Source: an uncultured bacterium
GTDB lineage: Bacteria > Verrucomicrobiota > Kiritimatiellia > PWTM01
Assembly (NCBI GenBank): GCA_937139365.1
Contig: CAKZPT010000043.1
Location: 1-64,000, forward strand
DNA: 64,000 nt
Direction: 5' to 3'
Part shown: positions 1 to 64,000 of the stretch, piece by piece
How the letters are laid out: every line of letters begins with the position of its first letter
Position numbering within the stretch: the stretch's first letter is position 1
Position numbers and translations under genes: made by a program
Notes under the pieces: generated by a model
Seen by the model: the letters and a program-made list of their open reading frames with translations, nothing else
Databases searched by the model: none
What the model was told of the DNA's origin: nothing

Positions 1-167
1 AGGTCGATGTTTCCCCAGTCCCGACGGCCGTGCCGCCGACCCTCGCAGAACGCCAGCAGCGTCCCGCGGGTTGTCGCGACGATGGCGGGAATGCGGACCG
101 TGTGGTAGCCGTCCGAAGCCGCCTCAAGCAGCTCCGTGCGGTGAGGAATGACGGTGCGGCGCCAACG
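1..167 (-). pseudogene. sialidase (exo-alpha-sialidase) N-terminal fragment, cut by window edge
   Basis: The reverse strand encodes 'YHTVRIPAIV', 'GTLLAFCEGR' and 'DWGNIDL', the arrangement found at the start of secreted bacterial sialidases, where the Arg of 'RIP' is part of the arginine triad that binds the sialic acid carboxylate. The gene runs off the left edge, so the BNR repeats and catalytic Tyr/Glu cannot be seen. No ATG or GTG precedes the conserved block in its frame: the first in-frame stop upstream is the TAA at 168-170 that also ends the neighbouring aldo/keto reductase stub. An ATG at 178-180 is in another frame and stops quickly. The start is therefore either damaged or non-canonical. 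Family recognition is fairly secure; whether it is functional is not. Confidence 0.6.
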
Positions 168-521
168 TTAGGGAAAGCATATTTCAGCTCGTCGCAAACG
201 CGCCGCGGGAAATGGCCGGGAAGCTGGTGCAGTGGAAGCCGGTCCGGCCTCCATTTCGGCGGGGGGCAGCTTCGTCGCGATGACGACCCGGTCCCGCACA
301 TCCTGCAGCGCCTCGCCAAGAATCTCCTCCGACTCGCCCCCGCCGTACTGGGGGGCGGTGTCGAAGAAGTTGACCCCTGCGTCGATCGATGCGCGGATCG
401 CGGCGATCGAATCGCGGCGGTCCTGTCCGTCCCAGAAGGGATCGCGCGTGGCGATGGACCATGTGCCATGGCAGATGACCGAAACCCGCAGATTCGTCCG
501 GCCCAGGATGCGCAGCCTCAT
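168..521 (-). pseudogene. aldo/keto reductase, N-terminal stub only
   Basis: The first ~88 residues match the NADPH-dependent aldo/keto reductase barrel: 'ILGRTNLRVSVICHGTWS' at the start, 'NFFDTAPQYGGGESEEILG' with the catalytic Asp and Tyr, and 'VVIATKLPP' with the catalytic Lys. Family members are usually 280-330 residues, but this frame ends at residue 117 after a tail without homology. The catalytic His region and the rest of the barrel are absent from all reverse frames here, because sialidase sequence follows directly. This is a 3'-truncated remnant, probably formed by deletion, and it shares its stop and frame with the sialidase fragment. It could also be an assembly chimera. The start is the ATG at 519-521; no good Shine-Dalgarno sequence is visible. 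Confidence 0.6.
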
Positions 522-736
522 GTTCCAGGCCGGATCGTACCGGCGGCGGTTGTGTCGTCAAGGCCTCGAGATAAGCCGGTCGACGGCCCGCCTCGGAAAT
601 CCCGGCGCGGACCGTCCCTCCTCGCGGCGCAGTTCCCAACGTGGCCCCCCGCCGGGCCGGCCGTCCAGGGATTGGAACTTATCTCTTGACGCGGAAGACA
701 GACGGCACCAAACTGGGTTCTTATGGAGGTATTTGA

Positions 737-2145
737 ATGCGTACGCTGATCGCGATCGCACTGGCGGCCACCGTCCTCGCCATACGTTGTCCGGCTGCGC
801 CGGCCCGTCTCAACATCCTTTGGCTGATCGCCGAGGACCTGGGGCCGCATTTGGGCTGCTATGGCGAGCCGGCCGTCGAGACGCCCCACCTCGACCGCCT
901 TGCCGCCGATGGAGTCCGGTTCACCCATTTCTTCAACGGCCACGTATGTTCCCCCAGCCGTTCCGCGTTCATGACGGGGATGTACGCCACGACCATCGGC
1001 GCCCATCACCATCGGTCGCACCGCACCGACGGCCATCGGCTGCCGGAGGGGGCCAAGGTGCTCACCGACCGGTTCCGGTCGGGCGGATGGCTCACCGCGA
1101 ATCTCCGCACCCTCCGTCGTCCTGCGGCTTCCGCGGCACGGCCAAGACGGACTGGAACTTCGCGTACGACGGCGCCCCGTTCGATTCGGATATGTGGACC
1201 GATCTTCGCGGCCCGCGCCCGTTTTTCGCCCCGATCAATTTCTCCGAAATCCATCGGCCGTTCACCGCGCCCCGCCGTGCCGATCCCGCGCGCGTGGCAC
1301 TGCCGCCCTATTAACCCGACCACCCTGTGGCCCGCGAGGACTGGGCCATGTACCTGGACGAGGCGATGGAGCTGGACCGGAAAGTCGGCCAACTGCTGGC
1401 GGCGCTGGAGGCCGACGGGCTGTCGAACACGCTGGTCGTCTTCTTCGCAGACAACGGCGCGGCGCACGTGCGCGCCAAGCAGTTTTGCTACGACTCCGGC
1501 CTCCACTGCCCCCTGATCCTGCGATGGCCTGCCGGCCTGCCCCCGCCGGAGAGGCTGGCCCCCGGCCGGGTGGACGACCGCCTGATCCACGGAATCGATC
1601 TGGCCCCGACGATGCCGGCGCTCGCCGGCCTGCCCAAGCCCCCAGCCATGCAGGGCCGCGTGTTTCTGGGACCGCAGCGGGAGCCGGACCGCGAGTTCGT
1701 CTTCGGCGCCCGCGACCGCTGCGACGAAAAGATGATGCGCATTCGGACCGTTTGCGATCGGCGCTACCGATACATCCGGAACTGCACACCCGAAACGCCG
1801 TTGTTGGCCCCGAACGCCTACAAGGAGCGCCGGTATCCCGTCGGGAATCTCCTTCAACAATTGAACGCCGAGGGGAAGCTTACCCCCGCGCAGGCGTTTC
1901 TCAGCCGGCTTCGGATGCCGGATGAGGAGCTCTACGCCCTCGAGCGGGACCCGCACGAAATGGTGAACCTCGCCGAATCGCCCGACCCGGAGCACCGCGC
2001 CGTTCTGGCCCGGCTGCGGGAGGTGTTGGAACGATGGATCGAGGAGACCAACGACCAGGGTCGATTCCCTGAATCCCCCGAGGCCGCCTTGTCCCCCGCG
2101 GCCCAGGAAGAAAAACGGCAACCGCCGGACCGAAGGCAGCCATGA
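737..2145 (+). pseudogene. type I sulfatase (arylsulfatase/heparan N-sulfatase-like), frameshift plus nonsense codon
   Basis: This is a secreted alkaline-phosphatase-fold sulfatase that would remove sulfate esters from glycans. A signal peptide ('MRTLIAIALAATVLA') is followed by metal-site 'IAEDLG', the formylglycine signature 'VCSPSRSAFMTG' (Cys converted to formylglycine by FGE), and later 'FFADNGAAH'. The reading frame is broken twice. Near 1105-1130 it must shift from 'GGWLTANL' to 'FRGTAKTDWNFAY', and at 1312-1314 an in-frame TAA interrupts 'LPPY-stop-PDHPVAREDW', where relatives have a second Tyr. After that it is open to 2145. The start is well supported by GGAGGT at 725-730, six bases before ATG. 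The stop overlaps the next ATG (ATGA), so it headed a two-gene operon with the Gfo/Idh gene. Confidence 0.8.
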
Positions 2146-3506
2146 GACAACCCACCGCCGTGCGCCGCCGCCAGTTCCTCCGCCGAGCCGCCGCTGGGGT
2201 ACTGATCGTCCGCCCCTGGGTCGTCGGCCGCGGCGCCGAGCCCCCGCCGTCCGAACGCATCCACATCGCCGCGATCGGGGCCGGCGGCCAGGACCACAGC
2301 GGCATCAAGGGGATGGTCGCCGGCCACGAGATCGTCGCGCTATGCGACGCGGACCTGTCCCACGCGGCTGCCGCGATCAAGGAGCATCCGAACGCACGGC
2401 GGTACACCGATTTCCGGCGGATGTACGACGAGATGTCCGGCTCGATCGATGCGGTCCTCGTCGCGACGACCGATCACACCCACTTTCCAGCGGCGCTGTG
2501 GGCGATCCGGCGCGGCAAGCACGTCCACGTGCAGAAGCCGCTGACGCACTCCATGTGGGAGGCTCGGCAGCTTGCGATCGAGGCTCGGCGCCACAAGGTC
2601 GTGACCAAGATGGGCAACCGAGGACAAACCTCCGAGTAAACGCGGCGCGTGATCGAGCTGTCGCGCGGCGGTGCCTTTGGCACGCCGTTGAAGGCCCACA
2701 TTTGGACCGACCGTCCGATCTGGCTGCAGGGCGCGTCGCGGCCCGGGGGGGGACCTCCCCCCTCCGCCCTCGACTGGGAAAACTGGATCGGCCCGGTCCC
2801 CATGCGACCGTATCTGGGCCGCTGGCCGGAGAGCCACCCGGCCCGTTCCATGAAGACCTTCCGGCAACCGCAGGTCTATCACCCGTTTGTCTGGCGCGGA
2901 TGGCGGGAGTTCGGTACCGGCGCGCTCGGCGACATCGGCTGCCACGTGATCAACCCCGTGTTCTGGGCGCTGGACGAGATGAAGGGCCCGTTCGCGGTGG
3001 AGGCCGAAACCGTCCCGTTCACCGACGACATGTATCCCGAGTGGTCGGTGGTCACCTACACCTTCCCGCGCGCCGGCGGCCGGCCATTCAAGCTCGTGCG
3101 GTACGACGGCGGGCGGCGACCGCCGTGGCCCGCCGAGTACGAAGCCCAACGCCCTTGGGATAACCTGGATCATGGCGCCCTTTACATCGGCGACCGCGGC
3201 GTGATGCTCGGTTCGCGGCTGATTCCTGAATCGCGGATGAGGGAATACGCGCCCCATGCGCCGCCGCCGACGCTGCCCCGGTCGCCCGGCCATTACGAGG
3301 AATGGCTGGCGGCGATCAAGGGGGTTCCGCGCATCGACAATTCGTTCGACCACTCCGGCCCGTTGACGGAGTTGGTGCTGGCCGGCAATACCGCGATCCG
3401 CTGCCGCGCCCGCCGGGAATGGGACCCGGTGGGTTTTCGGTTCACCAACCACGACGAGGCCAACCGCGGGCTCCGGCGGGAATCCCGCGCCGGCTGGGAG
3501 ATTTGA
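2142..3506 (+). pseudogene. Gfo/Idh/MocA oxidoreductase with Tat signal, interrupted by one in-frame TAA
   Basis: The N-terminus carries a twin-arginine signal ('RRRQFLRRAA'), typical of exported Gfo/Idh proteins in PVC bacteria. A Rossmann fold follows ('IAAIGAGGQD'), then 'GKHVHVQKPL' with the conserved Lys of the EKP-type motif, and the C-terminal 'GDIGCHVINP' segment. These enzymes oxidise or reduce sugars with bound NAD(P). Translation stops at a TAA at 2637-2639, in the sequence 'RGQTSE-stop-TRRVIEL', where relatives carry an aromatic residue. The same frame then runs open to 3506 and completes a normal-length protein of about 454 codons. A single Tyr-to-stop change would explain it. 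The ATG overlaps the sulfatase stop, so the two were translationally coupled. Confidence 0.8.
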
Positions 3507-3758
3507 CGGCCTCACAGCGGGCGCCGCGGAACGGCATATTTCGTCGTCGCCGGTCCCGCCGCGGCCCTGCGGATGTGCATCCCAGGGCCGGACCGTCGTA
3601 CGGCCGTGTTCGGCTCGAGCAAGGTCGTACCCTGCGCTCGCGAATTGCCATATGAACGCCACATCCTGTACCGAGCCGACCCTCTTCTGATGTGGCGTCG
3701 ACTTCATCGGGCCATCCACGGCGTCGAATTCCCGCGCCGGCTTATCGGCCTCCGCTGC

Positions 3759-3787
3759 TTGCCCGGGGTGCGGAAAACAGCCAACAT
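3759..3787 (+). promoter_or_regulatory. candidate sigma70-type promoter before the uracil-DNA glycosylase
   Basis: TTGCCC (3759-3764) and CAACAT (3782-3787) are separated by 17 bases. The -10 match is weak, but it ends exactly 6 bases before the GTG at 3794, so transcription would begin on or next to the start codon. No Shine-Dalgarno sequence lies before this GTG, which fits a leaderless message. The rest of 3507-3793 holds no convincing gene: the open frame at 3573-3797 has no recognisable features. Confidence 0.3.
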
Positions 3788-3793
3788 CTCCGC

Positions 3794-4606
3794 GTGAGCC
3801 GGCTCGAACAGGACGTGCGCCGCGAACTCCGCAAGGCGGTGGCCGACCTCCTTCGCTGGGCCCAAATCGAGCGCGAAGGGACGGCGTTCGTCGAGTGTGA
3901 TCCCGGCCTCTTGCGCTCGCTGATGGCGCCGCCCGCTGCCCCATCCGCGCCGCCGGCATCGGCCGCCCCCCCGAGCGTTCCGCCGTCCACCGCGCTCGCA
4001 GCGATCGCCGCCCGGATTGCGACCTGTACACGATGTCCCCTGCACCGTACCCGGAACCGGACCGTGCCGGGCCAGGGTCACCCGTCGCCGGAGCTGCTGT
4101 TCGTCGGGGAGGGGCCAGGGGAGGAGGAAGATCGCCAGGGGCTGGCCTTCGTCGGCCCGGCCGGTCAGTTGCTGACGCGTCTGATCCGCCGGATGGGGTT
4201 GTCGCGCGACGAAGTATTCATCGCCAACATCGTCAAATGCCGTCCCACCGAGAACAACGCCGGCCGCCGCGACCGGCCGCCGACGGAGCAGGAGATGGCC
4301 GCCTGCATCCCATACCTCGAGGAGCAGATCGCCGTGCTCCGTCCGCGGGTCATCGTCTGCCTTGGCGGAACCGCGCTATTTGGCCTGCTCGGCCTGAAGA
4401 GCATCACGAAGCACCGCGGCCGATGGCACGAGTACCGAGGCATTCCGATCATGCCGACCTTTCACCCCTCCTACCTGCTGCGTGCCGGCGGCGACGAGAA
4501 GGCGAGGTACTGGGAAGTGTGGGAGGACATGGCCGAGGTACTCCGCCGTCTCGGCCGGCCGGTCCCCGACGTCGGCCCGCGGCGTCCGCCGGCGGCCGGC
4601 CGCTAG
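3794..4606 (+). CDS. family 4 uracil-DNA glycosylase (iron-sulfur type)
   Basis: The enzyme excises uracil from DNA as the first step of base excision repair. After an Ala/Pro-rich linker, the catalytic domain shows 'CTRCPL' (first two cluster cysteines), motif 'GEGPGEEEDRQGLAFVG' (active-site pocket), 'VKCRPT' and 'AACIPYL' (the remaining two [4Fe-4S] cysteines, about 17 residues apart) and 'PTFHPSYLLR' (catalytic HPS motif). The chosen start is GTG 3794, giving 'VSRLEQDVRRELRKAVADLL', because a helical N-terminus is usual and the open frame further upstream looks non-coding. The length of 270 residues is normal for the longer members with an N-terminal extension. The gene overlaps the convergent HAD gene by a few bases. 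Confidence 0.9.
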   Translation: MSRLEQDVRRELRKAVADLLRWAQIEREGTAFVECDPGLLRSLMAPPAAPSAPPASAAPPSVPPSTALAAIAARIATCTRCPLHRTRNRTVPGQGHPSPELLFVGEGPGEEEDRQGLAFVGPAGQLLTRLIRRMGLSRDEVFIANIVKCRPTENNAGRRDRPPTEQEMAACIPYLEEQIAVLRPRVIVCLGGTALFGLLGLKSITKHRGRWHEYRGIPIMPTFHPSYLLRAGGDEKARYWEVWEDMAEVLRRLGRPVPDVGPRRPPAAGR

Positions 4607-5229
4607 GCGGGCCCGGCGCCGGCCGCCCAGGCGCGGACCGCGCGGATCGTCGCGACCGCGGAGGAGTGCACGAGGCTCCGGACGCCGCACCGCTCCGCCG
4701 CCACGCAGTTCTCCGGCTCGTCGTCCACGAACAGGCACTCGTCCGCCTTCAGGCCGAGCCGCCGCAGCCCCTCCAGGAAAAACTCCGGGGCCGGCTTTCG
4801 CGCGCCGAGTTCGAACGACAGCGCGTGCCCCTCGTGCACGGCCATCGCCGGAAAGGCCTCGTAGACCCACGGCACGTGCATGTCGCTGGTGTTGGAGAAG
4901 TACCAGATGCGCAGGGTCGTCGACAGATCCCGCCATGCAGCGACGATCTCCGGATCGGGCCGGAACATGGCGCGCCAGATCGCGACGAACTCGTCGTCCG
5001 ATCCGGTGAAGCCCAAGCGGCGCCGCACGTGGGCGATGAACTCGGCGCGGCCGACGCGGCCGCACTCATACGCCTCGAGCACCGGATCGGTCCGGAAGGC
5101 CAGCCGGAGCGCGGCCGGCCCCAGGCCCGCCGAACACCGCTCCGCCATCCGCGCCGCCGGCCGGTCGAGGTCCAGCCGCAACACGACCCCGCCGATGTCC
5201 GACAGCAGATGGCGCCGCGACCGCCTCAC
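4603..5229 (-). CDS. HAD-superfamily hydrolase (subfamily IA, YihX-like)
   Basis: This is a predicted small-molecule phosphatase. Motif I is 'SDIGGVVLRLD' (nucleophile Asp followed by GG, as in the YihX/haloacid dehalogenase branch), motif II is 'YFSNTSD', motif III Lys is in 'ARKPAPEFF', and motif IV is 'CLFVDDEPEN'. It has 208 residues. The start is placed at GTG 5229, which overlaps the argC stop in a GTGA arrangement and keeps the hydrophobic strand of motif I within the first dozen residues; the much longer upstream open frame is an argC shadow. It is therefore translationally coupled to argC. The substrate cannot be told from sequence; histidinol phosphate, glucose-1-phosphate or flavin phosphates are all possible for this family. 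Confidence 0.8.
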   Translation of the reverse strand: MRRSRRHLLSDIGGVVLRLDLDRPAARMAERCSAGLGPAALRLAFRTDPVLEAYECGRVGRAEFIAHVRRRLGFTGSDDEFVAIWRAMFRPDPEIVAAWRDLSTTLRIWYFSNTSDMHVPWVYEAFPAMAVHEGHALSFELGARKPAPEFFLEGLRRLGLKADECLFVDDEPENCVAAERCGVRSLVHSSAVATIRAVRAWAAGAGPA

Positions 5230-6290
5230 GGATTGGAGCCGAACCGGTACAGGCTCGTCGTCTGCGGCAAACCGAACATGAGGTTCATGTTCTGCACCGC
5301 GTTGCCGGCCTGGCCCTTGACGAGGTTGTCGATGTGGGAAATCACCCGCAGCGTGCGCGTCCGTTCGTCCACGTCCACGATCAGGTTGCAGAAATTCGAG
5401 CCGCGCACGTGCGCGGTGCCGACGGCGGCAGAGCGGTCGAACACCCGGACGAACGGATGGCGGGCGTGGAAGTCGCGGTACGCATCGAGAACGGATTCGG
5501 TCGTCCATCCGTCCTCCAGCTCGCCGTAGAGGCACGACAGGATGCCGCGGCACATCGGCACCGCCTGAGCCGTGAACACGACCCGGTGCGGCCGGCCGCC
5601 GATCCGTTCGAGGGCGTCCTCGATCTCGCAGACGTGCTGGTGGCCGCCGAGCCGGTAGGCGTTCATGTTCTCGTAGCGGGCCGGATAGTGGTGGCCGGAC
5701 TGCGGCTTCTTGCCGGCGCCGGAGATCGCGGTCTTGCAATCGGCGATCAGGCGGCCCGGCCGCACCATCCGCCGCTGGGCCGCCGGGGCGAGCCCCAGCA
5801 GGACGCTGACCGCGAAGCAGCCGGCGTTGCCAACCAGCCGACTGTCGGCCCCCAGCCGCGGGTCCTCCAGTTCCGGCAGCCCGTACACAGCCCCGGGCAG
5901 CAGGTGGGGCGACGCGTGCCGCAGCGGCTTGCCCGCCCGCCGCGAGTACTCCTCGTACCGCTCAATCGTCTGGAATCGGAAATCGCCGCTGAAATCGACG
6001 ATCCGGGCCCCGCGGGCCATCTCCTCCTCCGCGTGCCGCATGCCCACGCCGTCGGGGGTCGCGAAGAACACAACGTCGGCCGGCTCGCGCGCCCGCGGGT
6101 CGTCGTAGGAGAGGATCGTCTGGTCGCAGAACCCCTTGAGGTGCGGCCACAGGTCGCTCATCGCGACGCCGACGTCCGCGGCCGCGGCCAGCGCGACGAT
6201 TTCGACTTCCGGATGTCCCAGCAACAGCTCGACCAATCCGACTCCGCCGTACCCGCCCGCGCCGACCACCTTCGCTCGGATCTTTGCCAT
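5226..6290 (-). CDS. argC: N-acetyl-gamma-glutamyl-phosphate reductase
   Basis: ArgC performs the third step of arginine synthesis, the NADPH-dependent reduction of N-acetylglutamyl phosphate to the semialdehyde. A Rossmann start 'KVVGAGGYGGVGLVELLL' is followed by the active-site Cys in 'VGNAGCFA', 'GAGKKPQSGHHY', and 'GHQHVCEIE', and the protein ends at the usual place with 354 residues. NAGC replaces the more common NPGC, a tolerated change. It is the first gene of a two-gene unit with the HAD hydrolase and is divergent from tpx. A TTGTTT/TAGACT pair on this strand lies about 50 bases upstream. No other arg genes are in the window. Confidence 0.92.
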   Translation of the reverse strand: MAKIRAKVVGAGGYGGVGLVELLLGHPEVEIVALAAAADVGVAMSDLWPHLKGFCDQTILSYDDPRAREPADVVFFATPDGVGMRHAEEEMARGARIVDFSGDFRFQTIERYEEYSRRAGKPLRHASPHLLPGAVYGLPELEDPRLGADSRLVGNAGCFAVSVLLGLAPAAQRRMVRPGRLIADCKTAISGAGKKPQSGHHYPARYENMNAYRLGGHQHVCEIEDALERIGGRPHRVVFTAQAVPMCRGILSCLYGELEDGWTTESVLDAYRDFHARHPFVRVFDRSAAVGTAHVRGSNFCNLIVDVDERTRTLRVISHIDNLVKGQAGNAVQNMNLMFGLPQTTSLYRFGSNP

Positions 6291-6335
6291 GGAGTTTCGC
6301 CCCGTGGTTGGGCCGCCTTGCGGCAGCGGCCATCG

Positions 6336-6400
6336 AGTCTAGTGGCGCGACGGTTGAAAAACAACCGGCCCACGGTAGGTTGTCCCGCCGTTGGACAACC
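6336..6400. promoter_or_regulatory. divergent argC/tpx promoter region with two inverted repeats
   Basis: On the reverse strand TTGTTT (6364-6359) and TAGACT (6341-6336) are spaced by 17 bases toward argC. On the forward strand TTGAAA (6353-6358) and TAGGTT (6376-6381) are spaced by 17 bases toward tpx. Two perfect inverted repeats share the half-site GGTTG/CAACC: CGGTTG-aaaaa-CAACCG at 6351-6367, over both -35 elements, and GGTTGTCC-n7-GGACAACC at 6378-6400, over the tpx -10 and start region. Their placement suggests operators or an attenuating hairpin controlling both genes. The binding protein is unknown. Confidence 0.45.
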
Positions 6401-6420
6401 GTGGAGAAAGGAGATCACCG

Positions 6421-6936
6421 ATGGCCACCGTCACGTTTAAAGGATCGCCGGTCCGGCTCGCAGGCGAACTGCCGTCCGTCGGATCCGTCGCGCCGCCGTT
6501 TTGCCTGGCCGCCGCCGACCTCGCCGACGTGGAACCGTCCCGCTTCGCGGGGAAGGTCTGCATCCTCAGCATCGTCCCGAGCCTCGACACCTCGGTCTGC
6601 GCCGCCTCCGCCCGCCGATTCAACGAGGCCGCGGGCCGCCTGAGGGACACGCTGGTGATCAACATCTCCATGGACCTGCCCTTTGCGCAGAAGCGGTTTT
6701 GCGACGCGGAGAAGCTGGCCCACATCGTCACCCTCTCCGCCTTCCGCTCCCCCGAGTTTGGCCGGGCGTATGGAGTGCGGATCGAGGAGGGGCCGCTGGC
6801 GGGCCTACTGGCGCGGGCGGTGCTGGTGGTCGGGCGCGACGGCCGCGTCGTGCACTCCCAGCTCGTGCCGGAGATCGCGCAGGAGCCGGACTACGAGGCC
6901 GCCCTCGCGGCGGCACGTGCGGCCGCAGCCGCATAG
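6421..6936 (+). CDS. tpx: thiol peroxidase (atypical 2-Cys peroxiredoxin)
   Basis: Tpx reduces hydrogen and alkyl peroxides using thioredoxin. The sequence begins 'MATVTFKGSPVRLAGELP', the standard Tpx N-terminus. The peroxidatic Cys is in 'PSLDTSVCAASARRFNE' and the resolving Cys in 'AQKRFCDAEK', about 34 residues later, as in E. coli Tpx. It has 171 residues, the usual length. The start at 6421 is preceded by AAAGGAG at 6407-6413, a strong Shine-Dalgarno sequence, so this gene has a conventional leader. It is divergent from argC and shares the repeat-rich control region with it. The product is expected in the periplasm or cytoplasm; no signal peptide is visible. Confidence 0.93.
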   Translation: MATVTFKGSPVRLAGELPSVGSVAPPFCLAAADLADVEPSRFAGKVCILSIVPSLDTSVCAASARRFNEAAGRLRDTLVINISMDLPFAQKRFCDAEKLAHIVTLSAFRSPEFGRAYGVRIEEGPLAGLLARAVLVVGRDGRVVHSQLVPEIAQEPDYEAALAAARAAAAA

Positions 6937-7095
6937 GGGCCGGCCGTCCACTCAGCCTGGGGGCCGTCGTTTTCCGCCGGGTCCCCGCTGCCGCAAGGCC
7001 GCAAGTCTCGCCCGCTCCATCTTCGCCCGCCGCCAGGCCGGGCAGATGCGGCGGGCCCGATCGCCACGCGATCCTCCGCTCATCGTCGGCCTCCG

Positions 7096-8133
7096 TCACG
7101 GCAGCGACAGCCGCGCCTTCTGCACCGCCGCGCAGTAGTCGAGAATCCCGCGCGCGATCCCGGCGGCCACCCGGTCGCGGTACTCCGGATCGGCCAGGCG
7201 CCGGGCCTCGTTGACGTTGGAAAGAAAGCCGCACTCCACCAGTGCGGCCGCACAGGGGGCGTCCTTGAGCACCGCAAAACGAGCGTGCCTCAAGCCCCGG
7301 TCAAGGGCGGCGGTCTCGCGCAGGATCCGCCGTTGCAGCGCAAAGCCGAGAATCGCGCTGGCCGCGTCGTGCGCGTTGCCCGGCTGGGGGCGGTAGAGCG
7401 ACGACGGCGTCGGGTTGCGCGCGTTGGTCGAGGCGGCGCCCGCCTTGCTGAGGATGTAGGTCTCGACCCCCTCGGCCGACCGGTCCGGTCCTGAGTTGCA
7501 GTGGATGCTGACGAACACGTCCGGACACCAGCGCGCCGCCAGCCGGCTGCGTTCGTCAAGCTCGAGAAACCGGTCGTCGTCCCTCGTCATCCGCACCGTC
7601 AACCCTTCTCGCGGCAGACGGGCGAGCACCCGTCGGGCGATGTCGAGCGTGAGATCCTTTTCAAGCTGTCCTGTCGCGGGAGATTCCGCCCCGCCGTCCC
7701 GACCGCCGTGCCCGGCGTCCAAGACCACCATCGCCGCGCCGCGGGACACCAGGTGCCTGTGCGAACGCAGGATCGGATCGATCAGATGGTCGGCGTCCGT
7801 CCGGTGGATGGCCCACCGGCCGCGGACGCGCCCGACGGGATGTTGGAGCCACACCTGCACGTCCATTAAGGACATTCGCCGGCTGGCGGCCTCGAAGATC
7901 ATGGAATGGTAGAGGCTGGACAGGGCCAGACGATCCTCGCCCGCCGCGGTGACGCGCAGACCATACAGGCGGGCCAGGTCCGCTATCCGCACCATCGGCT
8001 GGCCGTCCACCAGGACACTGGGATACGTCTCCGGCGCTCCCGCCGCGCCGCCGGCCGCGGCCAACGCAACCGCGAGCACTCCGGCCGCGACACGGTCGCG
8101 CCTACGGGAGGGTGTCGGCGCCGGACGTCTCAT
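7096..8133 (-). CDS. N-acetylmuramoyl-L-alanine amidase (Amidase_3 family), secreted
   Basis: This zinc amidase cleaves the bond between MurNAc and L-Ala in peptidoglycan. It has an N-terminal signal peptide (basic start, then 'AAGVLAVALAAAGGAAG'), a roughly 100-residue region resembling copper amine oxidase-type cell wall modules ('VLVDGQPMVRIADLARLYG'), and the Amidase_3 domain with all ligands: 'VLDAGHGGRDGGA' (His), 'LEKDLTLDIA' (Glu), 'VSIHCNS' (His) and the catalytic Glu in 'AALVECGFLSN'. It has 345 residues. It is divergent from the TPR gene at 8206. No AMIN domain or LysM repeats are seen, so its targeting to the septum cannot be inferred. Confidence 0.92.
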   Translation of the reverse strand: MRRPAPTPSRRRDRVAAGVLAVALAAAGGAAGAPETYPSVLVDGQPMVRIADLARLYGLRVTAAGEDRLALSSLYHSMIFEAASRRMSLMDVQVWLQHPVGRVRGRWAIHRTDADHLIDPILRSHRHLVSRGAAMVVLDAGHGGRDGGAESPATGQLEKDLTLDIARRVLARLPREGLTVRMTRDDDRFLELDERSRLAARWCPDVFVSIHCNSGPDRSAEGVETYILSKAGAASTNARNPTPSSLYRPQPGNAHDAASAILGFALQRRILRETAALDRGLRHARFAVLKDAPCAAALVECGFLSNVNEARRLADPEYRDRVAAGIARGILDYCAAVQKARLSLP

Positions 8134-8168
8134 TCGGCGTGTAAGAATACAAGGCGGGGGGGCGGTGG

Positions 8169-8197
8169 TTGCAAGCCCGGCTGTCCCGGTCTAGTCT
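8169..8197 (+). promoter_or_regulatory. candidate promoter for the TPR gene
   Basis: TTGCAA (8169-8174) and TAGTCT (8192-8197) are spaced by 17 bases. The -10 ends 8 bases before an in-frame ATG at 8206. The TTGCAA box is its own reverse complement and could also serve the divergent amidase gene, though the spacing to a -10 (TATTCT, 8149-8144) is a long 19 bases. Confidence 0.4.
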
Positions 8198-8205
8198 GGC
8201 TCGCG

Positions 8206-9648
8206 ATGGCCGCCCCGCTCCACGCGGGGGGCGAGGTGACGGACATGCCGGAAGTAACCTTGGAAGAAGTGCCGCGGAAGATTCGCGAATTGGTAAACAA
8301 GGCCACGGCAGCGCTCGAGCGCGGGAACACCGACTACGCGATCGACATGCTGATGACTGTGCTCGACACCGAGCCCCGTCTTCTCGAGGCGCGCAAGCTC
8401 CTTCGAACGGCCCAGGTGCGTAGGTTCGCAGCGGCCGGCGGGGGCCAGGTGCGCCATACGATGGCCACCCTCGCCGGACTCGGGGGCATGGCCGCCGCCT
8501 CCGCGATGGTCAAGAGCAAGCCCTTGAAGGCCCTCCAATCCGCCGAGCGCCTCCTGGTCAAGGATCCGTTGAACAAGCCCTTCGTGGACCTCTTTGTCAA
8601 GGCAGCCGTCGCCGCCGACCTCGTCGCAACCGCCCTCCACACGCTCGAGGTCGCCCGCGAGGCCTATCCCAACAACGTCGACTTGCTCCTCCAGCTCGGC
8701 GAGCTCTACAAGCAGGCCGGTATCACGGACAAGGCGCGGGAGTGTTTTGAGCGGCTCCACGCGCTGCGGCCCAACGATCCGAAGGTCCTCAAGGGGCTGA
8801 AGGATGCCCAGGCCATGGACACCATGCAAAAGGGGCGGTGGACCGAGGCCAAATCCTACCGGGACGCACTCAAGAGCCAGGAGGAGGCCCAACGCCTCGA
8901 ACAGGAGGCCCGCGTGGTCAAAACCGCCTCGGACCTCGAGACCCTCATCGCCGATCACCGCCGCAAGATCGCCGCCGAACCGGCCAACATCAATTACCGG
9001 CGGGGGCTGGCGGACCTTCTGGGCCGAGCCGAGCGGTACGACGAGGCGATCGCCGTCCTCCGCGAGGCCGACCAGATCAGCGGCGGTGGCGATCCGCAGA
9101 TCGACCGCGCCATCAGCAATTTCCGTGCGCGGCAGTACGACGCGGCCATCGCACAGAAGCGCGCCGCCGGCGACGAGGCGGGCGCCGCCACGCTGGAGGA
9201 GGAGAAACGCCAGTTTCTCCTCGCCGACGCGGAAGAGCGCGTGCGCCGTTACCCGAACGACCTCCAGTTTAAATACGATCTCGGCGTGCTGCTGTTCGAA
9301 CGCGGCCGGTTCGTCGACGCCATCCAGCAGTTCCAACAGGCCCAGCGCAACCCCCAGCGCCGCATCCGCTCCCTGTACTATCTCGCCCGCTGCTTCGAGG
9401 ATAAGGGACAGTTCGACATTGCCGCCGAGCAGCTCGAAAAGGCGGCCTCCGAGTTGTCCGTGCTGGACAACACTAAGAAAGACATCCTCTACGAGCTGGG
9501 CGTTGTCTATGAGAAGATGGGGCGCCACGAGCGGGCGGTGGAGCTCTTCAAGGAGATTTACGCGGTGGACATCTCCTACCGCGATGTCGCCGAACGGATT
9601 GACCGTTATTATAAGAGCCAGCAGTCCTCCCCCCCCTCCGCCGGCTGA
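8206..9648 (+). CDS. cytoplasmic tetratricopeptide-repeat protein
   Basis: The protein has about 480 residues built from TPR-like helical pairs, for example 'DLLLQLGELYKQAGITDKA', 'INYRRGLADLLGRAERYDEA', 'FKYDLGVLLFERGRFVDA' and 'ILYELGVVYEKMGRHERA'. A central stretch rich in Lys, Glu and Gln resembles coiled coil. There is no signal peptide or membrane segment and no catalytic motif, so it is probably a scaffold. Two starts are possible: ATG 8206, sitting just below a promoter-like pair (leaderless), or ATG 8245, preceded by GAGGTGAC. The second gives 'MPEVTLEEVPRKIRELVNKA', a cleaner N-terminus. The partner proteins are unknown. Similar long TPR proteins are common and poorly characterised in PVC bacteria. 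Confidence 0.75.
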   Translation: MAAPLHAGGEVTDMPEVTLEEVPRKIRELVNKATAALERGNTDYAIDMLMTVLDTEPRLLEARKLLRTAQVRRFAAAGGGQVRHTMATLAGLGGMAAASAMVKSKPLKALQSAERLLVKDPLNKPFVDLFVKAAVAADLVATALHTLEVAREAYPNNVDLLLQLGELYKQAGITDKARECFERLHALRPNDPKVLKGLKDAQAMDTMQKGRWTEAKSYRDALKSQEEAQRLEQEARVVKTASDLETLIADHRRKIAAEPANINYRRGLADLLGRAERYDEAIAVLREADQISGGGDPQIDRAISNFRARQYDAAIAQKRAAGDEAGAATLEEEKRQFLLADAEERVRRYPNDLQFKYDLGVLLFERGRFVDAIQQFQQAQRNPQRRIRSLYYLARCFEDKGQFDIAAEQLEKAASELSVLDNTKKDILYELGVVYEKMGRHERAVELFKEIYAVDISYRDVAERIDRYYKSQQSSPPSAG

Positions 9649-9691
9649 ACACGCCCGGTCCGGTGCGTCCGCATACGCCGCCTGCACCGGG

Positions 9692-10618
9692 TTGGCGCTG
9701 CTGGCCGCCCTCGCCATCGCCGCCGGCTGCGGGCCCGGCGCGGAGGGTCCCGCCCGCCGGCCGACGACGCAGGACCGCGACGAATTCTCCGTCGCCACCT
9801 ACAATCTCAAGCACTACTCGCTGGAGGACCGGGACGGCGACGGCCATCGCGCCGAGCCCAAGCCCGAGGCCGAACGCCGGGCCGTCGTCGCTGTCCTGTC
9901 GCGCTGCCGCCCCGACGTGCTGGCGCTGCAGGAGATCGGGGCGGCTGAGGTACTCGAAGAACTTCGCCGGGGCCTCCGCGCCGTTGGCCTCGATTATCCC
10001 CACGTGGCGCAATGCGTGCGGCCGGGCCAGGCCGTCGGCCTGGCTGTGCTCAGCCGCCACCCGATCGTCGCCCGCCGCGTGCTGACCAACGACCAGTACC
10101 GGATCGGGACCACCAACCTACCCGTGCTGCGTGGATTTCTAGACGTCGAGATCGAGCCGCGCCCCTCCTACCGCTTCCGGCTCCTCGTTGCCCATCTAAA
10201 ATCGAAGGTCTACCATCCTCTCGGCCAGACCGAAATGCGGCGCAACGAGGCCCGCCTTCTCGCCCAGCACGCACATCAGATCCTCCGCGAACGGTCGGAC
10301 GCGAACCTCCTTGTCGTGGGCGACCTCAACGACTCGCCCGACTCCGCGCCGCTCCAGCGCCTGCTGGGCGAGGAGGAGCGTCTGCTATTCGATCTGCGGC
10401 CCGCCGACCCGCTCGGCGATGTCTGGACTCATTACAGCGCGACGGTGGACGTCTACAGTCGGATCGACTACGGCCTGGCGAGCGCCGGGATGGTCGCCGA
10501 GTACGTCAGGGATAAGAGCTGCGTGGTGCGGGATCCGGCAACCCTCGTCGCCTCCGACCACCGGCCCCTGCTGCTCGTGTTTCGAGCCTCGGACGCGAAG
10601 CCGGGGCCGCGCCCATGA
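9692..10618 (+). CDS. endonuclease/exonuclease/phosphatase-family hydrolase, probable lipoprotein
   Basis: The EEP fold is clear from 'VATYNLKHY' (metal-ligand Asn), 'VLALQEIG' (metal-ligand Glu), 'VVGDLNDSPDS' (catalytic Asp/Asn), 'RIDYGLAS' and terminal 'ASDHRPLLLVF' (Asp-His pair). A hydrophobic segment ending 'AIAAGC' just before the domain looks like a lipobox, so the product is probably an exported lipoprotein cleaving phosphodiester or phosphomonoester bonds. The start is uncertain: there is no ATG or GTG in this frame after the TPR stop, and TTG 9692 gives a very short signal sequence without basic residues. A run of eight C just upstream (around 9630) could hide an indel. It is coupled to the following HAD gene by ATGA. 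Confidence 0.75.
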   Translation: MALLAALAIAAGCGPGAEGPARRPTTQDRDEFSVATYNLKHYSLEDRDGDGHRAEPKPEAERRAVVAVLSRCRPDVLALQEIGAAEVLEELRRGLRAVGLDYPHVAQCVRPGQAVGLAVLSRHPIVARRVLTNDQYRIGTTNLPVLRGFLDVEIEPRPSYRFRLLVAHLKSKVYHPLGQTEMRRNEARLLAQHAHQILRERSDANLLVVGDLNDSPDSAPLQRLLGEEERLLFDLRPADPLGDVWTHYSATVDVYSRIDYGLASAGMVAEYVRDKSCVVRDPATLVASDHRPLLLVFRASDAKPGPRP

Positions 10619-11403
10619 CCTGCCGAAATTCGCCGGCGATCCGCGCGGCCGTGTTCGATTTCGACGGGACCTTGTTCGACACCCGCGAGGCGATCGTCCA
10701 CTCGTTCCAGGCCGCCCTCGCCGAACGCGGCCATGCACCGGTGGCGCGCGAGGCCATCCTACGTCGCATCGGTCGTCCGTTGTTCGAGATGTTTCTCCGA
10801 TTGGTCCCCGGCGTGGCCGGCCCCGAGGTCGAACAGCTCATTGAGGCCTATCGGCGGGCGTTCGCGCCCGTTGCCGTTGCGCTCTCACGCCCCATCGAGG
10901 GACTGGACCGTTGCGTCTGCGATCTGAAAGCGGCGGGGGTGCGGCTCGCCATCGTCACCCACCGCCTGAGCGACGGCGCCCGTCTGATCCTCGACGGCTT
11001 CCGCCTCGGCTCGGCGTTCGACGCGGTGTTCGGCTTGGAACATCTGGAGCGGCTCAAGCCCGATCCGACGCCCATCCGGCAGGCCCTCGGCGCAGTCGGC
11101 ATTCCGCCGGCCCAGGCCGTCGTCGTCGGCGACACTCCGGACGACATGCGCGCCGGCCGCGCAGCCGGGACCTGGACGGTGGGAATCGCGGCCCGCCCCC
11201 GTCGCCGACGCCTGCTGCTGGACGCCGGGGCGCACCGCACCGCGCGCACCCTCGTTTCCGTGAGCCGATGGGTTGTACCAGCCCGATCAAGGCACCTGAG
11301 TGCCCTCCGGAGGGCCCCCGCGGGCCGTCAGTCCTGTCGCGACGTGACGATGTCGTCGGCCGTGTTGAAAATGCCGTCCGGTCCGGCCGACCGGAGTTCG
11401 TAG
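10615..11403 (+). CDS. HAD-family phosphatase, phosphoglycolate phosphatase-like, with run-on C-terminus
   Basis: All four HAD motifs are present: 'VFDFDGTLFDTREA' (I), 'AIVTHR' (II), 'RLKPDPTPI' (III) and 'VVVGDTPDDMRAGRAAG' (IV). These match Gph/PpaX-type phosphatases that hydrolyse phosphoglycolate or pyrophosphate. The cap domain and spacing are normal up to about residue 225 ('GAHRTARTLVSVSRWV'), where relatives end. Here the frame continues about 35 residues into the convergent pseudopilin gene, overlapping it by 76 bases, so the natural stop seems to have been lost or shifted. It starts at ATG 10615 overlapping the upstream stop (ATGA). The substrate is not assigned; the run-on tail may not be functional. 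Confidence 0.78.
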   Translation: MTCRNSPAIRAAVFDFDGTLFDTREAIVHSFQAALAERGHAPVAREAILRRIGRPLFEMFLRLVPGVAGPEVEQLIEAYRRAFAPVAVALSRPIEGLDRCVCDLKAAGVRLAIVTHRLSDGARLILDGFRLGSAFDAVFGLEHLERLKPDPTPIRQALGAVGIPPAQAVVVGDTPDDMRAGRAAGTWTVGIAARPRRRRLLLDAGAHRTARTLVSVSRWVVPARSRHLSALRRAPAGRQSCRDVTMSSAVLKMPSGPADRSS

Positions 11404-11753
11404 GCGTCCTCCCGCTCACGCTCGGCGCCGGTAATGTGGTGGAACCCCTTGAGGCGGCTGTAGCGGTTGGTGTTTCCCCACGGGTCCACCATCGTGATTC
11501 CCGGCACGTAGTTGGTCAGGACTTGCCACACGCTGTGATGGGTGATGTTGCTCGGATACTTCGTGTAATCCATCACGTAGCGGTTCAGCGCAGTCTGAAT
11601 CTTCGCCAGCTCGGCCCGCGCCCGATTGCGGTCCGCCTGCCGGCTGGCGAGGCCCGCCCCCGCCATCACCAGACCGACCAGGGCTGCGATGATCCCGATC
11701 ACGGCCATCAGCTCGATCAGCGTGAATCCGTCGCGTCCGGTCGCTTTCTTCAT
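11328..11753 (-). CDS. type II secretion GspG-like pseudopilin
   Basis: The prepilin signature 'MKKATGRDGFTLIELMAVIG' gives a short basic leader, cleavage after Gly, N-methyl-Phe at +1 and Glu at +5, followed by a long hydrophobic helix. The C-terminus 'YELRSAGPDG' plus 'NTADDI' is the calcium-binding loop of major pseudopilin GspG. It has 141 residues, the normal size. The start at ATG 11753 is preceded by GGTGGTGACG. The open frame could extend to 11798, but that would put 15 unusual residues before the leader. No other type II secretion genes are in the window; this orphan copy sits beside two membrane paralogues and a lipoprotein sharing its C-terminal loop, as if they form one envelope module. 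Confidence 0.88.
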   Translation of the reverse strand: MKKATGRDGFTLIELMAVIGIIAALVGLVMAGAGLASRQADRNRARAELAKIQTALNRYVMDYTKYPSNITHHSVWQVLTNYVPGITMVDPWGNTNRYSRLKGFHHITGAEREREDAYELRSAGPDGIFNTADDIVTSRQD

Positions 11754-11799
11754 CGTCACCACCTTTCCAGCCTCATCATCCGCCTTATGGACTCCCACA

Positions 11800-12345
11800 T
11801 CAAGCCTCGGAGGGAGCGGCGGCCAACTCCAGCCGCCGCCGTAGCTTCGCCGCCAGCCAGTGGAGCTCCGGCTCCGTCAACTGAGAGAGGCATCCGACCG
11901 TTCGGCCGTCCTGCACGGCGAACAGCAGCTCCATCAACGGGCGATTGTGGACGGTAACGCCCGTCGGCCCCACGGAGACGCCGACGATGTCATTCCGGGC
12001 CAACCTTTGCTCCCGCGTACCGAAGGGACTAATGTCCCGGATTCCGACCGTCTGTGGCGTGATGGCCAGCATCGTGCGCCGCCGGCCCATGTGGACCGAG
12101 ACCGCCAGCGTCGCCAACCCCACCAGCGTGAACGCCGCCGCAAACAGCCCCAACAGCCAGCGGTCCCGTTCCCTCCCGATACGTCCCCCTGCCAGGGTCA
12201 CACCGACGATCACACCGCAGATCACGAGCCATGCGACCGAGAAAACGATCAGCCCCTTACTGCCACGCAGGAGCCCTGCCGGCGGCACGGAGATGGCCAG
12301 TCCCCCCTCCATCTCGCGCAGCGCCACTCTCGTGCCCGGCGGCAT
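11800..12345 (-). CDS. two-TM membrane protein with a PH-like C-terminal domain (paralogue of the adjacent gene)
   Basis: I do not recognise a named family. The protein (about 181 residues from ATG 12345) has an N-terminal β-rich stretch ('LREMEGGLAISVPP'), two membrane helices ('GLIVFSVAWLVICGVIVGV' and 'LLGLFAAAFTLVGLATLAV'), and a cytoplasmic-type domain ('TMLAITPQTVGIRDISPFG', 'RNDIVGVSVG', 'GCLSQLTEPELHWLAAKLRR') reminiscent of bacterial PH or YdbT-like domains, which often end with a helix of this kind. Its layout mirrors that of the gene immediately upstream, so the two look like a tandem duplication. The start is uncertain because the frame is open to 12504 and no clear ribosome-binding site precedes 12345. 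Confidence 0.55.
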   Translation of the reverse strand: MPPGTRVALREMEGGLAISVPPAGLLRGSKGLIVFSVAWLVICGVIVGVTLAGGRIGRERDRWLLGLFAAAFTLVGLATLAVSVHMGRRRTMLAITPQTVGIRDISPFGTREQRLARNDIVGVSVGPTGVTVHNRPLMELLFAVQDGRTVGCLSQLTEPELHWLAAKLRRRLELAAAPSEA

Positions 12346-12429
12346 CGGTGGAGCCGACCGCTCGACGCCCGAGGCCAATTCTTCAGCGTGGAAGGCCCCT
12401 CCCCGACCTGCAGCGACTTGCCCATCGTC

Positions 12430-13003
12430 GCCGCCAGTGCACGCCCCACCGCCCACACGGTGTCCGGCGGATAGAAAGTGACGATCCATAGCGGCTGGCG
12501 ACACCCGTCCCCCGCCGCGCAGAGAAATGGCCCTCTCACACCGCCGATCGCCGGCGACGGCGGCGGGACGGGCAGCGCGATTGCGACGTGGGAAACGCCG
12601 TCACCGGCTGCCGCCGTTTCAACCGCACCGGGCCCAGTCGTTCGACGACGGTGAGAATCCCACCGCCGACCGCAATTGTCGTCGCCGACCTTCCGGTGGC
12701 GGCCGCCCAGCCGGCGATCACCATCCCACCGCAGGCCGCCAGGCCGATGCCTCCTGCGCACGCCATCGCGAGCGGGATCCACTTGGCGGAAAATGCCAGC
12801 CCCGCTCCCATCCTCAGGGCCAAGGCCACCCAAAGGCACAGAAACAGCCCGCCCACCATGCCGGCCAGCGACACGGCCCACGCCAGTCGCACGGGCGGGC
12901 GGGGCGGCAGGTCCATTTTCAAGCCGTCGAACTTCGGCGAGATCAGGATGCCCTGGCGACGAAGCTCCGCCTCGTTCGGCACCCGAACGATCTCCGCGCC
13001 CAT
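12430..13003 (-). pseudogene. two-TM PH-like membrane protein paralogue, frameshifted in its C-terminal half
   Basis: The start is excellent: GGAGGT lies 7 bases before ATG 13003. The first part ('MGAEIVRVPNEAELRRQGIL', two membrane helices around 'SLAGMVGGLFLCLWVALAL' and 'MACAGGIGLAACGGMVIAG', then 'ATTIAVGGGILTVVERLGPV') parallels the paralogue at 11800-12345. From about 12600 this frame becomes Arg-rich and stops at 12536, while a second frame continues with 'VSHVAIALPVPPPSPAIGG', 'AGDGCRQPLWIVTFYPPD' and 'AVGRALAATMG', the segment matching the end of the paralogue. I infer one frameshift between 12580 and 12620; the 3' boundary at about 12430 is approximate. It sits 3 bases after the lipoprotein gene stop. 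Confidence 0.5.
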
Positions 13004-13006
13004 TCT

Positions 13007-13357
13007 CTACCTCCGGCCGCCGCCCCGGCGAACCGCGATGTCATCGGGCGTGCCCGGCTTCCCGTCCGGACCCGCCGACACAAGTTCGTACTCGGCCGGA
13101 GATGCCCGCCGATACGCCAGCGCCCGTTCCCAGCGGTCCGTCCATGACGCCTGCGCGTCGTAGGCACGTAGCTTCGCCTGGACGTTGGTGTCGTCCAGCG
13201 TCGAAGGATACTCGGAGAACTCGAGGCAGTACATGTCCAGCGCCGCCGCAAGCCTGCGCAGGTCGCCGGCGGCCTCCCCGCGCGGGGTTTTTCCGCATCC
13301 GGCCCCTACGCAGAGCGCCACGATCCCTGCTGTGGCCAGCCATCGCATCGCGCTCAT
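13007..13357 (-). CDS. lipoprotein with a GspG-type C-terminal calcium-loop domain
   Basis: The 116-residue product begins 'MSAMRWLATAGIVALCVG', ending in a lipobox before the Cys of 'GAGCGK', so it should be lipid-anchored. The mature part ('DLRRLAAALDMYCLEFSEYP', 'AYDAQASWTDRWERALAY') resembles the helical and β-sheet core of GspG, and the end 'YELVSAGPDGKPGTPDDI' repeats almost exactly the calcium-binding loop of the pseudopilin gene at 11328-11753. It lacks the hydrophobic prepilin helix and Glu+5. It thus appears to be a pseudopilin globular head moved onto a lipoprotein anchor. The start at 13357 is chosen for the lipobox distance; 13390 is also possible. It is the first gene of this reverse-strand group. 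Confidence 0.65.
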   Translation of the reverse strand: MSAMRWLATAGIVALCVGAGCGKTPRGEAAGDLRRLAAALDMYCLEFSEYPSTLDDTNVQAKLRAYDAQASWTDRWERALAYRRASPAEYELVSAGPDGKPGTPDDIAVRRGGGRR

Positions 13358-13429
13358 GTCTGCCGCCTTTTCCCCTCCCGTGGCGCTCATAATGAGCCAC
13401 CGTCTCCAAGGCGACAAGCCCCGCAGCGG

Positions 13430-13458
13430 TTGACCCCGTCGCGGCCCCTCCCTACCCT
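13430..13458 (+). promoter_or_regulatory. candidate promoter before the HAD gene
   Basis: TTGACC (13430-13435) and TACCCT (13453-13458) are spaced by 17 bases, with the -10 ending 7 bases before ATG 13466. The gene has no Shine-Dalgarno sequence, consistent with a leaderless transcript. Confidence 0.4.
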
Positions 13459-13465
13459 GCGAGCC

Positions 13466-14149
13466 ATGATCGGGATCGCACTCGGCCGCGAACTCGCCCG
13501 GATCGCGGCCGCGCTGTTCGACATGGACGGGGTGTTGTGCGACTCGGAGCCCTTCATCTGCGAAGCCGCCCGGCGCATGTTCCGGGAGCGGCATGGCGTC
13601 GAGGTGGCGCCGGAGGAGTTCCTCCCGTTCGTCGGGGCCGGCGAGGACCGCTATCTCGGCGGTGTTGCCGAACGACGGAGCATCGCCCTTCGCCTGCCCG
13701 TCGACAAGGACCGTACCTACGCAATTTACCTCGACCTCATCCGCGGCCGGCTGCGCCCGCTGCCCGGCGCCGTGGAATTCGTCCGCCGCTGCCGTGCCCT
13801 AGGCCTTCCGACGGCAGTGGCGACCAGCGCCGACCGCGTCAAGCTCGCCGGCAATCTGCGGGAGATCGGACTGGCGGATGGCGACTTCGACGCGGTCATC
13901 ACTGGAGACGACATTCGTCGGAAGAAGCCGGATCCGGAGATTTTTCTCGCGGCGGCGGCGGCCGTGGGCGTCCTGCCCGCCGCGTCGCTCGTCGTGGAGG
14001 ATGCCCCCAACGGCGTTCGCGCCGCCCGAGCCGCCGGCGCCTGGTGTCTGGGCGTCGCGTCGGGATTTCCTGCCGCAGATCTGACCGCCGCCGGGGCGCA
14101 TGCGGTCGTCCCCGACCTAGCCGCCGCGCAGTCGATGCTGCCCCAGTAG
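13466..14149 (+). CDS. HAD-family phosphatase, beta-phosphoglucomutase-like
   Basis: Motif I 'ALFDMDGVLCDSEP' with the DMDGV(L/I) signature, motif II 'AVATSADR', motif III 'IRRKKPDPEIF', and motif IV 'LVVEDAPNGVRAARAAG' place it in the β-phosphoglucomutase/2-deoxyglucose-6-phosphate phosphatase branch with an α-helical cap. It has 227 residues. 'VEDAPNG' is typical of sugar-phosphate mutases and phosphatases rather than dehalogenases. It stands alone between divergent and convergent neighbours, with a possible leaderless promoter of its own. The start is ATG 13466; the frame is open a further 36 bases upstream, but those residues have no family match. Confidence 0.82.
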   Translation: MIGIALGRELARIAAALFDMDGVLCDSEPFICEAARRMFRERHGVEVAPEEFLPFVGAGEDRYLGGVAERRSIALRLPVDKDRTYAIYLDLIRGRLRPLPGAVEFVRRCRALGLPTAVATSADRVKLAGNLREIGLADGDFDAVITGDDIRRKKPDPEIFLAAAAAVGVLPAASLVVEDAPNGVRAARAAGAWCLGVASGFPAADLTAAGAHAVVPDLAAAQSMLPQ

Positions 14150-14183
14150 GGCGGCGGAACGGCCCTGTGGTCCGGAGCCGCGG

Positions 14184-14807
14184 CTACGCGCCCGTCTGGA
14201 AGGGAAACCAGACAAAGACGGCGAGGTCCCACAGCGTGTGGCTGACGGCATTGGTCCACAGGGATCCCCGCTGAAGATAGAGTCCGCCCCAGAACGCCCC
14301 TCCCACCAGCGCCGCCAGCACAAGGACCGGGTTTCCGGAGCCCGCATGCACACCTGCGTAGAGCGCAGTTGCGGCCGCCCATCCCGCCCTCGGCCCCCCC
14401 CACGCCGCGAGGCGCCGCTGGGCGAAACCGCGCCAGATCACTTCCTCGGCCGGACCGATCACCAGCGTCAGCAACGCGGTGATTCGGCCCTCCGGCACGC
14501 CCTCCTTGAGCGCGTACACCTCGTCGATCCGGCCGCCCGCCGACGGCCCCATCCCCCGAAGGACGGCGTTGCCCGCGGCGAACACCGCGTAGAGGGCGGC
14601 GGCCGATGCCAGCCCCTCCAGCGCCTTGCGGAGGGGGGCGTTGCGGAGGTCGCGGCCGATCGCCCGCCTTAGGTCCGCGTCGGCGGCCAGCGCGGCGGCG
14701 CTCCACAGCACCCCGTTCGCGGCCATCCACCACCAGAAGCGGTCCGGAACCTGCACCCCAAATGCGAACAGCGCCGCGAACGCCGTGACGATCGCGGCCA
14801 GCACCAT
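14184..14807 (-). CDS. CPBP-family intramembrane metalloprotease (Abi/CAAX-like)
   Basis: This is an integral membrane protein with about six hydrophobic segments. The three CPBP motifs are present: 'GPAEEVIWRGFAQRRL' (EExxxR), 'ALYAGVHAGSGNPVL' (His after a helix) and 'NAVSHTLWDLAVF' (HxxxD). The family, related to Rce1, cleaves or processes membrane-associated peptides or prenylated proteins; the bacterial substrates are mostly unknown. It has 207 residues. The start at ATG 14807 is preceded by GGAGG at the right distance. It is the last gene of the reverse-strand E1-E2-E3-decarboxylase unit, 35 bases after the decarboxylase stop, so it probably shares that transcript. Confidence 0.85.
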   Translation of the reverse strand: MVLAAIVTAFAALFAFGVQVPDRFWWWMAANGVLWSAAALAADADLRRAIGRDLRNAPLRKALEGLASAAALYAVFAAGNAVLRGMGPSAGGRIDEVYALKEGVPEGRITALLTLVIGPAEEVIWRGFAQRRLAAWGGPRAGWAAATALYAGVHAGSGNPVLVLAALVGGAFWGGLYLQRGSLWTNAVSHTLWDLAVFVWFPFQTGA

Positions 14808-14842
14808 CGGATGCCTCCGGTTCACTGGGCCGAGGCCGGGGG

Positions 14843-15988
14843 TCACGACTCGTCCGCGTGGAGGTGCACCACGCGCGCGGGCGGAAAACCGTTGAACCAC
14901 GTGGACGATGCGTGGCTGTACGCCCCGATGTTCTCCGCGTAGACGAGGTCCCCTAGCTCGAGGTCCGGCAGCTCCTCCGCCAACGAAATCGTGTCCAGCG
15001 CGTCGCACGTCGGCCCGAATACCGCCGACAGGGCGGTGGGACCGCGCCGGAAGGCCCGGACGGGATATTTCATGTGGTCGAAGACGATCCCGGAAAAGGT
15101 GTGGTAGACGCCGTCGTTGATGTAGTAGCACGGCCGGCCATCGCGCACGGCCTTGCCGATGACCTCGGCCACAAGGGTGCAGGCCGTCGCGACGAGGTAC
15201 CGCCCCGGCTCGGCCAGCACGCAGATGTCCTTCGGAAAGAGGCGCGGGATCTCGGTGCGCAGCAGCCGGCCCAGTTCGCGGAGAGGGCGGACGTTGGCGT
15301 CGTAGGGGGCGGGAAAGCCGCCGCCGATGTCGAGTTGGATCATCTTTTTGAACCCGCGCATCCGCGCCTCCTTCAGCACGGCGGCCGCCAGGCTCAGGGC
15401 CTGGACGTAGTTCTGGAAATTCGTCGTCTGGCTGCCGACGTGGAAGGACAGGCCCTCGACCGTCAAACCCGCGTCGTGCGCGGCCTGGATTAGGTCCACC
15501 GCCTCGCCCGGCTCGCAGCCGAACTTGGACGACAGCTCCACCATCGCGCCAGTGTTCGGCACGCGCAGGCGGAGCATGAGGCCGGCGTGGGGCGCATGGC
15601 GGGCGATCTTGCCGATTTCCGCGTAGTTATCGTAGACGACGAGAGGCCGGTAGGGGTCCAGGGCCTCCAGGGTGGCCCGGTCCTTGATCGGGTTAGCGTA
15701 GATGATCTTGTCCCAGATGAGGTCCTGCCGTTCCTTCTCCGGCAGTTCGCGCATGTTCTCGTAGACAAGCTGGAATTCGGCCAGGGAGGCCACATCGAAG
15801 CTCGCCCCGGCCCGGTAAAAGGTCCGCACGACCTCGGGCAGGCTGTTGGCTTTGACGGCGTAGTAGGGCTGTACGTTCGGCAGCCAGCGGCGGAAGTTGG
15901 CGAGGTTGCGTCGCAGCTGGCGGTGATCCACGACGAACAACGGCGTCCCGTGCTGGCGGGCGAGACGGCGCAACCGACGTTTATCCAT
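14843..15988 (-). CDS. PLP-dependent ornithine decarboxylase (alanine racemase-fold, group IV)
   Basis: This enzyme decarboxylates ornithine, or a related diamino acid such as lysine, to putrescine for polyamine synthesis. It carries the PLP-binding Lys in 'YYAVKANSLP', 'LSFHVGSQ', the phosphate-binding 'LDIGGGFPAP', 'EPGRYLVA', and the active-site 'FGPTCDALDTI' with the Cys-Asp pair contributed across the dimer. It has 381 residues and a normal end ('GAYSHASSTWFNGFP'). Diaminopimelate decarboxylases share the fold, but the CDALD motif and shorter length favour ornithine decarboxylase. It lies 72 bases after the E3 stop in the same direction. Agmatine deiminase at 45771 would supply a second polyamine branch. 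Confidence 0.88.
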   Translation of the reverse strand: MDKRRLRRLARQHGTPLFVVDHRQLRRNLANFRRWLPNVQPYYAVKANSLPEVVRTFYRAGASFDVASLAEFQLVYENMRELPEKERQDLIWDKIIYANPIKDRATLEALDPYRPLVVYDNYAEIGKIARHAPHAGLMLRLRVPNTGAMVELSSKFGCEPGEAVDLIQAAHDAGLTVEGLSFHVGSQTTNFQNYVQALSLAAAVLKEARMRGFKKMIQLDIGGGFPAPYDANVRPLRELGRLLRTEIPRLFPKDICVLAEPGRYLVATACTLVAEVIGKAVRDGRPCYYINDGVYHTFSGIVFDHMKYPVRAFRRGPTALSAVFGPTCDALDTISLAEELPDLELGDLVYAENIGAYSHASSTWFNGFPPARVVHLHADES

Positions 15989-16060
15989 GCGCTACTCGTA
16001 GTTTCGCAGCGTTCGGAAATCAAGTCGGGACGCCCGCCGCCGCACGCGCGCCTTTGGGGC

Positions 16061-17458
16061 TCAGCCCGCGCTCTTACGGGACGGCGGAACGTGGACAGGG
16101 TGGCCGGCGAGCACATGCGCGGCCTCCATCCAGATCTCGCCGAAGGTCGGATGCGGATGGATCGTCCGGCCGACCTCGTCGGCCGTCAATTCCGCGCGGA
16201 TGGCCAAGGCGGCCTCGGAGATCAGGTCCGTCGCTCGGGCCCCCACTGCGGCCGCTCCCACCAACCGGCCGTCCGGATCCGCGATCCACTTGACGAACCC
16301 CTCGGCGACGCCGCCCGCGACGGCCCGGCCGAGCGCGGCGTACGGGAACCGGGCGACGCGGATGGACCGGCCCTGTTCCCGCGCCGAGGTCTCGGTCACG
16401 CCGACCAAGGCGACTTCGGGGTGCGTGAAAATGACGCCCGGCACGAGGGTCTCGTTGGGCGGCGTGCGATGACCGAGCGCGTCGTCGGCGGCGATCAGAC
16501 CCTGGGAGGTGGCGGCGTGGGCCAACTGCGGTCCGCCATTGACATCACCGATCGCATACACGCCCGGCACGGCCGTCCGGTTACGCCCATCCACGCGGAG
16601 GAATCCCTTCTCGTCGGGCGCCAGCCCGATCCGTTCGGCAGCGAGGCCGCGGGTGACCGGCCGGCGACCGGTGGCCACCAAAAGCAAATCGGCCTCGAAC
16701 GACTCCCCGCCGGCCGCCAGCCGGACACCGGCCTCGCCGGCGTCCACCCGTTCCGCACGGCAGCCGGTCACCACACGAATGTTCAGGTGCCGCTCCATCG
16801 AGCGGCGAACCTCGGTCCGAACGTCGGGATCCAGCAGAAGCAGGATGTCGTCGAGCAGTTCGACCAACGTGACCTCCGAACCGAGCATAGCCGCCAAGCC
16901 GGCCAGCTCACAGCCGATGTAGCCGCCGCCGAGGACCAGCAGCCTCGGCGGAAGCGCGGTCCGCGCCAAAAACCCGCGGCTCTCGACCACGGAGGGCGCC
17001 GACGGAATCAGGGAGGGCATGGCCGACTCCGAACCGGTGGCGACAATCACCTTCCTCGCCGCCAGCCACCTGGAGCCGCCTGGGGCCTGCACCTGGAGCC
17101 GGCCGTGGGACACGAACGACGCCTCGCCCACGATCTGCTCGACGCCGTTGGCCTTCAGGAGGGAGCGGACGCCAGCGCCGAGGCGGTTGACGGTCGCGTC
17201 CTTGTGGCGGCACAGCGCGGCGTAGTCAACCGTCAACCCCTCCGCGCGGATGCCCAAGGCCGCCCCGTGGCGGGCCGCCCAGGCCGTTTCGCCGGCGGCG
17301 ATCATCGCCTTGGTCGGGATACAACCCCAGTTCAGGCATGTCCCGCCCCACGCCTCGCGCTCGATGATGACTGTCCTGGCCCCCCGCTGGGCGGCGCGGA
17401 TGGCCGCGGGGTATCCGCCGGGTCCCGCCCCGATCACCACCACGTCGTACTCGTCCAT
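16061..17458 (-). CDS. lpdA: dihydrolipoyl dehydrogenase (E3 of the pyruvate dehydrogenase complex)
   Basis: E3 reoxidises the dihydrolipoyl arms of E2, passing electrons through a redox disulfide and FAD to NAD+. It shows 'VVVIGAGPGGYPAAIRAAQ' (FAD), the redox pair in 'GGTCLNWGCIPTK', the NAD site 'LLVLGGGYIGCELA', 'YAIGDVNGG' and the C-terminal 'HPHPTFGEIW' with the catalytic His-Glu of the dimer partner. It has 465 residues. The start is ATG 17458, where 'MDEYDVVVIGAG' has the usual spacing; AGGTG precedes it. It begins 19 bases after the E2 stop, completing a compact E1-E2-E3 operon. Confidence 0.95.
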   Translation of the reverse strand: MDEYDVVVIGAGPGGYPAAIRAAQRGARTVIIEREAWGGTCLNWGCIPTKAMIAAGETAWAARHGAALGIRAEGLTVDYAALCRHKDATVNRLGAGVRSLLKANGVEQIVGEASFVSHGRLQVQAPGGSRWLAARKVIVATGSESAMPSLIPSAPSVVESRGFLARTALPPRLLVLGGGYIGCELAGLAAMLGSEVTLVELLDDILLLLDPDVRTEVRRSMERHLNIRVVTGCRAERVDAGEAGVRLAAGGESFEADLLLVATGRRPVTRGLAAERIGLAPDEKGFLRVDGRNRTAVPGVYAIGDVNGGPQLAHAATSQGLIAADDALGHRTPPNETLVPGVIFTHPEVALVGVTETSAREQGRSIRVARFPYAALGRAVAGGVAEGFVKWIADPDGRLVGAAAVGARATDLISEAALAIRAELTADEVGRTIHPHPTFGEIWMEAAHVLAGHPVHVPPSRKSAG

Positions 17459-17477
17459 CGTGCACCTCGTTTTGGAT

Positions 17478-18842
17478 TCAAGCCCACGCCCGCCAGACGG
17501 CGGGGTCCTCCAGCCGTTTGCGGATCGCATTGATGAACCGCGCGGCGGCGGCCCCGTCCACCAAGCGGTGGTCGGCCGACAGCGTCATCTTCATCATCGA
17601 GCGGACCTCCACCGTACCGCCGCGCGCGACGGGGGTCTCCTGCGTGCTGGCGACCGCCAAGATCGCCCCCTCGCCCGGATTGATGATCGCGGTGAAGTTC
17701 TCGACGTCGAGCATTCCCATGTTGGAGATCGTGAACGTGCCGCCCGTCATTTCGTCCGGCGTCAGCTTGCCGGCCCGCGCCTTCTCCACCAGCGCGGCGG
17801 CCGTGTCATGCAGCTCGCGAAGGGAGAGGTCGTCGGCGTTGCGGATCACGGGGACGACGAGGCCGCTGTCCAACGAGACCGCGAGGCCGAGGTGGACCTT
17901 CGAAAATGTCCACACCTGTCGGCCGTCGGTTCGGGCGTTGAAGTCCGGGAACTCGCGCAGCGCCAGCACGACGGCCATCGCGATGAAGTCCGTGACGGTG
18001 TACGGCTCGCCCAGCTCCTTCAGGCGACGCCGATGTTTGAGGAGGTCGGTCAGGTCCGCCGACACGGTGACGAAGAAATGCGGCGTCGTCGTGAAGCTTT
18101 GCGTGAGCCGCTGGGCGATGACCTGGCGCATCCGGCTCATCGGCCGCGGCCGCTCGGCGATCGCCCGGCGGACATCCTCGATGAGGATCCGGCCGGCCTC
18201 TCCGCTGCCGCGCAACCGGAGGATGTCCACGCCTTCGCGGCGGGCCAGATCCTTCGCGGCGGGGCTGATGCGAAGGCGATCATAGCCCTGCGCGGCCAGG
18301 TAGGCCATGACGTCGCGTTCGAGGATCCGCCCCCCGGGGCCGCTGCCGAGGATCGGCGCCGGGTCGATCACCGCCTCGCGGGCACGGCGGCGCGCGCGCG
18401 GGCTGATGCGCAGACGGGCGGGGGCGGCGGTTGTGGCGGGCGCTGAGGCGGCAGGCGCGAGCGCCGGGGCGACGGGCGCGGGGGCCGGCATCGGCGGAGC
18501 GGCAGGCACGACGGGGCCGGCCGGTGCCGGAGCCGCCGGCGGTGGGGGGATTGGCGCGGCGGGCGGCGCCAACGGTGGGGGCGGGGCAGCGGGGATCGCC
18601 TCGCCAGGCTGGCCGATCCATGCGACGGTCGCCTGGACCGGCACGGTTCCGCCCTCGGAAACGACGATCTTGAGCAGCGTTCCCTCGTAGAAGCTTTCGA
18701 CCTCCATGTTCGCCTTGTCGGTCTCGATTTCGAACAGGATGTCGCCCTTCGCGACGGGATCGCCCTCCCGCTTGTGCCATTTGAGGATCGTGCATTCCTC
18801 GGTGAACTGGCCCGGCTTGGGCATCGCTACGGCGTGGGGCAT
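17478..18842 (-). CDS. pdhC: dihydrolipoamide acetyltransferase (E2) with one lipoyl and two subunit-binding domains
   Basis: The N-terminal lipoyl domain has the modified Lys in 'ETDKANMEVES' (about residue 43). A long Ala/Pro linker follows (about residues 95-150). Two peripheral subunit-binding domains come next: 'ISPRARRRAREAVID' with 'GSGPGGRILERDV', and 'ISPAAKDLARREGVD' with 'GSGEAGRILIEDV'. The catalytic domain ends 'SADHRLVDGAAAARF' with the active-site His and Asp. It transfers acetyl groups from E1 to CoA. Two binding domains in tandem are unusual, since most E2 proteins have one. It has 454 residues. The start at ATG 18842 gives 'MPHAVAMPKP' with GGAGG upstream; it follows E1 by 29 bases. 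Confidence 0.93.
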   Translation of the reverse strand: MPHAVAMPKPGQFTEECTILKWHKREGDPVAKGDILFEIETDKANMEVESFYEGTLLKIVVSEGGTVPVQATVAWIGQPGEAIPAAPPPPLAPPAAPIPPPPAAPAPAGPVVPAAPPMPAPAPVAPALAPAASAPATTAAPARLRISPRARRRAREAVIDPAPILGSGPGGRILERDVMAYLAAQGYDRLRISPAAKDLARREGVDILRLRGSGEAGRILIEDVRRAIAERPRPMSRMRQVIAQRLTQSFTTTPHFFVTVSADLTDLLKHRRRLKELGEPYTVTDFIAMAVVLALREFPDFNARTDGRQVWTFSKVHLGLAVSLDSGLVVPVIRNADDLSLRELHDTAAALVEKARAGKLTPDEMTGGTFTISNMGMLDVENFTAIINPGEGAILAVASTQETPVARGGTVEVRSMMKMTLSADHRLVDGAAAARFINAIRKRLEDPAVWRAWA

Positions 18843-18871
18843 GGCGGAGTCCCTCCGGTTTCGACCGCGGT

Positions 18872-21169
18872 TCAAAGGATTCGCCGGGCGGCGGCGACCA
18901 TGTCCTGCGCGTTCGGGAGGAACGCGGCCTCGAGGATGTGCGACTGCGGTGCGATGCCGTCCTTCGCGCCCACCCGGACCACGGGGGCGTCGAGTTCGTC
19001 GAACGCCTTCTCGGCGATCCGCGCGGCGATCTCGGCGGTGAAGCTGCCGATCTGAACGGCCTGGCTGACGACCACGCAGCGACCGGTCTTCGCCACGGAG
19101 CGCAGGATGGTCTCCTCGTCGAGCGGCACCAGGGACCGGATGTCGACGACCTCGGCCTCAATGCCGTCTTTGGCGAGGATCTCGGCCGCTTTCAGCGCGT
19201 CGAGGATGGCGGGGCCCCACCCCACGAACGTCAGGTCGCGGCCGGGCCGTTTGATGTCGGCGACGCCGATGGGCACGAGGTGGTCGCCCTCCGGCACGAC
19301 TCCCTTTTCGCTGTAGAGCAACTGCGACTCGACGTACATGACGGGGTTGTCGTCACGAACGGCGGCTTTGATGAGGCCCTTGGCGTCGGCCGCCGTGGCG
19401 GGGTAGACGACGTAGAGGCCGGGGATGTGGGCGAAGACGCTCTCGAGGGTCTGGGAATGCTGACCGCCGTAGCCCTTGCCGCCGCCGACGGAGGCACGAA
19501 TGACCAGCGGCAGGGTCGTCTGGCCGCCGCTCATATAGTGCCACTTGGCCGCCTGGTTGCTGATCTGATCGGAGGCCATCAGCGCGAAGTCCATGTACAT
19601 CAGCTCGACGATCGGCCGCAGCCCCGCCATCGCCGCGCCGACGGCGGTGCCGCAGATGCAGGCCTCGGAGATCGGCGTATTGAAGACGCGCTCGCGGCCG
19701 AACATCTCGAGCATGCCCTTGGTCAGCTTGAACGCGTTGCCATACTCCGCGACGTCCTCGCCATAGAAGATGACGCGGTGGTCGCGGAGCATTTCCTCGA
19801 CCATGCCCTCCTTGATCGCGTCGCGGTAAGTGATGCGGCCGTCCTTGTCGCGCTTGACCTTCGCGGCCTCGGCGTCCAACACGCGCACGTTTCGGTGCGG
19901 TTCCGGCACGGCGTCGCAACGGGAGGTCGTGTACATGAACTTCAGAACCTCCTCGGGTTTCGGGTCAGGGGCGTCGGCCGCGCGCAGGGCCGCCCGCGTG
20001 TTGCGGTCCCGCACCCGCTGCTCGATCGCCGCCAGGTCCGACTCCGCCGCCGCGCCGGCGGCCAGCAGGGCGGCCCGAAAACGGTCGATGGGGTCCACGG
20101 CGCGCCAGGCCGCCTCTTCCTCCTTGGAGCGGTACTCCACGCGCGGATCACCGAGCGAGTGGCCGTAGTACCGGTAGGTCACCGCGTCCAGCAGGACCGG
20201 TCCGAGCCCCGCGCGACACAGATCGGCGGCCCGGCGCACCGCGTCGAACACCGCCAGCGCGTCCATGCCGTTGACGACCTCGGCGTGCAGGTTGTTGTCG
20301 GCGAACCCCGCGCCGCGCCGCGCGAGGTGGCGAACGCCGAGGATTTCGTCCACCGCCCGGCCGGTCATGGCGTAAAGATTGTTCTGGATCAGGAAGATGA
20401 TCGGCAGGCCGAAGGGTCGGTCCCCCGCCAGGTGGTTGGTCCACTGCGCCTGCGCGGCGAAGTTTAGCGACTCGAGCACAACGCCGTTGGCGTAGGCACC
20501 GTCGCCGGCGAAACAGCAGACGACGTTCGGCGAGCGCTGGTAGCGGAGGGCCATCGCGGCGCCGGTGGCGATCGGTACCCCGCCGCCGACGATCGCGTTG
20601 GCGCCGAGGTGGCCAATCCGGAAGTCGGCGATGTGCATGCCCCCGCCGCGGCCGCGGCAGTAGCCGTCGTCCTTGCCGAACAGCTCGGCGATCGTCCGGA
20701 AGACGTGGTCCTCGAGGGCCTCCTCCAGCAGTGCCGCGCCGCCAGCCGTCGAGCCGGGCACGCGCGAGCGCAGTTCCGCCTCGGACATCCGGCGGATGGC
20801 GGCGCATCCCTTCGCGAGGCTGTCGCCGTGGCCGCGGTGGGTGCTGGTGATCCGGTCGGCGGGATGGAGCGCGGTACAGGCGCCTACCGCGGTGCCCTCC
20901 TGGCCAATGGAGACGTGGGTGGGCCCGCGGTAGTTGTAGCCCGGCAGCGGATCGTACGCGCCCGAGCGCAGCCGGACGATCATGTCCTCCACCTCGCGCA
21001 CGATCAGCATGTCCTCGTACATCTCGAGGGTCTGCTCGCGCGTGAGGCGGCCGGCCGCCAGCTCCACCTCGAGCCGGCCGGCGTATTGGTAGCCGCGAAT
21101 GCGGCCGCAATCGATCTCGAACGGCGTGAAGTCGGGTTGCACAAAGCTCAGATAGTTCGGTTTGCTCAT
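18872..21169 (-). CDS. fused alpha-beta E1 component of pyruvate (2-oxo acid) dehydrogenase
   Basis: A single 765-residue chain carries both E1 subunits. The α part (to about residue 410) has 'STHRGHGDSLAKG', 'GRGGGMHIAD' and the thiamine-diphosphate motif beginning 'AGDGAYANG' and ending 'NNLYAMTG'. The β part has 'ITYRDAIKEGMVEEMLRD', 'FYGEDVAEYGNAFKLTKG', 'NTPISEACICGTAVGAA' and 'GGGKGYGGQHSQTLE'. It decarboxylates a 2-oxo acid and acylates the lipoyl arm of E2. Usually α and β are separate genes; fusions occur in some bacteria. Pyruvate is the likely substrate, though acetoin or branched-chain acids cannot be excluded. GGAGAGGGACG precedes ATG 21169. It lies 52 bases after the DeoR gene stop. 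Confidence 0.93.
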   Translation of the reverse strand: MSKPNYLSFVQPDFTPFEIDCGRIRGYQYAGRLEVELAAGRLTREQTLEMYEDMLIVREVEDMIVRLRSGAYDPLPGYNYRGPTHVSIGQEGTAVGACTALHPADRITSTHRGHGDSLAKGCAAIRRMSEAELRSRVPGSTAGGAALLEEALEDHVFRTIAELFGKDDGYCRGRGGGMHIADFRIGHLGANAIVGGGVPIATGAAMALRYQRSPNVVCCFAGDGAYANGVVLESLNFAAQAQWTNHLAGDRPFGLPIIFLIQNNLYAMTGRAVDEILGVRHLARRGAGFADNNLHAEVVNGMDALAVFDAVRRAADLCRAGLGPVLLDAVTYRYYGHSLGDPRVEYRSKEEEAAWRAVDPIDRFRAALLAAGAAAESDLAAIEQRVRDRNTRAALRAADAPDPKPEEVLKFMYTTSRCDAVPEPHRNVRVLDAEAAKVKRDKDGRITYRDAIKEGMVEEMLRDHRVIFYGEDVAEYGNAFKLTKGMLEMFGRERVFNTPISEACICGTAVGAAMAGLRPIVELMYMDFALMASDQISNQAAKWHYMSGGQTTLPLVIRASVGGGKGYGGQHSQTLESVFAHIPGLYVVYPATAADAKGLIKAAVRDDNPVMYVESQLLYSEKGVVPEGDHLVPIGVADIKRPGRDLTFVGWGPAILDALKAAEILAKDGIEAEVVDIRSLVPLDEETILRSVAKTGRCVVVSQAVQIGSFTAEIAARIAEKAFDELDAPVVRVGAKDGIAPQSHILEAAFLPNAQDMVAAARRIL

Positions 21170-21221
21170 CGTCCCTCTCCGCGGGTCCGCGCCGGCCGTC
21201 CGCCGGCGGTTCCCGTTTGGT

Positions 21222-21998
21222 TCATGCCTCCACCAGCGTGACCCCCGCCGCGAGGAACCGCCGACGCCAGGCCGGCGGCACGCCCCGGTCGGTGATCACC
21301 ACGTCCACATCCTTCAAGCGCCCCGCCCGCGCGAAGGCCACCCGGCCCAGCTTGCTGCGGTCCGCCAGCAGCACGACCTCCGCGGCGCGGCCCAACACCA
21401 GCTCCTTCGTGAAGGCCTCGGCAGGCTCGGTCGTCGTGATCGAGCCGTCCTCGCCGATGCCCATCGTGCCCATGAACGCGACGTCGAATTGGAGCATCTC
21501 CAGCACCGCCCGCGTCAGCGGACCCACCAACGTCTGGCTGAGCCGCCGCAACTCGCCGCCGACCAGAATCGTGCGCGGCCCCTGCCCCGACAGTTCCATC
21601 GCCGCCCGCAACGAGTTGGTCGCCACCACGATGTCCGTACGACTGCGCAGGGCCCGCGCCAGCGCCAACACCGTGCTGCCGCCGTCCAGGTACACCGTCA
21701 TTCCGGACCGGATCCGACGCAGCGCCGCCTCCGCGATCCGGGTTTTCTCCCGCGCCGCCCGCCCGGCCTTGTCCTCGAACAGCGGCTCCTCGAGCCGGCT
21801 CTCGACGCTCACGGCCCCGCCGTGCACCCGCCGCAGCTCGCCCCGCACTTCCAGCGCCCGCAGGTCCCGCCGCAGCGTCGCCGGCGAAATCCCCAGCCGC
21901 CGCCATAGCTCTCCGGCGCGGATCGCGCGCGCCTCCCGGACCGCAGCGCGGATGCGTTCCCATCGTTCCACCGGCAGTTCTGGCGGGGTCGCGGTCAT
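21222..21998 (-). CDS. DeoR-family transcriptional regulator
   Basis: An N-terminal helix-turn-helix ('IRAGELWRRLGISPATLRRD' then 'LRALEVRGELRRVHGGAV') and a DeoR C-terminal sensor domain ('MTVYLDGGSTVLALARAL', 'DIVVATNSLRAA', 'AFMGTMGIGEDGSIT', 'LLADRSKLGRVAFA') are clear. DeoR regulators bind a phosphorylated sugar or nucleoside and usually repress. It has 258 residues. The start is ATG 21998; the longer frame to 22085 would run through the promoter and operator repeats. It is the first gene before the fused E1 and probably governs its own promoter and the pyruvate dehydrogenase operon. That is unusual, since PdhR-type control is normally GntR-family. Confidence 0.9.
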   Translation of the reverse strand: MTATPPELPVERWERIRAAVREARAIRAGELWRRLGISPATLRRDLRALEVRGELRRVHGGAVSVESRLEEPLFEDKAGRAAREKTRIAEAALRRIRSGMTVYLDGGSTVLALARALRSRTDIVVATNSLRAAMELSGQGPRTILVGGELRRLSQTLVGPLTRAVLEMLQFDVAFMGTMGIGEDGSITTTEPAEAFTKELVLGRAAEVVLLADRSKLGRVAFARAGRLKDVDVVITDRGVPPAWRRRFLAAGVTLVEA

Positions 21999-22002
21999 GA
22001 TC

Positions 22003-22041
22003 GATCGTGATCGAGTATAGCACGATCGTGATCGAATGCAA
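22003..22041 (-). promoter_or_regulatory. promoter with two operator repeats for the deoR-pyruvate dehydrogenase unit
   Basis: On the reverse strand -35 TTGCAT (22041-22036) and -10 TATACT (22019-22014) are spaced by 16 bases. The 12-base sequence GATCGTGATCGA occurs twice in direct orientation at 22003-22014 and 22024-22035, centred 21 bases apart (two helical turns): one copy fills the spacer and the other begins at the -10 and extends downstream. A partial inverted copy (ATCACGA) follows at 22041-22047. This is a textbook arrangement for steric repression by a dimeric regulator, presumably the DeoR protein encoded immediately downstream. Confidence 0.7.
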
Positions 22042-22091
22042 TCACGACGAATCAGACCGTGCGGCGCGGCCGAGCCCGTGCGCACCGCCGG

Positions 22092-24401
22092 TTACGGACG
22101 GCGGGCCCAATCGCTAGTGGGGTAGCGGCTGCGCAGCTCCCCGCGCAGACGGCCGGCCTCCTCCCGCTGGCCGGCGCGCTCGAGGAGCTCCGCGGCGCGG
22201 AACAGCGCCTCGGGGGACAGCTCGGGGTGGTCGTAGAGGACGGCGACGCTCAGGAAGTACCGGGCCGCGGAGTCGGCGTCGTCGCGCGCCGCCGCGACGC
22301 GCGCCAGCTCAAACAACGCGCAGGCGCGCTGCTCGGCCAGTTCGTCAGCCGACGCCAGTTCGGCGGCCCGGCGGAGGTGCCCCTCCGCGGCCTCGAGCGC
22401 GCGATCCTCCAGATGCAGACGCCCAAGCTCCAGCAGGGACTCGAGGCGGGCACGGGTGACCACCTTTCCATCGGCGGCCGTTTCGAACGCGGCGATCGCG
22501 CCGGCGCGGTCGCCCAGGCCCAGGCGGGCAAGGCCCAGCAGATGGGCGGCGATCTGTTTCCACCCCTCGTCCGGGGCCGCCCCGGCCAGCGCCTCGGCGG
22601 CGGCGGCGGCCTTGTCCCAGGCCCGCTCCTTCAGCCGAAGGCGGGCCAGCCATTCGAGGAGCCCGGCGGACATGTCGGCCCGCGATGGGGTGGCCAGCAA
22701 GTCCTGCACCAGGTCGGCAGCCTCGGCGGCGCGGCCGAGCTTGCGCAGCGCCCCGGCCATTTGAAACCGGATCCGCCGACGAAGCTCGGGCGGAGGATCA
22801 AGGGCCAGCGCGCGGCGGAATTCTTCCTCCGCCGCGGCCGCCTCCCCGACCTCCAGCGCCAGGGAGCCCAGCCAGAACCGCGCCTCCGCGGCGTGCGAGG
22901 TCGAGGGAAACCGTCGCAGAAGGGCTTGGAACGACTCCATCGCCGCGGCCGTCCGCTGCAGGCGCACCTCGGCCAACCCCTTTTGGAACAGCGCCTCCTC
23001 GGCGGCGGAGGAGGCCGCATAATCGCGCTCGACGCGAGCCCAGTCGGCGACCGCCTCCTCCCATCGCTGGTCGGCGGCGTGAGCCAGCCCGGCCTCGAGC
23101 AGCGCGGCCGGGGCGGCCGGATGGGCGGGATGGCGGTCGGCCACGGACCGGAGCAGTTCGGCGGCCTCGGCGCGAGCGCCGCGGGCGGCGAGGATCGCGC
23201 CCAGCCGGAACATGGCGTCCGGCGCGCGCGCGGCCGGCGGCTGCGCATCCACGATGCGGCGGTAGTGCTGAACGGCGAAATTCGTCGCGCCGGACTGCGC
23301 GTAGCTTTCCGCCAACACCCAGTCCGCCTCAAGCTGGAGCGGCCCCTCCCAGTTGCGCGCCGTCAGGCGCCGGATGGCCTCCTCGTGTTTGCGTTGCCGG
23401 TGAAGGACGGCCGCGGCCTCGAACGCCGCGGCGGCGGCCAGCCGGCTGCTGGGAAATCTGCGGACGAGTGTGTCGTAGGTCTCGACCGCCCCCTCGGCGT
23501 CCAGAAGTTTGCGGCGGCAGTTGGCCAGCAGGTAGAGCCACTCGTCGCTGTCGCCCTTTTCCCGGACGGCGGCCTCGGCGATCTTCGACGCCTCCGCGGC
23601 GCGTCCGACCTGGTACAGCGACCAGGCGGCCTGGAGGCGGGCCTCGGCGGCCCGCGGATCGGTCGGGTGTTCGCGCAGCAGCCGGCCGTAGGCCTCCGCG
23701 GCGGTCGCGTGGTCGGACAGGGAATAGGCCAGGTCACCCATGCGCAGCCACGCCTCCGCGGAGAGGGTGGTCGTGGTGACGCGCGAGGCGGCGGTCCGGT
23801 AGAGCTCGTAGAGCTCGGCCGCCGGCGCGCCCGCCTTGCGCCGCAGGGCCGCCAGTTCCATCGCGGCCAAAGCCGGATAGGGTGAGGTGATGCTCAGGCC
23901 CACCACCTCGCGTAGGATGGCCTCGGCGTGCGCGGTGCCCCCCGTCATCGCGACGGCGACACCAAGAAAATACCGGGCGCCGGCGGCGATTTCGGGGGGG
24001 GGCGGGGCCGCCAGGAGCGCGTTGAGAAGGCCGATCGCGTCGGCGGCCTGGTTGGCGGCGAGGAACAACTCCGCCCGTCGCAGCTCCGCGCGCCGCCGGA
24101 AAGGGCTGGCCGGGAACTCCTGGATCACCCTCCGGTAGAACAGATCGGCGGCGGCGGGATTGCCTGTCTCGCGGTACGATTCGGCCAGCCGGTAGAGCAC
24201 CTGGTCCAGCCTGGCGTAGTCGGGATGCGCCCGCAGAAGCGCCATGTATTCCCGGATCGCCAGGTCGTGGAGGCCGCGGGCGTAGAGGCCATCGGCGAAC
24301 TGCTGTTGCTCCTCGGCGAGGTCCGCGCCGAGGGCAGCCGCCGCCGACAGCAGCGCCGCCGCGAGCGCGCGGCCCGGACGTCGACTGGAGCGGCGCGTCA
24401 C
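22092..24401 (-). CDS. large secreted TPR protein of the ExbBD operon
   Basis: A 769-residue protein starting at GTG 24401 (GTGA overlap with exbD) has a signal sequence ('RALAAALLSAAAALGADLAE') followed by about 15-17 TPR-like units, for example 'AIREYMALLRAHPDYARL', 'LYRLAESYRETGNPAAAD', 'EAALFQ'-type helices and 'LFRAAELLERAGQREEAG' at the end. No catalytic motif is present. Ala-rich helices dominate. Tetratricopeptide proteins encoded after ExbB/ExbD occur widely in PVC and Bacteroidetes genomes and are thought to work with the energised inner-membrane motor in the periplasm, in place of or alongside TonB/TolA. The exact role is unknown. Confidence 0.8.
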   Translation of the reverse strand: MTRRSSRRPGRALAAALLSAAAALGADLAEEQQQFADGLYARGLHDLAIREYMALLRAHPDYARLDQVLYRLAESYRETGNPAAADLFYRRVIQEFPASPFRRRAELRRAELFLAANQAADAIGLLNALLAAPPPPEIAAGARYFLGVAVAMTGGTAHAEAILREVVGLSITSPYPALAAMELAALRRKAGAPAAELYELYRTAASRVTTTTLSAEAWLRMGDLAYSLSDHATAAEAYGRLLREHPTDPRAAEARLQAAWSLYQVGRAAEASKIAEAAVREKGDSDEWLYLLANCRRKLLDAEGAVETYDTLVRRFPSSRLAAAAAFEAAAVLHRQRKHEEAIRRLTARNWEGPLQLEADWVLAESYAQSGATNFAVQHYRRIVDAQPPAARAPDAMFRLGAILAARGARAEAAELLRSVADRHPAHPAAPAALLEAGLAHAADQRWEEAVADWARVERDYAASSAAEEALFQKGLAEVRLQRTAAAMESFQALLRRFPSTSHAAEARFWLGSLALEVGEAAAAEEEFRRALALDPPPELRRRIRFQMAGALRKLGRAAEAADLVQDLLATPSRADMSAGLLEWLARLRLKERAWDKAAAAAEALAGAAPDEGWKQIAAHLLGLARLGLGDRAGAIAAFETAADGKVVTRARLESLLELGRLHLEDRALEAAEGHLRRAAELASADELAEQRACALFELARVAAARDDADSAARYFLSVAVLYDHPELSPEALFRAAELLERAGQREEAGRLRGELRSRYPTSDWARRP

Positions 24402-24814
24402 TTCTCCGGCGGCATCGTGGCGAACGAGATGTTCCAGACGTCCGCCTGCCGGCAGAGGTCGAGGATGCGGATCACCTTCTCGTAGGGCGTGGCCTTGTCG
24501 GCCCGCAACACCACCGGCTGGCCCGGGAACATCGCGACCAGCCGGCGCAGCATCGCCAAGAGGTCCTCCTCGCTGCGTGGAACCCCGTTGACGATCACCG
24601 TCCCATCCGCCGTCACGTTCAGTGTGATCTCGCCGGGCAGGCGCCGGGGCGTCTGTCCGGTCTTCGCCGTGGGCAGGGTCAGCGGCACGTCGGTCTCCCA
24701 CTGGGCAAAGAGCTGGCTGGTCATGAAAAAGCAAAGGAGGAGGAAGATGACGTCGATCATCGGCGCCAACTGGAAACCGACGGGCTCGGGACGGAGGCGG
24801 GCGCGGAAGTTCAT
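24398..24814 (-). CDS. exbD: ExbD/TolR-family biopolymer transport protein
   Basis: A single N-terminal membrane helix carries the essential proton-path Asp in 'LAPMIDVIFLLLCFFM', followed by a periplasmic domain ('EITLNVTADGTVIVNG', 'PVVLRADKATPYEKVIRILD') with the usual TolR/ExbD fold. It has 138 residues. It couples proton flow to mechanical work with ExbB. It starts at ATG 24814, overlapping the exbB stop (ATGA), and ends overlapping the TPR gene start (GTGA), so all three are tightly coupled. No TonB or TolA homologue is present nearby. Confidence 0.93.
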   Translation of the reverse strand: MNFRARLRPEPVGFQLAPMIDVIFLLLCFFMTSQLFAQWETDVPLTLPTAKTGQTPRRLPGEITLNVTADGTVIVNGVPRSEEDLLAMLRRLVAMFPGQPVVLRADKATPYEKVIRILDLCRQADVWNISFATMPPEK

Positions 24815-25551
24815 CGGACGCTCCGGGAGGCCGTCAGCAGGGCCAGCAAGTCGGCCGAGGCGGTCTCGAGCTGCGCGGTGAGCTTGGCGACGCGGCCACG
24901 GAAGAAGGCGTAGAAACCCATCGCGGGAATGCCGACGATCAGGCCGGCCGCCGTGGTGATGAGCGCCTGCGCAACGCCGGCGGCCAGGGTCATCGGCCGG
25001 GCCCGGGCCAGATCGAGCGCGACCGCGTTGAAGGCCTGCAGCATGCCCATCACCGTGCCGAGCAACCCCACCATCGGCGCGATGACCGCGATATCCATCA
25101 GGTACTGAGTCGAGTTCTGCAGCAGGGCCGCTTGGCGGCTGCCCTCGCCCTCCATCACCTCCTTCAACAGCACGGGGTCGCCGCGCTCGTTGCGCTGGAG
25201 CCAGTTGAGCGCCGTTTCGGCCACCGCCGCCAGGGCGGATCGGTTGCGGCGGCAGGCTAGCCGCGCCTCCTCGCGGCGCCCGCTGCCGAGCATTTCACGC
25301 AGGTCGTGCAGAAGGTCGGCGGGGGCGACCGCGCCGACCCGCAGCGTGGCCACCAGGTACAGGACGAACGCCAGCGCGGCGATCGAGAGCGCGCCGAGCA
25401 CGTACATCAACGGCCCCCCTGCCTTGAGGATTTCCTGCAGGGTCATCATTTTGGGGGCAGCCGCTGCGGGAGCCTCGGCCAGCGCCTCCGGCGCCCATGC
25501 CACGACTGCCGCGAGCGCCGCGCCACCCCACCAGGGCCTCGGAACCTTCAT
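24811..25551 (-). CDS. exbB: ExbB/TolQ-family proton channel protein
   Basis: An N-terminal signal-like segment ('AALAAVVAWAPEALAEA') precedes three membrane helices: 'LMYVLGALSIAALAFVLYL', 'DIAVIAPMVGLLGTVMGML' and 'AQALITTAAGLIVGIPAMG'. The last two contain the conserved Thr/Gly pattern of MotA/TolQ/ExbB channels. It has 246 residues. The cleavable leader before the first helix is a form seen in Verrucomicrobia-like ExbB. The start at ATG 25551 follows GGGGAGATC. It is first in the exbB-exbD-TPR operon and lies about 110 bases downstream of the tRNA-Thr gene on the same strand. Confidence 0.92.
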   Translation of the reverse strand: MKVPRPWWGGAALAAVVAWAPEALAEAPAAAAPKMMTLQEILKAGGPLMYVLGALSIAALAFVLYLVATLRVGAVAPADLLHDLREMLGSGRREEARLACRRNRSALAAVAETALNWLQRNERGDPVLLKEVMEGEGSRQAALLQNSTQYLMDIAVIAPMVGLLGTVMGMLQAFNAVALDLARARPMTLAAGVAQALITTAAGLIVGIPAMGFYAFFRGRVAKLTAQLETASADLLALLTASRSVR

Positions 25552-25663
25552 CGTTGATCTCCCCGGCCGGCGTCGCCGGCCGTCCTGTTGCGGGTCCATC
25601 CTAGACCGTGTGAGCAGGAATTCAACCGCGGCGATGGGAGAAACGAACACGGCGGGCATGACC

Positions 25664-25739
25664 TGGAGCCAACGGTCGGGGTCGAACCGACGACCTGCGC
25701 ATTACGAATGCGCTGCTCTGCCGACTGAGCTACGTTGGC
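25664..25739 (-). tRNA. tRNA-Thr, anticodon CGT
   Basis: The reverse strand folds into a full cloverleaf of 76 bases including an encoded CCA. The acceptor stem is GCCAACG/CGTTGGC with discriminator T. The D arm is TAGCTCAGTCGGCAGAGCA, the anticodon stem is GCGCA/TGCGC around the loop TTCGTAA, and the T arm carries GGTTCGA. The anticodon CGT reads threonine codon ACG, which should be heavily used in a GC-rich genome. A strong promoter lies directly upstream. Confidence 0.95.
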
Positions 25740-25757
25740 GCCCCGTCGAAATCCGCT

Positions 25758-25785
25758 ATGGTACGGTCGAACGCGCCGCTGTCAA
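25758..25785 (-). promoter_or_regulatory. promoter of the tRNA-Thr gene
   Basis: Reverse strand: a perfect consensus TTGACA (25785-25780), 16-base spacer, then TACCAT (25763-25758), ending 18 bases before the 5' end of the mature tRNA. A consensus -35 is rare in this window and fits a stable-RNA gene. Confidence 0.6.
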
Positions 25786-25794
25786 GGAACGCCG

Positions 25795-25823
25795 TTGAAC
25801 CGTTTTTACGGCGTTGTTATCAT
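25795..25823 (+). promoter_or_regulatory. candidate leaderless promoter for the small membrane protein
   Basis: TTGAAC (25795-25800) and TATCAT (25818-25823) are spaced by 17 bases. The -10 matches 5 of 6 consensus positions and ends exactly 6 bases before ATG 25830, placing the expected transcript start at the codon itself. It lies back to back with the tRNA promoter. Confidence 0.45.
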
Positions 25824-25829
25824 GGCGCC

Positions 25830-26054
25830 ATGGTCGGGCGGCATCGGCATCGGCATCCGTGGGGGCTGCCGGGGTTTCTTTGGACGCTGGCGCTGCTGAT
25901 CGTCGCAGCGGGGGGGAGCTTGGCGCTGGTCCTCCATCCCGATGTCGGAATCCGCTATTCGCGCGCGACCCTCCACTTCGTGGTGGCGGCCACGGCCGTG
26001 CTGGCCGGCCTGTGTGTGATCGCCGCGACGGCAAACTGGTGGCTCCGCCGCTGA
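25830..26054 (+). CDS. small two-TM membrane protein, unknown function
   Basis: The 74-residue product has a His/Arg-rich start ('MVGRHRHRHPWG') and two hydrophobic helices ('FLWTLALLIVAAGGSLALVL' and 'FVVAATAVLAGLCVIAATA') joined by a short loop, then ends 'WWLRR'. I recognise no family. The initiator is chosen as 25830 because it lies just below a promoter-like pair; no Shine-Dalgarno sequence is present. It precedes the broken sulfatase by 56 bases but has its own candidate promoter. Confidence 0.5.
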   Translation: MVGRHRHRHPWGLPGFLWTLALLIVAAGGSLALVLHPDVGIRYSRATLHFVVAATAVLAGLCVIAATANWWLRR

Positions 26055-26076
26055 ACGCAGAGGGTCCCATGCTCCG

Positions 26077-26104
26077 TTGCAACCACGGAGGGACGCGATA
26101 TGCT
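26077..26104 (+). promoter_or_regulatory. candidate leaderless promoter of the second sulfatase
   Basis: TTGCAA (26077-26082) and TATGCT (26099-26104) are spaced by 16 bases. The -10 ends 6 bases before ATG 26111, and there is no ribosome-binding site between them. Confidence 0.4.
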
Positions 26105-26110
26105 CGGACC

Positions 26111-27532
26111 ATGAGCCTCCGACATTTCGCAGCGGCCGCCACCGTCGGCATCGGGATGGCCATCGCGGGGTCGGCCGCCCCCGCAGTCCGTTCCCCGAAC
26201 GTGTTGATGATCGCCGTGGGCGCCCTTCGCCCGCAGCTCGGCTGCTACGGGGATCCCATCGTCCGCTCGCCGTACCTCGACCGGCTGGCCGCGCGGGGCG
26301 TCGTGTTCGAGCGCGCCTGCTGCCAACAGGCCCTCTGCTCCCCATCGCGCATCTCGCTGATGGCCGGGCGGCGGGTGGAAATCACGCGCATCCTGAGCAA
26401 CGGGCCGAGCCTGCGCAGCACGATGCCGGACGCGGTCACGCTGCCGCAGCTCTTCGAATCCGACGGATGGTTCACCTGCAGCCTGGGCAAGGTGTGTCAC
26501 GTCGGGATCGACGATCCCAATTCGTGGAGCGTCCCGTCGTGGCAGCCGACGATGCCGCGGTATGGCCCGGAGGGGCAGGAAATCGTGCGCGCCCGCCGGG
26601 CGGCGCTGAAGACCAGAGGAGCGCCCATCCCCGAACGGGGGCCCGGCGCGCCGCACTACGGCCCGGCGTTCGAGGCGCCGGAGGTCCACGACGACGAACC
26701 GGCCGACGGCGACACAGCGCGCCAAGCGGTTGAGACGCTGCGCGAACTGGCGGCGATGCGACGGCCCTTCTTCCTCGCCGTGGGATTTCTCAATCCGCAT
26801 GTGCCGTGGGTCGCGCCGAAGAAGTATTGGGACCTGTACCGCGCCGAGGATCTTCCGCTGCCGACCGACTCCGCCCCACCGGTCGGAGCGCCGGCGTTCG
26901 CGGCCACGACCGGTGAGGATTTGTATTGGTACACCAACGTGCCCGCCGACCGGCGGATCCCGCCGGAGTTCGGCCGCCGGCGCCTCCACGGCTACCTGGC
27001 GGCGATCAATTACGTCGACGCGCTGATCGGACGGATTTTCGACGAGCTGGGGCGTCTGGGGCTGGAGACCAACACGATCGTGACGGTCTGGGGCGACCAC
27101 GGTGACTACATGGGCGGGCACGGTTGATGGGGCGGAAAGCACAACAACTACGAGGGTGCGACACGCGCCCCGCTGATCGTCGCCGCCCCGAACCGACGCG
27201 CCCGGGGCGCACGGTGCCGCGCCCTGGTCGAGTTTGTAGACATCTACCCGACGCTGGCCGAACTGGCCGGATCGACCATCTCGCCGGGCCTAGAGGGCCG
27301 CAGCTTCGCCACCCTGCTCGACGATCCGTCGGCCCCTCGCAAGCCAGGGGCGATCAGCCAGTACCCCAAAGGCAGGCGGCTGGGCACCGCACTTCGCACC
27401 GGCCGATACCGCTACGTCGAATGGACCGACCCGGCCGAAACCCGGAACTTGGCCTCGGAGGCGCCGCCGGAGCTGATCGCACGCCTCAAGGCCGTCCTGG
27501 CCGAACTGCGGTCGGCGAGGGCCGGCCGGTGA
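26111..27532 (+). pseudogene. iduronate-2-sulfatase-like sulfatase, interrupted by TGA and lacking metal-site aspartates
   Basis: After a signal peptide ('MSLRHFAAAATVGIGMAIAG') come the formylglycine motif 'ALCSPSRISLMAGRR', 'SLGKVCHVG', 'FLNPHVPWVAPKKYW', and 'VWGDHGDYMGGHG'. At 27125-27127 an in-frame TGA follows, then the same frame continues 'WGGKHNNYEGATRAPLIV' through 'FVDIYPTLAELAG' to the natural end at 27532. A Trp-to-stop change fits. Independently, the metal-binding pair usually seen as VDDLRP is 'AVGALRPQLG' here, so both Asp residues are gone and the enzyme would be inactive even if read through. The stop overlaps the GTG of the GH16-like gene. Confidence 0.82.
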
Positions 27533-28380
27533 GACGCCGCCACGTGTCCCTCCTCGCAGCGATCTCCGCGGCGGCCGGGCATGCCCTGGCCGCCACGGAG
27601 GCGGGGCCGGTGGATCACTCGCCGTATGTGCCGCCGGGCTGTGTCCTCGAGTGGCACGATGAGTTCGACGAACCCATCCGCCCCGAAGATTGGCTCACGA
27701 TCCACCGGCCGCCTCGACGCGGCGGCTGGCTCATTCATGACCGCAGCGCCGTACAGCACGCCGATGGCCATCTGCTGCTTATGGCGTTCGAGCAGGACCG
27801 GGAGGTTCTGGCCGGATGGATCACGACCCAGGCCTCCTACCGCCGCCGTCACGGGTACTTCGAGACGAAGGTCCGGCTTCCTACCGAAGTCGGGCTTCGG
27901 GCCGCCGCCTGGCTGATGTCACCGGTTCTGGGCCGCGAATTCGACCGCCCGGACCGCTCGGGGGCCGAGGCCCAGTTGTTCAGCTTCCTGCCGGCTGCGC
28001 CGGCGGACCGGCGGCTGTCGCAGGGCGTGTATTGGAACCCTTACGAGGGCACGCCATATCTCTCCACCAACCGCTCCGGCCTCGTCCAGACCCTCTCAAA
28101 CGCCCCGCCTCAGCGCTGGGCAGGCACCATGGTAGAGATGCCCGCCGGGGCGACCAACGGCGACCCCTGTGTGTTCGGCCTGCTCTGGACCGAACGCTCC
28201 TATGTGTTTTCGGTGAACGGCCGCCCGACGTTCTGGACCGCGCGGGGGGTGTCGCAAGTCCCGCAGTTTCTCTCCATCGCCCTGCTGCCGCCGCCCCGGA
28301 CACCGCAGCGGCCGATCGCGCTCGAGCTGCCCATGACCGTTCGGGTGGATTACGTCCGCGTCTACGCGCCGCCGCCCTGA
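27529..28380 (+). CDS. secreted GH16-like (concanavalin A-fold) protein with altered catalytic motif
   Basis: A signal peptide ('VSLLAAISAAAGHALAATEA') is followed by a laminarinase-type β-jelly roll: 'VLEWHDEFDEPIRPEDW', 'RRHGYFETKVRLPTEVGLR', 'AAWLMSP', and terminal 'MTVRVDYVRVYAPP', all in GH16 order. At the active-site strand, where GH16 enzymes have ExDxxE, the sequence reads 'GAEAQLFSFLP': the first Glu remains, but the Asp is Gln and the acid/base Glu is Ser. It may bind glycans without cutting them, or belong to a divergent subfamily. It has 283 residues. GTG 27529 overlaps the sulfatase stop (GTGA), so the two were coupled. Confidence 0.72.
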   Translation: MRRRHVSLLAAISAAAGHALAATEAGPVDHSPYVPPGCVLEWHDEFDEPIRPEDWLTIHRPPRRGGWLIHDRSAVQHADGHLLLMAFEQDREVLAGWITTQASYRRRHGYFETKVRLPTEVGLRAAAWLMSPVLGREFDRPDRSGAEAQLFSFLPAAPADRRLSQGVYWNPYEGTPYLSTNRSGLVQTLSNAPPQRWAGTMVEMPAGATNGDPCVFGLLWTERSYVFSVNGRPTFWTARGVSQVPQFLSIALLPPPRTPQRPIALELPMTVRVDYVRVYAPPP

Positions 28381-28731
28381 AGAGGCAGGTTGCCGCAACG
28401 GTCCCGCCGCTCGCTTCCGCGCAGTAGCCGGCGCCAGTCTGTCGGCGGCGTTGCCATTCGGCGTCGAGATCCTTTGAGGGTACGGGGCGAAACGCGCGAT
28501 CGTGCCGGGTCACCTCCGGGCTGGTCGGCCGAGCTCTCGCAGAGCCCGGGCCGCGATCGCGATGGGCACGGTAGGACGCAGGCGGGCTTGTCGCCCTTGT
28601 CCGCTGTCTCCCCGGCGGGGCACCTCTAGGACGAGGGAGGGAGAGGCTGCGAGCGCAGACTGCCGGGCGGCGGCCGCGTAGTCGCAGGGCCCTTTTTTTG
28701 CTATGGTGCATCCGGAAACTGGGAGAGCGCC
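28381..28731. other. 351-base gap without a supported gene
   Basis: Short open frames here have no recognisable features. A run of seven T at 28693-28699 follows the palindrome GGGCCC and could belong to a terminator of the GH16-like transcript, but no strong stem was found. Near the end, TATGGT (28702-28707) and GGGAGAG just before ATG 28732 may serve the next gene. Confidence 0.4.
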
Positions 28732-30056
28732 ATGAATCCGATTCCACCGGACACCGAAGCCGTGTACCCGCAGCGGCTCCGCCGCTATGTGGCGGCGCTG
28801 CGGAACGAAAAACCGGACATGGTGCCGGTCCGGCCGTTCGCCGCCGAGATGACCGCCGTCCCCTGCGGCTACACGTGTCAGCAGGTGACGCACGACTACC
28901 GGCTGGCGTTCGACGCGGCCGTCCGCTGCTGCAAGGAGTACGGGTGGGACGCCGCCGTTCCGAACATGGTCTGCGTCTGGACCGGCCTTACGCAGGCCCT
29001 CGGCCTCCGCTATTACGGTATCCCGGGCCTCCACATGCCGGTGGACACGGGCTTCCAGTACCGCGGCCCGGCCCGGGGGAGGAGTTCATGCTCGCCGACG
29101 AGTACGACGCCCTGATCGCCGATCCCTGCGGTTTTCCGTACGACGTATGGCTGCCGCGGATCTCCACCGAGATCGTCGGTCCCGGCCGGCCCAACACCCG
29201 CCGCAACAACCTCGCGCTCGCAAAGGGCGCGATGGCCATGGAGGTTACCTGGGCCTGGCCGAGGACCTTGTGGAGCAGCCCGGGAAAGTTTTGGCCACCT
29301 GCGAGGCGTTGATGCCGCACCTCTTCCACGTCGCCAACCCGACGGCCGCCCCACAGAAGCTGGTTCCGGTGGGGTTCCGGATGCACCGCGGCTGCATCCC
29401 GTTCGTCGCCCGGGAGGATTTCGAAAACATCTTCTGGCCCACTTTCAAGCCGATCTTCATCGAGTTGTGGCGCAACGGCCACCAGACGCTGTTCTACGCC
29501 GAGGGCAACTGGGACGCCTACCTCGACCGCTTTGCCGAGCTGCCCGAGCCTGAGCATCGCCTACCACGTGGACCGCGGCGACCTACGGCTGGCGCGCCGC
29601 AAGCTGCACCGGAAATCCGCGATCAGCGGCGGCGTGCCGAACTTCGAACTGGCCTACCGCTCGCCGGCCGAGGTGCGGGAGACGGTCCGCGCGATCCTGC
29701 GCGACGTCGCGGCCGAAGGCGGCTACATCCTGGACGCCTCCGCGATCATGCAGAACGAGGTCCGTCCGGAAAACGTCCGCGCCATGACCGAGGCCGCGCG
29801 GGAGTTCGGGGTCTACGACTCGCCGACGCCGGGGTGGGACCACCTCCGCCCGCCCGCCGAGGGGGCCACCGCCGTTCCGCCCGCGCCAGAACTGGCCGCG
29901 CCCCACGACATCGCGCCAGGCATCTGCCGCGCATGGGAGGAGGAGGCGGCCGATCACCCGCCGATCCAGGGCGATCCGGAGTTGGTCCGGCGCATCTGGC
30001 ACGAGGTCGAGGGGTACGCGCACGCGTTCATCTGGCAGGTGCTGCTCTCGTTCTGA
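28732..30056 (+). pseudogene. uroporphyrinogen decarboxylase-family (MtaA/CmuA-like) protein with three frameshifts
   Basis: The conserved sequence is spread over several frames: 'VAALRNEKPDMVPVRPFAAE' and 'YYGIPGLHMPVDTGFQYRGP' in the first; 'GEEFMLADEYDALIADPCG' and 'YDVWLPRISTEIVG' in a second from about 29080; 'LGLAEDLVEQPGKVLATCEA', 'HRGCIPFVAREDFENIFWP' and 'YAEGNWDAYLDRFAEL' in a third from about 29245; and 'IAYHVDRGDLRLARRKL' to the end from about 29555. The first break lies in CCCGGGGG. In PVC genomes this branch (corrinoid methyltransferase-like, not haem synthesis) is often found with demethylation systems, but no corrinoid protein is nearby. GGGAGAG supports ATG 28732. The remnant abuts the cytochrome gene (TGATG). 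Confidence 0.75.
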
Positions 30057-32413
30057 TGCGCGCGATGCCGTTCATGGCTGTTGCCGCCTGGACCGCGGCC
30101 GCCGCTTCGGACGGAACGCTGGCGCCGCTGCCGGCGGAGGGCCCACCGCTGGGCGCCATCTTCACGGGATCGTCCGCCTGCCGCGACTGTCATCCGCGGT
30201 TTTACGAGTTGTGGGAATCGTCCCATCACGGTCGCGCGATGCAGCCAATCGCCGCCGTGCTGGGGCGCCGCGACATCGATCCGATGCCCGAGCCGTTGAC
30301 GATCGGCCCTTACACCTACCGGATGGACATCGACGGCAACCGAGCCGAGATGACCGAGACGGGGCCGGAGGGCCCGCGCCGGTACCCGGCGTTGTACGCG
30401 CTGGGTGGAAAGAACATCTTCTACTTCCTCACGTTGCTGGACGGCGGCCGGCTCCAGGTGATGCCCCTGGCGTTCGACGTGACCACCCGCCGGTGGATCG
30501 ACACCACCGGCAGCATGGTCCGGCACGCCGAGGGCCTGCCGGACGAGCCGCTGTACTGGAAAGAACGGCCGCTGACCTTCAACACCTCGTGCTTCGACTG
30601 CCACGTCAGCCAGCTCTCGCGCGGCTACGATCCCGCCACCGACACGTACCGCACCACCTGGAACGAACCGGGCATCAACTGCGAGGTCTGCCACGGGCCG
30701 GGCGGCGAGCACGTCCGCGCCTTCCGCGAGGCCGCCGCGCGCGGCGCGCCGCCCCCGGCGGACCTGCGCATCATCCGCATGAAGGACCTGACGCCGGAGC
30801 AGCGCAACGACACCTGCGCGCCCTGCCATGCCAAGATGCGACCCCTGACGCCGGGCTTCGTTCCGGGGCAGCGTTTCTTCGACCACTACGACCTGGTCAC
30901 CTACGAGCACTCGGACTACTACCCCGACGGCCGCGATCTGGGCGAAAATTACACGATGACCTCGTGGCGCATGAGCCCATGCATCCGGGACGGCCGCCTC
31001 GACTGCCTCCACTGCCACACCTCCAGCGGACGTTACCGGTTCCACGGCACCAACGCCAACCACGCCTGCCTGCCCTGCCACCGGCAACACGTTGAGAACG
31101 CCCCCGCCCACACCCATCATCCGCCGGGCAGCCGGGCCGGCGAATGCGTCGCCTGCCACATGCCGATGACCGTCTTCGCCCAGATGCGCCGCAGCGACCA
31201 CTCGATGCGCCCCCCCGCGCCCGCCGCGACAATCGCCTTCGGCTCCCCTAACGCGTGCAACCTCTGCCACACCAACCAAACGCCCCAGTGGGCCGACGAG
31301 CACGTCCGGCGGTGGCGGCCGCGCGACTACCAGGCGCGCATCCTGCGGATCGGCCACCTCGTCCGCACCGCCCGCTCGAATGACTGGAGCCGCCTGGACG
31401 AGATCCTCGCGTACCTGGGCAGCACCGACCGCGAGGAGATCGTCGCCGCCTCCCTCCTTCGCCTGCTGCCCGAGTGTCCAGACGCCCGCGTCGCCGCCGC
31501 CGCGCACGAACGGCTGGCCGCCGATCCCTCGCCGCTCGTCCGCGCCGCGGCCGCCGAGCTCCTCGCCCATCACCGCACGGATCCGCGCGTCCGCGACGCC
31601 CTCCTCGCCGGTTGCCGCGATCCGTTCCGGCTGGTCCGCATCCGCAGCGCCATCGCGCTGTCGGGGACCGAACCTCAGCTTTCCGCCGCCCGGCTCGCGG
31701 ACTTCGAAGCGGCCATGCAGGAATACCTCGCCTCGCTCGAATGCCGGCCCGATGACTGGGCCTCGCATTACAACCGCGGCAACCTCCACCTCGACCGAAA
31801 CCAACTGCCCGCCGCCATCGCCGCCTTCCAGGTCGCCGTCCGGCTCGGCCCGGAACAGTTGATGCCCTGGGTGAACGGCGCGATGGCCCACGCCCGCGCG
31901 GGCGATCTGTCCACCAGCGAATCGTGGCTACGTTCGGCGCTGCGGCTCAATCCGACGAATGCGGTGGTGAACTACAACCTCGGCCTCGCCATCGCCGAAC
32001 GCGGCGACCGCGCCGCGGCCGAGCGGTTCCTCCGACAGGCCCTCCAGAGCGACCCTCGCATGGCCGAGGCCGCCTACAACCTCGCCGTCCTCGTCGGCGA
32101 TCGGGCGCCCGGCGAGGCTGCCGAGCTTGCCGCCCGCGCCGCGCGCTTCCGGCCGCAGGACGCCCGCTACAAGTGGACCCAGGCTTTCTACCTACACCGC
32201 GCCGGCCGCACCGCCGAAGCGTGCGCCGCCCTCGAGGAGCTCATGGACCGCCGACCCATGTACCCGGACGCCGTCGTCCTGCTGGGCGAATCGTACGAAA
32301 GCACGGGGCGCCTTGAGGACGCCCGTCGGGTCTACCGTCGCGCTCTCGACGATCCATCCCTTCCCCCCGAGGTCGGCCGGCGCGTCCGCACACGGCTGCG
32401 CGCCATGCTTTGA
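30056..32413 (+). CDS. octaheme c-type cytochrome with HEAT-like and TPR domains
   Basis: The 785-residue protein has a signal peptide ('MPFMAVAAWTAAAASDG') and eight CxxCH haem-attachment motifs between about residues 40 and 400 (CRDCH, CFDCH, CEVCH, CAPCH, CLHCH, CLPCH, CVACH, CNLCH). A HEAT-like stretch follows ('DPSPLVRAAAAELLAHH', 'DPFRLVRIRSAIALSG'), then about six TPR units ('ASHYNRGNLHLDRNQLPAA', 'VVNYNLGLAIAERGDRAAA'). It should be periplasmic and carry electrons; the haem region resembles the cytochrome c554/NrfB-type proteins. It is fully open, in contrast to the frameshifted gene before it. The start ATG 30056 overlaps that gene's stop. No haem maturation genes are in the window. 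Confidence 0.88.
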   Translation: MRAMPFMAVAAWTAAAASDGTLAPLPAEGPPLGAIFTGSSACRDCHPRFYELWESSHHGRAMQPIAAVLGRRDIDPMPEPLTIGPYTYRMDIDGNRAEMTETGPEGPRRYPALYALGGKNIFYFLTLLDGGRLQVMPLAFDVTTRRWIDTTGSMVRHAEGLPDEPLYWKERPLTFNTSCFDCHVSQLSRGYDPATDTYRTTWNEPGINCEVCHGPGGEHVRAFREAAARGAPPPADLRIIRMKDLTPEQRNDTCAPCHAKMRPLTPGFVPGQRFFDHYDLVTYEHSDYYPDGRDLGENYTMTSWRMSPCIRDGRLDCLHCHTSSGRYRFHGTNANHACLPCHRQHVENAPAHTHHPPGSRAGECVACHMPMTVFAQMRRSDHSMRPPAPAATIAFGSPNACNLCHTNQTPQWADEHVRRWRPRDYQARILRIGHLVRTARSNDWSRLDEILAYLGSTDREEIVAASLLRLLPECPDARVAAAAHERLAADPSPLVRAAAAELLAHHRTDPRVRDALLAGCRDPFRLVRIRSAIALSGTEPQLSAARLADFEAAMQEYLASLECRPDDWASHYNRGNLHLDRNQLPAAIAAFQVAVRLGPEQLMPWVNGAMAHARAGDLSTSESWLRSALRLNPTNAVVNYNLGLAIAERGDRAAAERFLRQALQSDPRMAEAAYNLAVLVGDRAPGEAAELAARAARFRPQDARYKWTQAFYLHRAGRTAEACAALEELMDRRPMYPDAVVLLGESYESTGRLEDARRVYRRALDDPSLPPEVGRRVRTRLRAML

Positions 32414-32432
32414 GCCGGCTCGCTCTCCCTTC

Positions 32433-34283
32433 ATGCGCACCGGGCCCTGGATCTTCGACGCCGATTCCGGCCGCTGGTGGGTTTTCCCGCCCGCCCAGGC
32501 CGTTCTGTGCGCCCTGCGGCCATCCGAGGTGCGCCCCCTGCTCTGTGAGGTCGAACGCGCCGTCGATGCCGGCCGATGGGCGGTCGGGCTGGTCTCCTAC
32601 GAGGCCGCCCCGGGGTTCGATCCTGCGATGCGGACGCAGCCGCCCCGTCCCGACCTGCCGCTGGCCTGGTTCTACATCGGCGGTCCACCCACGCAAACAC
32701 CCCGCCCGCCTTTCCGCCCCCTTCCGCTTCCCCCTCTCCGCTGGTCCCCGTTGGGCGGCGAGGCCGCCTACCGGCAGACGGTGGAGGAGATCCGCCGCCG
32801 CATCGCGGCGGGCGCGGTGTACCAGGTGAACTTGACGACCCGCTGGCGCGCGCCGATCGTCGCCCCGCCCGCCGCGCTTCTGCGCCACCTGTGGCGCGCT
32901 CAGCCGCGCAGCGCCGCAACCCTGATCGAGGCCGGCGAGTGGGCCGTCGCTTCGGCGTCCCCCGAACTGTTCTTTCAACTCGACGGGAACCGGATCGTGT
33001 CCCGTCCGATGAAGGGCACCGCCCCGCGCGGCCCCGACCCGGACCTCGACCGCGCCGCGGCGGAGGCCCTCGCCGGCTCCGGGAAGGAGCGCGCCGAAAA
33101 CATCATGATCGTCGACATGGTCCGCAACGATCTCGGGCGCATCGCCCGGCCGGGCTCCGTGCGGGTCGAGCGCCGGTTCGAGATCGAGGGGCATCCCACG
33201 GTCTGGCAGATGACTTCGACCGTCGCCGCGGAAACGCAGGCGGGCCTCGCCGAGGTGTTCGCCGCGCTGTTTCCCGCCGCCTCGATCACTGGCGCCCCGA
33301 AGATCGAGGCGATGAGAACGATCGCGGACCTCGAGCCGGCGCCGCGGGGCGTCTACACCGGCGCCATCGGGTTCGTCGCGCCCGGCCGTCGCGCGCGTTT
33401 TCAGGTCGCGATCCGCACCGCCGTCGTCCATGGCCGCAACCGCACCGCGGAGTACGGTGCCGGCGGCGGGATCGTCTGGGACTCCGATCCCGCCCGCGAG
33501 TGGGCCGAGGCGCTCGCCAAAACGCGCATCCTCGTGTACCGGCCGCCCCGCTTCCGCCTGCTGGAAACCCTGCGATGGGACGTCGGGCGCGGCTTCCGCC
33601 GGCCCGCGGACCACCTCCGCCGCATGGCTGGAAGCGCCCAACTCTTCGGATTCCGCTACGACGCCGGCGCGGCGCTTCGCGCCCTGCGCGACGCCGCCCG
33701 CCGGTGGCGGACAGGCCCCCGCAAAGTCCGGATTCTGGTCGATCGCCAGGGCCGCTGCGAGGTCCAATCTGCCTTGTTGCCGGCGGCCCGACGGCCCTGG
33801 CGACTGGCGCTCGCGCCCTGGCCAGTGGACCCGGATTCGCCGTTCCTACGCAACAAGACCACGTGCCGCAGCATCTACGATCGCGCCCGCCGTTCCTGCC
33901 CTGCCGCCGACGACGTCCTGCTGTGGAACACGCGCGGCGAATTGACCGAGTCCACCGTGGCCAACCTCGTCCTACAGTTCGGCCGCGACCGCCTGACCCC
34001 GCCGGTCGCGTCCGGGCTTCTGCCCGGGACGTTTCGCGCGCGCCTTCTGGCGGCGGGCCGCATTCGGGAGGCGGTGTTGCGGCGAGACGACCTCGATCGC
34101 GCGGATCGCATCTGGCTGATCAACTCGGTCCGAGGATGGATCCCCGCACAGCGGGTATGCCCGCCGGGCGGGGGACGGTCCCGTCCGCCGTGCGCCCTCC
34201 CCCGCCCGGCAGAGACGCCATCCCGCGATGCGCGGCGGCGGCCGCCCCGGCGACGGCGTTGCGCCAGGCGCGTTTGCGGGTAG
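32433..34283 (+). CDS. pabB: aminodeoxychorismate synthase component I fused to a class IV aminotransferase/lyase domain
   Basis: The first ~430 residues are PabB: 'GAVYQVNLTTRW', 'SASPELFF', 'IVSRPMKGTAPRG' with the catalytic Lys of the PIKGT-type motif, 'RAENIMIVDMVRNDLGR' and 'ASITGAPKIEAM'. The remainder is a class IV PLP enzyme like 4-amino-4-deoxychorismate lyase (PabC): 'FLRNKTTCRSIYDRA' with the PLP Lys, and 'TRGELTESTVANLVLQ'. Together they convert chorismate and ammonia to p-aminobenzoate for folate, given a glutamine amidotransferase (PabA), which is not in the window. The last ~40 Arg/Pro-rich residues exceed family length. The start is ATG 32433, 20 bases after the cytochrome stop. 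Confidence 0.9.
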   Translation: MRTGPWIFDADSGRWWVFPPAQAVLCALRPSEVRPLLCEVERAVDAGRWAVGLVSYEAAPGFDPAMRTQPPRPDLPLAWFYIGGPPTQTPRPPFRPLPLPPLRWSPLGGEAAYRQTVEEIRRRIAAGAVYQVNLTTRWRAPIVAPPAALLRHLWRAQPRSAATLIEAGEWAVASASPELFFQLDGNRIVSRPMKGTAPRGPDPDLDRAAAEALAGSGKERAENIMIVDMVRNDLGRIARPGSVRVERRFEIEGHPTVWQMTSTVAAETQAGLAEVFAALFPAASITGAPKIEAMRTIADLEPAPRGVYTGAIGFVAPGRRARFQVAIRTAVVHGRNRTAEYGAGGGIVWDSDPAREWAEALAKTRILVYRPPRFRLLETLRWDVGRGFRRPADHLRRMAGSAQLFGFRYDAGAALRALRDAARRWRTGPRKVRILVDRQGRCEVQSALLPAARRPWRLALAPWPVDPDSPFLRNKTTCRSIYDRARRSCPAADDVLLWNTRGELTESTVANLVLQFGRDRLTPPVASGLLPGTFRARLLAAGRIREAVLRRDDLDRADRIWLINSVRGWIPAQRVCPPGGGRSRPPCALPRPAETPSRDARRRPPRRRRCARRVCG

Positions 34284-34286
34284 ACT
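34259..34286 (+). promoter_or_regulatory. candidate promoter of the PhoH2 gene
   Basis: TTGCGC (34259-34264) and TAGACT (34281-34286) are spaced by 16 bases, and the -10 ends 9 bases before ATG 34296. No Shine-Dalgarno sequence precedes that ATG. The pair lies within the run-on tail of the PabBC gene. Confidence 0.35.
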
Positions 34287-34295
34287 CAGCGCGAC

Positions 34296-35591
34296 ATGAA
34301 GAAAAATTATGTACTGGACACCAATGTTCTTCTTCACGACCCCAACGCCTTGTTTCATTTCGAAGACAACACGGTGGTGTTGCCGATCGGCGTGATTCGG
34401 GAGATCGACCGGTTCAAGCGCGATCTCTCCGAGCTCGGGCGCAGCGCCCGCCAAGTTAGCCGGGCCCTCGACGAACTGCGCGGTCGAGGCAAGCTGTCGG
34501 ACGGCGTTCGGCTGGAAAACGGCGGGTGCCTCCAGGTCGTGAACCTGCCCGACGGCATCCCCGCCGGTCGGAACGGCTCGGTGGACCAGGAGATCCTGGA
34601 CCTGGCCCTGCGCCTGCGCTGCGAACGGCCGGAGCCGTGCATCGTCGTCAGCAAGGACATCAATCTGCGCATTCTCGCCGACGCGATCGGGGTCGAGGCC
34701 CAGGATTATGAGACGGACCGCGTGGACATCAACGAACTCTACCTCGGTTACTCGGAGCTGGAGATCACGACCGAGCAGATGGCGCAGATCGCCGCCGGCG
34801 GGATGGTCGAGTACCTCGGCGAGCCGCGGCCGCCGAACGAGTACCTGCTGCTGCGCGACCTCGCCGACCCCAACCACACCCTCCTCGGCCGACTGGACCC
34901 GGACGCCAGGCACATCCTTCCGTTGATTCCGGCCCCGCGCGAGCTGGCGGCCATCCGCCCGAAGAACAAAGAACAGCATTTCGCGATCGACGCGCTGCTC
35001 GACGAACGCATCCGGCTGGTGACCATCATCGGCAAGGCCGGCACCGGCAAGACGCTGCTGGCCGTCGCCGCCGGCCTCTACGCCACCGTGGAGCGGAAGC
35101 TCTACCGTAAGCTGCTGGTGTCGCGCCCCACGATGCCCATGGGCAAGGACATCGGCTACCTACCCGGCACCGTCGAGGAAAAGCTCAACCCCTGGATGCA
35201 GCCGATCTTCGACGCGCTCGACCTGCTGACCAGCGAGCGCAAGGACTCCCGTGCGAACGCCGAGCTGCTCGACCCCGAACACGGCCAGATCGCGATCGAA
35301 CCGCTCACGTTCATTCGAGGCCGTAGCATCCACCACCAGTTCATGATCGTGGACGAGGCCCAGAACCTGACGCCGCTGGAGGTCAAGACGATCATCACGC
35401 GCGTCGGCTACGGCGCGAAGATCGTGCTGACGGGCGACATCTACCAGATCGACAACCCCTACGTGGACAGCACCTCCAACGGGCTGTCGAAGGCCGTGAA
35501 CCAGTTCCGCCCCTACGGTCTGGCCGCCCACATCTGCCTGCGCAAGGGCGTGCGCTCGGAGCTGGCCGAGCTGGCCGCGAACATCCTCTAG
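34296..35591 (+). CDS. PhoH2 protein: PIN domain fused to PhoH ATPase (YlaK-like)
   Basis: An N-terminal PIN nuclease domain ('YVLDTNVLLHDPNALFHF', 'IVVSKDINLRILADAIG', with the usual acidic residues) is joined to a PhoH ATPase domain with Walker A 'GKAGTGKTLLA', 'RPTMPMGKDIGYLPGTVEEK' and Walker B 'FMIVDEAQN', then 'VLTGDIYQIDNPYVD'. PhoH2 proteins unwind and cleave RNA in an ATP-dependent manner. It has 431 residues, a normal length. No antitoxin-like PhoAT gene lies upstream, although the partner can overlap the start in some bacteria. It ends with TAG at 35589. Confidence 0.93.
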   Translation: MKKNYVLDTNVLLHDPNALFHFEDNTVVLPIGVIREIDRFKRDLSELGRSARQVSRALDELRGRGKLSDGVRLENGGCLQVVNLPDGIPAGRNGSVDQEILDLALRLRCERPEPCIVVSKDINLRILADAIGVEAQDYETDRVDINELYLGYSELEITTEQMAQIAAGGMVEYLGEPRPPNEYLLLRDLADPNHTLLGRLDPDARHILPLIPAPRELAAIRPKNKEQHFAIDALLDERIRLVTIIGKAGTGKTLLAVAAGLYATVERKLYRKLLVSRPTMPMGKDIGYLPGTVEEKLNPWMQPIFDALDLLTSERKDSRANAELLDPEHGQIAIEPLTFIRGRSIHHQFMIVDEAQNLTPLEVKTIITRVGYGAKIVLTGDIYQIDNPYVDSTSNGLSKAVNQFRPYGLAAHICLRKGVRSELAELAANIL

Positions 35592-35773
35592 ACTGCGGCC
35601 GTCCGACGTTGTCCGACGCACCCTTCGACCGGCTCGTCCCGCACCGCCTAGGGGGACGGTTCGACCACCCGGAAAACCATCCGGTCCGCGCCCAACAGAT
35701 CCGCGGGAATCCGTGCGACCGCAACGCCGGACACTCGCGCCGTCACCGGTCCGCGAGTCCAGAGCCACAGAGG

Positions 35774-36915
35774 CTAGGCGGCGGACGCGGAACATTGCAC
35801 TTGGTAGACCCGGCCGCTGATGGCCAGCCATGTCAGGGCCAGGCCATCCTTCGCCCGGACCATGGAGGTGATCCGCGGGCGCGGAAACGCCGGATCGGCT
35901 AGCCCGTCATGCACGTCCGTCAGATGCTCAACGCCCAGCGCCCGATCGGCCCACCGGCCCCACGCCCACACCGTGATCGGTACGGCCGTATGGCCGGTCG
36001 TGGACCATCGCACGACCGGCCACCGCCAGAGGCCCCGGTCCTCCGGCACCTCGAGCCCGCCGGTCTCGTGGTCGGCGGCGACGATGATCAGCGCGTCGTC
36101 GCGGCCGACCGCCCATTCCACGGCGGCCGCGACGGCCCGTTCGAACCCGACGACCTCGCCGATGCAGCGCGCCAGGTCGTTCGCGTGGCATGCGCGATCG
36201 ATCCGCCCGCCCTCGATCAGCAAAAACGATGCGCGGGCGTTCCGCCCGGCGACATCGAGCGCAGCGCACGTCGTGCCCGCCAGCGAGGGATACGGCCCCA
36301 GGCCGTCGAACTCATACGGGAGGTACAGCCCAAACACGCCGGCCAGGCGGGCCACGCCCGAGGTCGTGGCGGCCGCAAGCCCGGCCGCATCCTCGACCAC
36401 CACAAAGCCGGCCGCCTCCAGCATCGACCTCGGCAAGTCGAGCCCCCCGCCGAGCAGCGGGTCGGGGCCACCCGGCGCCAGGTACGCCGTCCGGATCGAC
36501 GCCCGGTCAAACCGCGAGGCCGCATGCGCGGCAAAGGCCGCGGGCGTCGCGTCCGACAGATAGGAGGTCGTGACCAGCCCGACGGTGCGTCCCTCGGCGC
36601 GGTATCGCTCGCCGAGCGTGCGCAAATCGGCGCCGGTGCCTGGAATCCCCGACGGATCGCCCCGTCGGCCACACGGCGGCCCGTGGCCATTGCGGTGCTG
36701 GCCGCGGCCGAATCCGTGATCGCCTCCTCCGCCGACGCCGTGCTCGCCGCCGCCGAGAAGGAAAAACTCTCGAACACGAGCGGCCGGCCCAGCCACGCCC
36801 GCGCCGCCGCCACCTGCCCAGCCCCCATGCCGTCGCCGACGAACAGAACCACGTGACGCGGTCCTGCGGCCAGCACGCCGGCCGCCGTGACCCAGACGGC
36901 AAAAACCGATTTCAT
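35774..36915 (-). pseudogene. alkaline phosphatase (PhoA-like) with one frameshift
   Basis: The N-terminal part from ATG 36915 ('MKSVFAVWVTAAGVLAAG' signal, 'FVGDGMGAGQ' metal site, 'EAITDSAAASTAMATG' with the Ser nucleophile) is in one frame. The rest ('DLRTLGERYRAEGRTVGLV', 'IEGGRIDRACHANDLA', 'IVAADHETGGLEV', 'STTGHTAVPI') is in another. The shift lies near 36640-36655, beside GGGG. All zinc and magnesium ligands survive in the sequence, so a single indel inactivates it. The end 'LTWLAISGRVYQVQ' resembles a C-terminal β-domain seen on exported proteins in Verrucomicrobia/Kiritimatiellae. It stands after the NTF2-like gene, overlapping it by 4 bases. Confidence 0.8.
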
Positions 36916-37412
36916 CCTCCAGTGGCGGGCGCAAGCGGCCGGATCACGTCCACGGCACGGGCCTCGGCGATCCGCCAGCCCTCGCGCGTCTTTCTCCACC
37001 GCAACTCCGCCTCGCGGACCTGCCGCTCGGACACGCCGTCGGCTACCGCCTCCACCGCCACGGCGCACCTCTGAACCGCCGCGGTCCGACCGGCGTCCAC
37101 GTCCGTTTCGACACCGGACACCTCGACCCGAAGGGACCTCAGCCTCGTGCGCGCGTGGAGGATGAGCGCCTTCAACTCCGAACGGCTGTCCGCCGCTCCC
37201 GTCCACTCGCTCGCGGGGTCGAAGCTGAACGGCTCGTCGAACATGGCCGCGATTTGCTCGGCCCGCCGGGCGGACTCGAACCACGGCTCGGCGCCCGATT
37301 TGCCGGCCAGCGCCGCCAGCTCCAGAAGGCGTCGCCGCAGGTGGGCCTCGTCGCCCGACCGCCACCACCACCCCACCGCAGCGGCCAGCGCAACGACGGC
37401 CGCTGCGCCCAT
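36912..37412 (-). CDS. membrane-anchored NTF2-like protein, unknown function
   Basis: An N-terminal hydrophobic helix ('MGAAAVVALAAAVGWWW') anchors a 145-residue domain with the α+β pattern of SnoaL/NTF2-like proteins: 'LRRRLLELAALAGKSG', 'RRAEQIAAMFDEPFSFDP', 'RSELKALILHARTRLRSLRV', 'EAELRWRKTREGWRIAEARA'. The final strands match the common ending of such folds. There are no catalytic residues I can name. ATG 37412 overlaps the signal peptidase stop (TGATG), so the two are translationally coupled; it overlaps the broken phosphatase start by 4 bases, forming a three-gene run. Confidence 0.65.
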   Translation of the reverse strand: MGAAAVVALAAAVGWWWRSGDEAHLRRRLLELAALAGKSGAEPWFESARRAEQIAAMFDEPFSFDPASEWTGAADSRSELKALILHARTRLRSLRVEVSGVETDVDAGRTAAVQRCAVAVEAVADGVSERQVREAELRWRKTREGWRIAEARAVDVIRPLAPATGG

Positions 37413-37876
37413 CACTGACCACCGCCGAACCACAGCCACAGCCGACCCGCGATTCTGCGCCGGTCGACCACACCGCCCGCGTGAGAAGACATCGGCATGT
37501 CCCGACGGTCGCCGGCGACCAGATACTGGTCCGGCCCCAGCCGAACCTCCTCGGAGTTCCATCCCCAGCCGTTCCGCACGTACAGCTCCGGCCGAGGGCG
37601 GCCGTCCACCATTAGCTGTCCTTCGCGAAAGCCCGCCCGCTCTCCCGGCACGGCCAGCACACGCTTCAGGTACATCATACGATCGCCGCTCAGCCGGATC
37701 ATAACGATGTCGCCCACCTTCGGATCGTTCCGCCAATACGCCAGCATCCATCCAAGAGCCCATGCGCCGTTCGGCACCGTCGGCTCCATGCTGGAGCCGG
37801 CCACCCGAAATGGACGAAGCACATAACCAAAAACTGCCCACGCAGCAACCGCCCACGCGGCGCAGCGAACCAGCAT
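37412..37876 (-). CDS. lepB: signal peptidase I (S26 family)
   Basis: This membrane serine protease removes signal peptides from exported proteins. A single N-terminal membrane helix ('RCAAWAVAAWAVFGYVL') leads to box B 'VAGSSMEPTVPNG' with the Ser nucleophile, box D 'MYLKRVLAVPGE' with the general-base Lys, and box E 'VAGDRRDMPMSSHAGGV'. It has about 154 residues, short but complete for Gram-positive-like S26 enzymes. The start at ATG 37876 is chosen because the helix begins there; the open frame further upstream is Gly/Arg-rich and not family-like. A second, housekeeping LepB may exist elsewhere. Confidence 0.88.
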   Translation of the reverse strand: MLVRCAAWAVAAWAVFGYVLRPFRVAGSSMEPTVPNGAWALGWMLAYWRNDPKVGDIVMIRLSGDRMMYLKRVLAVPGERAGFREGQLMVDGRPRPELYVRNGWGWNSEEVRLGPDQYLVAGDRRDMPMSSHAGGVVDRRRIAGRLWLWFGGGQ

Positions 37877-38029
37877 CCGACGCCGGCCGCGACCGGCGAC
37901 CCATGCCGGCAATTCTGGCACGGTTCCAACATGCGCCCGGAACCGACCGACGGCAAGCCGTACCGTCCCCGCCTCGCCAAACCCGGCTCCACCGTGGCCG
38001 TCGACAGCCGCCGTTCCCCCCCACCGGTC

Positions 38030-38058
38030 TTGGCGAATCAAAGAAAACAATCTATGTT
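38030..38058 (+). promoter_or_regulatory. candidate promoter upstream of the small ORF and the YchF-like gene
   Basis: TTGGCG (38030-38035) and TATGTT (38053-38058) are spaced by 17 bases, in an unusually A-rich spacer for this genome. It points toward 38076 and lies in the gap divergent from signal peptidase. Confidence 0.4.
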
Positions 38059-38075
38059 GCGGCCCGGCCATACGG

Positions 38076-38261
38076 ATGAGCAAGGGCACCGTGATCGACG
38101 ATCATCTGTTGACCGCGACCGATTTGGGAATCGCGGCCGCCTGCCCGGTCGCTCACGTCGCGGAGGTCGCCCCGATGCCCTTTCGCGTCGTCGAGGTTCT
38201 CCAGCGGGTCGGACGGGCCATTGGAGGCGCGACCGCGGAGCCGCTCTCGGGGACCTCGTGA
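38076..38261 (+). CDS. possible 61-residue protein, unknown
   Basis: The open frame begins 'MSKGTVIDDHLLTATDLGIA' and ends overlapping the GTG of the next gene (GTGA), which is the usual coupling pattern in this genome, and it lies directly below a promoter-like pair. I recognise no family, there is no Shine-Dalgarno sequence, and it may be a non-coding leader. It is kept because without it the YchF-like gene would have a 200-base untranslated leader. Confidence 0.3.
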   Translation: MSKGTVIDDHLLTATDLGIAAACPVAHVAEVAPMPFRVVEVLQRVGRAIGGATAEPLSGTS

Positions 38262-39322
38262 GCCTCGCCCTCCACCTCGTCGGCGCCCCGCGCTGCGGCA
38301 AGTCCACGGTGTTCGACGCCCTGACCCACACGGCGGCCGGTCCCCATTTCACGATCAAAGGCGGCCACCGGTACGGCGCGGTCAAGGTGCCTGACGATCG
38401 CCTGGCCGCTTTGCGCGACCTGTTTCGGCCGAAGAAGTACACGCAGGCCGAGGTCGTGTTCGCCGATATCATGCCGCCCGGCGGCGAGGCGGCCGCGTTC
38501 CGCGATCTGATGCCGCTGGCCGGCCTCGCCGACGCACTCGTGCTGGTCGTCCAGGCGTTCGGCGAGTTCGACGGCGAGGGCCGGCCGCTGGACTCCGTCG
38601 GACAGATGGAGGCCGCGCTACTCGAGATGACCATGGCCGATTTCGAGCTGGTCGAGCGGCGGCTGGAGCGGGTGCGGGCCGACCGCAAACACGGCGGCAA
38701 GATTTCCGAGGCGGAATTGAAGCTCCTCGAACGCTGTCACGCCCACCTCGCCGCCGACCGGCCTCTGCGAACCCTCGAGCTGCGGGACGACGAGGAAAAG
38801 CTGCTGCGCACCTACCGGTTCCTGTCGCAAAAACCGCTGATGGTCGTGGTCAACGTCGGCGAGGAGGCGGTCCGCGAGACCGATCCGGCCCCAGTCGAGC
38901 AGACGGCGGCGGCGCGCGGGCTCACGACCGTCCGTTTCTGCGCCGCGCTGGAGGCGGAGATCGCCCGGATGAATGAGGCCGACCAGCGGGAGTTCCTTCG
39001 CGGATACGGGATCGAGATCCCCGCGCGGCTGCAGCTGATCCGCGCCGCCTACCGCGCGCTCCACCTCATCAGTTTCTTCACCGTCGGCGAGGACGAGGTC
39101 CGCGCATGGACGATCCGCGAGGGGACGCGCGCGCAGGCGGCCGCGGGCAAAATCCACACCGACCTGGAACGCGGTTTCATCCGCGCCGAGGTGGTGCCCG
39201 CGGAGACGCTGCTGGCGCGGGGCAGCCTCGCCCACTGCCGCGAGACCGGCGAGCTCCGGATCGAAGGAAAGGACTACGTCGTGCGCGACGGCGACGTCGT
39301 CCACGTGCGCTTTAGCGTGTGA
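38258..39322 (+). CDS. divergent YchF/Obg-family GTPase with DUF933/TGS-type C-terminus
   Basis: The P-loop 'VGAPRCGKSTVFDALTHT' opens a nucleotide-binding domain, with 'VFADIMPPGGEA' at the G3 position, a helical insert ('ELVERRLERVRADRKHGGK') typical of YchF, and 'LMVVVNVGEE' at G4, where YchF uses a variant motif that prefers ATP. The C-terminus ('HLISFFTVGEDEVRAWTIREG' and 'GELRIEGKDYVVRDGDVVH') matches the YchF TGS/DUF933 domain. Canonical YchF has 'GLPNVGKST' and a different switch region, so this is probably a paralogue rather than the housekeeping protein. It has 354 residues. GTG start 38258. It converges on the carboxypeptidase gene with an 11-base overlap. Confidence 0.82.
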   Translation: MSLALHLVGAPRCGKSTVFDALTHTAAGPHFTIKGGHRYGAVKVPDDRLAALRDLFRPKKYTQAEVVFADIMPPGGEAAAFRDLMPLAGLADALVLVVQAFGEFDGEGRPLDSVGQMEAALLEMTMADFELVERRLERVRADRKHGGKISEAELKLLERCHAHLAADRPLRTLELRDDEEKLLRTYRFLSQKPLMVVVNVGEEAVRETDPAPVEQTAAARGLTTVRFCAALEAEIARMNEADQREFLRGYGIEIPARLQLIRAAYRALHLISFFTVGEDEVRAWTIREGTRAQAAAGKIHTDLERGFIRAEVVPAETLLARGSLAHCRETGELRIEGKDYVVRDGDVVHVRFSV

Positions 39323-40583
39323 CCGGTTCCGCCGGGGCCTCGTGAAGGCGCGCGTAGGCCTCGAAGACGTCCGCCAGAGCGGCGCCGAATTCCTGCCAGT
39401 CCTGCCCCGTCGGCGGCCGGTCGAGCCGGCCGGCGCGGTTCGTGTTTAGCTCGAGGATCACCGCGGGAACGCCGAAACGGAGAAGCCAACCTTCGCCCAG
39501 GGTACCGGGATTCCGGAAGGAACTGCCCGTTGAACCTTCGTCAAACCAGGTGTGCCGCCGCAGGAGATCCTCCAGCAGCTCCATTCGTCGAAAATAGGAC
39601 TCGGGCGCCCCCTCCGGATGGCTCACGTGCAACCGGCCCCCTCCGTCGTTGTGGAGGTCCACCGCGAGGATCGGCCGGCGGCCTGCGGCGATCTGCCGCC
39701 TCAGCCAGCGTTCGAGCGCATCGTTCTCCGGTGCGAGCGCGGGATCGGCCGGCGCGTCCCACCGGCGGTTGAGATCCCACCCCGCAACGTTGAACCGCGT
39801 ACGCCCCCGCGCGACCCCGTCCTTGTTCGCCATCGGAAGAACGTGCACACAGGCCCGCCGGAGTAGGCGGCGATCCTCGGCGCTCCCGAACACCAGACGC
39901 CGCACCAGCCCTTCGACGACCCAGTTGCCGCCCGATTCCCACGGGTGGGCGCGGGCCCGGACAACGAAGTGATGCTGCGCCTCCGGCGGTCCGATCCGGA
40001 TCATCTCCAGCGGCCGGCCCTCGACCGTCCGTCCGATGACTTCGAATTCGACGCCCGCGCACCCCCGAAGGGATTCGAGCAGCCGGTCCAGGTCGGACAA
40101 CCGGTACGGCTCGATCCGTGCGATGTGAATCGTATCGCCGGGCATCGTGATCTCGAGGCGGACGTCGTTGGTATCGGTTGTCGTGGTGAACGCGGGCGTC
40201 CAGAAGCGGCCGTCGGGGGACCACGACAAAACCTTGATGTCCCTGCCGACGCTGCCCGGCCGGCCGTTCCAGACGTTGTGGAGATTCGTTAGCACGATCG
40301 TCCAGGTGCTTCCCGACGGCGCATGAAAGACAAAATGGACGTGGCCCGCCGCCCGGTTCGGCGCGCCGCGTTCATGGTCATAGAGGAGATGGACGAGCAC
40401 GGTGCGCCGGTCGACAACGTCCCACCACAGCGGCGAACCGTTCTCGATCGCCGAATCGAGGTAAGGGAGAACGGCGGAGGCCTCCTGGCCGTTGGTACCC
40501 GGCGCCAAGGCCAGCACGGCCACCCACGCGGCCAGGCCTGCTATTCGTCCACAATTGCGCCGGACGGAAAGCCATCCGTTCAT
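39312..40583 (-). CDS. secreted M14-family zinc carboxypeptidase
   Basis: A signal peptide ('RIAGLAAWVAVLALAPGTNG') is followed by a roughly 130-residue β-rich N-terminal domain like that of cytosolic carboxypeptidase-type M14 proteins, then the zinc site HxxE in 'ARAHPWESGGNWVVEGL', 'MANKDGVARGRTRFNVAGWD' with 'DLNRRW', the third ligand His in 'LAVDLHNDGGG', and the catalytic Glu in 'AVILELNTN'. It should remove C-terminal residues from peptides outside the cytoplasm. It has 423 residues and reads cleanly. ATG 40583 has no Shine-Dalgarno sequence; an extended -10 lies 10 bases upstream. Confidence 0.88.
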   Translation of the reverse strand: MNGWLSVRRNCGRIAGLAAWVAVLALAPGTNGQEASAVLPYLDSAIENGSPLWWDVVDRRTVLVHLLYDHERGAPNRAAGHVHFVFHAPSGSTWTIVLTNLHNVWNGRPGSVGRDIKVLSWSPDGRFWTPAFTTTTDTNDVRLEITMPGDTIHIARIEPYRLSDLDRLLESLRGCAGVEFEVIGRTVEGRPLEMIRIGPPEAQHHFVVRARAHPWESGGNWVVEGLVRRLVFGSAEDRRLLRRACVHVLPMANKDGVARGRTRFNVAGWDLNRRWDAPADPALAPENDALERWLRRQIAAGRRPILAVDLHNDGGGRLHVSHPEGAPESYFRRMELLEDLLRRHTWFDEGSTGSSFRNPGTLGEGWLLRFGVPAVILELNTNRAGRLDRPPTGQDWQEFGAALADVFEAYARLHEAPAEPVTR

Positions 40584-40593
40584 GCCACAATGA

Positions 40594-40602
40594 ATTGTAC
40601 CA
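40594..40602 (-). promoter_or_regulatory. extended -10 element for the carboxypeptidase gene
   Basis: Reverse strand TGGTACAAT (40602-40594) is an extended -10 (TGnTACAAT) ending 10 bases before ATG 40583. No good -35 is present, which is acceptable for extended -10 promoters. Confidence 0.4.
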
Positions 40603-40646
40603 CATCCATTCCTGACAAATCCACCGGCGCCGCGCTGCGGGCCGGC

Positions 40647-40675
40647 TTGAGTTTTCCCCTCGCCGGCGCCATCAT
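40647..40675 (+). promoter_or_regulatory. candidate promoter of the Rnf operon
   Basis: TTGAGT (40647-40652) and CATCAT (40670-40675) are spaced by 17 bases, the -10 ending 8 bases before ATG 40684, the first gene of the operon. The -10 is only a moderate match. Confidence 0.35.
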
Positions 40676-40683
40676 GGACCGCC

Positions 40684-40980
40684 ATGCGTTGGTTCGAGGA
40701 ACCACCGATGAACTCGGGTTGTCCGGGCCACTGTGGGTCCTGTGGCGTCCCCACCGTCGCTTCCGAATCGGGGGGCGGCGGCGTGGCGTGGACCGTCTGG
40801 ACCGTGGCCGCCTTTCTCGCCCCCGCGGTCGGGGCGGCGGCGGGGGCGTGGCTCGCCCGCCGGTCGCCGTGGCTGCAAGTGATGGGGGCACTGGCCGGCG
40901 GCGCGGCAGGTGCGGTCCTGGTTCGACTGCTGTTGGCGTTGGCCTCAGGCTCGGGCCGGCAGGGATCGGTCGTTCGATGA
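40684..40980 (+). CDS. small two-TM protein with a CxxxCxxC cysteine cluster, first gene of the Rnf operon
   Basis: The 98-residue protein has an N-terminal 'GCPGHCGSCGVP' cluster (three closely spaced Cys, able to bind metal or Fe-S) and two membrane helices ('VWTVAAFLAPAVGAAAGAWL' and 'MGALAGGAAGAVLVRLLLAL'). Its stop overlaps the rnfC start (ATGA), so it is co-translated with the Rnf complex. The layout recalls RseC/RnfX-type accessory proteins, which have a Cys motif followed by two helices and act in reducing or assembling Rnf-linked components, but overall similarity is too low to name it. It could help deliver electrons or clusters. The start could also be ATG 40708. Confidence 0.65.
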   Translation: MRWFEEPPMNSGCPGHCGSCGVPTVASESGGGGVAWTVWTVAAFLAPAVGAAAGAWLARRSPWLQVMGALAGGAAGAVLVRLLLALASGSGRQGSVVR

Positions 40981-42338
40981 GCGCAACGATGGCCCGGCTC
41001 CGCGGCCGCCCGTTTCGCGGCGGCGTGCACCCCTCCGAGAACAAGGAGTTGTCGTGGGAGTGCAGGATCGAGACGCTCCCGCCGCCCCCGGTCGTGCAGG
41101 TGCCCGTGCTCCAGCACACCGGCGCGCCCTGCTCGCCGGTCGTCAAGCCGAAACAGGAGGTGCGCGCCGGAGACCTGCTCGCGGATTCCTCCGCGTTCGT
41201 CTCCGCCCCCGTCCATGCACCGGTGGCGGGCGTCGTGCAACGCGAGACGGTCGCGACGTTACCCAACGGACGCCACGTCAAGGTGATTCCGATCCAAACG
41301 GCCGCCGACCAGCCGACGCCGGAGGACCTGTGGGCCGACGTCTACGGCGGCGAATGGCCGCTTGACGGGGTCGAGGCGGCGGAGCCCTCCGCGATCGTAT
41401 CCGCCATCCGCGCGGCCGGGATTGTCGGCCAGGGCGGCGCCGCCTTCCCGACACATGTGAAGCTGACTCCCAACCCGGCCAAGCCGGTGGACACGGTGCT
41501 CGTCAACGGCTGCGAATGCGAGCCCTACCTGACGTCCGACCATCGCCTGATGCTCGAGGCGCCCCGGCCGATCGTCGTCGGCGCCCTGCTGGCCGCCCGC
41601 GCCTGTGGCGCGCGGCGCGTCGTCGCGGCGGTCGAGGACCACAAACCCGGCGCGTCCGCCGCGCTGCGGGCCGCGGCCGACGGCGCCGCGTTCGAGGTGA
41701 TCGAGCTGCCGACGAAGTACCCGATGGGGGGAGAGAAACAGACGGTCCGCGCGGCCCTGGGCCGCACGATTCCGACCGGCGGCCTTCCGCTGGACGTGGG
41801 GGTCGTCGTGCTCAATGTCGCGACCTGCGCCGCGATCGCCCGGGCGGTGCTGCGGGGGCGTCCCCTGACCCACCGCGTGGTCACGGTGACCGGACGCGGC
41901 ATTCGGACGCCGAAGAACCTCCTGGTCCCGGTCGGCGCCTCCTACGCCGACCTCCTTGCGGCCTGCGGCGGGCTGGCGCCGGACGCGGCGCGGGTGATCG
42001 CAGGCGGTCCGATGATGGGCTTTTCGCTCGGCAGCTTTCAGGCGCCCGTGACCAAGGGCACCAGCGGCATCGTGGTGTTGACGGCCGCCGACGTCCGTGC
42101 GGTGGAGGAGACGGCCTGCATACGATGCGGGCGGTGCGTGGACGTATGCCCATTGAACCTCGTACCGACCCGGCTGGCCTTGGCGGCGCGTCACAAAGAC
42201 TGGACGATGGCCCGTCGCTTTCACATCACCGCATGTATGGAATGCGGGTGCTGCGCATGGGTCTGTCCGGCGGCCATTCCGCTGGTCCAGTTGATCCGCA
42301 CCGGCAAGGTTCAGATGCAAAAGGAAGCCGGCGCATGA
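40977..42338 (+). CDS. rnfC: Rnf complex subunit RnfC
   Basis: RnfC is the NADH-binding peripheral subunit of the ion-translocating ferredoxin:NAD+ oxidoreductase. It shows 'RGGVHPSENKELS' at the N-terminus, the nucleotide/FMN region 'AGIVGQGGAAFPTHVKL', 'NGCECEPYLTSDHRLM', 'GGEKQTVRAALGR' and two [4Fe-4S] motifs, 'CIRCGRCVDVCP' and 'CMECGCCAWVCP', near the end. The two clusters separate it from NqrA, which has none. It has 453 residues and starts at ATG 40977, coupled to the small protein before it and to rnfD after it by ATGA overlaps. Confidence 0.95.
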   Translation: MSATMARLRGRPFRGGVHPSENKELSWECRIETLPPPPVVQVPVLQHTGAPCSPVVKPKQEVRAGDLLADSSAFVSAPVHAPVAGVVQRETVATLPNGRHVKVIPIQTAADQPTPEDLWADVYGGEWPLDGVEAAEPSAIVSAIRAAGIVGQGGAAFPTHVKLTPNPAKPVDTVLVNGCECEPYLTSDHRLMLEAPRPIVVGALLAARACGARRVVAAVEDHKPGASAALRAAADGAAFEVIELPTKYPMGGEKQTVRAALGRTIPTGGLPLDVGVVVLNVATCAAIARAVLRGRPLTHRVVTVTGRGIRTPKNLLVPVGASYADLLAACGGLAPDAARVIAGGPMMGFSLGSFQAPVTKGTSGIVVLTAADVRAVEETACIRCGRCVDVCPLNLVPTRLALAARHKDWTMARRFHITACMECGCCAWVCPAAIPLVQLIRTGKVQMQKEAGA

Positions 42339-43360
42339 CCCGCTCGCCCCACGGCCCGGTCCCCAGGGAGGCGGCCGTGACGGCGTCCGCCCCCGCGCCA
42401 GTCGCACCGGCGGTCTCGGTGGCGCCCGGACCGCACCTCCATGCCGCCGCCTCGACGCAACGGATGATGGCCGACGTGCTGGTCGGGCTGGCGCCGCTGG
42501 TGGCGGTGGCGGTGGCGCAGTTCCGCCAGCATGCGCTGTTCCAGATGGCGATCGCCTCGTGCTCCGCGGTGGTCTCCGAGTGGCTGTTTGCACGAATGCG
42601 CGGCCGGCCGGCGACGCTGTGGGACCTTTCGGCGCTCGTCACGGGGCTGATCCTCGCCCTCTCCCTGCCGGCAGGGGCGCCGTGGTACGCGGGCGCGGTC
42701 GGCGCGGCGGTGGCGATCGGACTGGGCAAGGCGATTTTCGGCGGGCTCGGCCAAAACCTCTTCAACCCGGCGATGGTCGGGCGGGCGTTCGCGATGATCT
42801 CCTTTCCCGCGGCCCTCGGCGCCTCCGCGTACGTCTCGCCATCGCTGGGCATCGAGGCGGTGACCTCGGCCACCCCATTGACCGCCTTCAAGATGTCCGG
42901 GCAGGTGACGCCCATTGGCCCGCTGTTCCTCGGTGCCACCAACGGTTCGATCGGCGAGACCAGCGCGCTGGCGGCTCTGCTCGGCGGGCTCTACCTTTGC
43001 TTTCGGCGAACGGCGCCCTGGGAAATCCCCGCCGGCGCGATCCTTGCGATGGGGGCCGCCGCGCTGCCGGGCCTCGCCGGGGGTGGAACGACGTGGACGC
43101 TGGCCCACGACCTGTCGGCCGGGGCCTTCATGTACGGAGCGTTTTTCATCGCCACCGACCCGGTCACCAGCCCCCTCACGCCCCGCGGGAAGTGGATCTT
43201 CGGCGCCGGCTTCGGCCTTCTCGTCGCCATGATCCGCCGCTTCAGCGGCTATCCCGAAGGCGTGATGTTCGCGATCCTGGTGATGAACGCGCTGGTGCCG
43301 TTGATCAACCGCGGCACGATTCCGGTGCCCGTCGGCGGCCCGGCGCCGCAAACGAGGTGA
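42335..43360 (+). CDS. rnfD: Rnf complex subunit RnfD
   Basis: This integral membrane flavoprotein has about nine or ten helices. The covalent FMN attachment site is in 'AVTSATPLTAFKM'. Other family features include 'HLHAAASTQRMMADVLVGL', 'GLGQNLFNPAMVGRAF', 'AFMYGAFFIATDPVTSPLT' and 'FSGYPEGVMFAILVMNAL'. It has 341 residues. An N-terminal extension of about 30 Pro/Ala-rich residues precedes the domain, and translation may start a little further in. It overlaps rnfC by ATGA and is followed by rnfG after 4 bases. Confidence 0.93.
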   Translation: MTRSPHGPVPREAAVTASAPAPVAPAVSVAPGPHLHAAASTQRMMADVLVGLAPLVAVAVAQFRQHALFQMAIASCSAVVSEWLFARMRGRPATLWDLSALVTGLILALSLPAGAPWYAGAVGAAVAIGLGKAIFGGLGQNLFNPAMVGRAFAMISFPAALGASAYVSPSLGIEAVTSATPLTAFKMSGQVTPIGPLFLGATNGSIGETSALAALLGGLYLCFRRTAPWEIPAGAILAMGAAALPGLAGGGTTWTLAHDLSAGAFMYGAFFIATDPVTSPLTPRGKWIFGAGFGLLVAMIRRFSGYPEGVMFAILVMNALVPLINRGTIPVPVGGPAPQTR

Positions 43361-43364
43361 GGCC

Positions 43365-43946
43365 GTGAAACGCAATCCGATCCTCGATGCGTGGCTGGTC
43401 ATCGCGCTCTCGGCCGGGTTTGGCTCCTCGCTGGCCGCCGTTCAGGCCGCCTTGAAACCCCGCATCGAAGCTAACAAGCTGTGCGACACCCTCGGCCAGG
43501 TCCCCGTCCTCGTCACGTCGGCCACACGGGCGGAGAAGGTGGTCGTCGGCGACCGGGTGTACTACCGCGCCCTCGACGCCGCCGGCGTCACCGTCGGCTG
43601 GGTCGTGCCGGCGTCCGGTCAGGGGTTCGCGGACAAAATCGAGCTGCTGATCGGCCTCGACGCGACCGCCTCGACGATCACCGGCATCTACGTCCTCGAC
43701 CAGAAGGAGACGCCGGGGTTGGGGGACAACATCACGACGGAGGCGTTTCGCAGGCGGTTCTTGAGAAAGCCCGCTGATGTTCCGCTGTCCGTTCGCAAGG
43801 ACGGCGCGGCGGCGGCGCATGAAATCGAGGCGATCACCGGGGCGACGATCTCCTCCGAGAGCGTCGTTGCGATCGTGAACGCCGCCCTGCGGCAGTTTGC
43901 CGGGCAGCTTCGGTCGGGGGCGATCCGCCCCGGAGGCATCCCATGA
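43365..43946 (+). CDS. rnfG: Rnf complex subunit RnfG
   Basis: RnfG has one N-terminal helix ('AWLVIALSAGFGSSLAAVQA') and a periplasmic FMN-binding domain whose covalent attachment Thr is in 'IEAITGATISSESVV'. 'YVLDQKETPGLGDNI' is the usual 'E(T/S)PGLG' motif. It has 193 residues. It starts at GTG 43365 with GAGGTGAGG upstream and overlaps rnfE by ATGA. It relays electrons between flavins of RnfD and the other membrane subunits. Confidence 0.93.
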   Translation: MKRNPILDAWLVIALSAGFGSSLAAVQAALKPRIEANKLCDTLGQVPVLVTSATRAEKVVVGDRVYYRALDAAGVTVGWVVPASGQGFADKIELLIGLDATASTITGIYVLDQKETPGLGDNITTEAFRRRFLRKPADVPLSVRKDGAAAAHEIEAITGATISSESVVAIVNAALRQFAGQLRSGAIRPGGIP

Positions 43947-44593
43947 GCAGCGACGGTCCGACGCCGGCCGAACGGTTCCTGCGCGGCATCCTGCCGGAAA
44001 ACCCCGTACTGCGGCAGGTGTTGGGCATCTGCCCTACCCTTGCGGTGACCAACACGATGGAGGGGGCCGTGACGATGACCGGCGCGGTGCTCTTCGTACT
44101 GACCTGCGCCAACGTCCTCGTCAGCCTGATCCGGCCCCTGCTGAAACCTCACCTGCGCATCTTGGTCTTTACCCTGACGATCGCCACCTTCGTGACGATC
44201 GCCGACCGCCTCCTGGCCGCCTTCTTGTACGACATGAGCCGACAGCTCGGACCGTACATCCCGCTCATCATCGTCAACTGCATCATCATCGCCCGCTGCG
44301 AGATCTGCGCCTCCAAGCAGCCGGTGCGGACGGCGCTGATGGACGCCCTCGGCCAGTCGCTGGGGTTCGGCCTGGCGCTGTGCGCGCTGGCCAGCGTGCG
44401 GGAAATCCTCGGCTTCGGCACGTGGTTCGGAAAATGGCTCGGGTGGCGCGTGCTGCCGGTCGGCCTGTCGGAACGGGTCTGGGCGCCCTGGACCGTGATG
44501 ATCCTGCCGCCGGGGGCGTTCATTGCCCTCGCCCTGCTGCTGGGCGCCGTGAACTGGGCCACGGCCCGCGCGCGAGCCCGCAAGGAGGCCTGA
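43943..44593 (+). CDS. rnfE: Rnf complex subunit RnfE
   Basis: This six-helix membrane protein belongs to the RnfE/NqrD family. The N-terminal '[18 protein letters not shown]' contains the conserved Cys thought to help bind an Fe-S cluster in the membrane with RnfA, and '[14 protein letters not shown]' gives the second. It ends '[19 protein letters not shown]', as in family members. It has 216 residues and starts at ATG 43943, overlapping rnfG. One base separates it from rnfA. Confidence 0.94.
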
Positions 44594-44594
44594 G

Positions 44595-45347
44595 ATGTCC
44601 TATCTCTCGACCGTCCTCCTGCTGGCGATCTCGTCGGCGCTGATCAACAACATGGTCTTTCACTTCTTCGTGGGATGCTGCCCCTTCATCGGCGTCTCCC
44701 GGCGGGTGGACATGGCCTTCGGCATGGGGGCGGCAGTGACCTTCGTGGTCACGGTCGCCGCCTTCCTGAGCTGGACCATCACGTGGTTCGTCCTCGCGCC
44801 CGGCGCGCCGTTGACGACGGCGGTCTGGCGGTGGCTGCGCCCGCCATCTTCCGCGACGCCCGACCTCAGCATTCTCTGCTATCTCGTCTACATCTTCGTC
44901 ATCGCATGGGCCGTGCAGCTGGTCGAGATGTACATCCGCAAATTCTTTCCGTCGCTCTACAAGGCCTTCGGGGTATTTCTTCCGTTGATCACGACCAACT
45001 GCGTCATCCTGTTCGTCTGCCTCGAGATCATGAAGCACGTCGGCCCCATCCCCGGCTCGGTGCCGGATCCGTGGAGGCTGGACAAGGCGCTGATCTATGC
45101 GGTGTGCGCCGGCCTCGGCTTCATGCTGGCGATCGTCGTCATGGCCGGCCTGCGGGAGGAGCTGGAGCTCTGCGACGTTCCGGCGCCGTTGAAGGGGCCT
45201 GGGATCACATTGGCGATCGCCGGCATCCTCGCGCTGGCGTTTCTCGGATTCACCGGCATGGACGCGAATCTCGCGAAACGGTTCCAGTCCTCCGCCCTGC
45301 CGGAGGGCGTGGCGGCCTCCACGAATCCACCGACCCACGCGCCCTGA
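44595..45347 (+). CDS. rnfA: Rnf complex subunit RnfA, unusually long
   Basis: RnfA (NqrE-like) forms the ion-conducting membrane pair with RnfE. '[21 protein letters not shown]' and '[15 protein letters not shown]' carry the cluster-binding Cys residues in the expected helices, and '[19 protein letters not shown]' is the usual C-terminal helix region. At 250 residues it is about 55 longer than typical RnfA: there is a roughly 25-residue loop ('[20 protein letters not shown]') between helices 2 and 3 and an added C-terminal tail. It is the last gene of the operon; rnfB, normally adjacent to rnfA, is not found. A run of six T follows at 45381-45386. Confidence 0.93.
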
Positions 45348-45384
45348 CCCTGCTGTCTCGGCCGCGGCGCGCGACGCACCTTTT

Positions 45385-45774
45385 TTAGCCTGCGGCCACC
45401 CAGATGCTCCGCCGCCGGGGGCCGTCGAATTCGCAGAAAAAGACCCCCTGCCAGGTGCCCAGGCGCAGCCGGCCCCCCTCCACGGGAACGCGGACCGACG
45501 AGCCCATTAGGGATGCCTTCACATGCGCCGCCGCGTTGCCCTCGTCGTGCGCGTAATCCCCCGACCACGGCACCGCCCGGTCGAGGGCCCGCAGCAGGTC
45601 CTCCGCGACGTCGGGATCGGCGTTTTCGTTGATCGTCACCCCGGCCGTGGTGTGCGGAACGAAGACCGTCACCCACCCGTCCCGGACGCCGAGCCTCTCC
45701 GCCGCGCCCGCAACCGCCTCCGTGATCGGGATCATTTCGGACCGGCGGCGGCTCGACACGTGCAATTCGATCAT
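45385..45774 (-). CDS. yjbQ: YjbQ family protein (UPF0047)
   Basis: This is a compact 129-residue protein with the family signature 'VFVPHTTAGVTINENADPDV', the His-rich pocket 'YAHDEGNAAAHVKASLMG', and 'LGTWQGVFFCEFDGPRRR'. YjbQ proteins show weak thiamine-phosphate synthase activity in E. coli, but the physiological role is unsettled. It ends with TAA, one of few intact genes here to use that stop. It starts at ATG 45774, overlapping the agmatine deiminase stop (ATGA). Confidence 0.93.
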   Translation of the reverse strand: MIELHVSSRRRSEMIPITEAVAGAAERLGVRDGWVTVFVPHTTAGVTINENADPDVAEDLLRALDRAVPWSGDYAHDEGNAAAHVKASLMGSSVRVPVEGGRLRLGTWQGVFFCEFDGPRRRSIWVAAG

Positions 45775-46880
45775 GACGGCTCCCCCATGCGAACGGGCCG
45801 ATCTCCCTCCGCCGCCGGCGGTCGACGACCGGCCGGCTGCTCGTGGGTGAGGCAGTGCACCGAGCCCAGTCCCAGCAGCAGATCGACCGCGTGGATGCCG
45901 ACGACGGTCCGGCCCGGGAATAGGTCGGCCAAAATGCCTAGCGCGACGCGGTCGTTCGGATCGTTGAACGTCGGCGCCAACACGGCCTCGTTGCAGATGT
46001 AAAAATTCGTATAGCTGGCCGGAAGGCGGCGGCCACGGTAGGTCAACGGTTCAGGCATCGGCAGCTCGACCACCGTGGGGCGCGACCCGTCCTCCAGCCG
46101 CGCGTCCTGCAGACGCTCCAGGTTTTCGCTCAGGATCGCGTGGTTCTCGTCCGATCCGTCCGGCTCCACCGCAGCCAGCAGGGTCCTCGGGTCGACAAAC
46201 CGGCAGCAGCCGTCCACATGCCCGTGGGTGTCGTCGTCGCCGGCGATGCCGCGGCCCAGCCAGATCACGTTCGTCACGCCCAGCCAGCGGCGGAACACCT
46301 CCTCGTAATCGCGCCGGCTGAAGCCGGGGTTGCGGACCTGCACGTGGGGGTCCAACAGGCATTGCTCCGTCGTCACGAGACTTCCGCGGCCGTTGACGTC
46401 GAAGGCCCCACCCTCCAGCGCGACGCGCCGGCCGGCGTGGACCGGTTCGATTCGCGGCAGGCCGATGGCCTCCGCGGCGCGGCGGGGGATCTCGGCGTCG
46501 TTTTGCCAGTCGTCGTAGCGCGCCCAGCCGGTGAAGCCGAAGTGGGCCACGTGCACGCGCCCTTCGGCATCCGTCACGAAGATGGGCCCCGCATCGCGGG
46601 CCCAGCTCCGGTCGCTCGGAAAACGGAAGAAGTCCACCCGCTCCAGCGCGACGCCCTCTCCTTCCAGCACGGGTCGGACCACGCGTTCATGCTGGGGGGA
46701 GCGCACGATGATCCGGATGCGCTCGGAGGGGCCGATCCGGCGAACGGTTTCGCCGAAGTCCCACTGCACGGCCGCCAGCTTGCCCGGCCAGTCCTTGCGG
46801 CTGTGGGGCCAACAGAGCCAGGTGGCCTCATGAAGTTCCCACTCGGCCGGGTGACGCCACGCTGGTTGCGGATCAGTCAC
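45771..46880 (-). CDS. aguA: agmatine deiminase (peptidylarginine deiminase-family)
   Basis: It hydrolyses agmatine to N-carbamoylputrescine and ammonia. Family landmarks are 'EATWLCWPHSRKDWPGK', 'DRSWARDAGPIFV', 'VALEGGAFDVNGRGSLVTT', 'GDDDTHGHVDGCCRFV' with the catalytic Asp/His, and the nucleophilic Cys in 'GLGSVHCLTHEQP'. It has 369 residues. N-carbamoylputrescine amidase is usually encoded beside it; none is present here. With the ornithine decarboxylase at 14843, the organism seems to have two routes toward putrescine. It overlaps the small protein before it by 8 bases and yjbQ after it by 4. Confidence 0.93.
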   Translation of the reverse strand: MTDPQPAWRHPAEWELHEATWLCWPHSRKDWPGKLAAVQWDFGETVRRIGPSERIRIIVRSPQHERVVRPVLEGEGVALERVDFFRFPSDRSWARDAGPIFVTDAEGRVHVAHFGFTGWARYDDWQNDAEIPRRAAEAIGLPRIEPVHAGRRVALEGGAFDVNGRGSLVTTEQCLLDPHVQVRNPGFSRRDYEEVFRRWLGVTNVIWLGRGIAGDDDTHGHVDGCCRFVDPRTLLAAVEPDGSDENHAILSENLERLQDARLEDGSRPTVVELPMPEPLTYRGRRLPASYTNFYICNEAVLAPTFNDPNDRVALGILADLFPGRTVVGIHAVDLLLGLGSVHCLTHEQPAGRRPPAAEGDRPVRMGEPS

Positions 46881-47019
46881 GGCATTCGTCCATCGCGGCC
46901 GCCGGCGGCATCGCCTCGACTGGCCGGCGACGCGCGATCCACCAGCCCCGCGCCGCCAGCACCGCGAGGGCCCCGGCCAGCGCGCCGGCCAGCCACCGGC
47001 GCTCGACGGGATTCAACAT
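46873..47019 (-). CDS. small single-TM protein between leuS and agmatine deiminase
   Basis: The 48-residue product from ATG 47019 has one membrane helix ('WLAGALAGALAVLAARGWW') after a short charged start ('MLNPVERR'), and an Arg/Pro tail ending 'MDECRD'. It overlaps the agmatine deiminase start by 8 bases, in line with the coupled genes around it. No family was recognised. It may be a small membrane protein or a translational coupler; confidence is limited because of its size. Confidence 0.45.
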   Translation of the reverse strand: MLNPVERRWLAGALAGALAVLAARGWWIARRRPVEAMPPAAAMDECRD

Positions 47020-47094
47020 AAACCAGGGGCGGAGTTTATCCAGTCCGCACGCCGTCGCGCCCCATGGAGTCCGCCCGCCCAACGCCGGGACTCC

Positions 47095-49602
47095 TCACTC
47101 CGCGGCGATGTTGACCAGCCGGCCGGGGACCACCACGACCTTCCGGATAGTGCGTCCCTCGAGCCACCTGGCCAGATGCGGATCGGCGAGCGCCTGTTGC
47201 TCGACCTCTGCGGCGGCGGCGGCGGCGGCCACACGGATGCGGCCGCGCACCCGACCGTTGACCTGCACGGCCAGCTCGATCTCCTCGCGCCGGATCGCAT
47301 CGTCCCGCGCTTCGGGCCAGCGGGCGCGCAGCACGCTGCCCTCGTGGCCGAGCCCGCGCCACAGCTCCTCGGCGATGTGCGGCGCAAACGGCGACAGCAA
47401 CAGCACGAGGTTCTCGATCGCCTCGCGGTACACCGCCCTCCGCGACGCCGGATCGGCGGGGCTCACCGCCATCCTCTCGACCGAATTGAACAACTCCATG
47501 ATCGCGGCCACCGCCGTGTTGAAGCGAAAATCGCCCTCCATGTCGCCGGTGATCTTCGCGATGGATTCGTGCAGCTTACGGTAGACCTCTCGCTCCTCGG
47601 CGCCGAGCTCCCCCAGCCGGACCGAAAGGCCCCGCGCCCCGTCGAGCACCTCACGGGTCTGGGCGACCCGCCGCCAGAGACGATTTAAGAAACGGTGGAC
47701 GCCCTCGACGGCCGCATCGCTCCATTCGGCGTCCTTCTCCGGCGGTCCGATGAACAGGGTGTAGAGGCGCAGCGTGTCGGCCCCATAGCGCCGGACCAGT
47801 TCGTCGGGGCTAACGACGTTGCCTTTCGATTTCGACATCTTGTGGAGCTGGCCGTCTTTCTCGCTGCGCTTGCAGATCATCCCCTGGGTGAAGAGCGCCC
47901 CGAACGGCTCGCGGAACGAAACGTAGCCGGCGTCGTGCAGGACCTTCACGATGAAGCGCGAATAGAGGAGGTGGAGCACGGCGTGTTCGATGCCGCCAAT
48001 GTACTGATCCACCGGCAGCCAGCGGTCCACGTCCTCGCGGACGAACGGCGCGTCGGGGCAACGGGGATTGATGTAGCGTAGGAAATACCAGCACGAACAC
48101 AGCCACTGGGCGAGCGTGTCGGTTTCGCGGGTCGCCGGCCGACCGCAGTTGGGGCAGGCCGTCCGCAGGAACCCCTCGTGCGCCGCCAGCGGGTTGCCCC
48201 GCTCCATCCGGAATTCCACGTCGTTTGGCAGACGGACCGGCAGGTCGCGATCCGGGACCGGAACGGCGCCGCAGTGTTCGCAATGGACGATTGGGATCGG
48301 CGCGCCCCAGTACCGTTGCCGGCTGATCAACCAGTCGCGGATCTTCCAGGAGACCGCCGGTTCCGCCGCCCCGATGCGGTGACCGTGGGCGATGAGGTCG
48401 GCCATAGCCTCGCGGTTTCCACGTCCGTCGAACGGGCCGGAGGCATCGAGCACGCCGTCGTTCACGTACGCCGCCTCCATTGCGGCGGGGTCGAGCCGTC
48501 CGCCGGGCGGCTGGATGACGACCTGCACCGGCAGGCCGTATTTGCGGGCGAACTCGAAGTCCCTTTGGTCGTGGGCCGGCACCGCCATGACGGCGCCGGT
48601 GCCGTAGTCCATGAGCACGTAGTTGGCCACCCAGAGTGGGGCCGTCCGGCCGCTGTACGGATTGACCACATGAAGACCTGTGAACACGCCTTCCTTCTCC
48701 GCGGTCTCCGCGGTCCGCTCGGCCCGAGAGCGGCGGCGTTGCCGCTCGATGAAGTCGCGGACTTCGGCGGCGCGCGGGCCTGAGGCCGCCAACTTCTCCG
48801 CCAGCGGGTGCTCCGGAGCGATCGCCATGAAGGTCACGCCGTACACCGTGTCGGGCCGCGTGGTGAAGACCGGGCACGGATCTCCCGTCTCGGCCACGCG
48901 GAAGTGAATTCGGGCGCCCTCCGAACGGCCCAACCAGTTGGCTTGCATCGCCCGGACGCGCTCGGGCCATCGGTCCAGCAGGGCCAGGTCGTCCAGCAGC
49001 GCCTGGGCATAGGCGGTGATTCGGAAGAACCATTGCGTCAGTTCCCGCTGCGTCACCGGCCGCCCGCAGCGATCGCAGGTCCCGTCGGCGCGGACCTCCT
49101 CGTTGGCCAGGGTCGTGCAGAACTCGCACCAGTTCACGGGGGCGCTCTGCCGGTAGGCCAGCCCGCGTCGGTGCAGCAGCAGAAAGATCCACTGGGTCCA
49201 GCGGTAGTACTCCGGATGGCAGGTCGCGACCTCGCGAGACCAATCGTAGCCGACGCCCCAGGAGCGGATCTGTCGCTTCATTTGCGCGATGTTGCGGCTG
49301 GTCCATTCCTTCGGATGCACGCCGTGCAGCTTGGCCGCGTTTTCGGCGGGAAGGCCAAAGGCGTCCCAGCCCATCGGCGCCAGCACCCGAAACCCGCGCA
49401 TCCGCTTGTAGCGCGCGACGGCGTCCCCGAGGATGTAGTTTCGGCCGTGGCCGACGTGCAGCGTGCCCGACGGATACGGAAACATCACGAGGCAATAGTA
49501 CTTCCGCGAGGCATCGGAGGTGTCCACCGCAAAGCACCCATCCCGCTCCCACGCGTCTTGCCAGCGCGGCTCGATCTCGGCAAAGGGGTATCTGTCGTTC
49601 AT
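47095..49602 (-). CDS. leuS: leucyl-tRNA synthetase
   Basis: LeuS charges tRNA-Leu. It shows class I signatures '[14 protein letters not shown]' (HIGH-type) and '[10 protein letters not shown]' (KMSKS), the CP1 editing domain ('[15 protein letters not shown]', '[19 protein letters not shown]'), a zinc-knuckle-like '[12 protein letters not shown]' with 'CDRCGRPVT', and the C-terminal '[11 protein letters not shown]'. It has 835 residues, the usual size. The chosen start is ATG 49602 ('[15 protein letters not shown]') with AAAGGCG upstream; the 120 bases of open frame before it are Arg-rich and include the promoter. It heads a run with the small membrane protein, aguA and yjbQ. Confidence 0.96.
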
Positions 49603-49627
49603 GAATCGCCTTTCGAAACGGGCGCGC

Positions 49628-49636
49628 ATTTTACCA
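49628..49636 (-). promoter_or_regulatory. extended -10 promoter of leuS
   Basis: Reverse strand TGGTAAAAT (49636-49628) is an extended -10 with the best -10 hexamer in the window after the DeoR promoter. It lies 25 bases before the leuS ATG, leaving room for a short leader containing AAAGGCG. The -35 region (TGTCCA, 17 bases upstream) is poor. Confidence 0.5.
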
Positions 49637-49737
49637 GAACCGAGCGCCGCTGGACATCGCCGAGACAGGCTCCGGCGCCGTTCCCGGAATGGCGTCCCAC
49701 GCCGGCGCCGTTCCCCCCGCAAGCCAACGCCGGAGGC

Positions 49738-50600
49738 TTACGCGGAGCCGGACCGACGCATCCAATCCTTCCGCGTGGGCCGCGAGCGGAGCGCGTTGGC
49801 CGCCGCGTCATCGAACCGTTTGGCGACCGGATCCCACCGCAGGCGCCGGCCCAGCTCGATCGAGATCAGCCCGATGTGGAGGGCCGTGCTCAGGCGGTGC
49901 GCATGCTCCGGAGGATAGGTTGTGATCTTTCGGGAGCGAACGCAGTCGAGAAAATCGCGGTGCTCGGTCGGCGGCCGGGGCCACAGACGGCTTTGGCTGA
50001 CCTCGTACTTGATCTGTAAGATGTCGGCCGGTTCCGCCTCGAAACGCCCCCGCCGGCCGGTGCACGAAACCCACCCGCGGGTGCCCTCGAAACGAATGGA
50101 CGGCCCCGTTGAGCGCACCGTCATTTCCACACCGTTGCCGTAGCGGTAACCCACCTCGAACTCTGTCGGGGTGGTGGTCATCGCGTCGGCGGGGATCCGG
50201 CCCCTACCCTCCATCTCCGTCGGCCCGCTTTCTTCCGCAAAGTTGGCCACTTGGGCCGTGTCCACGAAATGCGCCCCCCAGTCGGTTAGCATGCCCCCCG
50301 AATACTCCCGGACCTGGCGCCACACCATGGCCTCGGTACGGGAGCGGCTATAGGGGGCGAAGGGCGCGGGGCCGAGCCACATCTCGTAATCCAAGTCCGG
50401 CGGCGGCGGCTCGGCCGGCTCCTTCGGCGCCACCCGGCCCGCCGGCAGTCCGACGAGGATCCGCTTCAATTCGCCGATCGCACCGTTCCGGACCCACTCG
50501 GCCAGCTTGTGGTAGCGGATCGACGACCGGTCCTCCAGCCCGAGATGGAACACCCGGCCGGACCGCCGAACCGCCTCTCCACGCAGTACCTTACTGGAAC
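49738..50600 (-). pseudogene. Gfo/Idh/MocA oxidoreductase lacking its N-terminal Rossmann domain
   Basis: The frame from about 50600 reads 'EAVRRSGRVFHLGLEDRSS', 'KLAEWVRNGAIGELKRILVG', 'LDYEMWLGPAPFAPYSRSR', 'VREYSGGMLTDWGAHFVDT', and 'EHRDFLDCVRSRK', the middle and C-terminal parts of a sugar oxidoreductase of the Tat-exported type. The NAD-binding GxGxxG and the EKP motif, about 130 residues, are absent; none of the reverse frames upstream contains them. The open frame continues to 50703 but the extra residues are not family-like. This is a 5'-truncated remnant with no plausible start. It lies alone, 135 bases from leuS. Confidence 0.72.
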
Positions 50601-50877
50601 GTACCAGGGTTGCAATCGCGCCGACGTGCCCGACGCCCAATGGGCAGCTCGATGGGCGGCGGCCCTCGTGCCGGCATGGTCCAGCCTCGCCCCCATCCGA
50701 CACAGCCGCAACGGTCCCATCAGACTCCGCCGTCCCCGGGTGTGTCTCCGGTCCGACGAGCCGCGCCGGCGCCGCGCGGCTCCCCTTGGCCCCCCACGAA
50801 TGCCGATCCGTTTCGTCGGCGGGGCCGTCCCCGCCTTACGTTGATCTCACCGGACAAGAGCCCGTTCATCGCAACGG
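50601..50877. other. intergenic region upstream of the kinase, no gene found
   Basis: This stretch occupies the place where the missing N-terminus of the Gfo/Idh remnant should be, but no frame on either strand contains recognisable protein sequence. It has the same base composition as coding DNA. Confidence 0.4.
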
Positions 50878-50906
50878 TTGCCGGAGAGCCATGATCTACG
50901 TATAGT
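50878..50906 (+). promoter_or_regulatory. promoter of the Ser/Thr kinase gene
   Basis: TTGCCG (50878-50883), 17-base spacer, TATAGT (50901-50906; 5 of 6 consensus). The kinase ATG is 61 bases downstream, so this message would have a normal leader. It could drive the following lpxI-Gfo/Idh-lpxB genes too, since all four are closely spaced. Confidence 0.55.
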
Positions 50907-50967
50907 CAGCTTGTCGCGGGACGGCGCCCGTGGCCGAACGTCAAGGAGCGATGAGCCGAGGTTGCGG

Positions 50968-53439
50968 ATGGCTGAAATACAAGTACCTGGCCACGAAATA
51001 CTTGAAGTGATCAGCGACGGAGCGATGGGCGTCGTCTACAAGGCCCGGCAGCTCTCTCTGAACCGCACGGTCGCTGTCAAGGTGATCCACCGGCACCTGA
51101 TGTCCGACCCGACCGCCGTGGCCCAGTTTCGCCTCGAAGCCAACTCCGTCGCCAATCTGAAGCACCCGAACATCCTGCAGATTCACGAGGCCGGCGAGAC
51201 GGACGGATTGCTGTACTTCGTCATGGAGTACGTCGCCGCCTACAGCGTCGCCAGCTGGCTAACGCGGAAGGGCGTCCTCGCGGAGAAGGATGCGCTAACC
51301 ATCGCCGACGCAGTGGCCCGGGCACTCCAGTATGCGTGGGAGAAGGCCGGCCTGATCCACTGCGACCTGAAGCCGGGCAACATTCTGGTGGACGAGGACG
51401 GCTCGGTCAAGATTGCGGATTTTTCGGGCATCAGCCGTTCCAACCTTAGTCGCGAAGCGGAACTGCTGCGCGAGGTGACGATCGGCACCCCCAACTATAT
51501 GGCGCCCGAACAGGTGCGCGGCTTGGCGGACATTGATTGCCGGGTCGACATCTACGCCCTCGGGGCGGTGCTCTATCATCTGGTCACCGGCGTGCTGCCG
51601 TTCGAGCACTGCTCCGACGGGGAGGCGATGCGGCAGCACGTCGAGGGCACGCTGACGGACCCGGCGGAGCTCAATCCGGCGGTCTCCGCTCACTTCTCGA
51701 TGATGATCGAGAAGTTGATGGTCAAGGATCGTGACCAGCGACCCGCCACGTGGGAAATGGTGCTGGCGGATATCGAGCGCGTCCGCGCCGGCCTGCCGCC
51801 CCTGCCCCCCCTGGCCTATCCGGGCTCCAGCACGGTCAAGAGGACGGTCCAACCTCCCGCCGCAGCGCCAATCGTACGGCCGAAGTCGCCGCCAGTCTTC
51901 GCCCCGCCCTCGCCGGCACCTGCCCCGTTGCCGTCGACCATGCCACGCCCCCGCCGCCGGCTGCTCTGGACATTGGGCGCGACCGCTCTCGCATTGCTGG
52001 TGCTCGACGTGGCCCTGATCGCGTTCTGGCCGCGCTCGCCGTTGAAACGGAGGCGGTCCCCGCCGACAGAGCCCGTGGAACCGCTGCCACCGCCCCCCCC
52101 GCCCCCTACAGCCGCACCCCCGACGGTCGTCGCCGCGACCACCGCCCCCCCGCCGACTGTCGTCAGCCCCCCGCGGCCCCCGCGGCCAGCCGAGACGAGC
52201 AACGTCGTCGACACGACGCCGGCGCCTACTACCCAGACGGTCGCCGCCGCGCCGCCGCAACCACCCCCCTCCCCGCCCACGCCGGCCGTCGAGGCCGCTC
52301 CTCAAAGGCCGTCATGGCCCGAATACCGCGACTATCTCAAACTGATGCAGGAGGCGATGTCCGAATGCGCACGCCGGAATTACGCGGGGGCCCAGGCCAT
52401 TCTGCAGACATGGCTCCGAGCCAACCCCTCCCACCCCATGCGGGACCAGGTGGCCGTCGAACTTGAGCGGTTCCGCTCCCTGCCGAAGTTGCTGGCGATA
52501 CTTGAGGAGAACACCCGCGCACTTTGGGGACGCTCCATCCAATACACTCCCGGCGTGATCGGGAATGTCCTTGCGGTGCGCGGCCTGCGCATCACCCTGG
52601 CCCGGCGGCTCGGGGAAGGCACGGCGGAGGCGGACTACGACCTGTTGCGGCTCAGTGCCCAGGACCTTGTCGACCTCCTGCGCGCGGCTGACGAGACACA
52701 CTTCCCGCTGAATGCCGCCCGCTTCCTGCTCGGCGAGATGCAGTTCGCCGCCGTGGACGCCCATCTAGCCAACGCCCAGCGGATCGGCCTTCCAGCCGAC
52801 GAGCTGACCGCCTGGCTTAAGGACTGGCGTTCCATCGCCCTGAACGTCCGTGCCGACCGCGCCATCGACGAGATCGGCGCTCGCGTCGAGGCTGGGGATC
52901 TCACGGGAGCGGCGAGTTCGCTCGAGGCGGCCGTCCCGGCCTACGCTCAAACCGATGTGTTCCAGTGGGGTCGTGCCGCCGAGATCGAGGCCCTGCGCGC
53001 CCGCATCCAGAACCGCCAGCCCCCCCTGCCGGCCGATCCCGCCGTCGCCAAACCGGGCCCAGGCCCCGCCGCGCGCCCCGCCTCAAGCGACGACGTCGAC
53101 GCCGCCGACGTCGAACAGGTCAACGCCGGCGAGCTCGCCGCACGGATGCGCGAACTGGACGGCCGGATAATCCGCCTGCGCTTCCGCTACCGTACGACGA
53201 TCTCCGAAACGGGCCCCGGCATGTACGGCACCGACGTCGGGGTGGACAGCGCGACGGTCCGGGTCGAGTTCTCCCAGGAAGGCTACCGGTGGTTCCGAAA
53301 TTCCGTCAATGCCGGCTACGTGCTCGACCAGCCCGTTCGCGTGGCCTACGGGGTCGTGGATGCCCGCCGGCAGGTTGTCCGGCTTCTGGGCCGCACGATG
53401 AAGCGGCGCCTCGGCGGTCCCGACGAATTCGCATGGTGA
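50968..53439 (+). CDS. transmembrane Ser/Thr protein kinase (PknB-like) with a C-terminal extracytoplasmic region
   Basis: The N-terminal kinase domain (residues 1-275) has the P-loop 'ISDGAMGVVYKA', 'VAVKVIHRH' (ATP-binding Lys), 'LIHCDLKPGNILVDEDG' (HCD in place of HRD) and 'KIADFSGISRSN', where DFG is DFS. 'TIGTPNYMAPEQVRG' and 'DIYALGAVLYHLVTG' complete it. A Pro-rich linker, one membrane helix ('LLWTLGATALALLVLDVALI', about residue 335), another Pro/Thr-rich stretch and a 320-residue domain of unknown type follow. Catalytic residues Lys and Asp are retained, so activity is likely despite the substitutions. It has 823 residues. ATG 50968 follows GAGGTTGCGG. The lpx genes start 7 bases after its stop. 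Confidence 0.9.
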   Translation: MAEIQVPGHEILEVISDGAMGVVYKARQLSLNRTVAVKVIHRHLMSDPTAVAQFRLEANSVANLKHPNILQIHEAGETDGLLYFVMEYVAAYSVASWLTRKGVLAEKDALTIADAVARALQYAWEKAGLIHCDLKPGNILVDEDGSVKIADFSGISRSNLSREAELLREVTIGTPNYMAPEQVRGLADIDCRVDIYALGAVLYHLVTGVLPFEHCSDGEAMRQHVEGTLTDPAELNPAVSAHFSMMIEKLMVKDRDQRPATWEMVLADIERVRAGLPPLPPLAYPGSSTVKRTVQPPAAAPIVRPKSPPVFAPPSPAPAPLPSTMPRPRRRLLWTLGATALALLVLDVALIAFWPRSPLKRRRSPPTEPVEPLPPPPPPPTAAPPTVVAATTAPPPTVVSPPRPPRPAETSNVVDTTPAPTTQTVAAAPPQPPPSPPTPAVEAAPQRPSWPEYRDYLKLMQEAMSECARRNYAGAQAILQTWLRANPSHPMRDQVAVELERFRSLPKLLAILEENTRALWGRSIQYTPGVIGNVLAVRGLRITLARRLGEGTAEADYDLLRLSAQDLVDLLRAADETHFPLNAARFLLGEMQFAAVDAHLANAQRIGLPADELTAWLKDWRSIALNVRADRAIDEIGARVEAGDLTGAASSLEAAVPAYAQTDVFQWGRAAEIEALRARIQNRQPPLPADPAVAKPGPGPAARPASSDDVDAADVEQVNAGELAARMRELDGRIIRLRFRYRTTISETGPGMYGTDVGVDSATVRVEFSQEGYRWFRNSVNAGYVLDQPVRVAYGVVDARRQVVRLLGRTMKRRLGGPDEFAW

Positions 53440-53446
53440 GCCGTCC

Positions 53447-54283
53447 GTGAGCGGGAACGAGGGACCGGACCGGCTGCTGCTGATCGCGGGCGGTGGTTTG
53501 TTTCCCCGGATGCTGGCCGAGTCCGCCCGCGCCGGCGGCGTGACGTGGCTTTCCGTGATCGCGTTCCGCGGCGAGACGGGACGCGACGTCGTCCGCCTGG
53601 CGGACGAAATTCGATGGGTCCGCGTCGGCGCCCTCGGCGAATTGCTCGAGGCCGTCGAAGCCTTCGGCGTCCACGATGCCGCAATGGCCGGCCAGATTTC
53701 CCCGTGGCGGCTTTTCTGTGCCCGCCCCGACCCGGCCATGCTCGAGCTACTCCACGGCCTGCCCGCGAAAAACGCCCGGACGATTTTCGGATCGCTCGTC
53801 CGGCTGCTGGAGCATCGCGGCGTGCGCGTCCACCCCGCCGGTCGCTTCATGGGCTCCTCGATCCCTCCCCCCGGCCTGCTCTCCCGCCGCCCGCCCGACG
53901 CCCGCGAGACGGCCGACATCGAGCTGGGCCGGACCGCGGCCAAGGCTATCAGCGCCCTGGAAATCGGGCAGACCGTCGTCGTAAAGGACGGCGTCATTCT
54001 CGCCGTCGAGGCCTTTGAGGGCACCGACGCGGCCATCCTGCGCGGTGGCCGGCTGGGGGGCCCTGGCGCGGTGGTCGTCAAAACCGCCCGCACGGGACAC
54101 GACATGCGTTACGACGCGCCCGTCGTGGGCCGGCGTACGCTCCGGACGTTGCGGCGCGCCCGCGCCACCGCCTTGGCCGTCGAGGCCGGGCGCGCCATCC
54201 TCCTCGAGCGGGAACGACTGATCGCGGAGGCCGACCGCATGAACCTCGCCTGGATCGCCTTCGAGCCGGAGGCCGTACCGTGA
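53447..54283 (+). CDS. lpxI: UDP-2,3-diacylglucosamine pyrophosphatase LpxI
   Basis: LpxI hydrolyses UDP-2,3-diacylglucosamine to lipid X and UMP in lipid A synthesis, replacing LpxH. The sequence has the family features 'LLIAGGGLFPRMLAESARA', 'AGQISPWRLF' and 'TAAKAISALEIGQTVVVKDG', plus the C-terminal 'GGPGAVVVKTARTGHDMRYD' and 'DAPVVGRRTLRTLR'. It has 278 residues. The start is GTG 53447. It overlaps the next gene's GTG (GTGA), and lpxB lies one gene further on. Other lipid A genes are not in this window. Confidence 0.92.
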   Translation: MSGNEGPDRLLLIAGGGLFPRMLAESARAGGVTWLSVIAFRGETGRDVVRLADEIRWVRVGALGELLEAVEAFGVHDAAMAGQISPWRLFCARPDPAMLELLHGLPAKNARTIFGSLVRLLEHRGVRVHPAGRFMGSSIPPPGLLSRRPPDARETADIELGRTAAKAISALEIGQTVVVKDGVILAVEAFEGTDAAILRGGRLGGPGAVVVKTARTGHDMRYDAPVVGRRTLRTLRRARATALAVEAGRAILLERERLIAEADRMNLAWIAFEPEAVP

Positions 54284-55227
54284 CCGCCCGCGTCCGTGTG
54301 GGCGTCGTCGGCGTCGGCAGCCTCGGCAGCCACCACGTCCGCATCTACGCCTCCCTGCCGGGCGCGGAGCTGGTGGCCGTCCATGACATCGACCCCGCCC
54401 GCGCCGTGGCCGTGGCCCAGCAACACGGCGTGCGCACGGCCTCCTCGCTCGAGGAATTCGCCGGCCTCGTCGAGGCCGCGAGCGTCGTCGTACCCACCGA
54501 CCGCCACCGCGAGGTCGCCGGCGCGCTGCTGGAACGCGGGCTGCACTTGCTCATCGAAAAACCGATCGCCGCCACCACTCGCGAAGCCCAGGAACTGGTC
54601 GCGCTTGCCGACGAGCGGGGCCTGATCCTCCAGGTCGGCCATGTCGAGCGCTTCAATCCCGTGCTCTCCGTCCTCGATCGTCTGGCCGGCCGGCCGCGGT
54701 TCATCGAAGCCCATCGCCTCGCCCCCTACCCCCCCGGCCGCCCGGGCGCGCCGCCGCGGGGCACCGAGGTCAGTGTCATCCTCGACCTAATGATCCACGA
54801 CCTGGAGGTTCTCCTTCACCTCGTCCGCGCCCCTGTCGCCGACATCCGCGCCGTCGGTGTGCCGGTCCTCAGCCCCACCGAAGACATCGCCAACGTCCGG
54901 CTTGCGTTCGCCAACGGCGCGATCGCCAACGTCACCGCCAGCCGGATCAGCCCGGAACGCATGCGGAAGATCCGGGTCTTCTACGAACAGGCCTACGTGT
55001 CGCTCGACTACCTCAACCAGTCCGGCGAGATCTACCGGCTCGACGGCGGCCGGATCGTGCGCGAGGCGCTGCCCATCGAGCGTGGCGAGCCGCTCCGCAA
55101 CGAACTGGCCTCGTTCATCGATTGCGTCGCCCGCCGCGCCGAGCCGGTCGTGGACGGACGGCAGGCAGCGCGCGCCCTGCAGCTCGCCGTCGAGATCCAT
55201 CGCCGCCTCGCGGCCGGACCGTCATGA
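54280..55227 (+). CDS. Gfo/Idh/MocA oxidoreductase within the lpx cluster
   Basis: An intact cytoplasmic NAD(P)-dependent oxidoreductase: 'VGVVGVGSLGSHHVRIYASL' (nucleotide site), 'HLLIEKPIAATTREAQEL' with the conserved EKP, 'VGHVERFNPV' and 'ILDLMIHDLEVLLHL' with the catalytic His. It has 315 residues. It sits between lpxI and lpxB with overlapping stops and starts, a position known for Gfo/Idh genes in several phyla. GnnA, which oxidises UDP-GlcNAc at C3 for diamino-lipid A, is a family member, but its aminotransferase partner GnnB is missing here, so that role is only a possibility. Unlike the catabolic copies at 2142 and 49738, it has no Tat signal and no damage. Confidence 0.88.
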   Translation: MTARVRVGVVGVGSLGSHHVRIYASLPGAELVAVHDIDPARAVAVAQQHGVRTASSLEEFAGLVEAASVVVPTDRHREVAGALLERGLHLLIEKPIAATTREAQELVALADERGLILQVGHVERFNPVLSVLDRLAGRPRFIEAHRLAPYPPGRPGAPPRGTEVSVILDLMIHDLEVLLHLVRAPVADIRAVGVPVLSPTEDIANVRLAFANGAIANVTASRISPERMRKIRVFYEQAYVSLDYLNQSGEIYRLDGGRIVREALPIERGEPLRNELASFIDCVARRAEPVVDGRQAARALQLAVEIHRRLAAGPS

Positions 55228-56339
55228 CCCCTTCCGTGTTGATCGTCGCCGGCGAACCCTCCGGCGACCTCCACGCCGGCGCGCTCGTGCGCGCCCTCAA
55301 GATGAGCGGAATTGACATGGACCTGTGGGGTTTGGGTGGCGACCGCCTGCGCGCCGAGGGTGCCCGGCTGCTCTACGACGTCCGCCAGACCGCCGTGATG
55401 GGCTTCGTCGAGGTCCTGCGCCACCTCGGCCTGTTCCGGCGCATTTGGCGTGACGTCATGGATGAGGTGGAACGCTGCCCACCCACCATCGCGTTGCTGG
55501 TGGACTATCCCGGCTTCAATCTGCGCCTGGCGCCCGAGCTGAAGCGCCGCGGCGTTCGGGTGGTCTATTTCATCTGCCCGCAGGTCTGGGCATGGCACCG
55601 CTCGCGCATTAGACGCATGGTGCGCTGCGTGGACCGTATGATCTCGATCTTCCCCTTTGAGCCGGCCGTGTTCGAGGGCACCGGTTTGCGGATCGATTAC
55701 GTGGGCCATCCATTCCTCGACGAAATACTCGAGCCGGCGAAGCCCCCTGCCGACGGCCCCTTGCTGCTGTTGCCCGGCAGCCGCCCAATGGAGATCCGGC
55801 GGATGCTTCCCGTCCTCGCCGAGGCCGCCCGCCGACTCCGTGCCGAGCGCCCCGGCCTCCAAGCAATCGTCGCCGCCGCCGACGAGGAGGGGGCCGCGCT
55901 GTGCCGCCGAATTCTCGGCTCCGATGCCGGGATCGTGGAAGTCGTGGCGGGACGAACCCGCCATCTGCTCGGCCTTGCCCGCGCCGCATGGATTACGTCG
56001 GGAACGGCCACGCTCGAGGCGGCGCTTGCGGGCTGTCCGCAGGTTATCGCCTACCGCGCCCACCCGCTGAGTTACCTGCTCGGGCGGCTTCTCATTCGCG
56101 TGCCCTTCATCGGCATGGTCAACCTGGTCGCCGGTCGGCGCCTCTGCCCCGAACTCATTCAGGGCCGCGCAACGCCGGGCCATCTCGTGCGGGAACTGCG
56201 GCCCCTGCTCGGCGACACTGCCGAACGACGGAACATGCTCGACGGGTACCGCGAGGTTCGGCGCCGGCTGGGCCCGCCCGGCGCCGCACGCCGCGCCGCC
56301 GGCATCGTCCGGGAGGAACTTGCGGCCGCCGCCCGCTGA
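55224..56339 (+). CDS. lpxB: lipid-A-disaccharide synthase
   Basis: LpxB joins UDP-2,3-diacylglucosamine and lipid X to form the lipid A disaccharide at the inner face of the cytoplasmic membrane. It shows 'LIVAGEPSGDLHAGALVRAL', 'VMGFVEVLRHL', 'LVDYPGFNLRLA', 'YFICPQVWAWHRSRIRRM', 'DYVGHPFLDE', 'LLLPGSRPMEIRRMLP' and 'TSGTATLEAALAGCPQ'. It has 371 residues and is complete. ATG 55224 overlaps the Gfo/Idh stop (ATGA). Confidence 0.95.
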   Translation: MTPSVLIVAGEPSGDLHAGALVRALKMSGIDMDLWGLGGDRLRAEGARLLYDVRQTAVMGFVEVLRHLGLFRRIWRDVMDEVERCPPTIALLVDYPGFNLRLAPELKRRGVRVVYFICPQVWAWHRSRIRRMVRCVDRMISIFPFEPAVFEGTGLRIDYVGHPFLDEILEPAKPPADGPLLLLPGSRPMEIRRMLPVLAEAARRLRAERPGLQAIVAAADEEGAALCRRILGSDAGIVEVVAGRTRHLLGLARAAWITSGTATLEAALAGCPQVIAYRAHPLSYLLGRLLIRVPFIGMVNLVAGRRLCPELIQGRATPGHLVRELRPLLGDTAERRNMLDGYREVRRRLGPPGAARRAAGIVREELAAAAR

Positions 56340-56548
56340 CGGCCTCCGGCCGGCGGCTGCCGTGGGATGAAGACCGCCGCGCCCCCGGCGCGGCTTCACG
56401 GAGGCGCAGCTCAAGCGGAATGTGCTGGCGGCTCGGCCGACATCCTGCCATGGCCCCAGCGGCTTTCCATGGTTCGCCCCACCGATGCGCCGCAGATATC
56501 TTCATCGCCCAACGCCGGACTTTGCCGGCTCCACGGAAAACACAGGGC

Positions 56549-57947
56549 ATAAAACCATCCCCGCGTTGGCTGGCCGTCGCGGCGGCGGCGCTGACGGCCG
56601 CCCGCGCGGCGGAGCCGCCGCCGCACCGGCCGAACATCCTTCTGATCACCACGGATCAGCAGCGCCTGGACGCGATGAGCTTCGCCGGCTCGCCGTGGTG
56701 CCGAACGCCGCACATGGACTCGATTGCGTCCAACGGCGTCTGCTTCCTAAAGTCATACTGCCCCTTCCCGCTGTGCAGCCCCTCGCGCGCGGCGCTGCAC
56801 GCCGGCCGCCCGCCCCATGAAATCGGCGTGGATCGAAACGACGTGCCGATCGCGCCGGGCGTTCCGATTTCCGGCGAGATCTTCTCCGCGGCCGGCTACG
56901 ACACGGGCTACGCGGGCAAATGGCATTTGCCGGAGGTGTACCCCTCCAACGGAATCCCCGGCTTCGAAGTCCTCAACCGGACGTCGCGGCGGCATCGGCT
57001 GGCGCGGGACGTGGACGAGGACACGATGAACGCCGCCATCGAGTTCCTCCGCCGCCCACGGGAGCGGCCGTTCTACCTGGTGGTATCCTTCATCAACCCA
57101 CATGACATCTGCCTGCTGGCCGGCGAAGACAGTGCCCTAACGCCGCGGGTGTGGGAACTGTACGGCCCGCCGTCGGAGGTGGAGCTGCCGGCGCTGCCGC
57201 CCAATTTCTCCGCCGAAGCAATCGTCGCGCAGCGGGCGGGGGGTGCCGCCCGCGCAACGATTGGGACGAGTCGATGTGGCGGCGGTACCGCTACGCTTAT
57301 TTTCGGATGGTCGAGGACGTCGACCGACAGGTCGGGGGAGTGCTCCGGGCGCTGCGCGAAGCCGGTCTCGAGGAGCGGACGCTGATCGTGTTCACCAGCG
57401 ACCATGGCGAGGGTCTCGGCGCGCGGAGGACGACGGGCAAATTGCCCCTGTATGACGATCAGGCCGCCGTGCCGCTGCTTGTCGCATGGCGCGGCGTGAC
57501 CCCCCAGCGGGCCGCCTCGACACCAACCACTTGGCGTCGGCCCTCGGCTACTTGCCGACCATCTGTGACTACGCCGGCGTGCCGGCGCCGCCGAACGTTC
57601 GCGGACGGAGTCTGCGCGGCGTCATCGAAACGCCGTCGGCGCCGGGCGCGGAGGCCGTCGTGTGCGAGGTCGCTCGCGGGCCGGCCGGGCCCTCGGCCGA
57701 ACGCGCATTCATGGTGCGAACGGCGGCCCACAAATACCTGCGCATCCCCGACGGCGATGGCGTCCTCGAGGCGCTGTACGACATGGCCGCCGATCCGCAC
57801 GAAACGCGAAACCTCGTGGGCGATCCGATCCTGGTGGGCGAACTGGAGCGACACCGCCGGCTGCTTGCGGATTGGCGACGCCAGACCGAGGAGGATCGGC
57901 ACCCCGTCAACGCGGCCCGGCCGCCCGCCCGCGTCCGCCGCTGCTGA
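56549..57947 (+). pseudogene. type I sulfatase with lost start codon and two frameshifts
   Basis: The frame reads 'KPSPRWLAVAAAALTAARAA' (signal peptide), 'NILLITTDQQRLDAMS', 'PLCSPSRAALHAGRPPHEIG' (formylglycine site), 'GYDTGYAGKWHL', and 'FYLVVSFINPHDI'. It has no ATG or GTG: at the expected initiation point is ATA (56549-56551), suggesting a start-codon change from ATG. Near 57238, beside GGGGGG, it shifts to 'NDWDESMWRRYRYAYFRMV' and 'IVFTSDHGEGLGARRTTGK'; near 57505, beside CCCCCC, it shifts again to 'LDTNHLASALGYLPTICDY' and the normal end. Both shifts lie at homopolymers, where indels arise easily in life and in sequencing. Its tail overlaps the convergent AraC gene by 41 bases. Confidence 0.8.
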
Positions 57948-58852
57948 CTCCGGTCGCGCCGGTCCGCATGCGCTGCCGGAAGCGGCGCGGAGGGCAGCCG
58001 TACAGCGCCCGAAACCAGTGGTGAAAGTGGGAGAAATTGTTGAACCCCGACTCGAACGCGATTTCCGCCACCGTCGAATCGGTCTCCACCAGACGGCGCG
58101 CCGCCGCGTTCAGCCGCACCTCCGCCAGAAACCGCGTGAACGACCGGCCGGTGTGCCGCACGAAGTGGCGGTGAAACGTCGCCCGGCTCATCCCTGAGCT
58201 GGCCAGCACCTCCGACAGCGGAAGGTGCCGGCCGTGGTTCTCGAACACCATTCGGATCGCGGCCCGGATGCCGCGATACACCGCCGGCGCGGAGGGTGCG
58301 GCCCCCACCGAGCTGGCGATCGGATGGCTCGCCGACGGCGGCAGCGCCGCTAGCCGGGTCAGCAGCTCGAGGATCGCGGTCAGCCTCGCCAGCCCGCCCC
58401 TCGCCTCGGCCGCAAAGAGCGCTGAGGCCGCCCGCGTGACAGCCAAACCCGAAAACCGCAGCCCGCACCCCGCCGCCGCCCACAGCGCTCGCAGCGGCGC
58501 CGACTCCGGCAGCCGCCACACCGCCTCCTCGAACTCGACGCCGAACTGTACGGCTCGCCCCGCCGTTGGCCCGGACTCGTGCCAGTAGTGCGGCAGCGCC
58601 GGCCCCAACAGCACCAACTCCGGCGCGCGGAATCCGCCAATGTGGTCGCCAATGAACCGCAGACCCGATCCGCGCAAAAACAACGTCAGTTCCGCCTGGG
58701 CGTGGTGGTGCCACTCGCCGCCCGCCCCCCGCAGCGGGTGGCCCCGCTCCACTCGCGTCCATCGCCTCGACCTCGCGCAGCGTGCGATTGCATCTCAGCA
58801 GCCGGAACGACTCGCCGGGCAAAAGGTGTATCGCTTCAGCGAGCAACGGCAT
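57907..58852 (-). pseudogene. AraC-family transcriptional regulator, frameshift near the N-terminus
   Basis: The main frame (to 57907) has a cupin-type sensor ('GEWHHHAQAELTLFLRG', 'PELVLLGPALPHYWHE') and two helix-turn-helix units: 'LPLSEVLASSGMSRATFHRH' and 'STVAEIAFESGFNNFSHFHH' with the classical AraC ending 'FRALYGCPPRRFR'. It begins with an unconvincing ATG at 58752. A second frame upstream reads 'MPLLAEAIHLLPGESFRLLR' and 'CNRTLREVEAM' from ATG 58852, the usual N-terminus of this subfamily, so a single indel near 58755 splits the gene. It is divergent from the sugar isomerase-kinase-dehydrogenase genes and was presumably their activator. Confidence 0.72.
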
Positions 58853-58980
58853 CTCGGGTGGCCTCTGTTGAGACAGTAGTACATTTTTTTGATCCCATCG
58901 AACAAGACGCGGCCGCCGCCCCCGCGCACCATCGGGCCAGCGTCGGACGAATCCCGCCCGACGCCGGAAAGGAGCACGAC

Positions 58981-60019
58981 ATGAGCGGCGTGTACAGATT
59001 CTCGTTCGGACCATGGAACATCCACGAGGGCGCCGAACCCTTCGGCCCGCCCGTGCGCGAGCGCGTCCCCGCTGCGGAGAAGTTCCGCAAGCTCAAGCCC
59101 CTCAGGATGCGACGGCGTCCAATACCACGACGACGATGGCGTGCCGGAAATGGAATCGCTCGACGCCGCCGGCATCCGCAAACGCGCGGCTGAGGTGCGC
59201 AAGCTTCTCGACGGGGAGGGCCTGGCGGCGGAGTTCGTCGCGCCCCGCCTCTGGGAGGATCCCCGCACCATCGACGGCGCGTACACCTCGAACGACCCTG
59301 CCTGCCGGGCGTGGGCGATCGAGCGCAGCCTCCGCGCGATCGACATCGCCCGGGAGGTCGGCACCGACCTCATCGTCCTCTGGCTCGCTCGCGAAGGAAC
59401 CTACATCCGCGACTCCAAGGACAGCCGCCGCGCGGTGCCGCAGATCGTGGAGGCGATCAACCGGCTGCTCGAGTACGACCGCGGCATCCGCACCGCGATC
59501 GAACCCAAGCCGAACGAACCGATGGATCACGCCTTCCTGCCCACGACCGGCCACGCGATGGCCGTCGGCTACCTCACGTCGGACCCAACCCGCGTCGGCG
59601 TCAACATCGAGACGGCCCACGCGATCCTCGCCGAACTCGATCCCTCGGACGAGATGGGCTTCGCGTTGGCGTTCGACAAACTTTACACCGTCCACCTCAA
59701 TGACCAGAACGGCCTGAAGTTCGATGAGGACCGGGCCTTCGGCAGCGTGGACCTGCGCCGGGCGTTCAACCAAGTTCGCGTGCTTGACCGCTACGGCTAC
59801 GGGCGAAAAGGCGAATACGTCGGCCTCGACGTGAAGGCGCTGCGCACGCAGCGGGCCGACCGCGCGCTGAAGCACGTGGCCAACAGCCGGGCGACGTTCC
59901 TCGCGCTGATGGACGTGGTTCGCTCCCTCGACTCAGCGGCGGTCGATCGCCTCATCGCCGAGCGCGACTACGAGGAACTTGACGCGATGATCGTGCGGAC
60001 CCTGATGGGGCGGCGTTGA
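58981..60019 (+). pseudogene. xylose isomerase-like TIM-barrel sugar isomerase with a one-base insertion
   Basis: The N-terminus 'YRFSFGPWNIHEGAEPFGPP' is in one frame from ATG 58981 (AAAGGAG upstream, strong). After 'KLKPL' near 59104 the sequence must drop one base (an A in CTCAGGATGC) to continue as 'GCDGVQYHDDDGVPEMESLD'. The rest is uninterrupted: 'DLIVLWLAREGTYIRDSKD', 'IEPKPNEPMDHAFLPTTGHA', 'VGVNIETAHAILAELDPSDE', 'LYTVHLNDQNGLKFDEDRAF'. Metal-binding His, Glu and Asp positions of xylose-isomerase-type barrels are preserved. It likely interconverted a ketose and aldose, feeding the kinase 15 bases downstream. The single well-defined insertion makes this the easiest break to test against reads. 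Confidence 0.8.
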
Positions 60020-60034
60020 GGTGGACGGCCGATC

Positions 60035-61240
60035 ATGCCGATCGACGCGCTGATCCTAAACACCGCGGTGCTGGACCTGCGCAGCGCCCGGTTCGACTTC
60101 ATCGACCGGCTGGTGGGGGCGGGCGGACTGGCGAAGTGCCCGCCCACCGCCATGCCGTCGTATACCCCGGACGAGTTGGAGGACATCGTCGCCGAGGGGG
60201 GCGCGACGCCCGGCGGCTGTGCCAACGTCGCGCCCCTTTTGGCGCGGGCGGGTCTCCGGGTCGCTGTGGGCGCGTGGATCGGCGCCGGACCGCACGAGGG
60301 GCTGGACATACAAGGCCGCGCGTTTCGCGACCGGCTCGCCGCAGCCGGCGTCGACGTCTCCGCCCTTCGGGTGCATCCGAGCCTCCCGACGGGCACCACC
60401 TTCATCCACGACACCCCCACGGGCGAACGCGGCGGAATCGCCTACTTTCCGAACGCCAACGACGACTTCGATTTCGACGTCTTCGAGAGGGAGGCGGATC
60501 GCCTGGGCCCATCGCTCGTCCACTACATGTACTCCGGACTATCGGCCCGCGGCGACGCCAACGGCGGGCGCGACCTGGCCGACTTTCTCTTCCGCTGCCG
60601 GGAACGGGGCGCGTTGACGATGGTGGACAGCCACACCCTCACCGGCGATCCCGCCGCGGTCATCGCCGGCCGCCGACCCGTCGAGGCCTACCGCCTCCTC
60701 GAGCCGCTGTGGGCTTGCATGGACGTCTTCTTCACCTCGCTCGACGAGGCGCGCATGATCCTCAACACCCTCGAGCCGGATCACGCCCTCGACCTGGACG
60801 ACGCCGACGCCGTCGGCCTCGGTTTCCTGGAATGGGCGGCCGCGCGCGCCGGCGGCGGCCGTCCCCGTCTGTTCGGGGTCACCGTCTCCGACGGCGCGAT
60901 CGCAACGCGAATTGCCCCGGATGGCCGGCCTGCGCCGATCCTCCGCGTCCGTTCCCGATTTTTGTCCGGCGAGGTCGTGGACCTCGTCGGCGCGGGCGAT
61001 TCATTCCGCGCCGGGCTCATCCTCTACCTGACGCGTTTCCGCGCGGAATTCGAGGCCGGACGTTGCGATGTGGAAACGGCGGTCCAGGCGGGCAACCTGA
61101 TGGCCTCGCTCTTCATCAAGGCGCCGCTGCAGGACCGCTGCCGGTGGATCCCGCCGGCGGATTCTCTGCTCCGGGTCGCCACCGGCCGGCGGGACTACAC
61201 CTCCTTCGGCGACCTACTCGTCGACCTCCGGACCGTCTGA
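60035..61240 (+). CDS. PfkB-family carbohydrate kinase
   Basis: This ribokinase-fold sugar kinase has 'EGGATPGGCANVAPLLARAG' near the start (substrate site), 'TTFIHDTPTGERGGIAYFP', and the anion hole/catalytic motif 'VDLVGAGDSFRAGLILYL' with the general-base Asp. It has 401 residues, about 80 more than ribokinase, with inserts before and after the sugar-binding loop. It reads without interruption, the only undamaged catabolic gene of this cluster. It probably phosphorylates the ketose made by the upstream isomerase or by the downstream polyol dehydrogenase. The exact sugar is unknown. Confidence 0.88.
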   Translation: MPIDALILNTAVLDLRSARFDFIDRLVGAGGLAKCPPTAMPSYTPDELEDIVAEGGATPGGCANVAPLLARAGLRVAVGAWIGAGPHEGLDIQGRAFRDRLAAAGVDVSALRVHPSLPTGTTFIHDTPTGERGGIAYFPNANDDFDFDVFEREADRLGPSLVHYMYSGLSARGDANGGRDLADFLFRCRERGALTMVDSHTLTGDPAAVIAGRRPVEAYRLLEPLWACMDVFFTSLDEARMILNTLEPDHALDLDDADAVGLGFLEWAAARAGGGRPRLFGVTVSDGAIATRIAPDGRPAPILRVRSRFLSGEVVDLVGAGDSFRAGLILYLTRFRAEFEAGRCDVETAVQAGNLMASLFIKAPLQDRCRWIPPADSLLRVATGRRDYTSFGDLLVDLRTV

Positions 61241-61249
61241 AGCGTCGCC

Positions 61250-62724
61250 ATGCCCCCGTCCTTTGTTGGGTTCGGATTTGGCCCCATCCAATCCGGCATC
61301 TTTGTCCGCGAAGCCTGCGAAGCAGGGGTCGAGGCCGCCGTCGTCGAGATCGACCGCGACCTCGTGGCCGCCATTCGGGCTGCGGGCGGACGGTTCCGAA
61401 TCAACGCCGCTCACGCCGATGGGTTGGAGGCGTTGGAGATCGCCGGTGTGCGGTTACTCGATCCGAACGATCCGTCGGACCTACGCGAGATCCGAACCCG
61501 TCTGGCCGCGGCGACCGACGCAGCCACGGCGCTGCCCTCCACGGCGGCGTACGCCGCGGGGGGTTCGCGAAGCGTCGCCGCGATGCTGGCGGCGGCCTGC
61601 GCCCGGCCCGGGCCAGCCCTTGTGGTGTTCGCGGCCGAAAACCACGCGGACGCCGCGCGGGCGCTCGCCGCGGAGATTGCGGCCCGGCTGCCCGTGTGGG
61701 TGGCGCGGCCCGCACGTACGCGTGTCGGGGAACCGTGATCGGAAAAATGAGCGCAGCCGTCGCCGATCCGGAGCAGGTCCGGCGGCTGGCGCCGCTGGTG
61801 CCCGGCCTGAACCGTGCCTACGTCGTCGAGGAGTTTCATCGTATTTATGCGGAAACTGGGCTGGAGGGCGGGGCGAGGGTCCGATGGTCGTTCGAGCGCC
61901 GCGTGGACCTCCGGCCCTTCCACCAGACGAAACTCTATGGTCACAATGCCGTCCATGCGGCCCTCGGCTTCGTGGCCGCGCTGGCAGGGCGTGACGCGAT
62001 GCCGGGGCTGCGCCGATGCCCACGTGTGATGGAACTGGCACGACGGGCCTTGATCGAGGAGGTCGGCGCGGACCTGATTGCGCTTTACGGAACATCGGGC
62101 GAGATGCTCTTCACCCGCGCCGGGTTCGAGGCGTACGCCGCCGATCTGTTGCGGCGCATGACCAACCCCTGCCTCGACGACCCCGTCGCCCGCGCGATCC
62201 GGGACGCGCCCCGAAAACTAGGTTGGAACGATCGGCTCTTTGCGGCGATGAGATTTTGCCTGGAATCGGACATCCGGCCGGTGGCGCTGGCGGCGGGGGC
62301 CCTGGCCGGAGTGGTCTGGCTCGGCAGCGGCGCCACGCAATGGAGGGACGCCGCGCCGGCCGGGCTTCGGGACGCGCTCGCTGCTGAGCTGGCGCGCCTA
62401 TGGGGGGCTTCCGCGCCGGCCGGCGCCGCGACCGAATGGGCGGGCAGACTATCGGCGGCGGCTCCGCTGCTGGAGTCGGTCCTGTGCAGGATCAGGGATA
62501 GATCCGGCCCATCAGCCGCGGGAACGGAATCGCCTCGCGGATGTGCCGCAACCCGCACATCCAGGCAAGGAAGCGCTCGAGGCCAAGTCCGAATCCGCCG
62601 TGTGGCACCGTCCCGTAGCGGCGCAGATCGAGGTACCACTCGTACGGAGCCGGATCCAACCCCTCCTCCGCCATCCGCGCCCGCAGTGCCTCGAGATCGT
62701 CTTCGCGCTGGCTGCCGCCGATGA
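61250..62724 (+). pseudogene. mannitol/polyol dehydrogenase (long-chain) with a frameshift and lost stop
   Basis: The first frame ('PPSFVGFGFGPIQSGIFVRE', 'GVEAAVVEIDRDLVAAIR', 'ALVVFAAENHADAARALA') is the NAD-binding half of a polyol-specific long-chain dehydrogenase such as mannitol-1-phosphate 5-dehydrogenase. It ends at 61738. The second frame from about 61710 continues 'GTVIGKMSAAVADPEQV' (catalytic Lys region), 'AYVVEEFHRIYAET' and 'KLYGHNAVHAALGFVAAL' (conserved Lys/Asn/His). The family match fades around 62480, but this frame stays open to 62724, running 233 bases into the convergent asnS, so the true stop has been lost as well. It begins 9 bases after the kinase stop, forming one operon with it. 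Confidence 0.72.
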
Positions 62725-63991
62725 TCTCGCCATACCCCTCGGGCGCCAGCACGTCCACGTTCAGCACCACCCGCCGGTCATCGGGGGCGGGTTTCATGTA
62801 GAAGGCCTTCACGGCGCGGGGGTATCGCGTCACCATCACCGGTCGGTCGAAGAGCCGGGCCAGAATGGTTTCCTCGTCGCCGCCGAGATCGTCGCCCCAC
62901 TGAAACCGCGAGGCCGCCTCGATGTGGGCGGGACGATTCTCCAACTCCTGCCCCATGTGGGCCAGTCGCTCACGCAACGCAGCGATCTCGCGGGCCAAAC
63001 GGTCCTGGGCCCAGCCCTTCTTCACTGTGGCCATCTGAGCTTCCAGTTCCCCATGTCGCGCCTGGCCGGCGGCCAGCTCCGCACGTTCCCGCTCCAGCTC
63101 TTCCTCGAGCCGCCGGCGGGTATCCGTGCCCCGGAGCAGATCGACCGCCTCCGTATACGTCAGCCGAATGAACGGCGGATGCACGCGCTCCAGGGCCGCG
63201 ACATCGCGCTCCAGAAGTTCGAGTTCGGCGCGATGACGCTCCAGCACCCGCCCGACCAAGTCGCAAATCAGACGCTCCGCCAGGTCCATCAGGTCCGGCA
63301 GCTCCGCCCAGGCGATCTCCGGCTCGAGCATCCAGAACTCCGTCAGGTGCCGGCGAGTCTTGGACTTTTCGGCGCGGAAGGTCGGACCGAAGGAGTACAC
63401 GCGGCCCAGCGCCATCGCGGCGGCCTCCAGGTAGAGCTGGCCGGTCTGGGCGAGGTAGATCTTCTCGCCGAAATAGTCCACCGGAAACAGCGTGGCGGCG
63501 CCCTCGGCGGCGCCCGGTGTGAGGATGGGGGTGTCGATCCGGACGAACCCCTGGGCGGCAAAAAAATCGTGGATGCCGCGAACTACGGTGTCGCGGATGC
63601 GGAGAATCGCGCACTGCCTGGGGGAACGGATCCACAGATGGCGGTGGCGCAGCAGAAAATCGATGCCGTGCTCCTTCCGGGCGATCGGATAGTCGGGAAC
63701 GTTCTGAACGACCTCGACGCGCTCGGTGTCCAGCTCGGCCCCGTCGGGCGCCCGCGGGTCCAGCCGCACGCGACCGGTCACGCGCACCGACGACTCATGT
63801 CCGGCCGAAACGGCCGCCTCGAAGGCGTCCGGGCGGGCGGCCTCGACGACGCATTGGCAGACGCCGGTGCCATCGCGCACAAGGAGGAAGGCGATCTTGC
63901 CGCCCGTCCGCAAACCGTGTACCCAGCCGCGGATTTCCACGTCCTGCCCTTCATGTCGCATTAAGTCGCAGATCCGAACCGTGATCGCCAT
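62492..63991 (-). CDS. asnS: asparaginyl-tRNA synthetase with a coiled-coil insertion
   Basis: AsnRS charges tRNA-Asn. The N-terminal OB-fold ('VEIRGWVHGLRTGGKIAFLL') is followed by class II motifs: motif 1 region 'FFAAQGFVRIDTPILTPGAAEGAATLF', here shown in two parts as 'FFAAQGFVRIDTPIL' and 'GAAEGAATLF'; motif 2 'FGPTFRAEKSKTRRHLTEFW'; motif 3 'PHGGFGLGLERFLAWM'. 'EFWMLEPEIAW' and 'GGSQREDDLEAL' are typical. About residues 285-355 contain an inserted stretch rich in Glu, Arg, Leu and Ala ('RRRLEEELERERAELAAG', 'AREIAALRERLAHMGQEL') that looks like an antiparallel coiled coil and is absent from E. coli AsnS. It has 499 residues and is complete, starting 9 bases from the window edge. Confidence 0.94.
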   Translation of the reverse strand: MAITVRICDLMRHEGQDVEIRGWVHGLRTGGKIAFLLVRDGTGVCQCVVEAARPDAFEAAVSAGHESSVRVTGRVRLDPRAPDGAELDTERVEVVQNVPDYPIARKEHGIDFLLRHRHLWIRSPRQCAILRIRDTVVRGIHDFFAAQGFVRIDTPILTPGAAEGAATLFPVDYFGEKIYLAQTGQLYLEAAAMALGRVYSFGPTFRAEKSKTRRHLTEFWMLEPEIAWAELPDLMDLAERLICDLVGRVLERHRAELELLERDVAALERVHPPFIRLTYTEAVDLLRGTDTRRRLEEELERERAELAAGQARHGELEAQMATVKKGWAQDRLAREIAALRERLAHMGQELENRPAHIEAASRFQWGDDLGGDEETILARLFDRPVMVTRYPRAVKAFYMKPAPDDRRVVLNVDVLAPEGYGEIIGGSQREDDLEALRARMAEEGLDPAPYEWYLDLRRYGTVPHGGFGLGLERFLAWMCGLRHIREAIPFPRLMGRIYP

Positions 63992-64000
63992 GTCGTAGAT

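Follow-up and report, generated by a model that had tools for sequence, protein, structure and literature searches.

Gene organisation of the deoR locus

On the minus strand of the window, the whole 64,000-nucleotide stretch of DNA that was analysed, a gene for a DeoR-family regulator is followed by the three genes of a 2-oxoacid dehydrogenase complex. The preliminary description of this DNA had placed a repeat upstream of deoR and then E1-E2-E3, and both gene order and protein families agree with that arrangement, with E1 being a fused protein. The genes are as follows:

21222..21998, minus strand: deoR, DeoR-family regulator of 258 aa with HTH_DeoR and DeoRC domains (Pfam PF08220, PF00455)
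18872..21169, minus strand: E1 of a 2-oxoacid dehydrogenase (substrate most likely pyruvate), alpha and beta parts fused, 765 aa (Pfam, NCBIfam, PDB ranking)
17478..18839, minus strand: E2 dihydrolipoyl acyltransferase (Pfam Biotin_lipoyl, E3_binding, 2-oxoacid_dh)
16061..17458, minus strand: E3 dihydrolipoyl dehydrogenase (NCBIfam TIGR01350, 475 bits against a cut-off of 408.8)

The fused E1 contains E1_dh, Transket_pyr and Transketolase_C domains, and, as expected of a pyruvate dehydrogenase (PDH), an E2 with lipoyl and E3-binding domains lies in one cluster with E3; the E2 start was placed at ATG 18839, a longer TTG start at 18875 being possible. E1 beta scores above the cut-off of the curated PDH model PRK09212 (381.8 against 321), while E1 alpha and E2 fall below the PDH equivalog cut-offs (TIGR03182, 260.6 against 393.85; TIGR01349, 343.5 against 445), with PDH models still ranked first for both. 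When ranked against PDB entries, PDH came ahead of branched-chain E1 and behind a Thermus entry named only as 2-oxo acid dehydrogenase. Taken from these sequence comparisons, the substrate is likely to be pyruvate. Contig 52 of the genome carries a second E1-like gene, and contig 4 a pyruvate:ferredoxin oxidoreductase gene (5202-5885) that is divergent from a GAPDH-like gene; PDH is therefore likely not the genome's sole route from pyruvate to acetyl-CoA. As judged from sequence, an ornithine/lysine-type decarboxylase gene (14843-15988) follows E3 in the same direction, near the PDH genes, and just upstream of deoR, in the same orientation, are genes for ExbB/ExbD-like transport and a TPR protein (24398-25659).

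At 258 aa, the regulator falls within the DeoR-family length range of about 240-260 aa (PMC9439231), and its N-terminal HTH_DeoR (PF08220, 46.5 bits) and C-terminal DeoRC (PF00455, about 160 aa, 160.3 bits) domains exceed their cut-offs of 21 and 31.8, respectively. No other DeoRC protein was found in this 97 percent complete genome, and the regulator belongs to the DeoR family, not to the GntR family of the PdhR type. The best curated DeoR family score was that of haloarchaeal GlpR (NF041397, 204.6 bits), a regulator from another domain of life with other targets, and lies below the cut-off of 300. In a structure model with a mean pLDDT of 86.8, the sensor finds its first match in E. coli DeoR (7L6L; TM 0.91 on the target), followed by ribose-5-phosphate isomerases (RpiA structures), and 37 relatives conserve the positions GG-S-T, TNS, GG..R, E..TK and D..K. 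The modelled DeoRC domain is thus predicted to have the expected isomerase-like, sugar-phosphate-binding fold, which fits, as far as the fold goes, the earlier remark that DeoR regulators usually sense sugar phosphates. The sensor match and the conserved positions point to a phosphorylated sugar as ligand without naming it, and we favour a sugar phosphate as effector with moderate confidence.

Tandem decamers across the putative deoR promoter

A 93-base gap on the minus strand lies between the stop of a TPR-type gene (22092) and the deoR start codon (21998). The elements placed in this region are:

22036..22041, minus strand: putative -35, TTGCAT (from sequence, with TTGC or TTGA at the matching position of family members)
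22014..22022, minus strand: putative extended -10, TGCTATACT (from sequence and family members)
22024..22035 (gene strand 22035-22024), minus strand: repeat copy A, TCGATCACGATC, in the promoter spacer and covering array unit 2
22003..22014 (gene strand 22014-22003), minus strand: repeat copy B, TCGATCACGATC, starting at the last -10 base and covering array unit 4
21993..22043, minus strand: predicted operator for DeoR, five units in tandem (from register fit, self-similarity lags and conservation in relatives)

The -10 hexamer TATACT (22019-22014), preceded by an extended TGC, is separated from TTGCAT by a 16-base spacer, and TATACT, TATATT or TAGAAT occupies the matching place in six of seven family members. 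These hexamers fall below the sigma-70 threshold of the promoter scan; position and conservation point to them as the probable deoR promoter. The deoR ATG at 21998 lies about 15 bases past the -10, and the 5' leader in the window (21998-22014) would be very short or absent. In several Chloroflexota relatives, a -10-like AAGAAT ends about 6 bases before the ATG, which suggests that the deoR mRNA may be leaderless there.

Both copies of the previously noted 12-mer were found around this promoter, GATCGTGATCGA occurring on the plus strand at 22003-22014 and 22024-22035 with a period of 21; read on the gene strand, one copy lies in the spacer (22035-22024) and the other runs from the -10 onward (22014-22003), as had been described. 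Identity between the two reaches 13 bases (CGATCGTGATCGA). Exact 12-mer repeats within 60 bases of each other occur at about eight places in the 64 kb window, and such a repeat alone is weak evidence for an element; because it is conserved in relatives, this one stands above chance. What did not hold was the period of 21 as the basic unit: the basic period is 10, and the 12-mer gives only a partial view of an array of about five tandem decamers that spans the region from the -35 to the start codon.

Read in the direction of the genes, its units are GATTGCATTC, GATCACGATC, GTGCTATACTC, GATCACGATC and GATCATGACC. A free EM motif search returned a low-information two-part motif, and register fitting worked better; the fit comprised four units in the window's group and three in other groups, the fifth unit of the window, GATCATGACC, being read by eye outside it. 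Self-similarity in the window appears at lags 10, 21 and 31, and not 10, 20 and 30, because unit 3 has one extra base. For the window promoter alone, the lag-10 signal reaches p = 0.07, and the window's is one of 24 of 60 single promoters in which lag 10 alone misses p 0.05. Direct repeats of 10-11 bases, as found here, mark the operators of several, not all, DeoR-family members.

Conservation of the array and predicted operator classes

Within the family, all seven genomes that have this deoR carry the same E1 beside it and TGATTGA/TCAATCA-type words at the deoR promoter; the regulator had no match in two of the nine family genomes searched, both less than 90% complete. More widely, the window's group comprised 32 deoR promoters, the window included. 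When no motif was supplied, TCAATCA/TGATTGA emerged as the top enriched heptamer, in 19 of the 32 promoters against 1.3 in shuffles. The tandem TCRMTCA-N3-TCRMTCA (period 10, up to two mismatches) occurs in 26 of 32 against 0.75 expected; TCRMTCA was chosen after viewing these promoters, and the fair comparison is between spacings and not with shuffles alone: pairs at periods 9, 11 and 12 occur in 0, 3 and 0 of the 32 promoters, and an inverted pair in one. A lack of conserved repeats before orthologous operons had been named at the outset as grounds for refuting the operator, and with tandem pairs in 26 of 32 promoters the idea survived this comparison. Self-similarity across the group gives z = 12.9, 6.5 and 3.4 at lags 10, 20 and 30, respectively. 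The lag-10 signal is absent from sequence farther upstream of the promoters, and it is also missing ahead of E1 in the 16 loci where no deoR is adjacent.

We considered whether the array could consist of sites for another regulator, such as one of the FNR/CRP type or Rex, that would tune PDH to oxygen or redox state. An FNR-like TTGAT-N4-ATCAA (up to 2 mismatches) is indeed carried by 14 of the 32 promoters, where 4.6 would be expected, but such an excess can arise from GATYGA units spaced 10 apart. Inverted unit pairs occur at chance level and CRP and Rex palindromes close to it, and no palindrome comes near the frequency of direct 10-base tandems; furthermore, the period persists where the units are TTGCAAAA and vanishes before E1 without deoR. 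We regard this explanation as very improbable. Even less credible is an origin of the repeats as a side effect of GATC (Dam-type) sites or of the Ile-Val-Ile-Glu codons common in this genome, as might be supposed from the five GATC words in the window array and from two further exact genomic copies of the 13-base half, both in coding sequence. Most of the array falls outside coding sequence, and the relatives show no enrichment of GATC (present in 20 of 32, with 15.8 expected) and use GATT, AATC and GCTC in the same register. Across the 32 promoters, neither the FNR, CRP and Rex palindromes nor GATC enrichment explained the array.

The reading of the array as the operator of the DeoR encoded directly downstream is well supported by these sequence comparisons, and is the best of those considered because the conserved promoter repeats track the presence of deoR and PDH-like E1-E2-E3 genes follow. 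The earlier proposal of a DeoR operator over the promoter of a PDH operon therefore stands in its conserved elements, with the 12-mer itself having captured only part of them. That DeoR binds the predicted array is, in our judgement, highly probable.

The period is shared by groups whose units differ. In Lentisphaeria/Victivallales the units are TTGCAAAA (lag 10, z = 9.3), and in Chloroflexota TTGCAAGA-like (lag 10, z = 6.4). The recognition helix reads S-E-ATVRRDL in the former and S-Q-ATVRRDL in the latter, whereas in the window's group it is mostly S-P/A/T/S-AT, with E in 2 of 32; the window DeoR has P39. In a DeoR tree each operator group falls on one branch, two of them strongly supported and that of the window's group weakly (79/76). 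This is consistent with regulator and operator having changed together, and not proof of it, because the differences in helix and operator follow three clades and not independent events. The three operator classes, with their matching helix changes, offer a natural series for how DeoR proteins read DNA.

Counting against the operator reading, the Lacunisphaera MAG locus L049 retains a similar array with TCAATCACATCAAACCAATCATAAATC ahead of E1 (upstream of 5001) without an adjacent or close deoR; two DeoR proteins are encoded in this genome, with an identity of only 35%, and AATCACATTAATCG lies upstream of one of them (L150).

Predicted control of pyruvate dehydrogenase

A scan of named genomes yielded 80 E1 loci, a sample biased to E1 genes resembling that of the window. 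In 59 of the 80, E1 is preceded by a DeoR gene of the same orientation. Five loci end too soon upstream, leaving 75, and L058 was left out of the adjacency count as its DeoR is distant (1252 bases) and low scoring; in 58 of these 75 loci, deoR stands directly before E1 in the same orientation, mostly at a distance of less than 150 bases. Records labelled Verrucomicrobia, Kiritimatiellae, Lentisphaerae, Hydrogenedentes and Chloroflexi share this gene order. In three Lentisphaerae/Kiritimatiellota loci (L056, L064, L107), a GroEL-like gene replaces deoR upstream of the fused E1.

These data bear on whether the array might serve as a DeoR operator for deoR only, with the PDH genes constitutively expressed from a promoter of their own. 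Gaps of 100-500 bases between deoR and E1 in a minority of relatives would give space for a second promoter, but most gaps are short, that of the window being 52 bases, and a sigma-70 scan found no promoter-like site in 15800-22300, though it misses the deoR promoter too. The order kept across records with these five labels would also be hard to explain without co-regulation. We consider control of deoR only to be improbable, and infer that deoR is co-transcribed with the PDH genes and that DeoR represses them; control of the PDH genes by the DeoR operator is probable.

We propose that several DeoR subunits would occupy neighbouring 10-base units, which follow one another on nearly the same helix face all the way from the -35, past the start point, up to the start codon, and that bound DeoR would block RNA polymerase, repressing deoR itself and E1-E2-E3 transcribed with it. 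DeoR sites that overlap promoters have been read as repression elsewhere (PMC8579813). The C-terminal domain would bind a metabolite, for which a phosphorylated sugar or an intermediate of glycolysis is the likeliest candidate, and this would free the repressor when carbohydrate is present, so that PDH would rise with sugar supply. As a whole, we hold it likely that the array is a DeoR operator repressing deoR and E1-E2-E3 and released by a metabolite.

In well-studied bacteria, PDH transcription is under the control of pyruvate via PdhR or of other regulators. E. coli PdhR, of the GntR family, is the local repressor of the pdh operon and has a palindromic operator and pyruvate as effector; the regulator gene is likewise first in the PDH operon, with repression of itself and the operon, as we infer here, but protein family, operator and effector differ. 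B. subtilis IolR, a DeoR-family repressor, acts at a promoter on direct repeats, tandem 11-mers, as is predicted for the repressor here; it differs in controlling inositol use and sensing an inositol-derived phosphate. The operators of RhaR, also of the DeoR family, are imperfect direct repeats of 10-11 bases in four taxonomic groups, in which the unit varies by taxon and the period is constant (PMC3870299). RhaR differs in that it controls rhamnose use and has two repeats described, whereas about four to five units and PDH neighbours are found here. No report of a DeoR-family PDH regulator was found in the literature searched, which covered few subscription papers. The locus thus joins a known operator type and a known enzyme in a combination without a found report, conserved across phyla.

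There is, in our estimate, an even chance that an undescribed DeoR subfamily is the main, self-regulated PDH switch in much of Verrucomicrobiota/Kiritimatiellota/Lentisphaerota and part of Chloroflexota, binding four to six decamers cooperatively with a sharp response to sugar phosphate. If so, it would stand in place of the proteobacterial pyruvate-sensing PdhR. A family of sugar-phosphate-type sensors appears to hold PDH control across several phyla with few genetic tools, and the array, as a concrete candidate operator, predicts a coupling of acetyl-CoA formation to carbohydrate supply.

Across the genome, GATYRCRWTCGATYRY without mismatch occurs at three places among the matches listed, two at the window array and the third a single site under long open frames. 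Matches to the two-unit pattern are scattered, with no visible array at the eight sites inspected. DeoR thus looks like a local regulator, though a degenerate distant site could escape such a search. An exact 13-base half-site in the pyruvate:ferredoxin oxidoreductase gene (L121) was considered as a target and set aside: its bases form the codons for Val-Ile-Val-Ile-Glu, a few dozen codons into the gene, and it is probably due to chance. Some of the inspected sites sit near open-frame starts (L143, L145, L149).
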